Shown piece after piece: positions 1-29,090 of a DNA stretch of 29,090 nucleotides. The notes under the pieces were generated by a model that saw only the letters and a list, made by a program, of their open reading frames with translations, made no database searches and was not told where the DNA came from. Numbering within the stretch: position 1 is the first letter of the stretch; each line of letters begins with the position of its first letter. Position numbers and translations under genes: made by a program. Origin of the DNA: a virus; IMG/VR virus record IMGVR_UViG_3300012920_000180, positions 1-29,090 of that record; one strand, written 5' to 3'.

Positions 1-177
1 ACCAAAATTTGCTGGGTCACTATCTTCTATTGCTATATCATACTCATCTTTTCCAGTGACTTTACGAAACATTGCATTAAACTCAGTTTCATTTGTTGGT
101 ATTCCATGAAGAACCCAATCAGTAACCCCAAGTTCTTTTAGTGCCACACCTGCGTCTGTCATAAAATTATAGGTCAT
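1..177 (-). CDS. Tail-fibre-associated small protein, C-terminus cut by window edge
   Basis: A leftward reading frame opens at ATG 177 and stays open to base 1, giving 59 residues beginning MTYNFMTDAGVALKELG and containing TNETEFNAMFRKVTG. A strong Shine-Dalgarno (AGGAG, read leftward at 188-184) lies seven bases before the ATG, which fixes the start. The motif pattern (ELGxxxWVLxGxPTNExEFNxMFRKVTG) resembles short proteins I know from downstream of tail-fibre genes in marine phages, where tail-fibre assembly chaperones or accessory tail proteins are also found. It follows two tail genes on the same strand with a 15-base gap, so it belongs to the tail module. Function is inferred from position only. 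The region is AT-rich like its two neighbours. Confidence 0.7.
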   Translation of the reverse strand, partial: MTYNFMTDAGVALKELGVTDWVLHGIPTNETEFNAMFRKVTGKDEYDIAIEDSDPANFG

Positions 178-192
178 AAAGTTCTCCTTTAA

Positions 193-885
193 TTAAGTCG
201 CAAATTCAAACACTGTCAAAGAGGCTTTTTGCGTCCCGTCATACCCACCATAGTTGAAGTAAAACTGACCTCCGTTTTGGGTGGCATACAACTGTGTATA
301 AAATGTCACAACACTTGACGTAGCAGGAGTAGTATAACCTGAAACGGCGGCGTTTAATGCACCATTCCATGGCTCGTTACGATTATGGTAAGCCCAGTTT
401 TTTCCAATTTCTGTATAACCAGCAACACCAGTTGTTCCTCTTAAAAGACGAATACCCACATATCCGACATTATTTACAAGCCACCCACCGGTAGCTATGC
501 AATAAAATGCACTACTAGAAGACTGAGGTGTTACTGAGAATGTTAAAGCTGAGTTAGTCCATACGCCACTGGTCACTGAATTTAGCTGAGTTCCTGAAGT
601 TATTGTGTGAATATCTATAAGCGTACCCGCTGGAAAAACTCCAGTAGGTAAAGACCCAGTATCTACAGCCGCTGCACTTATACCACTGGTAGGAAGCCTT
701 GCGGAAGCTAGTGTGCCTGTACTTAGAGAAGACGCATCCACACCAGTTGTAGGTAGCCTAGCGGCGGCTAGTGTCCCAGTCGTCAGCGCAGACGCATCGT
801 TAGAAGCAGGGACGTTATCTAATGCCCCTGCAACGATGTCCCCGTTGGCATCAACGAGGTTTGCTATATCTCTTGCTCGTGTCAT
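193..885 (-). CDS. Repeat-bearing tail fibre or receptor-binding accessory protein
   Basis: 230 aa. The N-terminal half carries an imperfect repeat of about 20 residues (pattern ASxLxTGTLAAARLPTTGV, about 2.5 copies over residues 30-85) of the kind found in phage fibre and spike stalks. The C-terminal half (about residues 90-230) is rich in Gly, Ser, Thr and aromatic residues, with beta-like alternation, and resembles a distal receptor-binding or collar-like domain. The start overlaps the stop of the upstream gene by four bases (ATGA). Its position directly after the fibre operon and its AT-rich composition fit a host-range module. No catalytic motif is visible. The exact role (side fibre, fibre tip or adhesin) cannot be told from sequence. 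Confidence 0.72.
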   Translation of the reverse strand: MTRARDIANLVDANGDIVAGALDNVPASNDASALTTGTLAAARLPTTGVDASSLSTGTLASARLPTSGISAAAVDTGSLPTGVFPAGTLIDIHTITSGTQLNSVTSGVWTNSALTFSVTPQSSSSAFYCIATGGWLVNNVGYVGIRLLRGTTGVAGYTEIGKNWAYHNRNEPWNGALNAAVSGYTTPATSSVVTFYTQLYATQNGGQFYFNYGGYDGTQKASLTVFEFAT

Positions 886-1175
886 TCAGAACCTCCGCTA
901 GGCGTCGCTGCATCCATTGCATTTTGATATGCAGCTTTTACAGCGTCACTCCATACAGCAGAAGCAATACCTTGCACCTCTGCACTTTCTGATGATGTGT
1001 CATAATCTACCCAGTTATCTCCTGACTTTACGGACGGATGGATAACTCTACGGTTAAAGGTACGACTTATTTCCGTACCATCTTCACTAATGATTGTAGC
1101 TTGACGAATCTGGATGGCTTTGTACTCACCCACGATTTCAATTTTATCTTCTTCTGTTGTTTTTATTAGTGCCAC
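882..1175 (-). CDS. Small tail-module protein of unknown function
   Basis: 97 aa, beginning MALIKTTEEDKIEIVGEYKAI. The start codon is GTG (1175-1173), preceded by a clear Shine-Dalgarno, GAGGAG, read leftward at 1187-1182. The protein is mixed beta then helical, with DNWVDYDTSSE in the middle and an alanine-rich C-terminal helix. I associate comparable proteins with the fibre genes of marine phages, but I do not know a proven function. It lies 57 bases downstream of the tail fibre and overlaps the next gene by four bases, so it is probably translated together with it. Confidence 0.72.
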   Translation of the reverse strand: MALIKTTEEDKIEIVGEYKAIQIRQATIISEDGTEISRTFNRRVIHPSVKSGDNWVDYDTSSESAEVQGIASAVWSDAVKAAYQNAMDAATPSGGSE

Positions 1176-1201
1176 TTTTTTCTCCTCTGGCTGGACTGTC
1201 C

Positions 1202-1231
1202 AACCCTATCTCTGAAAGGGTTAATTTTTTT
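1202..1231 (+). terminator. Intrinsic-terminator-like hairpin pointing rightward (antisense to the fibre)
   Basis: AACCCT (1202-1207) pairs with AGGGTT (1217-1222) across a nine-base loop, and on the + strand it is followed by AATTTTTTTC. The T-run is on the + strand only; the leftward strand, which carries the genes, has no U-tract after the stem. It would therefore stop transcription running rightward, antisense, into the tail fibre gene. The stem is only six base pairs, so strength is doubtful. Confidence 0.4.
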
Positions 1232-1232
1232 C

Positions 1233-3926
1233 TTAAATTTGGTAACTGCCGTGTCCTACAAATTGAATTGGTATAGTTCCCTGATACCAACTTCCGTTAT
1301 CATACCGCCGAAGAACACCTATCTGTGTGCCGCTAATTGCTTCTATATTATACAAGTGGCCTGTATCGTTATTTCTAGCATTACCTAAAGAATTGTTTGC
1401 TTTAGATGTTGAAAACGGTAATCCATTCATGCCTAGATTAGTAATGCTGCTACCTGTTACGCCAGTAATGTTGATGTTAAACCAGAAGAAAACAACATTA
1501 CCAATTCTTGTATATTGCCCACTGCTTGTGTAGCCTGTAATACTCCAAGAGCTAGTATTGTGTGTAGCAAGAGGTACTGGAACCCAAGTCCCTTCTTCAT
1601 AGAAATCTAATAGCTCAGAGTCTGTAGTGCCTGCACCATTAGCGGTGGAGCTGAAATCAATACCGTTGCCATTAGGTACAGCAATATTACCTGTTACAGA
1701 TACGCCTGTGGATGTAGTGGCTAGTTTTATAGAGTTGTCATGGTAAAGACTAACTGCACCATCGGCTTCAAAGAAGCCCATAGTTTCGCCAGTATGTTTA
1801 CCAATAGTAACATTACTGTTACCCCTTAAAATCAATGCACCTGTTCCAGCATCATCAACATAGGAATCATTACCATCATGGTAAATCTCTAGGTCATTAC
1901 CAGTACCAAAACGTGCCTTTACGTTATCGTTAAAGTCTACGCCATTAGAGCCACCAACCCCTGCTGGGACGTTATCTGCTACAAAGTTAGTACCATCAAA
2001 CTTGAGGAACTGACCGCTGCTTGCGCCAGCGGCATTTACATCGTTGGCATCGTTGATACTAAAGTTTGACAACTGGAATGTACCGTAAGCCACAATGTCC
2101 ACTGTGTCGCTTGCAGCTGCGCCGGAAGCTAAAACGACGGACGTGCCGTTAGTTGCCGTAAAGTCTGTGCCAACAATTAGCTTCACGCCGTTCAAATACA
2201 CATCCACGAAACCAGCGTCATAGGTTGCCGCAAAGGTAGTTTGACCAGCCGTCGCCGTAAACGTACTGCGCTGTGCCGTGCCATTGACCGAAGAACCAGC
2301 GTTCTGAAAGCCAGAGCTCCCATATACTTTCATGGTGTTAGAGCTTGTATCAAACCACAGATCCCCAGTAGTGGGTGAAGCTGGGGCAGTAGCACTCACA
2401 AAGTAGGTATCTGCAAAAGCATTTACGTTGGTTAGGTTAGAGGCAACTGTGTTGACGTTTGCTATTGACCCGCCCACGCTGTTGACATTGGCAATGTCTG
2501 TTCCGACAGCGTTGACGCTAGTGATGTTTGACGCGACCGTAGCCAGGTTTGAGTTAACGACCGTTATGTTGTTGCCCATTGCATTGCCATGCACTGAACA
2601 CGCATATAGCAAAGCTGATGGCGCATTTGACGCCACGTCAATAGTGACAGTTGCACCAGACTGACCGGCAGTGCCTGACACTGTTACTCCTGTCGTATAA
2701 CTATTTCCGCCACTATCCTTAAAAATCAATGGATGGTTTGCGTTGCTCGCGTCTGACTGGTCAAAGATATATGTGTTGCCTCTGTCCAGGGTCAGCGTTG
2801 GTTTAGCCGCGCCGTCGAGATAAAAAACATTTACACCGCTGCTTTGAGCGACAGTCACGGCGTAGGTGGTAGCAGCGCCTATAGCGTTAGCTAGGCTTGT
2901 CACATCAGACGAAATAGCCGCCAGCGTGTTGATGTTGGTCTGCTCACTTGATGATGGCTTTACGTCTTCCCATGCGCTTCCTGTGTACGCCTTCATGCCG
3001 CTTGACGTGTTAAAATACAAATCCCCAGCATCAAGATTGCTCGTAGGGTCTGACCCAGCTGCGCCATGATACTGATCTTGAAAAGTTGTAAGAGCTAATT
3101 CTGCCGCAGTCTTTGCGGTTTCGCTGGCTGTCTTTGCGGTTTCGCTAGCCGTCTTCGCAGTCTCCGCGTCATTCTTATGGCTTAACGCAGATGCTGCAGA
3201 AGCAGCTGCATTTGTTTCGCTAGTTGCCGCTGCTGTCTGAGCGCTCGTCGCAGTTGCTGCATCAACCAGCAAATCGTATTTAGCGCTGTTAGCATTAGAC
3301 GTCAGAGGCTGAGCACCTGAACTGGTGTGCGCCGTGTTGACGATAAAGATGTTGTTTGTGCTGGTGTCTTTGACAATGTCACGCTGAGCATAGCTAGTGC
3401 TAGCTGCCCAGTTGCCCCGGAACGTGCCAATCTCCTGGCTAACCACCAGGTCGCCAGCGCTGTCAAATGCGAAAAACTTGTTAGCTCGGTCTGTCGCCGA
3501 GACAGCAAACTCTGTCGTCGAAATAGTGTTAGTGACCGACGCCTTAATAGAGCGGTCTACCTCTTCCTGGATCTGCTGTGTAATAAAAGTCAGCCGGTCA
3601 AGCGCATCCTCGTGGCTTTCAGCTGGGAATGGGTCGTTGGCCACATAATCGGTGCCTTGTGTCAGGCCGAGCTTTCGCTGAATAACAACAGTGTCGCCAC
3701 TAGCTGGCGTGTTACCAGATGTGAAAGTTACGTTACCGCCTGATGAAGAACCCGCGCCAGAAACAGTGTAGTGGGTTGTAAGTGTCTTGGTAGTTTCTGT
3801 GCCAGTAGACGAGCGGATAATAACCGTTAGGTCGCCATCAGCAAATATCTTAAAGGTATAGGCAAAGACTGTCTGGCTGCCGTTGCCAGAGTAGCTTACC
3901 TTGTTTGTGGTGGTTGATACTGTCAT
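1233..3926 (-). CDS. Tail fibre protein with T7-type N-terminus and cupredoxin-like module
   Basis: 897 aa; the fibre attached to the tail, which binds the host surface. Residues 1-130 match the T7 tail-fibre N-terminal domain (Phage_T7_tail family: YSGNGSQTVFAYTFKIF, then DRLTFITQQIQEEVDRSIK), the part that docks on the tail. Residues about 225-280 are an Ala/Thr coiled coil with ETAKTAS repeats. Two GDL(Y/W)F(N/D)TSS..MK.Y.G modules occur at about 300-320 and 520-540. Residues about 353-458 form a cupredoxin-like domain (His398, Cys443, His446, Met450). An Asn/Val-rich repeat stalk follows (459-505). The C-terminal part (about 640-897) ends in a likely receptor-binding domain. The ATG follows the previous stop directly (TAAATG). 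Base composition drops to AT-rich in the C-terminal third, suggesting exchange of the tip. Confidence 0.93.
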   Translation of the reverse strand: MTVSTTTNKVSYSGNGSQTVFAYTFKIFADGDLTVIIRSSTGTETTKTLTTHYTVSGAGSSSGGNVTFTSGNTPASGDTVVIQRKLGLTQGTDYVANDPFPAESHEDALDRLTFITQQIQEEVDRSIKASVTNTISTTEFAVSATDRANKFFAFDSAGDLVVSQEIGTFRGNWAASTSYAQRDIVKDTSTNNIFIVNTAHTSSGAQPLTSNANSAKYDLLVDAATATSAQTAAATSETNAAASAASALSHKNDAETAKTASETAKTASETAKTAAELALTTFQDQYHGAAGSDPTSNLDAGDLYFNTSSGMKAYTGSAWEDVKPSSSEQTNINTLAAISSDVTSLANAIGAATTYAVTVAQSSGVNVFYLDGAAKPTLTLDRGNTYIFDQSDASNANHPLIFKDSGGNSYTTGVTVSGTAGQSGATVTIDVASNAPSALLYACSVHGNAMGNNITVVNSNLATVASNITSVNAVGTDIANVNSVGGSIANVNTVASNLTNVNAFADTYFVSATAPASPTTGDLWFDTSSNTMKVYGSSGFQNAGSSVNGTAQRSTFTATAGQTTFAATYDAGFVDVYLNGVKLIVGTDFTATNGTSVVLASGAAASDTVDIVAYGTFQLSNFSINDANDVNAAGASSGQFLKFDGTNFVADNVPAGVGGSNGVDFNDNVKARFGTGNDLEIYHDGNDSYVDDAGTGALILRGNSNVTIGKHTGETMGFFEADGAVSLYHDNSIKLATTSTGVSVTGNIAVPNGNGIDFSSTANGAGTTDSELLDFYEEGTWVPVPLATHNTSSWSITGYTSSGQYTRIGNVVFFWFNINITGVTGSSITNLGMNGLPFSTSKANNSLGNARNNDTGHLYNIEAISGTQIGVLRRYDNGSWYQGTIPIQFVGHGSYQI
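3109..3171. repeat. 21-bp tandem repeat, three copies, encoding ETAKTAS
   Basis: Three consecutive 21-bp units (3109-3129, 3130-3150, 3151-3171). The first two differ by two bases; the third is more diverged. They encode the heptad ETAKTAS in the coiled-coil shaft of the tail fibre. Slippage or recombination here would change shaft length by one heptad without shifting the frame. Confidence 0.8.
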
Positions 3927-6900
3927 TTATTGCCCCATTGTCATTTGTGCTTTATCCTGTTGCAACTCCGCAAAGGCCTCCAATCGCTGCCGAACCGCAG
4001 CACCCACGTCCTCGTCCTCTAGAAGGTCTTTCTTGGCCAAACCGCGAGCGCCCTGGATTGCACCCCTAATCATCAGGTGAAGCCGCTCACGCGCCAACAA
4101 ATCGCCAGCAACAGCCCTTTCACGAAACTCTTGGTAAACAGACTGCTCAGTTAAATCTTCAAACAGATCTAGCGTGTGCTTGCCGGCATACTGATGAAAC
4201 TTGTCTATTTCTTGCGGGGTCAGGCCCACATTGCTATCCCAGGTGTCTGGGTGTGGGCTGGCACTGAAGCGCACGTCCACCATTTCTTGGAACATGTTGA
4301 AAGCGCGTTCAGCTCGCTTAGGGTTCTTGTCCATTTTATTGACGCCCACAGTGCTGCTGTACAGCGGGCTAAGAACGTCCGGGCCTACAGCCCCGCCTAG
4401 TGTCTGCGGCTGGCCAGCTAGGTTGCGACGTGGTGGCAGCTCTTTGCTCCAGCCAGGTATCTGCGCCTGTATTGTGCTGACAACATCATTAGCTGCGCGC
4501 ACAGTAGGGTCTACTAGGCGTTCAGATTGCGCCACAACGCGAGGCACAAGAGATGCTATAAAGCTGTCAGCTGTGCGCCCGGCGTACCTAGTTGGGTCGT
4601 TAATGGTAGAAACCAAATTTGAAAAGCCAGCCATAAATGTTTTGTCAGTAAGCTGATGTGCAAACCCAGCGGCAACAGCAGCAACAATTTTCTCTGCATC
4701 ATCGTCATTGACCAGTCCGCTCATTAATACCTCAGCGGCGTCAGCGCCAAGCATAATGGTTGACGAGAAAGGCTCCATGCCCATGTAAGACACATAGGTG
4801 TTGCCTATCTTTATGCTGTAGGGCTGCCAGCCGGTTTCACGCAGAGCTGCGCGCACACCGGGGTCAGCTGGGCCGCCGCCAGTAATGCTGCCCTCAGCAG
4901 TCATCATTGCCATAACGGCAGCTGTACTATTGCCCATAATCAGGCGCGCCATAGCCATGTCGCCAGCTGCCTTGTCTGCCATAGAGGCGCCCGGCATTTT
5001 AGAACGCTCTATTGCGCGCTTGCTTTCACCATAGAAGGCGCCAATCGGCCCACGGTCGATGAAGGCATATTTGAACGCATTGTAAGGCGTTTTAAAAAAC
5101 GGCATGAAATACCGCAGGGTTGGCACGTCGCGCATACCCTTTAATCTTTTGCCAGTTTTATCTAAATCGCTTTGCAGCGTGACATATTTGGCATGTGCAT
5201 CTGCTTGCTGCAGCGCGCTAGGTGGCGGGTCAAACACATACTCAGCAATGTGATTCGACAAGGCGTCACCGCGCTTGCCTTTGTTTATGCCAGAGCGATA
5301 GGCCTGCTCATACAAGCTCATGCGGTGAGCAACAACCTTAAAGAATGTGTCCTCGAACTCAAGCGCCCTGGTCGGCACCCGGCCCATAGTCATAATGTGA
5401 CCGAGCACGTCGATAGTTGTGCCAAAGTTTTGCGCCTGCATACCCTCAGCCGAGAAAGCAGCTGTGTGCCGGCGACCGCCTGCACCCTCTATTTTTGTAC
5501 CGGGCAGGACGTTTTCACCTGTGCGGAAAGCCTTGCCTGCTGCACCAAACGCCTCGCGAAATGCCATCATAGCGCCGAACATCTGCGCGTTTGCCTCACC
5601 AAAGTAGACACCGCCCTCGCCGCCACGCGCCCGGCGTATAGCGCCTATGCCGGCAGCTGCGTATGTTTCTGGCACATGTGCAAAGGTTGTCAGGAACGCA
5701 CCGACAATGTTCTTGGTGTGCGTTACCGGGTTGCTGAGCAGGATGTTGATCCATGCCTCATAGAACGCATCTGTAAACTTTTTGAACTTAGAGCCAGCCC
5801 TGGTGATGGCAGCCTTTGCAGCGACGTTGTCACCCTGCTGGTTGTATGCCTTGGCCATGTCGCGTATGTCATCGACCCCGCCAAAGTCCTCTAGCAGTGT
5901 GGTCAGGTCTTTGCCGCGCATAGCAGACGCAGCTGCGCCATCTCTGGCCGGTATGCGAAATGAGCTAAGAGCTCGTGCAATTTCTGTTTGTGCGCCTTTA
6001 ATTTGTGCTTGCAGCTGCGCTACCAGCTCCAGCTGGGCGCGAAACTCAAGCGCTTCATTGTCGCCGCCAGTCTCTGCCGATTTAGCCAGCTGGTCGAGCT
6101 TCTTCATCTCTGTGACTAATAAGTCACGCGACGCCAGCATAGTTTCTGCCAGGCCCATGCCGCTGTCCTGGTCAATAATGACGCCGCCCTTTTGTCTGCC
6201 CAGAATAGTCTTGGCTAGGCGGTTTGGTGATGTTCCGAGAATATCAGCCATCTGCCGTGTGGCTTCTAGCGTAATCTCACCGCGCTTGGCGTCGTCAATC
6301 TGACCGGCGTATGTTTTACTGATGGCCTGGATGCCAGACAAGACACCGGCTTCGTCTGGAATCTTAGCGTCACCAGCAGATCCTACAGCCCGAAAATCAT
6401 CAAGCAGCCCTTGAGGCGATACTTGTGCCGGGCGGTTAAGGTCACCTATAACAGCCTCAGCTGTCTCACCGTCTGCGCGAATAATAGACCCGCGCTCATA
6501 AGCATTATACCCAGCCTCTTGTGCAGCATCAAAGCCAGGGCCAAAGCCCTCATCGTCCACCTCAGCTGGCGGCACCTCTAGTGCCGGCTCTGGGCTGCCA
6601 TCGTCTATTCTGCCCAGGACATTATTGTTGCCCCCTGCTTCTGACTGCAGCTGTTCTAGCCTCTGTTGTGCTTTGTTAAAGGTATCGTCACCGGGCGACA
6701 ATAGCTTGCCGGCTCCCTTCGCCAATGGGCTCAGGAGATACTTGCTTAGCGGCCCAGTGCTTGCCAGCTGCAGAAGCTCTGTGTCGGGTTGCGTCAAAGG
6801 TTCGAGCGCATCGAACTCGCTGTCCGGCAGGGCGTTCAGATCCAGCTGGCTTGGGTCTACCTCTAGGACATCTTGTCCACGAAGAGGAGAGCGCAGGCCG

Positions 6901-6956
6901 CCGCTCGCTAGCGCTTCTTGCGCTAGCGCGTTTGGTACATTTGAATTTATTGCCAT
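3927..6956 (-). CDS. Large internal virion (ejection) protein
   Basis: About 1009 aa from ATG 6956; a GTG nine bases upstream at 6965 is an alternative, and neither has a clear Shine-Dalgarno. Its place between the gp14-like and other internal proteins and the fibre equals that of T7 gp15/gp16, proteins stored in the head and ejected to form a trans-envelope channel. Visible parts: an acidic, low-complexity N-terminus (about 1-180), a charged helical region (about 250-370), then a segment with INILLSNPVTHTKNIVGAFL, a phrase I associate with the large internal proteins of marine podoviruses. Hydrophobic Ala/Met-rich stretches follow (for example around MARLIMGNSTAAVMAMMTAE). I see no convincing lytic transglycosylase or protease motif. 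The role is inferred mainly from synteny and size. Confidence 0.8.
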   Translation of the reverse strand: MAINSNVPNALAQEALASGGLRSPLRGQDVLEVDPSQLDLNALPDSEFDALEPLTQPDTELLQLASTGPLSKYLLSPLAKGAGKLLSPGDDTFNKAQQRLEQLQSEAGGNNNVLGRIDDGSPEPALEVPPAEVDDEGFGPGFDAAQEAGYNAYERGSIIRADGETAEAVIGDLNRPAQVSPQGLLDDFRAVGSAGDAKIPDEAGVLSGIQAISKTYAGQIDDAKRGEITLEATRQMADILGTSPNRLAKTILGRQKGGVIIDQDSGMGLAETMLASRDLLVTEMKKLDQLAKSAETGGDNEALEFRAQLELVAQLQAQIKGAQTEIARALSSFRIPARDGAAASAMRGKDLTTLLEDFGGVDDIRDMAKAYNQQGDNVAAKAAITRAGSKFKKFTDAFYEAWINILLSNPVTHTKNIVGAFLTTFAHVPETYAAAGIGAIRRARGGEGGVYFGEANAQMFGAMMAFREAFGAAGKAFRTGENVLPGTKIEGAGGRRHTAAFSAEGMQAQNFGTTIDVLGHIMTMGRVPTRALEFEDTFFKVVAHRMSLYEQAYRSGINKGKRGDALSNHIAEYVFDPPPSALQQADAHAKYVTLQSDLDKTGKRLKGMRDVPTLRYFMPFFKTPYNAFKYAFIDRGPIGAFYGESKRAIERSKMPGASMADKAAGDMAMARLIMGNSTAAVMAMMTAEGSITGGGPADPGVRAALRETGWQPYSIKIGNTYVSYMGMEPFSSTIMLGADAAEVLMSGLVNDDDAEKIVAAVAAGFAHQLTDKTFMAGFSNLVSTINDPTRYAGRTADSFIASLVPRVVAQSERLVDPTVRAANDVVSTIQAQIPGWSKELPPRRNLAGQPQTLGGAVGPDVLSPLYSSTVGVNKMDKNPKRAERAFNMFQEMVDVRFSASPHPDTWDSNVGLTPQEIDKFHQYAGKHTLDLFEDLTEQSVYQEFRERAVAGDLLARERLHLMIRGAIQGARGLAKKDLLEDEDVGAAVRQRLEAFAELQQDKAQMTMGQ

Positions 6957-6964
6957 GAGAATCA

Positions 6965-6987
6965 CAAAAGGCCGCCAAGTGGCGACC
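6965..6987 (-). terminator. Intrinsic terminator between the two large internal protein genes
   Basis: Read leftward: GGTCGCC (6987-6981) and GGCGGCC (6976-6970) form a seven-pair stem with one T-G wobble and a four-base loop, followed by TTTTG (6969-6965). It lies in the only sizeable gap (6957-6996) between the internal virion genes and just touches the possible GTG start of the next gene. The short T-run suggests partial termination. Confidence 0.5.
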
Positions 6988-6996
6988 CATTTTAAG

Positions 6997-9573
6997 TTAC
7001 ATTAATGGTTTTTGAGGGCTTTGGCTACCCTCTTCAGTATTTCTTACTTCTGTTGCGGTGTCTCTAAATTCTCTGTTGAGTTCTTCGTTTCTTGTGAACC
7101 CATATCGTTCTGAGAAGTCGATGTCGACTTCATCGAGCCTCGCGGAGAACTTTGCGATGAGATCGCGAACTTTCCGCTGAATATCGGGTGATCCTTCGAA
7201 AGATGTTCCTCTGAGATAATCTTCGCCATTTTTGTTTACGCTCCAATCGTTTCCAACATACCCTTCCTGGGCATTGAACGTACCCAGTTTTACACCAACA
7301 TCACCCTCAAGATCAAGCCTTTCAACAGCTTGTTTAACTAATGCATGAAATTCCTTATTGGTTCTGAGCATATCATCAGAGAACCAAGTGTCTTCCATAG
7401 CCTTGGTGCCGTCTGCGTTTTTGCGCGCAAATGCAAAGTTAATCAAACGAACCCCGCCCGGTGCGGCAATAGGATTGTAATCTGTATGACCGCTCAACTC
7501 AGCCATTATTTTGCCAAGCTGTTCAGTTTCACGCTCGGTAAACTGTCTGCCAATTTCTATTAAGACGCCCTGAGAATCTTGCTTGGTTGCTTTGTGAAAT
7601 GGTCTATGAAAACCAACGCCGTCCTGTTTCAGAACAACGCCACGCACTGCAGCGTATGCTTCCATTAATTGTAGCGCAGCTGGTTCGACAGCACCGTATT
7701 TAGGGCCGCCATACTCTCTTGGAATGGCCAGCTCTGTTTGTGTGCCGGGGCTAACCCTTCCCTCAAAATATCCGGGCGCCTCAAAATCACCAGGCGTGGG
7801 TATGCCCAACACTTTGGCAGCCTCATCGTTTCCATCTTTATCTAAAAAGACTTTAGACGCTGCGACGTGATACTCTTGTTTTACCTCATAAGGGGCATCA
7901 AACATTTCAGGCATATGGTTGCCGGTAGCGCCTGGAATACTCTCCCAACTAATCTGCGCTTTGTTATTTAACAGCGCGTCAGAATAATCAAACGCAGCTG
8001 CTGATATATCTGTGCCTTCTGATTTAGCTTTATTTGCAACCCAGATTGCTGCTTGTACTTGTTGTGGCTCCCAACCTAATTTAGTTGCTATGCGTTTTGT
8101 TTCTTCTTCAACAAACGTATATTGTGCGTCCGTAGGTGTTCCAGAATAGGGCGTTCCGTCTGCATTTTTAAAACCAAATGCACGCATCATCCACATATCT
8201 GTAGTTACACCTTGTACCTTGCTTGGGTCTATTTCACGCATTAGATTGATATAAAAATTATTTGTTTTGCGCCCTTCCCAATCTTTACCATCAAAAACAT
8301 CTTGTAATCTTTTGATCATGCTAGCTGGAAATCTGCCAGTTTTTATAGGTTGCCCAGCTTTGTGCTGCAAAAATGCTTGTAAAGCAAAATCAAAATTACC
8401 AGCTACACCAGTTGCATTAGACGTTATCCCTATTGCTTGTGCTAGCTTTTCTGCTTGTGCTTTATCGCCGCCAAGCGCATCTAAAATAGCCTTGCCGCTG
8501 CGCTCATACCAAAACCGGCCAGGCTCACCCTCTGCAGTCGCTGCCTCTAAATTGCGCCGTAGTTTATTTAGAGCTCTCTGTGAGGTGATTTCTGGTGGCG
8601 CTCCTACCAGCTGACCAGATTTTCTTGCCTTACGGCCTGCGTAGGACAGAGCTGCATCAATAGCCGGCGTCGGGTCTACACCAGTGTTTAGTGTGGTGCT
8701 TGTGTCCTGGGCGCGTTCAGCTATGCGTTGGTCAGCTGCCTGGCCTGCATCATCAAACAGATCACGCATGACTGGCACAGCCTTCTGCGCGCCTTTCACA
8801 GCTAGCTCGCCGGCACCGACGATGGCCGGGCCTGCAACCACGCCTGTACCTGTAGCGGTCGCTAGCTGGCCCAGATTTACGTCGTCCTGAACACCGGCCT
8901 CTATGTTGACCTCTTGGGTCAGAAAGTCATACAGGCCTGTATATGCACCGCCTTCTAGGGCAGCGATAGCATATGGGCTCGTGATGCCCTGGCGCAGCAG
9001 CTCCTTGAAGCCCTGCTTGGTTGTTTGCTTTACGCCGGCACGGCCTAAGAACCCGAGCCCTAGTGTGCCAAGACTGGCATAGGTTGTTGGGTCAGTAAAA
9101 ATGCCTTTGGTTGCCCGGTAGGCGCCGTTCCAGCTGAACATAGGCAGCTGGCCAAAATCGGTCATCATGTGGTGCAGGGCGAGCTTTGTGCGCTCATCAA
9201 CGCCCTGCAGCTTGGCCACGTTGTAGCCCATCATAGACAGGTTGTGGTCGAACTGCCCCATGAACTCTACGCCGAACCGGCCATAGTCCTGGTCGTTCTC
9301 AGGCTTGCTAATGGTCAGCGCGTTGACGCCGTCATACATCGAATCATAGACGACTTTGCTGGCAGCTGCCCACAGCTTGCCCCGGTCGGTGTCCATGTTG
9401 ATAAGCTCGGCCTCGGTCAGCTCCTCAGTCTTCGGCACGTCCTTGATGTTGTTGCGGACGATATAACCGCCATCGATCGGTATAGGTGACACGTCCTGAA
9501 GATGCCTGGTGTATTTATTGTCCAGCGTGTACCGCCCCATATTGCGGTCATTGAATGACTGAATAATGTCCAT
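6997..9573 (-). CDS. Internal virion (ejection) protein, mosaic
   Basis: 858 aa from ATG 9573, which shares one base with the upstream stop (TGATG); a TTG just before it is a less likely start. Residues 1-130 are soluble and charged. Residues about 150-270 contain hydrophobic, Gly/Ala-rich segments (YASLGTLGLGFLG; TGTGVVAGPAIVGAG) that could insert in a membrane, as expected of an ejected channel protein. From about residue 325 the style changes: FWYERSGKAILDALGGDKA, then TTDMWMMRAFGFKN and QVQAAIWVANKAKSEG mark a helical domain I cannot name. The DNA of this C-terminal part is clearly AT-richer (about 35-45 percent GC on the lines counted) than the N-terminal part (about 57-63 percent), consistent with a domain swap. 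I saw no transglycosylase signature. Confidence 0.78.
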   Translation of the reverse strand: MDIIQSFNDRNMGRYTLDNKYTRHLQDVSPIPIDGGYIVRNNIKDVPKTEELTEAELINMDTDRGKLWAAASKVVYDSMYDGVNALTISKPENDQDYGRFGVEFMGQFDHNLSMMGYNVAKLQGVDERTKLALHHMMTDFGQLPMFSWNGAYRATKGIFTDPTTYASLGTLGLGFLGRAGVKQTTKQGFKELLRQGITSPYAIAALEGGAYTGLYDFLTQEVNIEAGVQDDVNLGQLATATGTGVVAGPAIVGAGELAVKGAQKAVPVMRDLFDDAGQAADQRIAERAQDTSTTLNTGVDPTPAIDAALSYAGRKARKSGQLVGAPPEITSQRALNKLRRNLEAATAEGEPGRFWYERSGKAILDALGGDKAQAEKLAQAIGITSNATGVAGNFDFALQAFLQHKAGQPIKTGRFPASMIKRLQDVFDGKDWEGRKTNNFYINLMREIDPSKVQGVTTDMWMMRAFGFKNADGTPYSGTPTDAQYTFVEEETKRIATKLGWEPQQVQAAIWVANKAKSEGTDISAAAFDYSDALLNNKAQISWESIPGATGNHMPEMFDAPYEVKQEYHVAASKVFLDKDGNDEAAKVLGIPTPGDFEAPGYFEGRVSPGTQTELAIPREYGGPKYGAVEPAALQLMEAYAAVRGVVLKQDGVGFHRPFHKATKQDSQGVLIEIGRQFTERETEQLGKIMAELSGHTDYNPIAAPGGVRLINFAFARKNADGTKAMEDTWFSDDMLRTNKEFHALVKQAVERLDLEGDVGVKLGTFNAQEGYVGNDWSVNKNGEDYLRGTSFEGSPDIQRKVRDLIAKFSARLDEVDIDFSERYGFTRNEELNREFRDTATEVRNTEEGSQSPQKPLM

Positions 9574-11390
9574 CAACCAGGGTTCCTTATGTCGTTTTCT
9601 CTGTCACTGAGTGAGTTACTGTTGCCCCACCAGTTATTCCACCAATCTTTCCAAGTGCTATCACCCTGTTGCGGGTCGCCTGGCGGTGGCGGCGGTGGAC
9701 GTGATTCAATCAGTTTTGTTATTTGGTCTAAGGTCTCGAACTCCAGCGTCTTTTCGAGCTCGGTTAAATTTCTATTTGATGTAATCGCAATCCTTGCGCC
9801 GGATACATCTTGCGCTGTCCACTCACTTGGCTTCTTACCGCCGAAGTAAATGTCTAAGAATGGAGCGGGTGCGAGAAAATCAATTCTCTGTTTTCTGGCG
9901 CGGAAGAACTGCTCAATGACCATTTGATAGGCTTCACGCGCTGGCATAGGATTGGCTGGGTCAGTGGTCAGCCGGCGATATGTGTCAGCTGCATCTGCTT
10001 GCCTGAACACCTCATCCTCACCCACGCCCATGCCTGATATGCGGTATGCCGTGGCGCCTGTGATGTCGTCCAGCTGCTGCCGGTAGAAATCAATGTCCTT
10101 AGTTTCGAGAGTTTTGTTTTTCTTGCCATCAGCAAAACGCAGGAGCGCTAGGGCATCTTGCAGCGGAATAGTGCCATTCTTGCCCATGTTTGGGGTGATA
10201 CGCGCTACAGCTGCGTCTATCTGCTCATCTGTTTTTGCCACAGAAATGTCGCTGAATATGCCAGCAATCAGGTCTGGGTCACGCACGTCTGCATCTACGT
10301 CATTGATGAGATCGTTTGCTGTGCGCGCAAAGGCGTCGCTGATGCCATCAGTAGTCAACAGGTTTGCAATTTCTAGAGATGTTGGCCTGTCGCTCTGCGC
10401 TCTCTCATTGTTTGGGTTTTCATCTGCCGTAATAATTCTGGCTATAATCTTTCTGGCGTTGTCGCTGTGCCGGTTCTTTTGCTCTCTCGCGGCCGTTGTC
10501 TCTGCTTTTTCTGCGAGCTGCACAGCGCGTTTCTGCAGCTGCTGCTCTAGATTAACAGCCTGGGTGAAGGCAGTGTCTCGGTCTTCTGGTTTCATGTCCG
10601 AAAAGTTTTTCGGATCCATAACGTCAGCAACCAACTGAGCTGCCTCAGCCGGATTGCCAGACCTATCAGCTGATGCTAGGCGTGTGCGAAAATCAGATTT
10701 AGCAATTCTCTGTTGGGTATTCTTTTTAAGGTTAAATGCCTTCTCGCGCGTAATCAGGTCACGGTCAGCCATCTGATCAAAAATACCCACTACAGTGCGT
10801 GGAGGCTCGTTTGGCGAGCCTACTTGCTGCGAGCCACCAAACAGCTCTAGCATCGCAACTGCGCGCTGATGGCCATTACCCTGGACAGCGTCTTTGATAA
10901 GCAGCTCAGCTGCCTGCAGCTCATCTGCTACAGCTATGTCTATTTGCCGGTTTCTAGCGCTCTGAAATACAGATGCGCGCTCGCCAATCATAATCTGCTC
11001 AGCTGACTGCATGAACGACGACCTAACCTTTTTGTCATCAATCAAGTTGGCAATTTTCATCATGTCATCTAGCGCCTGCCTCTCAAAACTAAATTTGCCC
11101 TGAGATGGATTGCCGTTGATAACAGTGTTTGGGTCTTCGTTTAACGATGCCAGTTTCAGATTCTGCATCTGAACTTTGTAAGCATTTTCAGCTTTCGTCA
11201 GCTCATTAAGCCGGCGCTCTTTTGTTTCTGTTTGATAATATTGGAGCGCTGCGCCTGTAACTGCATCGCCCAGTGTGGCTAGGCCTCGCATACCAGCTGA
11301 CAGTGCGCCAGGGTTTGCCCGGACAGAAAAGTTGATTGCGCCAGTTTTGGCTGTTTGCTGTGTTTGGCGATTATAGGTTGGTACTCTCAT
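9573..11390 (-). CDS. Helical internal virion protein
   Basis: 605 aa, almost wholly charged and helical, with long coiled-coil-like runs (LEQQLQKRAVQLAEKAETTA near residue 285). The N-terminus (VPTYNRQTQQTAKTGAINFS, then a Gly/Ala segment ALSAGMRGLATLGDAVTGAAL) resembles that of internal core proteins of other T7-like marine phages. The C-terminus ends in a poly-proline run (PPPPPPGD) and a tryptophan cluster (WKDWWNNWWGN). It starts with ATG sharing a base with the previous stop (TAATG) and ends overlapping the next start, so the genes for the ejected proteins are translationally coupled. It occupies the T7 gp15 position; identity with gp15 is not shown. Confidence 0.78.
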   Translation of the reverse strand: MRVPTYNRQTQQTAKTGAINFSVRANPGALSAGMRGLATLGDAVTGAALQYYQTETKERRLNELTKAENAYKVQMQNLKLASLNEDPNTVINGNPSQGKFSFERQALDDMMKIANLIDDKKVRSSFMQSAEQIMIGERASVFQSARNRQIDIAVADELQAAELLIKDAVQGNGHQRAVAMLELFGGSQQVGSPNEPPRTVVGIFDQMADRDLITREKAFNLKKNTQQRIAKSDFRTRLASADRSGNPAEAAQLVADVMDPKNFSDMKPEDRDTAFTQAVNLEQQLQKRAVQLAEKAETTAAREQKNRHSDNARKIIARIITADENPNNERAQSDRPTSLEIANLLTTDGISDAFARTANDLINDVDADVRDPDLIAGIFSDISVAKTDEQIDAAVARITPNMGKNGTIPLQDALALLRFADGKKNKTLETKDIDFYRQQLDDITGATAYRISGMGVGEDEVFRQADAADTYRRLTTDPANPMPAREAYQMVIEQFFRARKQRIDFLAPAPFLDIYFGGKKPSEWTAQDVSGARIAITSNRNLTELEKTLEFETLDQITKLIESRPPPPPPGDPQQGDSTWKDWWNNWWGNSNSLSDRENDIRNPG

Positions 11391-11836
11391 TAGACGCTCG
11401 CAAAGCTAGAGGCGGTTTGGATAAGGCTGGCAGCTGCTCTCGCCTTGCCGCGAATGTTTGCAGCTCTGCCATACATGCGGTTAAGCTGGCCTTGCATACG
11501 CTCTTGCGTGGCCTGCTCGTTCAGCTCTGCGCGGCCCACCTTGGCGTTGTATCGGCGGGTCGCAATCTCTTCATCTGCCTCTTGTGCGTTTGCTAGCGCT
11601 ACCTTTAGCGGAGTGCCTTCGCTGGCTATCCATCCGTTATATCTAAAAGCCTGTGACGTTGCGGCCTGTAGGTCGTCGAACTGCTTGCGAAAATCAACAA
11701 TGTTCTGCTCTTCTTGAAAGACTAGCTGCTCGCCCTGCTGCTCTGATACATCGGCGTTCCGCTCGTTTATGTCTGTATTGTAATTGTAGGCAGCCTGCTC
11801 TTGTTTGCCTGCCTGTAATTCAAATAAAAAGCCCAT
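11390..11836 (-). CDS. Internal virion protein, T7 gp14-like by position
   Basis: 148 aa, beginning MGFLFELQAGKQEQAAYNYN. The body is a long charged helix (VSEQQGEQLVFQEEQNIVDF; then ARRYN-type and ELNEQATQERMQGQLNRMYG segments) and ends in ARAAASLIQTASSFAS, an amphipathic or hydrophobic tail. Size, order (after a gp13-like protein, before the large internal proteins) and helical make-up fit the small ejected protein gp14/internal virion protein B, which makes the outer-membrane pore in T7. The start overlaps the previous stop by one base (TAATG). Confidence 0.8.
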   Translation of the reverse strand: MGFLFELQAGKQEQAAYNYNTDINERNADVSEQQGEQLVFQEEQNIVDFRKQFDDLQAATSQAFRYNGWIASEGTPLKVALANAQEADEEIATRRYNAKVGRAELNEQATQERMQGQLNRMYGRAANIRGKARAAASLIQTASSFASV

Positions 11837-12279
11837 TATCTAACCCATGCCACTCTGATGTAATCCATACCCTCGGGGCCATACTTACGCATGACGCCTT
11901 CCGGCTCGAAGCCCATGAAGCGCGCAAACTTTAGCGCTGCCGGCCAGCCCTCTTTGCACACCGCCTGAACCCGCCACAGCCCATTCTCGTCCACGACCTT
12001 TTGCATCACGTCTGTTTTTGCAAACCTGATGAACGGCCTGGCGCTCTCATGTATTTTGTTGCTTGCGATAAACCAGGCTTCGCCTACACCTGGCCACATA
12101 TCCACAATGCCGGCACAACAGATGATGTGTCCGTTTTCTATCAGCGTGTATGACCAGCCGGGCTGTTGCAGCTCACCGGCCCATTCACGCATATAACCTA
12201 TGTTTTTTATTGCGCCATCATTGAGCGGCCCATTCATTAGGTCATGAAGGTGCTCTGGCTTATACTCTACTATTCTCAC
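11836..12279 (-). CDS. GNAT-fold protein, T7 gp13-like internal virion protein
   Basis: 147 aa, MRIVEYKPEHLHDLMNGPLN to the C-terminal FMGFEPEGVMRKYGPEGMDY. The layout is that of a GNAT acetyltransferase: an N-terminal strand and helix, the strands YTLIENGHIICCAGIVDMWP, and the final strand-helix ARFMGFEPEGVMRKYG. T7 gp13 and relatives keep this fold without known enzymatic activity and help assemble the internal core; the position here is the same. The start is GTG (12279-12277) and overlaps the upstream stop by four bases (GTGA). An active acetyltransferase cannot be excluded, but I do not see the canonical Q/RxxGxG/A acetyl-CoA loop. Confidence 0.82.
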   Translation of the reverse strand: MRIVEYKPEHLHDLMNGPLNDGAIKNIGYMREWAGELQQPGWSYTLIENGHIICCAGIVDMWPGVGEAWFIASNKIHESARPFIRFAKTDVMQKVVDENGLWRVQAVCKEGWPAALKFARFMGFEPEGVMRKYGPEGMDYIRVAWVR

Positions 12280-14549
12280 TGGTCGAAGGTAATCAGTCTT
12301 GGGAAGATGCCAATGATTGTCAGCGGTAGTGGCTGATCTTGCTGTACGACCACAAAGCCGTCTGTGTCAAACCCACCTCTAAACTCAATCTCCTTATCGC
12401 CAGTAAATAGCGGTATAGCTGCTGTCATTGCTGCAGCTGATGACCTGAACGGTATTCTGTCCAGCTCTGTCTCCGAGCTGCCAACCTTAACACCGACAGT
12501 CCTGAACAAACGCAGCACCACTTCATGGATGCGCTTTGTTTTGCCCTGGGCTGTGCCTTCTGTGCCGCCTGCCTCAATACGCATTGTCTGCAGCGTTGAT
12601 GAGTAGTTAAGGCCGATATGCACCTTTGTGGCGCTATAGTCTAAAGTTATAGCCCCAGAGCTGACAGTCTTGTCCGGGTGGACAGCGCCATTCGCCAGGA
12701 TAGAAACAGTCTGACCTTCCAAATGGTTCAGGCCGCTGATAGACGTCACAGCTGACCCAGAATAGGTCAGGCCGCTATCTACAAAAAACGCGTCTTCAAC
12801 ATCATCGCCAAATTCAAAGCTGCTAAAATATTCAATATATCGCTTTGTCCCGCCGTCGATGGTGCGCTTTACCACCAGATATGTATCATCCTCATTTAGG
12901 TCGCCGGGAATGGTTGCTACACTTTCAACATGGCCAAACGCGTCTGACCCAAACGCCCCGCCAAGAACATGCTCATGCCAGGCAATCACATTCTCTTCGC
13001 GTCGATAGGTCATGCCAACAAACTTGCCGTTTTCTAGTACGCACCAAACGACGTTGTCCGGCTCTTGCTGCAGCGACATTTGTTTTATGCCGCCCTCGGT
13101 AATGTGCTCGGCCAGGATAGTCATGTCCGGCGCTTGATATGAATCTGTGTTTAGGTCAAACACCAGCTCGCGTAGTTTGCGCTTTGCTCGCTGCACAAAC
13201 AGCGTCACATTGGCCACCTGTACCGGCTGTATGTCTGCCGAGCCATAGGTGGCCTGGCGTTTTACAACAGCGTTTGTAGGGCTCAGCGGCGCATCCTCAG
13301 AGCTAGTCACCACAAACTCACCACCAGACGTGCCAACAAGCAAAACGCGGCCTGCTTGCAGATATCTAATAATGTTAACCTGGTTTGAGCCCAAAGTGTA
13401 TGTCAGAGCATCATCCCCATCAACGCCAGCTGCAAAATCCTCGAAACTGCCGCCTACGGAGAAAAACAGCGTTTGAGGCTGCTGTGTCGTCGAAGCGAAC
13501 ACCAGACGCTGTTCATAGAAGGCAACAGCTGCAGGGTAGCCTGTAGACGCTGAAAACGCGCCTAATGCCCAATCTGTGCTGCCAGACAGGACGCCGCTTA
13601 TTGTAACGCTATCTCCGGCAGCTTCATCTGTAAGATCTGAAGACGGCGCCAGCAATAGTGTGTCGTCTGTTACCTTAACGATAATCGCTGCGGCTTCATT
13701 GTTATTGCTATTAGTAAACCCAGTAACAAGCACCTTCATGCCAACTTTGAAACCCTGAAGAATAAACTGACCAGCTGCATCCTGAAAACGGTCATTATGC
13801 TCTAGGCCGGTAGAAGATGGGTCTCCTTCATGGGCTGACAGAGATGTTGCTGTGTAGCTCGGCATCAGCTCGGCACGTCCGTCAGCATTGTCTTGGACAG
13901 TCGCCGCTACAGTTTGTGCGTTGGTGAACGATGTAATTTTTGCAAAGCCGTCATGCAACCTAACTAATCGACCAACATCAGTGCTGACAAAGGTGTTTGC
14001 AGTTGCCGTTATATTGACGGTTCCTGTTCTCGCACTAGCGAGCAGTTGAGTTGATGTTGTGTTGTCTTCGCCCATAGGGCCGCGCAGCAAATCAACCTCG
14101 GTGATTGTCCAGGCTGTGTGGCTAGTGCGAGTAATCTTGCGCGGCGCAAAATCAGGATGCACCAGGTACATCACATCAGCTGATTGCGTAAACTTTAGCT
14201 TATCTATGTCTGTGTGTGCGTATGGTGTTGCTACCTCAACCGGGCTGCCGCTCGACACAACCGTGCCGCCGTCTTTATGGATTCTAAAATATTGGTCGCC
14301 AAACTCCAGGATATAGGTTTGGGTGACGTTAAACTCGAATGGTATCAAGCGCACATTATGAGCGCTGTTCTTCACCTCGCGGACAAAGATAGTCCCAGGA
14401 CGCCGGCTAGCGCCGCCATGCGGATGCACAACAAAATTCTGCAGCTTCTTACAACCATTGAAATACTTGCCAACATCAGTCCGGCCATCAAGCCTGGGGC
14501 TCAGCTCGCCGGCTGTAAAATTGGTAAAAGCTGGTGACGCCTTCGCCAT
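12276..14549 (-). CDS. Tail tubular protein B / stabilisation protein
   Basis: 757 aa. The N-terminus (SPAFTNFTAGELSPRLDGR, then KLQNFVVHPHGGASRRPGT and YILEFGDQYFRIHKDGG) is the typical signature of podovirus tail nozzle or stabilisation proteins, equivalent to T7 gp12. These form the distal end of the short tail and contact the fibres. A central motif FYEQRLVFASTTQQPQTLFF and the sequence WHEHVLGGAFG are also usual for the family, and the length agrees. It starts at ATG sharing a base with the stop of tail tube A and overlaps the following gp13-like gene by four bases. Confidence 0.93.
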   Translation of the reverse strand: MAKASPAFTNFTAGELSPRLDGRTDVGKYFNGCKKLQNFVVHPHGGASRRPGTIFVREVKNSAHNVRLIPFEFNVTQTYILEFGDQYFRIHKDGGTVVSSGSPVEVATPYAHTDIDKLKFTQSADVMYLVHPDFAPRKITRTSHTAWTITEVDLLRGPMGEDNTTSTQLLASARTGTVNITATANTFVSTDVGRLVRLHDGFAKITSFTNAQTVAATVQDNADGRAELMPSYTATSLSAHEGDPSSTGLEHNDRFQDAAGQFILQGFKVGMKVLVTGFTNSNNNEAAAIIVKVTDDTLLLAPSSDLTDEAAGDSVTISGVLSGSTDWALGAFSASTGYPAAVAFYEQRLVFASTTQQPQTLFFSVGGSFEDFAAGVDGDDALTYTLGSNQVNIIRYLQAGRVLLVGTSGGEFVVTSSEDAPLSPTNAVVKRQATYGSADIQPVQVANVTLFVQRAKRKLRELVFDLNTDSYQAPDMTILAEHITEGGIKQMSLQQEPDNVVWCVLENGKFVGMTYRREENVIAWHEHVLGGAFGSDAFGHVESVATIPGDLNEDDTYLVVKRTIDGGTKRYIEYFSSFEFGDDVEDAFFVDSGLTYSGSAVTSISGLNHLEGQTVSILANGAVHPDKTVSSGAITLDYSATKVHIGLNYSSTLQTMRIEAGGTEGTAQGKTKRIHEVVLRLFRTVGVKVGSSETELDRIPFRSSAAAMTAAIPLFTGDKEIEFRGGFDTDGFVVVQQDQPLPLTIIGIFPRLITFDQ

Positions 14550-15139
14550 TAGTACCTCGCGTTAATGAAGGTATCCGCTGCGACAGTCCGGCTGTCAGAG
14601 ATCACAGATGTGTTAATGTCATTGTCTTCGGTCGCGTCAACAAAGCGCGCCTCAGTCAATTTGTTTTGATAGAGTTGGTACATGTTGGCGCCCAGTGATG
14701 AGCTGCCGACCAGCGGGTACGCCAGGTCAGCTGCTAGGGCTGCCGCCAGCGCTTCGATTAGCAACAGGTCATATTGGTTGCCGTCCTCAACCCGGCCAAT
14801 GTAAATCATCTCAATGCTGCTCTCGTTGCACAGCAGCTTGCGACCTTCAATCTTGTACAGAATGTCTGTATCACTCAGCTGCAGAACGCGCAGGCAGAAT
14901 GGGTCTGTAGGCAGGCTAAACTGCTTTGAAAACTCAAAGGCAGGCGTTGCTGTGTCTGGTGCAATGCTTATTCTGGTTGTTAAGCAATTCCAGGGGTGCG
15001 AGCGAAAGACACTATCACGAATGAAAGTAAAGCGCTGATTGCAGATACGCGCAGCCTTACTGTCTTCAGTGAGACTGATGATGTTGGACGCGCCAATTTG
15101 GTTTAAAGCGCTGTTACAGATATCAACAACAGATGCCAT
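14549..15139 (-). CDS. Tail tubular protein A
   Basis: 196 aa, T7 gp11-like adaptor ring between the portal and the tail nozzle. Diagnostic sequence: the N-terminal VDICNSALNQIGASNIISLTE, then ICNQRFTFIRDSVFRSHPWN (the RDxxLRxHPWNFA-type motif of the family) and FSLPTDPFCLRVLQL. Length is normal. A Shine-Dalgarno-like GAGGGAA precedes the ATG by several bases, and an intrinsic terminator lies just upstream, so expression depends on read-through from the head genes. Confidence 0.95.
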   Translation of the reverse strand: MASVVDICNSALNQIGASNIISLTEDSKAARICNQRFTFIRDSVFRSHPWNCLTTRISIAPDTATPAFEFSKQFSLPTDPFCLRVLQLSDTDILYKIEGRKLLCNESSIEMIYIGRVEDGNQYDLLLIEALAAALAADLAYPLVGSSSLGANMYQLYQNKLTEARFVDATEDNDINTSVISDSRTVAADTFINARY

Positions 15140-15154
15140 TTAGTTTCCCTCACA

Positions 15155-15183
15155 AGAAAAAGGGGCAGCCGAAGCTGCCCCTT
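15155..15183 (-). terminator. Strong intrinsic terminator after the head genes (Tphi position)
   Basis: Read leftward: AAGGGGCAGC (15183-15174), loop TTCG, GCTGCCCCTT (15169-15160), then TTTCTTG. This is a ten-pair stem with the very stable UUCG tetraloop and a U-run. It sits six bases after the stop of the capsid-companion gene and just before tail tube A, the same place as Tphi downstream of gene 10 in T7, and would make capsid messages more abundant than tail messages. Confidence 0.9.
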
Positions 15184-15188
15184 CATGA

Positions 15189-15653
15189 TTAGTCGATGAC
15201 GTACAGCATCGTAACAGCGACAGTGCCAGTGCCTGCGGCACCGCCCATAGTCACTGTGACGACTTTGCCGTCTTCGTTGGCGTCTACCTCTTCGCCGTTC
15301 AGCAGTGCAAGCGTGGCAGCAATGTCCACGATTTGTGCTGACGTTGAAGCGGCTGCAGCTTTGTACGCTGCGGCAGATGCAGAAACTGCAGTGCCGGCAG
15401 AGTTAGTGTGAGCTGCGAAGCCAACAGACAATGTTGTAGACGAACCCATTGCATCGTGAGCCAGCTGGCCTTGCAGGATGCGCGCGCCGTTTGGCAGTGC
15501 AAACATCTCAATCACATCACCAGATGCGAGCGAAGATGCCTCGTATGTGCCATATGCAACACGAACATTTCCTGCAAGCTCATTTGCCTGCACGAAGCCA
15601 GAAGGGTCGTCCTGAGTCAGCGTAGTGCGCTGAGTGCTATATACAGTAGCCAT
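15189..15653 (-). CDS. Probable head decoration or capsid-associated structural protein
   Basis: 154 aa, MATVYSTQRTTLTQ. It is small, Ala/Gly/Thr-rich, apparently all-beta, with almost no basic residues after the N-terminus (VIEMFALPNGARILQGQLAH is a recognisable central motif). It follows the major capsid gene by 14 bases, has a perfect Shine-Dalgarno (AAGGAGGG) and precedes the strong terminator, so it should be made at capsid-like levels. I know proteins of this kind next to the capsid gene in several podoviruses; whether it decorates the head or is a minor capsid protein is inference. Confidence 0.75.
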   Translation of the reverse strand: MATVYSTQRTTLTQDDPSGFVQANELAGNVRVAYGTYEASSLASGDVIEMFALPNGARILQGQLAHDAMGSSTTLSVGFAAHTNSAGTAVSASAAAYKAAAASTSAQIVDIAATLALLNGEEVDANEDGKVVTVTMGGAAGTGTVAVTMLYVID

Positions 15654-15667
15654 ATCTCATGCCCTCC

Positions 15668-16531
15668 TTATGCTGATTCGTCACAGTCGATTTGCACGAC
15701 TTTTTCTTCTTCCATCCGGGTGGCGCCGAAAGTGGCACAGTAATACACCTGGGTAGAATAAGATTTGTCAGAGCGCTCATCGATTCGTGACATTACGTCT
15801 TTACCGACAGCCAACTTGATGCCGTCTTCGGCCCAAGCAAAGCATGTGCGGATATTGCCGGACTTGGCTAGGCGAGTAGACACATGGAATTGGAAGCCCA
15901 AAAACGTGTTAATCTCACCTTGGACGAGAGCCTTAATTGTATTGAAATCAGAACTGGTGACAGTTGTGCTGTTCAACAGTGCTTCAATCTGGTCAGGCCC
16001 AACGGCAATGTGACGCGGGATGGATGGGTCAACAGATGCAAGGTCAAGTGTCTTCTTGGCCTCAATCAGTTTCGCCAGTGTAAGGTCAGCTGAGCCGTTA
16101 GCAATCTGATGTGCAGCCAGCATTGTTGTGCTAGTGCCGCCAGACTTGCCTGTCTTAGCTGTGCCTGTTGCTGCTTCGATGATGGCATCGTCCATAGCAC
16201 GACCCATTGCAGCAGCAGCTGCACGAGCATATGTGCTAGTCGGATCAATCAACATGCGGACTTTGTCAGCATCATCAATCAGATCTGCCCACTCATACGA
16301 ATCCATAGTCACCATGCGGCGGCTATGTGGGGTCTCAACCATCGGAGTATCCTGATGGCGAGAGGTGCGCTTCACAGCGGCTGCAGCTCCAACCTGGTCG
16401 AAGAAAGCCTTCTCACCAGTAACAGCTTCCTCAGAGACGCCACCACGAAGGATGGAGCCTTGTTGCTGAGAAAGCAGCTGTACGTTGGCGCTAAACTGCT
16501 GGGAAAACGCAGTGGTGATTTGAGTGCTCAT
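15668..16531 (-). CDS. Major capsid protein
   Basis: 287 aa. It resembles podovirus major capsid proteins: MSTQITTAFSQQFSANVQLL at the N-terminus, EKAFFDQVGAAAAV, the P-loop/E-loop region TPMVETPHSRRMVTMDSYEW, ADLIDDADKVRMLIDPTSTY, the spine-helix region ALVQGEINTFLGFQFHVSTR, and a C-terminal strand with GATRMEEEKVVQIDCDE. The position after scaffold and before tail tube A agrees. It has the best ribosome-binding site in the operon (AAGGAGGG six bases before ATG) and a 92-base untranslated stretch upstream. It assembles the icosahedral shell with the HK97 fold, as is known for the family. Confidence 0.93.
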   Translation of the reverse strand: MSTQITTAFSQQFSANVQLLSQQQGSILRGGVSEEAVTGEKAFFDQVGAAAAVKRTSRHQDTPMVETPHSRRMVTMDSYEWADLIDDADKVRMLIDPTSTYARAAAAAMGRAMDDAIIEAATGTAKTGKSGGTSTTMLAAHQIANGSADLTLAKLIEAKKTLDLASVDPSIPRHIAVGPDQIEALLNSTTVTSSDFNTIKALVQGEINTFLGFQFHVSTRLAKSGNIRTCFAWAEDGIKLAVGKDVMSRIDERSDKSYSTQVYYCATFGATRMEEEKVVQIDCDESA

Positions 16532-16623
16532 TGCACCCTCCTTTCACTGAGTTTTTGAAAAAGCTCGCTACCCGACGGATGCCGGACGAAAGGTTGTTGC
16601 AATTACGGTTGCGCCGACCGGGG
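16532..16623 (-). promoter_or_regulatory. Capsid gene leader with strong ribosome-binding site
   Basis: The 92-base gap between the 64-aa gene and the capsid gene holds, read leftward, an AT-rich near-inverted repeat GAGCTTTTTCAAAAACTC (16569-16552) and then the ideal Shine-Dalgarno AAGGAGGG. I see no convincing -35/-10 pair. The gap may give the capsid cistron independent, high translation. Confidence 0.4.
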
Positions 16624-16818
16624 CTATGCAGCTTGTCCGGGTTTTTTGCTTGGTGCCGTAGCCTTTTGGGCTTGTGGCTTATCAATAGGCTGTAAGCACC
16701 ATTGCAAATTCTTTTCTGCGTGTTCTAGCGGGTTTGCGATAATCGCAGCTGAACCTGATTCCAATGTCAGCCTCAGCACCTCAAGCCGAAACTCGCGGTC
16801 TGTTTCTGTGTCAGCCAC
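16624..16818 (-). CDS. Small protein between scaffold and capsid genes
   Basis: 64 aa, MADTETDREFRLEVLRLTLE, ending in a Lys/Pro/Ala-rich tail (QKATAPSKKPGQAA). The first 45 residues look like one or two amphipathic helices. The start is GTG (16818-16816), overlapping the scaffold stop by eight bases, with a modest AGGGGAA upstream. The position suggests a role in head assembly, but I do not recognise a family. Confidence 0.6.
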   Translation of the reverse strand: MADTETDREFRLEVLRLTLESGSAAIIANPLEHAEKNLQWCLQPIDKPQAQKATAPSKKPGQAA

Positions 16819-17632
16819 TCATCATTCCCCTGTATTTCAGAGCTTCGTTTACATAAAACTCATGCTCGGGGTGGCGCTGATCCCAATATGGCGAGCCCTG
16901 GGCAGTCAGCTCAGACAGACGTTCCTGGGCATCACCTGGCGTCATTGCGCCTGATGTTTTAATGCCTTCCAGGCTGTCCTCGCCTATCTTGCTGTTGATG
17001 AACTCGCCTATGTTCACCATCATTTTAATCATTTCTGGATGGTCACCCAGTAGCCGGCCATCAGCCAGCTGGATCTCAGAAATATCTTCTGTGCCAAATT
17101 CCTGCAGCACAGCGTTGCCGTTAGCCATGCGGTCATCATATGCCGCGCCAAACTCGCGTTTTAGATCCATTTCAGCATCAACGCGCATCTGCTCGGCCTG
17201 GCCGCTATCATTTTGCACCATAGTGCCAAGCATTTCATTATACCCGCCCAGCAGCTTTTGTGCCTGCTGCGGGGTCAACCCGGCGTCATGTGCGGCGCCC
17301 TTGAACCAGGACAGCATGTCGTCGCTGGCCTCAGCGCCTTCCGGCAACTCGTTGGTCAGCTCATAGCCTTCCGGGCTATCTGGCCGGCCAAGCCGCCTAT
17401 ATACCTCGCCCCAGTCTTCATCGGTAGCGTGTTTGCCAGGGATGGCAACCTTATCCGCGCCAATCATAGACTGTGCGTTAACGTAGGATTTCGCCAAAGC
17501 GCCTACGTCCTGAATATGTTCTAATGATTTATGACCCCGGATTTCTTCGGGAATACCTGAGCGCCAGTCATCTGGCACAGACTGGGCTACCTCTGCGTCG
17601 GCAGAGACCTCAGCTACCTGTTCTTCACTCAT
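16811..17632 (-). CDS. Capsid assembly scaffolding protein
   Basis: 273 aa from ATG 17632 (the frame continues upstream to a TTG at 17641, less likely). It is very acidic and helical (SEEQVAEVSADAEVAQSVPD at the N-terminus). It carries SLEHIQDVGALAKSYVNAQ and IPGKHATDEDWGEVYRRLGR followed by PEGYEL, a pattern typical of scaffold proteins of podoviruses with this portal type. The C-terminus (SPYWDQRHPEHEFYVNEALKY) is also characteristic. It sits between the portal and capsid genes, as in T7 (gene 9). It templates procapsid formation and leaves the head. It overlaps the Bbp19-like gene by eight bases. Confidence 0.88.
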   Translation of the reverse strand: MSEEQVAEVSADAEVAQSVPDDWRSGIPEEIRGHKSLEHIQDVGALAKSYVNAQSMIGADKVAIPGKHATDEDWGEVYRRLGRPDSPEGYELTNELPEGAEASDDMLSWFKGAAHDAGLTPQQAQKLLGGYNEMLGTMVQNDSGQAEQMRVDAEMDLKREFGAAYDDRMANGNAVLQEFGTEDISEIQLADGRLLGDHPEMIKMMVNIGEFINSKIGEDSLEGIKTSGAMTPGDAQERLSELTAQGSPYWDQRHPEHEFYVNEALKYRGMMSG

Positions 17633-17849
17633 CTGATGCAATGTCCTCTAATGGTTTACGGTCGCGGAGCATAGATTTAATAAACAGCAGCACCGTCCGC
17701 TGACCTTCGCGGTATGCTGTTTCACAAGGGTCTGTAGAAAAAGTTGAACTATGTTCACAAAATCTCACACCCATGTCCTCAAGAACGCGCTGGCCGTCCT
17801 CTGTAGAAAAGACGACCTTATACAGCTCTATGATTTCTTCCGGGGTCAT
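17625..17849 (-). CDS. Bbp19-like small virion or assembly protein
   Basis: 74 aa: IIELYKVVFSTEDGQRVLED, then FCEHSSTFSTDPCETAYREG and QRTVLLFIKSML. The order of motifs (GxxVLxDM, a variable SSF segment, then AYREGQRxVxxxI) is that of the small Bbp19-type protein of Bordetella phage BPP-1 and its relatives, usually coded between portal and scaffold as here. The function is not established. It starts with ATGA overlapping the portal stop. Confidence 0.78.
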   Translation of the reverse strand: MTPEEIIELYKVVFSTEDGQRVLEDMGVRFCEHSSTFSTDPCETAYREGQRTVLLFIKSMLRDRKPLEDIASDE

Positions 17850-19459
17850 TCAGCTGCCCCTACACCCAGAGCTCTGAGCGCAGGCGCTGCATTGCCGGCA
17901 GCCTCAGCGCCTTGCATCAGCTCGGCCTGCTCAGCTGCCTGTTCCTGCTGTTCCTGGCGCTGGGCTCTAATCATGGCAACCTCGCGGTCACCGCGTATAG
18001 CTGTGGCCGGCACACCCAGAATCTTAATCAGATGCTTGGATATACCGTCACTATCGACATAATCCATAATGCCTGGGTCAAGCTGCGACAGCGGGGTCAT
18101 TAGCTCTAGCAGCCGGGTCATGGACTGGATATCGCCTTGGCGCTGTGCTTTTGCCAGTGGGCTCACATATTCGATTTCGATGTTCTGCCCCATCATGCTA
18201 TCTGGAGCCGCTCTAAAAGCCTTCTGACGCGCTAGGATGCTATAGACGCGGGTTATCAGCGGCTGCAGCAGCTCCTGGCTCAGGCGGCCTGTGAGCGGCC
18301 CTAGCAGGCGCATTTTCTCTTCAGTACGCTGCACAACCTCTGTTGCTGTCATCTGCGGCCCTGTACCCAGAATAAGTTGGTCAACATAGAACGCTGCCCG
18401 GATAGCTTGCCGGCGCTGCTCTTCCATGTTCAGGCCGAGCGGGTTGTTGGCGCCAATGTTGAGCGGTTCAATACGGTCTCTTGTCCCGGAGCGGTAGAAA
18501 TTAAGACCTCCTGGGATAGTGCGAACCGGCAGCATAAAGCCGTCGTCCGGCACCAGGAGCGGTGGGTCTACCTGTTTCTGAGCAGCCCTGATCGTGACCT
18601 CACTCATTTTGTTTAACATTTTGATATCTGCTAGTGCAGTCATCGCAGGGCTGCGACCATAGCCAATCTCGAAAGATGACTTGGTATAGCGTGGCGCCAT
18701 GTATGGAAACTCATCGAAGCCTGATTCGGACAGAACCACCTTTTCTTCAGGCTCAATATACACAGACGCGAATGGCTTGTTCTCAGCTGTAATCTTGACC
18801 GGGTCTCTGTCCTGGCGCGCATATACAGCATGAATAAGATTTATCTGCTCGTATGGATTTTCTGACGCTTTTTTTAGAATTTTTGTGCTTAGCTTTTCGT
18901 CACCGAAACGCGCAACAGCCCCCCTGGCCGGCATCTTAAATTTTCTAAATACCGTATCAACCCGCCCCTTATCATCTTCTGACAGGAAGCACTCTTTGAT
19001 ATGCCGTGAGCTAAATCTGATTTGCTGCTCTTCATCCGAATCAACAAACATAACAGCGGTGCCGAAGGTCACCAGGTCTTGGTACAGCTCGCTAATCTGC
19101 TCCTGAAAGTTAGAGCGGTTGAAGGCTTGGTACATAACGTCCTCGACGCCCTGCAGCCATTCCATAGCTTCGTCGTCGCCGTTCAGCTCGGGCTCAGAAT
19201 AGCGCAGGCTAAACCAGCTGGTGCTGCCGTTAGTAAGCATCCCATGTAAAGATGCACTTAACAGCTCAGCAGCGTGGATTGCTGTGCCATCGAACACTAA
19301 CTCAGAGCGCTTATCGCCCGGAGAGCGGTTCTTTGTGACGTCAGCTTTACGCGGCACGACATAGTCTGCCACCTCTTGCCAGTGGCTTTCCCATGTCTGG
19401 CGCTGTGTCTCCAGGCTGCCGAACTGCTTCAGCAGAATGGTTGCTACTTCATCAGCCAT
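17846..19459 (-). CDS. Portal protein (head-to-tail connector)
   Basis: 537 aa, T7 gp8-like (head-tail connector family). Evidence: N-terminal LETQRQTWESHWQEVADYVV and RKADVTKNRSPGDKRSELVFD, ELLSASLHGMLTNGSTSWFSL, YQDLVTFGTAVMFVDSDEE, and the late motifs MTATEVVQRTEEKMRLLGPL and LQPLITRVYSILARQ. Length is normal for the family. The portal forms the dodecameric ring at one capsid vertex through which DNA is packaged and ejected. A GGTGG Shine-Dalgarno precedes the ATG, which immediately follows the upstream stop. Confidence 0.96.
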   Translation of the reverse strand: MADEVATILLKQFGSLETQRQTWESHWQEVADYVVPRKADVTKNRSPGDKRSELVFDGTAIHAAELLSASLHGMLTNGSTSWFSLRYSEPELNGDDEAMEWLQGVEDVMYQAFNRSNFQEQISELYQDLVTFGTAVMFVDSDEEQQIRFSSRHIKECFLSEDDKGRVDTVFRKFKMPARGAVARFGDEKLSTKILKKASENPYEQINLIHAVYARQDRDPVKITAENKPFASVYIEPEEKVVLSESGFDEFPYMAPRYTKSSFEIGYGRSPAMTALADIKMLNKMSEVTIRAAQKQVDPPLLVPDDGFMLPVRTIPGGLNFYRSGTRDRIEPLNIGANNPLGLNMEEQRRQAIRAAFYVDQLILGTGPQMTATEVVQRTEEKMRLLGPLTGRLSQELLQPLITRVYSILARQKAFRAAPDSMMGQNIEIEYVSPLAKAQRQGDIQSMTRLLELMTPLSQLDPGIMDYVDSDGISKHLIKILGVPATAIRGDREVAMIRAQRQEQQEQAAEQAELMQGAEAAGNAAPALRALGVGAAE

Positions 19460-19843
19460 TTATCCACCTAACAGCGTAGCTTTTTCGGTAGGAGCATCAC
19501 CAATCACGCCTTTTGAGCCGGTCAGAATGGTGCCGCCTTTTTTCTTTCTTTTCTTTTTGCCGCCCATATCACCGCCCTGGCCGGAATACACAACATCTGC
19601 CGGGTTATTAGGGTCACCAGGCGCGTCAACAACCTGAACAGATTGCTGCGCTTTGATAGCGGCTTCCTGCTTTGCCTTTGCTTCTGCTTCGGCCCTTGCC
19701 TTGGCAGCTGCCTCAGCTTGTGCTTTTGCTTGTGCATCAGCTTGACGCTGCGCTTCTGCCGCTGCAGCTCTTGCTCGGTCACGAGATGTTTTGCCGGTAA
19801 TGTTGTTCACTGTCCGCTTGATGACTCTAACTACACCGCCCAT
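19460..19843 (-). CDS. Ala/Lys-rich coiled-coil protein with C-terminal DAPxExAxLLG motif
   Basis: 127 aa. Residues about 20-65 are a continuous Ala/Gln/Lys/Glu helix (RAAAAEAQRQADAQAKAQAE), then a flexible DAPGDPNNP linker, a basic KKKRKKKGG patch and the C-terminal TILTGSKGVIGDAPTEKATL with a final LGG. The end resembles that of the next gene upstream (19843-20118), so the two share a tail motif. I know short proteins with ILTG...LLG endings between terminase and portal genes in podoviruses, where they may be virion proteins. Function is unknown. The start shares a base with the upstream stop. Confidence 0.68.
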   Translation of the reverse strand: MGGVVRVIKRTVNNITGKTSRDRARAAAAEAQRQADAQAKAQAEAAAKARAEAEAKAKQEAAIKAQQSVQVVDAPGDPNNPADVVYSGQGGDMGGKKKRKKKGGTILTGSKGVIGDAPTEKATLLGG

Positions 19844-20118
19844 TATTGGCCTCCTGTCTTTGTTGGCTTTGCTGCCCCTAGCAGTGAGGCATATTCAATC
19901 GGCGCATCAGTTGTTACGCCCTTTGCCGACGTCTTCACGTTGGTTTTTTGATTCGCTTTTTTCTTCGCCTTATCGCCGGTCATCTCTTCTTTGGTCGCAT
20001 CAACCACAGTATTTGGTCGCACCACTGGATCCGGGGTCACCGGCTCAGGAACCGCAACAGGCGGTGGAGGCGGCGGCGGCGGTGGTGGCATCATCACTTT
20101 TGGTTTTAAAAATCCCAT
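19843..20118 (-). CDS. Proline-rich small protein sharing a C-terminal motif with its neighbour
   Basis: 91 aa: MGFLKPKVMM, then ten consecutive prolines (residues 11-20), a PVTPDP linker, a Lys-rich middle (GDKAKKKANQKTNVK) and the end AKGVTTDAPIEYASLLGAAK. The end aligns with SKGVIGDAPTEKATLLGG of the downstream protein (KGV..DAP.E.A.LLG). An MGFL-type start can be seen in phage virion proteins. It lies between terL and the portal, overlapping both neighbours by one base. Function unknown; a structural role is inferred. Confidence 0.65.
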   Translation of the reverse strand: MGFLKPKVMMPPPPPPPPPPVAVPEPVTPDPVVRPNTVVDATKEEMTGDKAKKKANQKTNVKTSAKGVTTDAPIEYASLLGAAKPTKTGGQ

Positions 20119-21398
20119 TATAAACTTACTCCCAGCGGGTTGTAGCTGCTGTCAGCTATGGCCTGTGGTGGCCGGTCATACTGCGTATTTTCTTTAAGAC
20201 CGACCGCGAGGTAGCGAAAAGCATCCGCAGCGTGGCTTGACCAGTCGTGGACAGGCGTGTTCCTAAACGTCCGCAGCCTTTCATTATAAGCCCGGTGATA
20301 TTGCCTGAGCGCTTCGAGGCCTGCCTTGCACTGTTCCGCATCAAACCAGCAGCGTGGTATAAGCATCTGTGCAGCATGTAGTCCGTCCTCGACAGGCAGC
20401 TTGGGAACCACCCTAAAATTTATTCCTAAATCCCAGGCAGTCTCCCGCCTGCTTTTGCCAGAGCCTAATTCTCTGACCTCAATGTCATGCGGCGCATTAT
20501 GTGTGCCGTAAAAATAATCCTTGCCGGAAAGCACCTTCGCGTAATGCGGCAGGCCTTCCCCCCGATTTTCATAAAAATCTATGACATGCACCGCCCGGCC
20601 CACACTTTGCGTAAACCAAATAGCTGTGCTGTCTCCTACACCCAGATCCCACCAGGTATCTACCCGCACACTTGGGTCATAGGGAACTGAACTGATGCGC
20701 CCCTTTTCCTGTATGTCCTGGAGCTCTTTTCCAAATACAGACCCCGGTACATTCGCAACCCAGCTGCACTCAAATTCCTGTTCAAACTGATCTGGCGTCA
20801 TCATCGCCCTGGCAGCGTCTAATTCTTCGCTATCCAGTATGCCGGTCTCACTTGCCCGGTATATCGACGTGTGCCACTCGTCCTGGCCCTCAGCTGCGTT
20901 GTATAAGTCAAAGAAGGCGTTATGCCCCCTGGGTGTACCAATAAACAACGCCCAGCCTTTGCGGTCACTCAGCGCCGGCCTGATAATCTCTGGAAACAAA
21001 CTTTCCGGCATATCGGCCATCTCATCCAGCACAGCACCGTCCAAATAGATGCCCCGCAGGCTGTCAGGGTTCTCAGCACCCAGTAGCTGTATCCTGGCCC
21101 CATTAGGCAAATCAGCTCGCAGCTCTGTCTCATGGAACCGCACCATAGGCACCGCACCAGCAAACTGCTTGAGGTAGTCCCACGCCACAGCCTTAGCCTG
21201 GCGATAGGTCGGCGCTATGTAAGCGAACCTCGGATTGGTCTTGCCGTTTAGCACAGCATCCCGGAGCAAGTGATTAATTGCCATCACCGTTTTGCCCCAG
21301 CGACGGTGACAGACTACGACGCCCCAGCGCTTAGCTTGCAGCTCACCGTGTAGCTGCGCCTGCCCTGGTCTTGGCGTGTAGGGGATTTCAATGTTCAT
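20118..21398 (-). CDS. terL: Terminase large subunit
   Basis: 426 aa from ATG 21398 (MNIEIPYTPRPGQAQLHGEL). The frame runs further upstream to 21521, but family members begin near IPYTPRPxQ and the added segment does not look like protein. ATPase: Walker A-like CHRRWGKT at residues 30-37, adenine-binding PTYRQAK at 63-69, Walker B LDGAVLDE ending at Asp125-Glu126. Nuclease: WWDLGVGDSTAIWF with the metal-binding Asp, HVIDFYENRGEG, and C-terminal HDWSSHAADAFRYLA. This is the motor that cuts and packages DNA into the prohead through the portal. It ends next to the proline-rich gene. It is separated from terS by 248 bases, unusual for a pair normally tightly linked. Confidence 0.95.
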   Translation of the reverse strand: MNIEIPYTPRPGQAQLHGELQAKRWGVVVCHRRWGKTVMAINHLLRDAVLNGKTNPRFAYIAPTYRQAKAVAWDYLKQFAGAVPMVRFHETELRADLPNGARIQLLGAENPDSLRGIYLDGAVLDEMADMPESLFPEIIRPALSDRKGWALFIGTPRGHNAFFDLYNAAEGQDEWHTSIYRASETGILDSEELDAARAMMTPDQFEQEFECSWVANVPGSVFGKELQDIQEKGRISSVPYDPSVRVDTWWDLGVGDSTAIWFTQSVGRAVHVIDFYENRGEGLPHYAKVLSGKDYFYGTHNAPHDIEVRELGSGKSRRETAWDLGINFRVVPKLPVEDGLHAAQMLIPRCWFDAEQCKAGLEALRQYHRAYNERLRTFRNTPVHDWSSHAADAFRYLAVGLKENTQYDRPPQAIADSSYNPLGVSL

Positions 21399-21646
21399 GT
21401 GAGAGACAGGCTCTTGATAGGTTATATATGTGTATAGACTCGGCGGCCGACTTTTGGGGTGGGTGGGGGTACGCCACAGGATTTGCCACCCCCTCGACAG
21501 GCTGCAATCCCGCGCCCACATCCAAGCCAGGCAATGGTCTCAGCCTGGCGTGTGCCAAGCCTGTGCCAAGCTGCAGCATGTTAACCAAAATCTGGTTAAT
21601 CTTGCCTCGTGCGCGCGAGCACTGCCACAGGCAGACAGCACCAGCA
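21399..21646. other. Apparently non-coding, structured gap between terS and terL
   Basis: No convincing gene is seen. It contains an inverted repeat GCCAGGC (21526-21532)/GCCTGGC (21543-21549), a tandem 10-mer TGTGCCAAGC (21551-21560 and 21562-21571), a perfect inverted repeat TTAACC-N7-GGTTAA (21581-21599), a G-rich run on the + strand (GGGGTGGGTGGGGG, 21456-21469) and an AT-rich TATATATGTGTATA element (21423-21436). No good ribosome-binding site or sigma70 promoter for terL is obvious. Candidate roles are a packaging site or a terL leader. Confidence 0.55.
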
Positions 21647-22057
21647 CTACTGAGCAGCTACTTCGGCGTTGCCCCAGCTCAGAGTAATCGTCCCGCTACT
21701 TTGCTTGTTGTCCTCTGCTTTGTCTCGTATTCCGAGAGGCTGCATCTGCCTGATGTGCTTGTCCTTGTGGTCTGCCTCAAGTCTTCTGCGTTGCACTTCA
21801 GCCATTGCTAGCTTCGGGTCGCTTGGCAATGGAGCTTCGACCAGGTCAATAATCTGGTCTCGCATTGCTTCGCACTGCAATGTCCTGGCTACACGATATT
21901 GCGTGTAAGCCTCTTCATTCTCTTGCACCCAGCGCAGCACGGTACGCCATGAAGGCAGCGAACTGTCTTCATTGCAGATCCGCGTCAGGCTTGTGCCTTC
22001 AGCTATCCGCTCGCAGATAATCGTCATCTGCGCTTTGGTTACTCGTGTCTTCGCCAT
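21647..22057 (-). CDS. terS: Terminase small subunit
   Basis: 136 aa. The N-terminal half is a DNA-binding helix-turn-helix (QMTIICERIAEGTSLTRICN, then LPSWRTVLRWVQENEEAYTQ), followed by YRVARTLQCEAMRDQIIDLV and the oligomerisation helix (KLAMAEVQRRRLEADHKDKH). This order is typical of small terminases of alphaproteobacterial phages. TerS recognises the phage packaging site and feeds DNA to TerL. It is the first gene of the structural block, with a promoter and a hairpin in the 195 bases upstream. No clear Shine-Dalgarno precedes the ATG. Confidence 0.9.
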   Translation of the reverse strand: MAKTRVTKAQMTIICERIAEGTSLTRICNEDSSLPSWRTVLRWVQENEEAYTQYRVARTLQCEAMRDQIIDLVEAPLPSDPKLAMAEVQRRRLEADHKDKHIRQMQPLGIRDKAEDNKQSSGTITLSWGNAEVAAQ

Positions 22058-22072
22058 GATAATCCATAAAGA

Positions 22073-22102
22073 ACAGGCTCAGCGGGAGGAAGCTGAGCCT
22101 GT
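22073..22102 (-). terminator. Strong hairpin in the terS leader (terminator or attenuator)
   Basis: ACAGGCTCAGC (22073-22083) pairs perfectly with GCTGAGCCTGT (22092-22102): eleven pairs, eight-base loop. Read leftward it is followed by TCTTTATGG, a poor U-tract, about 15 bases before the terS ATG. It lies downstream of the putative promoter at 22202-22231, so it could attenuate late transcription as well as end the early block. Confidence 0.6.
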
Positions 22103-22112
22103 CATAGTTGGT

Positions 22113-22144
22113 GCAGCTGGTCGTGTTGGAACCAACCAAGCTGC
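22113..22144 (-). promoter_or_regulatory. Second inverted repeat in the terS leader
   Basis: GCAGCT (22113-22118) and AGCTGC (22139-22144) enclose a second pair, GTTGG (22125-22129) and CCAAC (22132-22136). Together they make an imperfect nested hairpin between the promoter and the strong stem-loop. Function unknown; possibly part of a leader RNA structure or a protein-binding site. Confidence 0.35.
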
Positions 22145-22201
22145 ATAAGGTCTAAGTTTAAGGGAGAATACAAAGCCACATGTTGTGTCATTGTAATTAG
22201 A

Positions 22202-22231
22202 TTCATACAACATTCAGGACAACCGCGTCAA
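22202..22231 (-). promoter_or_regulatory. Putative sigma70-type promoter for the structural genes
   Basis: Read leftward: TTGACG (22231-22226), 18-base spacer, TATGAA (22207-22202), five of six and four of six matches to the consensus. It is placed to drive terS and the whole structural block, with a leader of roughly 140 bases. A 10-mer ATAACGTCAT just upstream (22244-22253) recurs exactly at 25660-25669 in the exonuclease promoter. Confidence 0.5.
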
Positions 22232-22252
22232 TAGGCTTAACGAATAACGTCA

Positions 22253-22651
22253 TCACAGTCGATAATACAGCCTGACCAGGGCATCTTGATATCTTCGTTT
22301 AACTACCCTGGGGTCGTTCAAGCCCAGTATCCGTGCGAGCTTAGACCATGCCGGGCCACGTTCTCTGAACGCAGCTGAGTGTGCTACAGCCCAGACAAGG
22401 CGCCTGTCGTCGCTATCCATCTTGGTAATGCCAAGCTCAAGCGCTATCTCATACTTGGTTATCTGTGTAGGCGTAGCCTTGATGATAGGCGCCTCGAAGG
22501 CATGGTAGCCATAAGCTGACCATTCCTGTACATACTCAGGCCATGAGCTCATCTTTTGCTTGCGAATGGCAGCTGGCAGCTTCCGCTCGGTCTCAGCTGC
22601 TTCCATGAACAGCTCATCGAGCTCTGTGATGCTTGCCCTAGCGCTGCTCAT
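22253..22651 (-). CDS. DUF6362-like phage protein, possible HTH regulator
   Basis: 132 aa. The central SSWPEYVQEWSAYGYHAFEA and the C-terminal DSDDRRLVWAVAHSAAFRER followed by WSKLARILGLNDPRVVKRRY resemble the DUF6362-type small phage proteins (..WPxxVxE.., ..DRRLVWARA..). Their C-terminal half looks like a helix-turn-helix. It is the last gene before the terS promoter region, so a role in late-gene control or packaging is conceivable but unproven. The start overlaps the previous gene by 14 bases. Confidence 0.65.
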   Translation of the reverse strand: MSSARASITELDELFMEAAETERKLPAAIRKQKMSSWPEYVQEWSAYGYHAFEAPIIKATPTQITKYEIALELGITKMDSDDRRLVWAVAHSAAFRERGPAWSKLARILGLNDPRVVKRRYQDALVRLYYRL

Positions 22652-22958
22652 TCAAACGCCGCTCTTCTTCGCGCAGCCAGTCATACCTGTCTAGCGGCGA
22701 CATACTGCCCACAGCTGTGGATAATTCTCTGAATCTGTCAGCGCTGAGCATGGGCCGGAGCTTCTTAAATACACGCCGGTGAAGCTCGTCGAGCGGCTGT
22801 TGCTTAGCTCTAGCTATAGCTGAGCTATAAGCATAGCTAGTGTTCTTAGCTATGTTATTTATTAGTTTATTTATTTTGGGGTTTGCTGAGCTCTGTGCTG
22901 AGCTTAGCTTATGCTTAGCTTGTGTGCCTACGGCAATTCTATTTTTATTTTCAACCAT
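22638..22958 (-). CDS. Small protein with low-complexity N-terminus overlapping iteron-like DNA
   Basis: 106 aa. Residues 1-52 are low complexity, Ser/Ala/Asn/Lys-rich (KHKLSSAQSSANPKINKLIN). Residues about 55-106 look like a folded helical domain (LDELHRRVFKKLRPMLSADR, ending REEERRLNEQR). The N-terminal part is written by GCTKAGCT repeats around an AT-rich core, which may explain its composition: the DNA may be conserved for another purpose. The ATG lies one base after the stop of the 45-aa gene. No family is recognised. Confidence 0.6.
   Translation of the reverse strand: MVENKNRIAVGTQAKHKLSSAQSSANPKINKLINNIAKNTSYAYSSAIARAKQQPLDELHRRVFKKLRPMLSADRFRELSTAVGSMSPLDRYDWLREEERRLNEQR
22802..22920. 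repeat. Iteron-like GCTKAGCT cluster around an AT-rich core (candidate replication origin)
   Basis: Exact GCTKAGCT octamers occur at 22802, 22819, 22885, 22897, 22902 and 22913, with one near-copy (TCTTAGCT) at 22844: three on the left and four on the right of a 26-bp AT-rich stretch (22852-22877, only two G). Spacings are irregular (5-17 bases within clusters). All read in the same orientation. Repeats flanking an AT-rich melting region is the layout of iteron-type origins. The region is inside a coding frame, so a coding explanation must be excluded. Confidence 0.5.
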
Positions 22959-22959
22959 G

Positions 22960-23097
22960 TCAAGCCCCCCTGCGTAATCCGATAAGCTGCATCACACGCT
23001 GCCACCAGGTAAGCCGGGGTTTTTTCTTCTTTTCCCAGGCTGCTTTTATTTTGCGAGACTGTGCTTCCCGCTGTGCTTTAGTCCATTTTCTTGGCAT
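22960..23097 (-). CDS. 45-aa highly basic protein
   Basis: Reads MPRKWTKAQREAQSRKIKAA, then WEKKKKPRLTWWQRVMQLIG and ends LRRGA. An excellent Shine-Dalgarno (AAGGAGAAGGAAG immediately upstream), a 20-base overlap with the gene before and a single base between its stop and the next ATG support a real gene. The first 26 residues are a lysine/arginine-rich helix and may bind nucleic acid; they resemble short basic segments I associate with NUMOD-like DNA-binding motifs, a weak similarity. The C-terminus is amphipathic with WWQRVMQLIG. Function unknown. Confidence 0.7.
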   Translation of the reverse strand: MPRKWTKAQREAQSRKIKAAWEKKKKPRLTWWQRVMQLIGLRRGA

Positions 23098-23287
23098 CTT
23101 CCTTCTCCTTGTACCAGTTAGCTAAAATGCGCCAGCAACTATCGTTTGAACAAACAAACGCCCCGCTGGCTAGAATGACCCAGGTGCCGGCAAGTATGGC
23201 ATGTTCTTGGCCGCAAGCCTCACAGCACTGCCGGCCCAGGTCACGCAAGGCGTGGTGGCCATTTACGCTCGTTTTGCGTCTAGCCAT
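23078..23287 (-). CDS. Small cysteine-rich (zinc-finger-like) protein
   Basis: 69 aa with Cys pairs ALRDLGRQCCEACGQEH (CxxC) and FVCSNDSCW (CxxxxC), spaced as in a four-Cys zinc ribbon. A Lys/Glu-rich tail follows. The ATG at 23287 overlaps the upstream gene by 25 bases. It probably binds metal and perhaps DNA or a protein partner; no named family is recognised. Confidence 0.6.
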   Translation of the reverse strand: MARRKTSVNGHHALRDLGRQCCEACGQEHAILAGTWVILASGAFVCSNDSCWRILANWYKEKEDAKKMD

Positions 23288-23559
23288 GTAACCTCAACCT
23301 CATATTTTTCCATCAATGCCTCAGCTTGGTCAGCCAGGCGCTCGCGCAAATAAGCCTCGGTCATGACGCCGTGACCCTGCGCTTTGATATATTCCGGCAA
23401 ATTCTGCCAATTAACATCGTTCTCTGCCTGCATGTCGGTGCAGTACCTAATCACCGGCACACCGTACAGCTCAGCAATCCTAAACAGACCCATACCTTCT
23501 AAAATCAATCTGCGGATCTCAGCATCAGCCTGCTGCAGGGCATACTCACGCCGGGTCAT
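23263..23559 (-). CDS. Unknown early protein with HTH-like N-terminus
   Basis: 98 aa from ATG 23559, chosen because it overlaps the methyltransferase stop as ATGA; another ATG two codons upstream exists. The N-terminal QQADAEIRRLILEGMGLFRI followed by AELYGVPVIRYCTD looks like a helix-turn-helix of the resolvase or transposase kind, and the C-terminal half is helical (AYLRERLADQAEALMEKYEV). It sits in the early block among nuclease, zinc-ribbon and methyltransferase genes. No family is assigned. Confidence 0.6.
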   Translation of the reverse strand: MTRREYALQQADAEIRRLILEGMGLFRIAELYGVPVIRYCTDMQAENDVNWQNLPEYIKAQGHGVMTEAYLRERLADQAEALMEKYEVEVTWLDAKRA

Positions 23560-24086
23560 ATCCAACCCAGCTGGGGCGTACCGCTCCAGTCCTTACGCCA
23601 TACCATCCAGCAGAACGCCATCTTTCCGCTGCCATACCAGCTTTCATCATGGTCGCCACGAATCATGGTCAGCCTTTGACTGAAAACGTAAACAGCTGCC
23701 GGCGGGTGCTTGCTATACAGCGTCTGATACCGTGCCTTGCCCTCTAGGAAGGCCAGCCGTAGCAACCAGGCGTGTTTCTCTACACCCAGGTCTATGGCAT
23801 GGCTAATAAACTCACCAGCAAGTTTGTAAGGCGGGTTAGTGATGATAGTGTCGGCCAGGGGCTGACGTTCCATCAGAAAATCTATGTTGGTCTGGGCATC
23901 CGGGTAGCCGTAGCTGTTCAGGTCTGTGCTCACCACGTCATAGTCGTGCAGCTTCAGGTGCTCAGATATGGCGCCGTCACCACAGGCCGGCTCCCAGATA
24001 GCGCCTGTGAACTGTTCACAAGACAGCAACGCCTCGGTCGCTTGCGGCGGTGTTGGATACCAGTCGTCTTTCTGCCGGTCGCTCAT
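23556..24086 (-). CDS. DNA adenine-N6 methyltransferase (orphan)
   Basis: 176 aa from ATG 24086, chosen for its ATGA overlap with the zinc-ribbon gene; the frame runs 14 codons further up. Motifs: WYPTPPQATEALL (residues 9-21), typical of phage N6-adenine methyltransferases; SAM-binding motif I EPACGDGAIS at 32-41; TDLNSYGY in motif II; catalytic motif IV TNPPYK at 83-88; then KHAWLLRLAFLEG. It transfers a methyl group from S-adenosylmethionine to adenine N6 and may guard phage DNA from restriction or mark it. No cognate restriction enzyme gene is beside it, although a VRR-NUC nuclease is two genes upstream. The target site is unknown. Confidence 0.9.
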   Translation of the reverse strand: MSDRQKDDWYPTPPQATEALLSCEQFTGAIWEPACGDGAISEHLKLHDYDVVSTDLNSYGYPDAQTNIDFLMERQPLADTIITNPPYKLAGEFISHAIDLGVEKHAWLLRLAFLEGKARYQTLYSKHPPAAVYVFSQRLTMIRGDHDESWYGSGKMAFCWMVWRKDWSGTPQLGWI

Positions 24087-24322
24087 GCCGTCCACCCCTT
24101 GCCGTCGCAGCGGTAGCAGCTCGTCCATTGCACACAGCCATAGCCGTCAGGCTCGCGCACCATGCCGTCCTTACATTCATCACAGGGTTTTACAGCTATG
24201 CCCAGGCCACAAGTATTGCAAACAACCAGGCCGCCCTCGCGGTCGGGCAGTGCCGTTTCACACTTTGGGCAATGACCCCAGCGGAGCCTGGTGTGCCATG
24301 TGCCGTCGCCGTTCACCATCAT
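24083..24322 (-). CDS. Zinc-ribbon protein with three CxxC-type pairs
   Basis: 79 aa with CPKC, CNTC, CDEC and CYRC pairs (…WGHCPKCETALPD…, …VVCNTCGLGI…, …VKPCDECKDG…, …SCYRCDGKGW). The last part resembles the DnaJ-type CxxCxGxG zinc finger. Such proteins bind nucleic acid or partner proteins. It overlaps both neighbours by four bases (ATGA), so it is co-translated with the nuclease and the methyltransferase. No particular function is claimed. Confidence 0.75.
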   Translation of the reverse strand: MMVNGDGTWHTRLRWGHCPKCETALPDREGGLVVCNTCGLGIAVKPCDECKDGMVREPDGYGCVQWTSCYRCDGKGWTA

Positions 24323-24708
24323 ACCCCTGCCCTCAGTTTGACCAGCGGCTCCAGTATTTCGTGAACCTGTTCGATAGACCGGGCCAGCCCCCAGTGACAG
24401 CCGGCAAGTAACAGCCGAGACTTCATCTCTTCTTGATTCGCATTGAGCTTGCCGCCCTTGGGGCGCTTCAGCTCTATAAAGATTGACGTGCTGATGCCAA
24501 CCCTCGACTGGTCACCCGGCACAAATATCTCCAGGTCAGGCCAGCCATACTGCGTACCCATCTGACGCAGCTTGCGCTTGAACGCCACATGCCGGCGCCC
24601 TTCATTCGGGCTGTGATGGAACACACAACCAGGCGGCAGCGCTACGTTCAGCCAATCAACAACTCGTTTCTGTAGCTCGTCCTCAGTCTCGGCGTAGGTA
24701 GAAATCAT
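24319..24708 (-). CDS. VRR-NUC domain nuclease
   Basis: 129 aa, the full length of a stand-alone VRR-NUC protein. Conserved features: ETEDELQKRVVDWL (residues 7-20), HHSPNEGRR (31-39), MGTQYGWPDLEIF with Asp58, FIELKRPKGGKLNANQEE with the Glu79-x-Lys81 catalytic pair, and C-terminal CHWGLARSIEQVHEIL. This is the PD-(D/E)XK fold of phage and FAN1-type endonucleases that act on branched DNA. In phages it can replace a Holliday-junction resolvase or T7 gp3-type endonuclease. It overlaps the HTH gene upstream by 26 bases. Confidence 0.93.
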   Translation of the reverse strand: MISTYAETEDELQKRVVDWLNVALPPGCVFHHSPNEGRRHVAFKRKLRQMGTQYGWPDLEIFVPGDQSRVGISTSIFIELKRPKGGKLNANQEEMKSRLLLAGCHWGLARSIEQVHEILEPLVKLRAGV

Positions 24709-24895
24709 TAGGCATTACCTCACCCGCACTGATTTGAACAATGCGATCCATAAACAATTCGTTGGGAATCAGCCGGTCATCATGGCCATGCGGTAGGCAC
24801 CAGCGGCGCGACACAGTCGCATGTGATGCACCTACTTGCCTGGCTAATTCGCTGTATGACCAGCCCTTCTTTTTTCTGAAATCATCGAGTGTCAT
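24683..24895 (-). CDS. Cro-like HTH transcriptional regulator
   Basis: 70 aa: LDDFRKKKGWSYSELARQVG, then ASHATVSRRWCLPHGHDDRL, a helix-turn-helix of the lambda-repressor class (ELARQVGASHATVSRRW). The C-terminus is short, with no extra domain, as in Cro proteins. It is divergent from the CI-like repressor at 24985 and is the first gene of the leftward block, i.e. in the cro position of a lambdoid switch. No Shine-Dalgarno is evident before the ATG, so translation may be weak or start near the message end. Confidence 0.82.
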   Translation of the reverse strand: MTLDDFRKKKGWSYSELARQVGASHATVSRRWCLPHGHDDRLIPNELFMDRIVQISAGEVMPNDFYLRRD

Positions 24896-24915
24896 GCGTA
24901 TCGTGTTAACATACC

Positions 24916-24944
24916 TTGACGTATGCCGTCTAGCACATTATCTT
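24916..24944 (+). promoter_or_regulatory. Promoter and operator for the CI-like repressor
   Basis: TTGACG (24916-24921), 17-base spacer, TATCTT (24939-24944). The palindrome GACG-N5-CGTC (24918-24930) overlaps the -35, and an inverted repeat CATAC-N6-GTATG (24910-24925) overlaps it again. An rbs (AAGGTGG, 24972-24978) follows, six bases before ATG 24985. Confidence 0.65.
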
Positions 24945-24965
24945 CTCTTTATGTATTTAACGGAA
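24937..24965 (-). promoter_or_regulatory. Leftward promoter facing the repressor promoter
   Basis: Read leftward: weak -35 TTCCGT (24965-24960), 17-base spacer, good -10 GATAAT (24942-24937). Its -10 overlaps the rightward -10 by four bases (24939-24942), so the two promoters cannot be used together. Transcription would cross the operator at 24918-24930 and enter the Cro-like gene. Confidence 0.45.
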
Positions 24966-24984
24966 ACCGACAAGGTGGTACACT

Positions 24985-25650
24985 ATGTGGATGGCAAATA
25001 ACCTCGAAGTAATGATTGCCAAAGCTGGCATGACAAAAAGAGAAGTGGCGGCCCTCAAAGGTATTACGCCTGAGACCTTGTCGCGGCATGTCCACGGCAA
25101 GATACAGATGACGCTGCAGGACGCCGAGCAATACGGCAAGATCCTTGACTGCTTGCCCCAGGATGTTTTGTTCGCAACAAAGCCTATACCTATTATGGGT
25201 TATGTACACATTACTATGGACAATGTGTTTCAAAGAGAGATTGCAGCTGGCAAAAGAATGGGCAAGGCATACGCAAACGCCTCAAGAACAGACCGTTGCG
25301 CCGCTGTGGTATACAGCGCAGATGAAGGCTATGCCGGCAGATGGTATCATTACAGAAATGCAATAGCTTTGGTGCAGAGAGACCCTATTGAAAAAGAAAA
25401 TATCAGCCCTGACGCTATCATGAACGAATCATTCGTACTGGCCGAAGAGGTGCCAAGCGAAACAGATAACATATGTCACACAAGATTGTTCACTGGCATT
25501 ATCTACCCTGAACCCGGCGGCACATACACAGTGCATACTTTACCCAACGACAAAGTGCGAAAAGGCCTTAAACTTGTATGGGCAACGCCGGTTCTCTCTA
25601 TTACGTTCAGGCCTGACCTTAGAGACATTTCGATAGTTTACGATAAGTGA
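24985..25650 (+). CDS. CI-like repressor with HTH domain
   Basis: 221 aa. Residues about 5-60 are an HTH of the Cro/CI class (LEVMIAKAGMTKREVAALKG, then ITPETLSRHVHGKI). The rest is a C-terminal domain ending YPEPGGTYTVHTLPNDK and WATPVLSITFRPDLRDI. I see no clear Ala-Gly cleavage site or Ser/Lys dyad of LexA/S24 type, so SOS-type autocleavage is not supported. The first ATG (24985) has the best-spaced Shine-Dalgarno. It is divergent from the Cro-like gene and probably binds the GAC-N7-GTC palindrome in its own promoter and in that of the exonuclease operon. I infer a lysogeny or early-gene control role. Confidence 0.8.
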   Translation: MWMANNLEVMIAKAGMTKREVAALKGITPETLSRHVHGKIQMTLQDAEQYGKILDCLPQDVLFATKPIPIMGYVHITMDNVFQREIAAGKRMGKAYANASRTDRCAAVVYSADEGYAGRWYHYRNAIALVQRDPIEKENISPDAIMNESFVLAEEVPSETDNICHTRLFTGIIYPEPGGTYTVHTLPNDKVRKGLKLVWATPVLSITFRPDLRDISIVYDK

Positions 25651-25652
25651 GC

Positions 25653-25682
25653 TTGACATATAACGTCATGTTGTAATACGTT
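25653..25682 (+). promoter_or_regulatory. Promoter and operator for the recombination operon
   Basis: A perfect -35, TTGACA (25653-25658), overlaps GACA-N5-CGTC (25655-25667), which matches the repressor operator in spacing and register. TAATAC (25674-25679) would be the -10 with a short 15-base spacer; TACGTT (25677-25682) gives 18. AACGT-N11-ACGTT (25662-25682) is a further inverted repeat. Confidence 0.5.
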
Positions 25683-25685
25683 TTA

Positions 25686-25703
25686 TCCCATTCAAGTATG
25701 GGA
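25686..25703 (+). promoter_or_regulatory. Hairpin over the exonuclease ribosome-binding site
   Basis: TCCCAT (25686-25691) pairs perfectly with ATGGGA (25698-25703) across the loop TCAAGT. The right arm contains the upstream ATG (25698) and most of the Shine-Dalgarno GGGAG (25700-25704) used by ATG 25713. Formation of the stem would block initiation. Confidence 0.55.
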
Positions 25704-25712
25704 GAAACTATT

Positions 25713-26654
25713 ATGCTACATGACGTGCCGGACTGGGCATCGCGCCACAATGTGCGTACCCACTCCAATCCTCGCTCGAAAGACAGAGCAAAAAACCTTT
25801 TTGAAAAGACACACATCAGGCCCATAGTCGGTGCGGCCTTCGATGTGTTGCGGGACACTAACGCCTCAGACGCTGACAAGCTGCGCGCCAAAGATATCCT
25901 GCACCGCCTGCACGATAGGCGCAGCTCGGCTAATATGGAAGCCGGCAAGGCCACGCAGACAATCACTGACCTACGCCTGGTCATGGATGAGCGGGGCGAG
26001 ACCCTGACAATGGCTGATGCTACTCTTGCCGGCGTTGAGCAGCTGCACAGCTACAAGCCGAAAGATGAAGACGACGCAGCCCGGAAAGATAAATACCTGG
26101 AAGAGCTGCCCCTGGTCGCAGAACACGCCATAAAAGGCCTGCAAGAGGCTATGGCTAGCGACAACAGGATCCTGGGTGAAATGCAGCTGCTGGGCGCCCT
26201 GCCCGGCACAGCGCTGCCTTACGACACGCGCCCGGACTATGCCAACCGGGGCGACCTCAAAACAAAATGGTCAAAGCGAAACGCTAAAAGCAAATCTGGT
26301 TGGACAGCTGCCGGCTTGCCTAGCTCTCTGACTGGCATGTTCGATATGAACAATGTCTACCAGGTAGCCGGGTTCTGGGCGCTGAACGGCCACCGGCCAC
26401 CGTTCTTGTTGTACGCTAATGCCACCGACTACCGGCTATTTACGCCGGAGAACGCGCCCGAGCTGCGCGACGATTTCCTGCAGGACGTGCTCAACGACAT
26501 TATTCTGCAGTGCAAAACCACCGAAAACATCTTGCGCGCCGCCAGCACCAAAGATGAGCTGCTGGGCCTGGTCGCGCCTGACTGGCAGGCAATCTACTGG
26601 CAGGAACCTGAAACCTACCTGGCTGAGGCCCGGAAAATATGGAGTGTGCAATGA
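25713..26654 (+). CDS. PD-(D/E)XK exonuclease (RecB/Cas4-like)
   Basis: 313 aa from ATG 25713, eight bases after GGGAG; ATG 25698 lies inside the hairpin and lacks its own Shine-Dalgarno. Nuclease core: RPDY with Asp175, GDLKTK with Asp181-x-Lys183, then NVYQVAGFWALNGHRPPFLL, where Gln217 and the aromatics fit motif IV (QxxxY/F), and LLYANATDYRLF. The N-terminal half is helical. Phage exonucleases of this type resect DNA ends for annealing-based recombination; an ERF/Rad52-like candidate is three genes downstream. The Asp to DxK spacing is shorter than in lambda exonuclease, so a Cas4-like variant is likely. The subclass is uncertain. Confidence 0.72.
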   Translation: MLHDVPDWASRHNVRTHSNPRSKDRAKNLFEKTHIRPIVGAAFDVLRDTNASDADKLRAKDILHRLHDRRSSANMEAGKATQTITDLRLVMDERGETLTMADATLAGVEQLHSYKPKDEDDAARKDKYLEELPLVAEHAIKGLQEAMASDNRILGEMQLLGALPGTALPYDTRPDYANRGDLKTKWSKRNAKSKSGWTAAGLPSSLTGMFDMNNVYQVAGFWALNGHRPPFLLYANATDYRLFTPENAPELRDDFLQDVLNDIILQCKTTENILRAASTKDELLGLVAPDWQAIYWQEPETYLAEARKIWSVQ

Positions 26655-26761
26655 CTAAATGGGAATGGATAAAAGAAATTATTGGCGGCTTAGCCTTCGC
26701 TCTGCTCATGGCTGAGATTTACTTTTTATTGTGGGTGCTCGCACCAGAAGGGAGCTGGTAA
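26651..26761 (+). CDS. 36-aa single-pass membrane peptide
   Basis: MTKWEWIKEIIGGLAFALLM followed by AEIYFLLWVLAPEGSW. After a short amphipathic start, about 20 hydrophobic residues (IIGG to VLA) form one membrane span, with the positive residues before it and the acidic residue after it. ATGA overlaps the exonuclease stop, and its own stop overlaps the next ATG (TAATG), so it is embedded in a tightly coupled operon. Function is unknown; holin-like or superinfection-exclusion roles are possible but not shown. Confidence 0.7.
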   Translation: MTKWEWIKEIIGGLAFALLMAEIYFLLWVLAPEGSW

Positions 26762-27111
26762 TGGTACAGCAAGACCTTCTTGAATGGCCTGGCGACCCTG
26801 GCCCTAACGTCCACAAAAACGCCAAAGACACTGAGCTGGCAGCAGCTGAGTTTATCGCACCTAAAGTCACTGGACTGAGGCTACAAGCCCTGCAAAGCCT
26901 CGCCTCAGCCCAGCCCGGCCTGACTGGTAGCCAGGTTGCCGACAGGATGGGCGCTTGGCTGTACAGCGTCAAGCCTCGGCTGACAGAGCTGCAACGCATG
27001 GGCCTGGTCGAAGACAGCGGCGAGCGCGCAAAGAATGAACGTAAACGCCAAGAGGTTGTCTGGAAAATCACCGACGCCGGCATTGAATTTCTGGAGAATA
27101 TGAATGGCTGA
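26761..27111 (+). CDS. Winged-helix DNA-binding protein
   Basis: 116 aa from ATG 26761, with GAAGGGAG upstream and TAATG coupling; the frame is open ten codons further up, inside the membrane-peptide gene. Residues about 40-112 form a winged helix: LQALQSLASAQPGLTGSQVA, DRMGAWLYSVKPRLTELQRM, GLVEDSGERAKNERKRQEVV and WKITDAGIEFLENM, i.e. recognition helix, wing and closing helix, as in MarR-like and replication-associated proteins. It may regulate the recombination operon or bind DNA in replication. It overlaps the next gene by eight bases. Confidence 0.75.
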   Translation: MVQQDLLEWPGDPGPNVHKNAKDTELAAAEFIAPKVTGLRLQALQSLASAQPGLTGSQVADRMGAWLYSVKPRLTELQRMGLVEDSGERAKNERKRQEVVWKITDAGIEFLENMNG

Positions 27112-27775
27112 TATACCCGACAAGTTGAAAGAAATTTTTCAGGCAATAGGTCTCACAAGAGACCAAGCCACCTGGGATTGCCACGGCACCCCGGTTGCGC
27201 TGCACAAAGCGCTGGAACAGGTCGCTGCCCATCAGGGAATAACCTTCGACCCCCCGGTCATGATTGAGGCTAACGCCGAGAAAAAGACAGTTGTCATGCA
27301 AGTGTCTGGCCGGCTTGGCGACAATGTCGAATGGTCTGTGGGTGAGGCTACGCCCTACAACAACAAGAACAGCTACCCCTACGCTATGGCAGAGAAGCGC
27401 GCAAAAGACCGCGTGATTCTAAAGCTCATTGGCGTAGCCGGGTTTGTCTATTCAGAAGATGAGGCTGACGATTTCAAAGAAAACCGGCCTGCAGATATGG
27501 GTGGTGCGCCACAACCACAGGCTAAACCACCGAAGCAAACGCCGGAGCCGCCGGCATTGGAAGATATCCCCTTCGATGAGAACCCCTGGCGGGACTGGGT
27601 TGACCAAGAGAAAAGACGGATTGATGCAAAGGAAAACATCAACGGTCTGCTCGGCTGGGCGCGCAGTACAGAGAAGGCAAGGCAAGACCTTTTTGATGCT
27701 GACAGAGAGCTGTGCGCTGAGCTCAAAGATCACTACGCAGCGCGATATGACACACTTAATTCAGGAGTAAGATAA
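27104..27775 (+). CDS. Probable ERF/Rad52-like single-strand annealing protein
   Basis: 223 aa. The conserved block GTPVALHKALEQVAAHQGIT, ..VQVSGRLGDNVEWSVGEA and PYNNKNSYPYAMAEKRAKDR followed by VILKLIGVAGFVYSEDEADD resembles a phage family with the YPYAMAEKRAKDRV motif, which I associate with ERF/Rad52-type recombination proteins. A Pro-rich linker (about residues 135-155) leads to a helical C-terminus (DWVDQEKRRIDAKENINGLL). Neighbours (a PD-(D/E)XK exonuclease and a winged-helix protein) support an exonuclease plus annealing-protein pair, as in lambda Red. The assignment is an inference from motif and context; an unrelated DNA-binding role is possible. Confidence 0.5.
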   Translation: MADIPDKLKEIFQAIGLTRDQATWDCHGTPVALHKALEQVAAHQGITFDPPVMIEANAEKKTVVMQVSGRLGDNVEWSVGEATPYNNKNSYPYAMAEKRAKDRVILKLIGVAGFVYSEDEADDFKENRPADMGGAPQPQAKPPKQTPEPPALEDIPFDENPWRDWVDQEKRRIDAKENINGLLGWARSTEKARQDLFDADRELCAELKDHYAARYDTLNSGVR

Positions 27776-28161
27776 TGCCGCACTTTTCACGTTCAAAATT
27801 TAAGATGAGGGGTAACGTCCAGATGATGGATGAAACCGGCGAATACATTGAATACCGGGGTATCGCCTTTATTCAGTTTCGTACTGAATGGGATGACCAG
27901 GCAAAGCGCTTCACGCCAATGACTGCAGAGCAAAAGAAAATATGTGAAGACTTGCACCAGCAGTTGTCTGATGCCGGCGTCGAGCTCGGCGTCACTGTAT
28001 CGCAGCGGGTGCCGGGCGTTGAAGATGTCCGGGACTACCCAAAGGTCATGCAGTTTCAGCTGATGGTCAATGACCCGCAGGGCTACACGCCAGCGCCTAC
28101 GCCTGCAGCTGCACCGGCTCAAAGCTATGAGGCAGCCAAAGGGGGCGGAAATGGATGGTAA
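27775..28161 (+). CDS. Unknown small protein, possible single-stranded DNA-binding role
   Basis: 128 aa: SKFKMRGNVQMMDETGEYIE, YRGIAFIQFRTEWDDQAKRF, then helical QKKICEDLHQQLSDAGVELG and the strand VTVSQRVPGVEDVRDYPKVM. The tail after residue 108 is Pro/Ala-rich and disordered (TPAPTPAAAPAQS) and ends GGGNGW. A beta core with a flexible tail ending in an aromatic residue recalls SSB-type proteins, but the tail lacks the acidic tip, so this is only a suggestion. It starts at TAATG from the annealing-protein candidate. Confidence 0.6.
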   Translation: MPHFSRSKFKMRGNVQMMDETGEYIEYRGIAFIQFRTEWDDQAKRFTPMTAEQKKICEDLHQQLSDAGVELGVTVSQRVPGVEDVRDYPKVMQFQLMVNDPQGYTPAPTPAAAPAQSYEAAKGGGNGW

Positions 28162-28411
28162 CCTTTTCACACTGCATGAAGCAGCTGCGTACCTTTTTGG
28201 GGAAGACACAGACGCGAGCTACAAACGGACGTGGCGCCTTATTAAAAGCAATGACGTCCCAACGGTCAAAACTGGCAAGAAAATCTATGTCGCACGAGCT
28301 GTCCTTGACGACGTCTGCGGAATTTCTGGTGTACCCGGTGCCGGGCAAGGTCTGCGCGATAGTGCTTGGCCAATTCGTGACCAGAAAAGCGACAGCGGGA
28401 GAGCTGGATGA
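28151..28411 (+). CDS. Excisionase-like (MerR-type HTH) DNA-binding protein
   Basis: 86 aa from ATG 28151, which lies inside the end of the previous gene (11-base overlap). NLFTLHEAAAYLFGEDTDAS, YKRTWRLIKSNDVPTVKTGK and KIYVARAVLDDV match the helix-turn-helix plus wing of excisionase/MerR-type small proteins. The C-terminal 30 residues (GISGVPGAGQGLRDSAWPIR) look loose and share their DNA with another frame. Likely role: DNA bending or regulation. No integrase is in the window, so excisionase function is not shown. Confidence 0.75.
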   Translation: MDGNLFTLHEAAAYLFGEDTDASYKRTWRLIKSNDVPTVKTGKKIYVARAVLDDVCGISGVPGAGQGLRDSAWPIRDQKSDSGRAG

Positions 28412-28469
28412 CCTCGCATTTCGATTCCACCAGGCAGCCAGGGAGACCAGAAGACAGGCCCAAGATTGA
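28287..28469 (+). CDS. Possible nested small protein in an alternative frame
   Basis: 60 aa from ATG 28287: MSHELSLTTSAEFLVYPVPG, then KVCAIVLGQFVTRKATAGEL and DDLAFRFHQAARETRRQAQD. It looks like an ordinary folded protein with good codon use, although it overlaps both the HTH gene and the next small gene in different frames. The Shine-Dalgarno is weak (AAGAAAA). The same frame is open from 28155. It may be a real overlapping gene or a chance frame. Confidence 0.45.
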   Translation: MSHELSLTTSAEFLVYPVPGKVCAIVLGQFVTRKATAGELDDLAFRFHQAARETRRQAQD

Positions 28470-28668
28470 CACAGATATACCGATACCAAAAAGTCGCCGC
28501 GTGTCTAAATATCAATGGGTAACCGAGCTGGAAGTTGGCCATAGTTTTGTGATTGAAGAATCAAAACGGTTTCAACCAGAACGAATAGCCAAATTAAACG
28601 GCATGAAGCTGCAAGGCACGAGAATAGGGCAAGAGCCCGGCATGTTGCGGATGTGGCGAGCAAAATAA
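28408..28668 (+). CDS. Small protein of unknown function
   Basis: 86 aa: a Pro/Arg-rich, disordered N-terminus (HFDSTRQPGRPEDRPKIDTD) and a compact C-terminal part (VSKYQWVTELEVGHSFVIEE, then SKRFQPERIAKLNGMKLQGT and RIGQEPGMLRMWRAK) that resembles short phage-encoded DNA-binding or regulator-like domains. It starts with ATGA overlapping the HTH gene and has GGGAGAG upstream. It is the last rightward gene before the bidirectional terminator. Confidence 0.65.
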   Translation: MTSHFDSTRQPGRPEDRPKIDTDIPIPKSRRVSKYQWVTELEVGHSFVIEESKRFQPERIAKLNGMKLQGTRIGQEPGMLRMWRAK

Positions 28669-28671
28669 AAG

Positions 28672-28693
28672 AAGGGGCGCTGAGGCGCCCCTT
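28672..28693. terminator. Bidirectional intrinsic terminator between convergent genes
   Basis: AAGGGGCGC (28672-28680), loop TGAG, GCGCCCCTT (28685-28693): nine perfect pairs. The leftward transcript is followed by CTTTTATTTT (28671-28662), a good U-tract; the rightward transcript has only CTT and a short ACTCTGT. It closes the rightward operon and the convergent gene to its right. Confidence 0.85.
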
Positions 28694-29090
28694 ACTCTGT
28701 CCAGCTCTTTACTCTTTCGGGCTTGCCCCTGTCGCACTCGAAGGTAAAATATCTAGACGGCTGCCCAACAAACTCTTTCTTGCGTGGCAGATATCGCTTG
28801 TTACTTACATCAAAGTCCCTAGTGTCTCCATCCTCATCGAGCATCCGGCGCATCCATGCCTCAACATCCGGCAGCTGCTCGTCTGTCATGGTGGGGCAAC
28901 GAACATCCAACCACTCTGGAAAGTCTGCCAAGCTGCGTCCATTGCAGCCAGATATTCTGGAATTGGCGTTCATATAAAATTGCCAGTTACCCCGGCGTAC
29001 CCGGACGCGGATCTCATGGTTGCCGAACTGCCACCGGGTTTCGTGCGCGCCAAGGGTTTTGATATTACCCCCGACACGATACTTTTCTAT
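28692..29090 (-). CDS. Unknown protein, N-terminus beyond window edge
   Basis: The leftward frame ending at 28692 stays open to base 29090, giving at least 132 residues (visible start IEKYRVGGNIKTLGAHETRW; an internal Met follows at 28973). It is a mixed charged sequence: WQFGNHEIRVRVRRGNWQFY, then SLADFPEWLDVRCPTMTDEQ, a helix with DVEAWMRRMLDEDGDTRDFD, and a C-terminal strand FVGQPSRYFTFECDRGKPER. It is convergent to the rightward operon and its stop sits on the terminator stem, which supports coding. No family is recognised and the true start is not visible. Confidence 0.6.
   Translation of the reverse strand: MEKYRVGGNIKTLGAHETRWQFGNHEIRVRVRRGNWQFYMNANSRISGCNGRSLADFPEWLDVRCPTMTDEQLPDVEAWMRRMLDEDGDTRDFDVSNKRYLPRKKEFVGQPSRYFTFECDRGKPERVKSWTE

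Follow-up and report, generated by a model that had tools for sequence, protein, structure and literature searches.

A conserved repeat element upstream of the terminase genes in a group of uncultured phages, with a possible role in starting replication or packaging

In an uncultured phage known from IMG/VR record IMGVR_UViG_3300012920_000180, a dense cluster of short repeats lies inside an open reading frame (ORF) just upstream of the terminase genes. This arrangement raises two questions: whether the repeats are a property of the encoded protein or of the DNA, and, if of the DNA, which process they serve. The window (the whole stretch of 29,090 nucleotides analysed) belongs to a poorly known and uncultured phage family. 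The one match in a genome collection, a Flavobacteriales MAG contig, is a host clue that is too slight to name the host.

The repeat array and its genomic setting

The octamer GCTKAGCT occurs in six exact copies on the plus strand, at positions 22802-22809, 22819-22826, 22885-22892, 22897-22904, 22902-22909 and 22913-22920, as well as in two copies with one mismatch (22831-22838 and 22844-22851). Read in the direction of the late operon, which is on the minus strand, the unit is AGCTMAGC and the iteron-like array covers 22802-22920. The copies are divided by an AT-rich core (22851-22877), with four exact copies on one side and two exact and two near-copies on the other, and the distance from one copy to the next on either side is mostly 11-13 bp, about one helical turn. 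Within the core is a 26-bp stretch (22851-22876, or 22852-22877) that has two G and no C. Among the 29,051 40-mers of the window, the one that surrounds the core ranks first in AT content (17.5% GC versus 51.6%), and the core of the element is also among the most AT-rich sites in several relatives, making it a candidate unwinding element or, if the site is used for packaging, a candidate cleavage region. The description in the first-pass annotation of six exact octamers in a single orientation on both sides of the two-G stretch holds at these coordinates; its near-copy exists, although there are two rather than one.

Across both strands of the whole window there are 12 octamers compared with 4.0 expected, a number reached in 0 of 100 shuffles. 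The chance rate is therefore about two per strand and not about one as had been estimated. Half of the 12 fall within 119 bp and the remaining six are scattered singles, so the octamer is not common outside the array. When the window was scanned for the best-repeated 8-mer in 240-bp windows, the repeat site ranked top; in several complete relatives, the repeats of the element are not the strongest in the genome by the same scan. A separate 60-bp tandem repeat with two copies is present in a gene of the tail region (682-798).

The late operon on the minus strand comprises the genes for the terminase large subunit (TerL; 20118-21521), which is 57% identical to that of HTVC010P-type pelagiphages, the Sf6-type terminase small subunit (TerS; 21647-22057) and DUF6362 (PF19889; 22253-22651), a helix-turn-helix-like protein, followed by the repeat-bearing ORF for a protein of 106 amino acids (22638-22958). 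As reported earlier, the repeats are contained in this last ORF, where the array is read as codons of the N-terminal part. The C-terminal part gives a confident helical domain model whose fold is unassigned and for which no informative structural match was found. Neither DUF6362 nor the 106-aa protein was found in isolate phages in the collection searched, and DUF6362 and the C-terminal domain of the 106-aa protein are each missing from some clades.

Selection on the DNA and replacement of the repeat unit

Related IMG/VR loci were gathered by means of DUF6362, giving 80 loci that are metagenomic and partly redundant, so that per-locus counts do not represent independent events. Most of them have such a cluster in the corresponding position, immediately before DUF6362–TerS–TerL, and the distance to DUF6362 is 90-330 nt in most cases. 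Clades differ in the unit: some have a CTNAG core, with AGCTMAGC, TCTMAGA and GCGCTAAG as versions, and others have GTACTAGC, GTTATAAC, TAATAACT, ACAGTGATT or ACAGTG. In relatives as distant as about 30% identity, repeats still flank an AT-rich core, but the unit is ACAGTGATTACAGTG. Judging from these loci, the repeat 'word' is replaced between lineages. The repeats are non-coding in L059, L064, L068, L069, L076, L077, L081 and L086, which have no gene of the 106-aa type, and they are weak or unclear in L035, L069, L070, L075, L079 and L094. The core between the repeat groups forms a larger palindrome in L064, L075 and L076 (approximately -90 to -50 from DUF6362), as in the example CTTGAAAGCT-TACCATAT-AGCTTTCAAG from the non-coding clade; the CATAT loops are similar and the stems differ.

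It had been proposed that the DNA rather than the protein is under selection, and this proposal is well supported. In the pair of window and L006, 1 of 39 repeat codons carries a synonymous change, versus 15 of 34 C-terminal codons (p=2e-5), a pattern also seen for L024, L028 and L032, so that synonymous sites are frozen only in the repeat part; the comparison draws on a small number of sequences, and recombination confined to the N-terminal part could produce a similar picture of frozen codons. Recombination is unlikely to be the whole cause since the architecture is preserved over distant clades. The layout also persists with other repeat units, including in clades without any such gene, and alignment of the relatives revealed no homologues that keep the amino acids while losing the repeats. 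The array does read in frame as a Ser/Ala/Lys-rich stretch, as would be expected if the repeats were merely low-complexity coding sequence of the 106-aa protein, but the frozen synonymous codons, the occurrence of other units encoding other amino acids at the same place and the existence of non-coding copies make that explanation very improbable. The repeat cluster is a conserved DNA element kept by selection and not a protein feature.

Promoter-like sequences, mini-hairpin and DnaA boxes

Just ahead of the repeats, most loci have the sequence TTGACA–N16-18–TAnAAT followed at once by a mini-hairpin. On the minus strand of the window, the -35-like hexamer TTGACA (22958-22963), which is kept at that place in most relatives, is separated from the -10-like hexamer TAGAAT (22936-22941) by a spacer of 16 nt, compared with 18 in most relatives. 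The hairpin TGCC-GTA-GGCA (22925-22935, minus strand) is immediately 3' of the -10-like hexamer and its arms covary in relatives. Among 19 distinct sequences, whose alignment rows were picked by the promoter pattern and not by the hairpin, all four pairs have changed on both sides; the covariation score is 0.547 versus 0.156 for shuffled alignments (0/500), and versions slid along the alignment score at most 0.20. The loops are mostly GNA with a C-G closing pair, and GNA loops closed by C-G form a class of very stable DNA hairpins, which serves here as a lead. In the distant clade, a similar stem is capped by four-base GNNA loops, and L020 shows one compensatory double change. If the start of transcription is set by the -10-like hexamer, the predicted start site lies inside the hairpin, so a DNA hairpin appears as likely as an RNA one. 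The element has no match in Rfam to a known structured RNA.

The window element has one perfect DnaA box, TTATCCACA, within the 3' half of the 106-aa ORF (22716-22724, minus strand). In the loci, the density of TTATNCACA is 14 times higher in the 450 nt before DUF6362 than elsewhere. When similar loci were filtered out more strictly, leaving 29 divergent element regions, TTATCCACA is present in nine of them versus 0.41 expected, while roughly two of three divergent loci have no DnaA box in the element. In L064-L074 and L076, a box lies on either side of the element, and in one clade such a flanking pair is accompanied by no box elsewhere in the locus. In several clades and in HTVC010P, a box lies 6-10 nt upstream of TTGACA. 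The boxes characterise the family, but their link to the repeats has exceptions: in L079, L081 and L084-L086 the pair flanks the gene for the HTH70 protein and not the repeat element. In L081, a perfect TTATCCACA pair about 330 bp apart (2883 and 3214) surrounds a small HTH gene adjoining the early divergent promoters, and L079 and L084-L086 show the same arrangement. A layout that resembles the element studied here also occurs in HTVC010P itself (L101), where positions 667-740, directly before the TerL operon, contain a perfect DnaA box and, after it, a promoter-like TTGACT sequence and a hairpin.

Replication origin, packaging site or late-operon control

The element would most likely serve in starting replication, or else packaging. 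An origin of the iteron type that relies on the host replisome is our best guess, a tentative one with slightly less than even confidence. Clustered short repeats in the same direction are present far above chance, and an AT-rich element that could unwind is located by them. The AT-rich core and the DnaA boxes thus speak for the part of the first-pass annotation that proposed a replication origin, while repeats that flank the core as in the packaging (pac) sites of P1 and SPP1 speak against it. The layout itself had been likened to that of iteron-controlled origins, a comparison that fails in one respect: iterons are one-sided in those origins and the copies here are on both sides of the core, so the element is not filed as a canonical member of that class. 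GC skew, which had been suggested as a check, is monotonic along the late operon of the window and its turning points track gene strand, so it carries no information on an origin.

A tyrosine integrase was found in 9 of 11 relatives examined (several of 33-37 kb), and searches of the 11 relatives for DnaB_C (DnaB-type helicase) and DNA_pol_A (family-A polymerase) found neither family. With integrases in most relatives and no recognised replisome genes, the phages are probably temperate and rely on the replisome of the host. The cis-acting site upstream of the terminase operon would most likely be an origin of theta replication, at which a protein of the phage, or one directed by it, would bind the repeats, joined by host DnaA where boxes exist. 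Transcription from the promoter in the element may help initiation, the AT-rich core would melt, and host DnaB and the replisome would load, as suggested by the lack of a recognisable replicative helicase or family-A polymerase in the relatives. The repeat unit would change along with the specificity of its binding protein, and in lineages with an ORF across the site, the N-terminus of the protein would be a by-product of the repeats.

Known origins share parts of this arrangement. Lambda ori, which is inside gene O, likewise combines short direct repeats and an AT-rich region in a phage ORF with a promoter upstream, but its iterons are 18 bp long and palindromic; the element has units of 8-9 bp on both sides of the core and is non-coding in some clades, and no O or P homologue was found. 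SPP1 oriL and oriR also have direct repeats and an AT-rich unwinding element, one copy being inside a gene and one in non-coding DNA, but SPP1 encodes an initiator, a helicase loader and a DnaB-type helicase of its own, and no DnaB-type helicase was recognised here. Iterons, an AT-rich unwinding element and DnaA boxes are shared with the origins of iteron plasmids (RK2, P1 oriR, pSC101, R6K), whose iterons measure 17-22 bp and stand to one side of the unwinding element; no Rep protein was recognised in the phages.

It is possible, though less likely, that the element is a pac site where, by analogy with P1 and SPP1, TerS would bind the repeats on both sides and TerL would cut the AT-rich core to start headful packaging. 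This is a serious rival because two-sided repeats and a position before the terminase genes fit a pac site at least as well. P1 pac is 161 bp inside pacA and has seven hexamer repeats. The cut separates a group of four of these hexamers from a group of three, which fits the labels HEX4 and HEX3. In SPP1, pac coincides in part with promoters and with the beginning of the terminase gene, and pacL and pacR flank the cut region pacC. As in both of these sites, short repeats flank a core next to terminase genes and overlap a promoter or gene, and the element precedes DUF6362–TerS–TerL. Unlike them, the window repeats contain no Dam sites and DnaA boxes are present, which packaging leaves unexplained. 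The recognition helix of TerS tracks the repeat class in part, with LPSxRTVLR accompanying CTNAG and LPSKRTIYR accompanying GTACTAGC, but L048/L050 and L094 share the helix of the window (LPSWRTVLRW) without having CTNAG repeats, so that TerS and the repeat unit have not always changed together and TerS as the sole binder is weakened. TerS is moreover about 2.6 kb from the element in one clade. Contig ends, a weak proxy for DNA ends, are not clearly piled up at the element, with 7 of 80 within 350 bp of it, which is close to the neighbouring bins.

Co-variation of repeats and proteins, assessed by a Mantel-type comparison, singles out no binder: TerS, DUF6362 and a 318-aa early protein tie at 0.66-0.69. 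The 318-aa protein (25698-26654) is present in most of the family and weakly also in HTVC106P; it has no profile match in Pfam, PHROGs or PDB, and on visual inspection its invariant GE...PDY..RGDLKT hints at a PD-(D/E)XK nuclease. A winged-helix protein of 126 aa (26731-27111) with a sub-threshold match to Replic_Relax (PF13814) is a further candidate repeat binder; in distant relatives, a homologue is encoded on the opposite strand, a few hundred bp upstream of the repeats. The HTH70 protein is an unlikely binder, its recognition helix being near-constant across clades with different repeats.

That the element is the control region of the late operon, its promoter driving DUF6362–TerS–TerL and the repeats and hairpin being regulator sites, appears less probable still. 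The TTGACA-N16-18-TAnAAT pattern and the DnaA boxes next to it agree with such control; the regulator would perhaps be DUF6362, in the manner of a Q antiterminator, and DnaA would be a co-regulator. The DUF6362 model aligns best with Q21, the Q antiterminator of phage 21 (VIA Z 8.0, rmsd 3.5, 95 residues), and with sigma region 4 (Z 7.8), but a Z of 8 may arise by chance for a helical model, and DUF6362 had no significant sequence match to the Q21 family and no significant Foldseek match. In Q-dependent late promoters, the Q binding element is between the -35 and -10 hexamers and a -10-like pause element is downstream, whereas the repeats here begin downstream of the -10. Furthermore, one clade that lacks DUF6362 keeps the element, with a poor -10 (TACGCT).

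Two other candidates were rejected. An integrase arm or attachment site is not indicated, as attP is usually next to int and the integrase of G004 is about 6 kb from the element. A repressor operator is unlikely, as octamers elsewhere are only scattered singles and none is at the divergent early promoters (24895-24985).

By analogy with SPP1, whose pac overlaps promoters, roles as origin, pac site and late control region would not be exclusive. It is conceivable, if doubtful in its entirety, that temperate phages without recognised replisome genes use a single multi-purpose control site consisting of promoter, DNA mini-hairpin, iterons, unwinding core and DnaA boxes, in which lineages exchange the whole iteron 'word' for another but retain the architecture, and over which an ORF runs in some lineages. 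If so, related phages would keep origins or packaging sites that do not cross-react. Different repeat units at one conserved place amount to a natural experiment on how a site and the specificity of its binder change together. With this element, an uncultured group that is tied by its terminase to the HTVC010P-type pelagiphages, which are very abundant, would gain a first candidate for its replication origin or for the start of its packaging.
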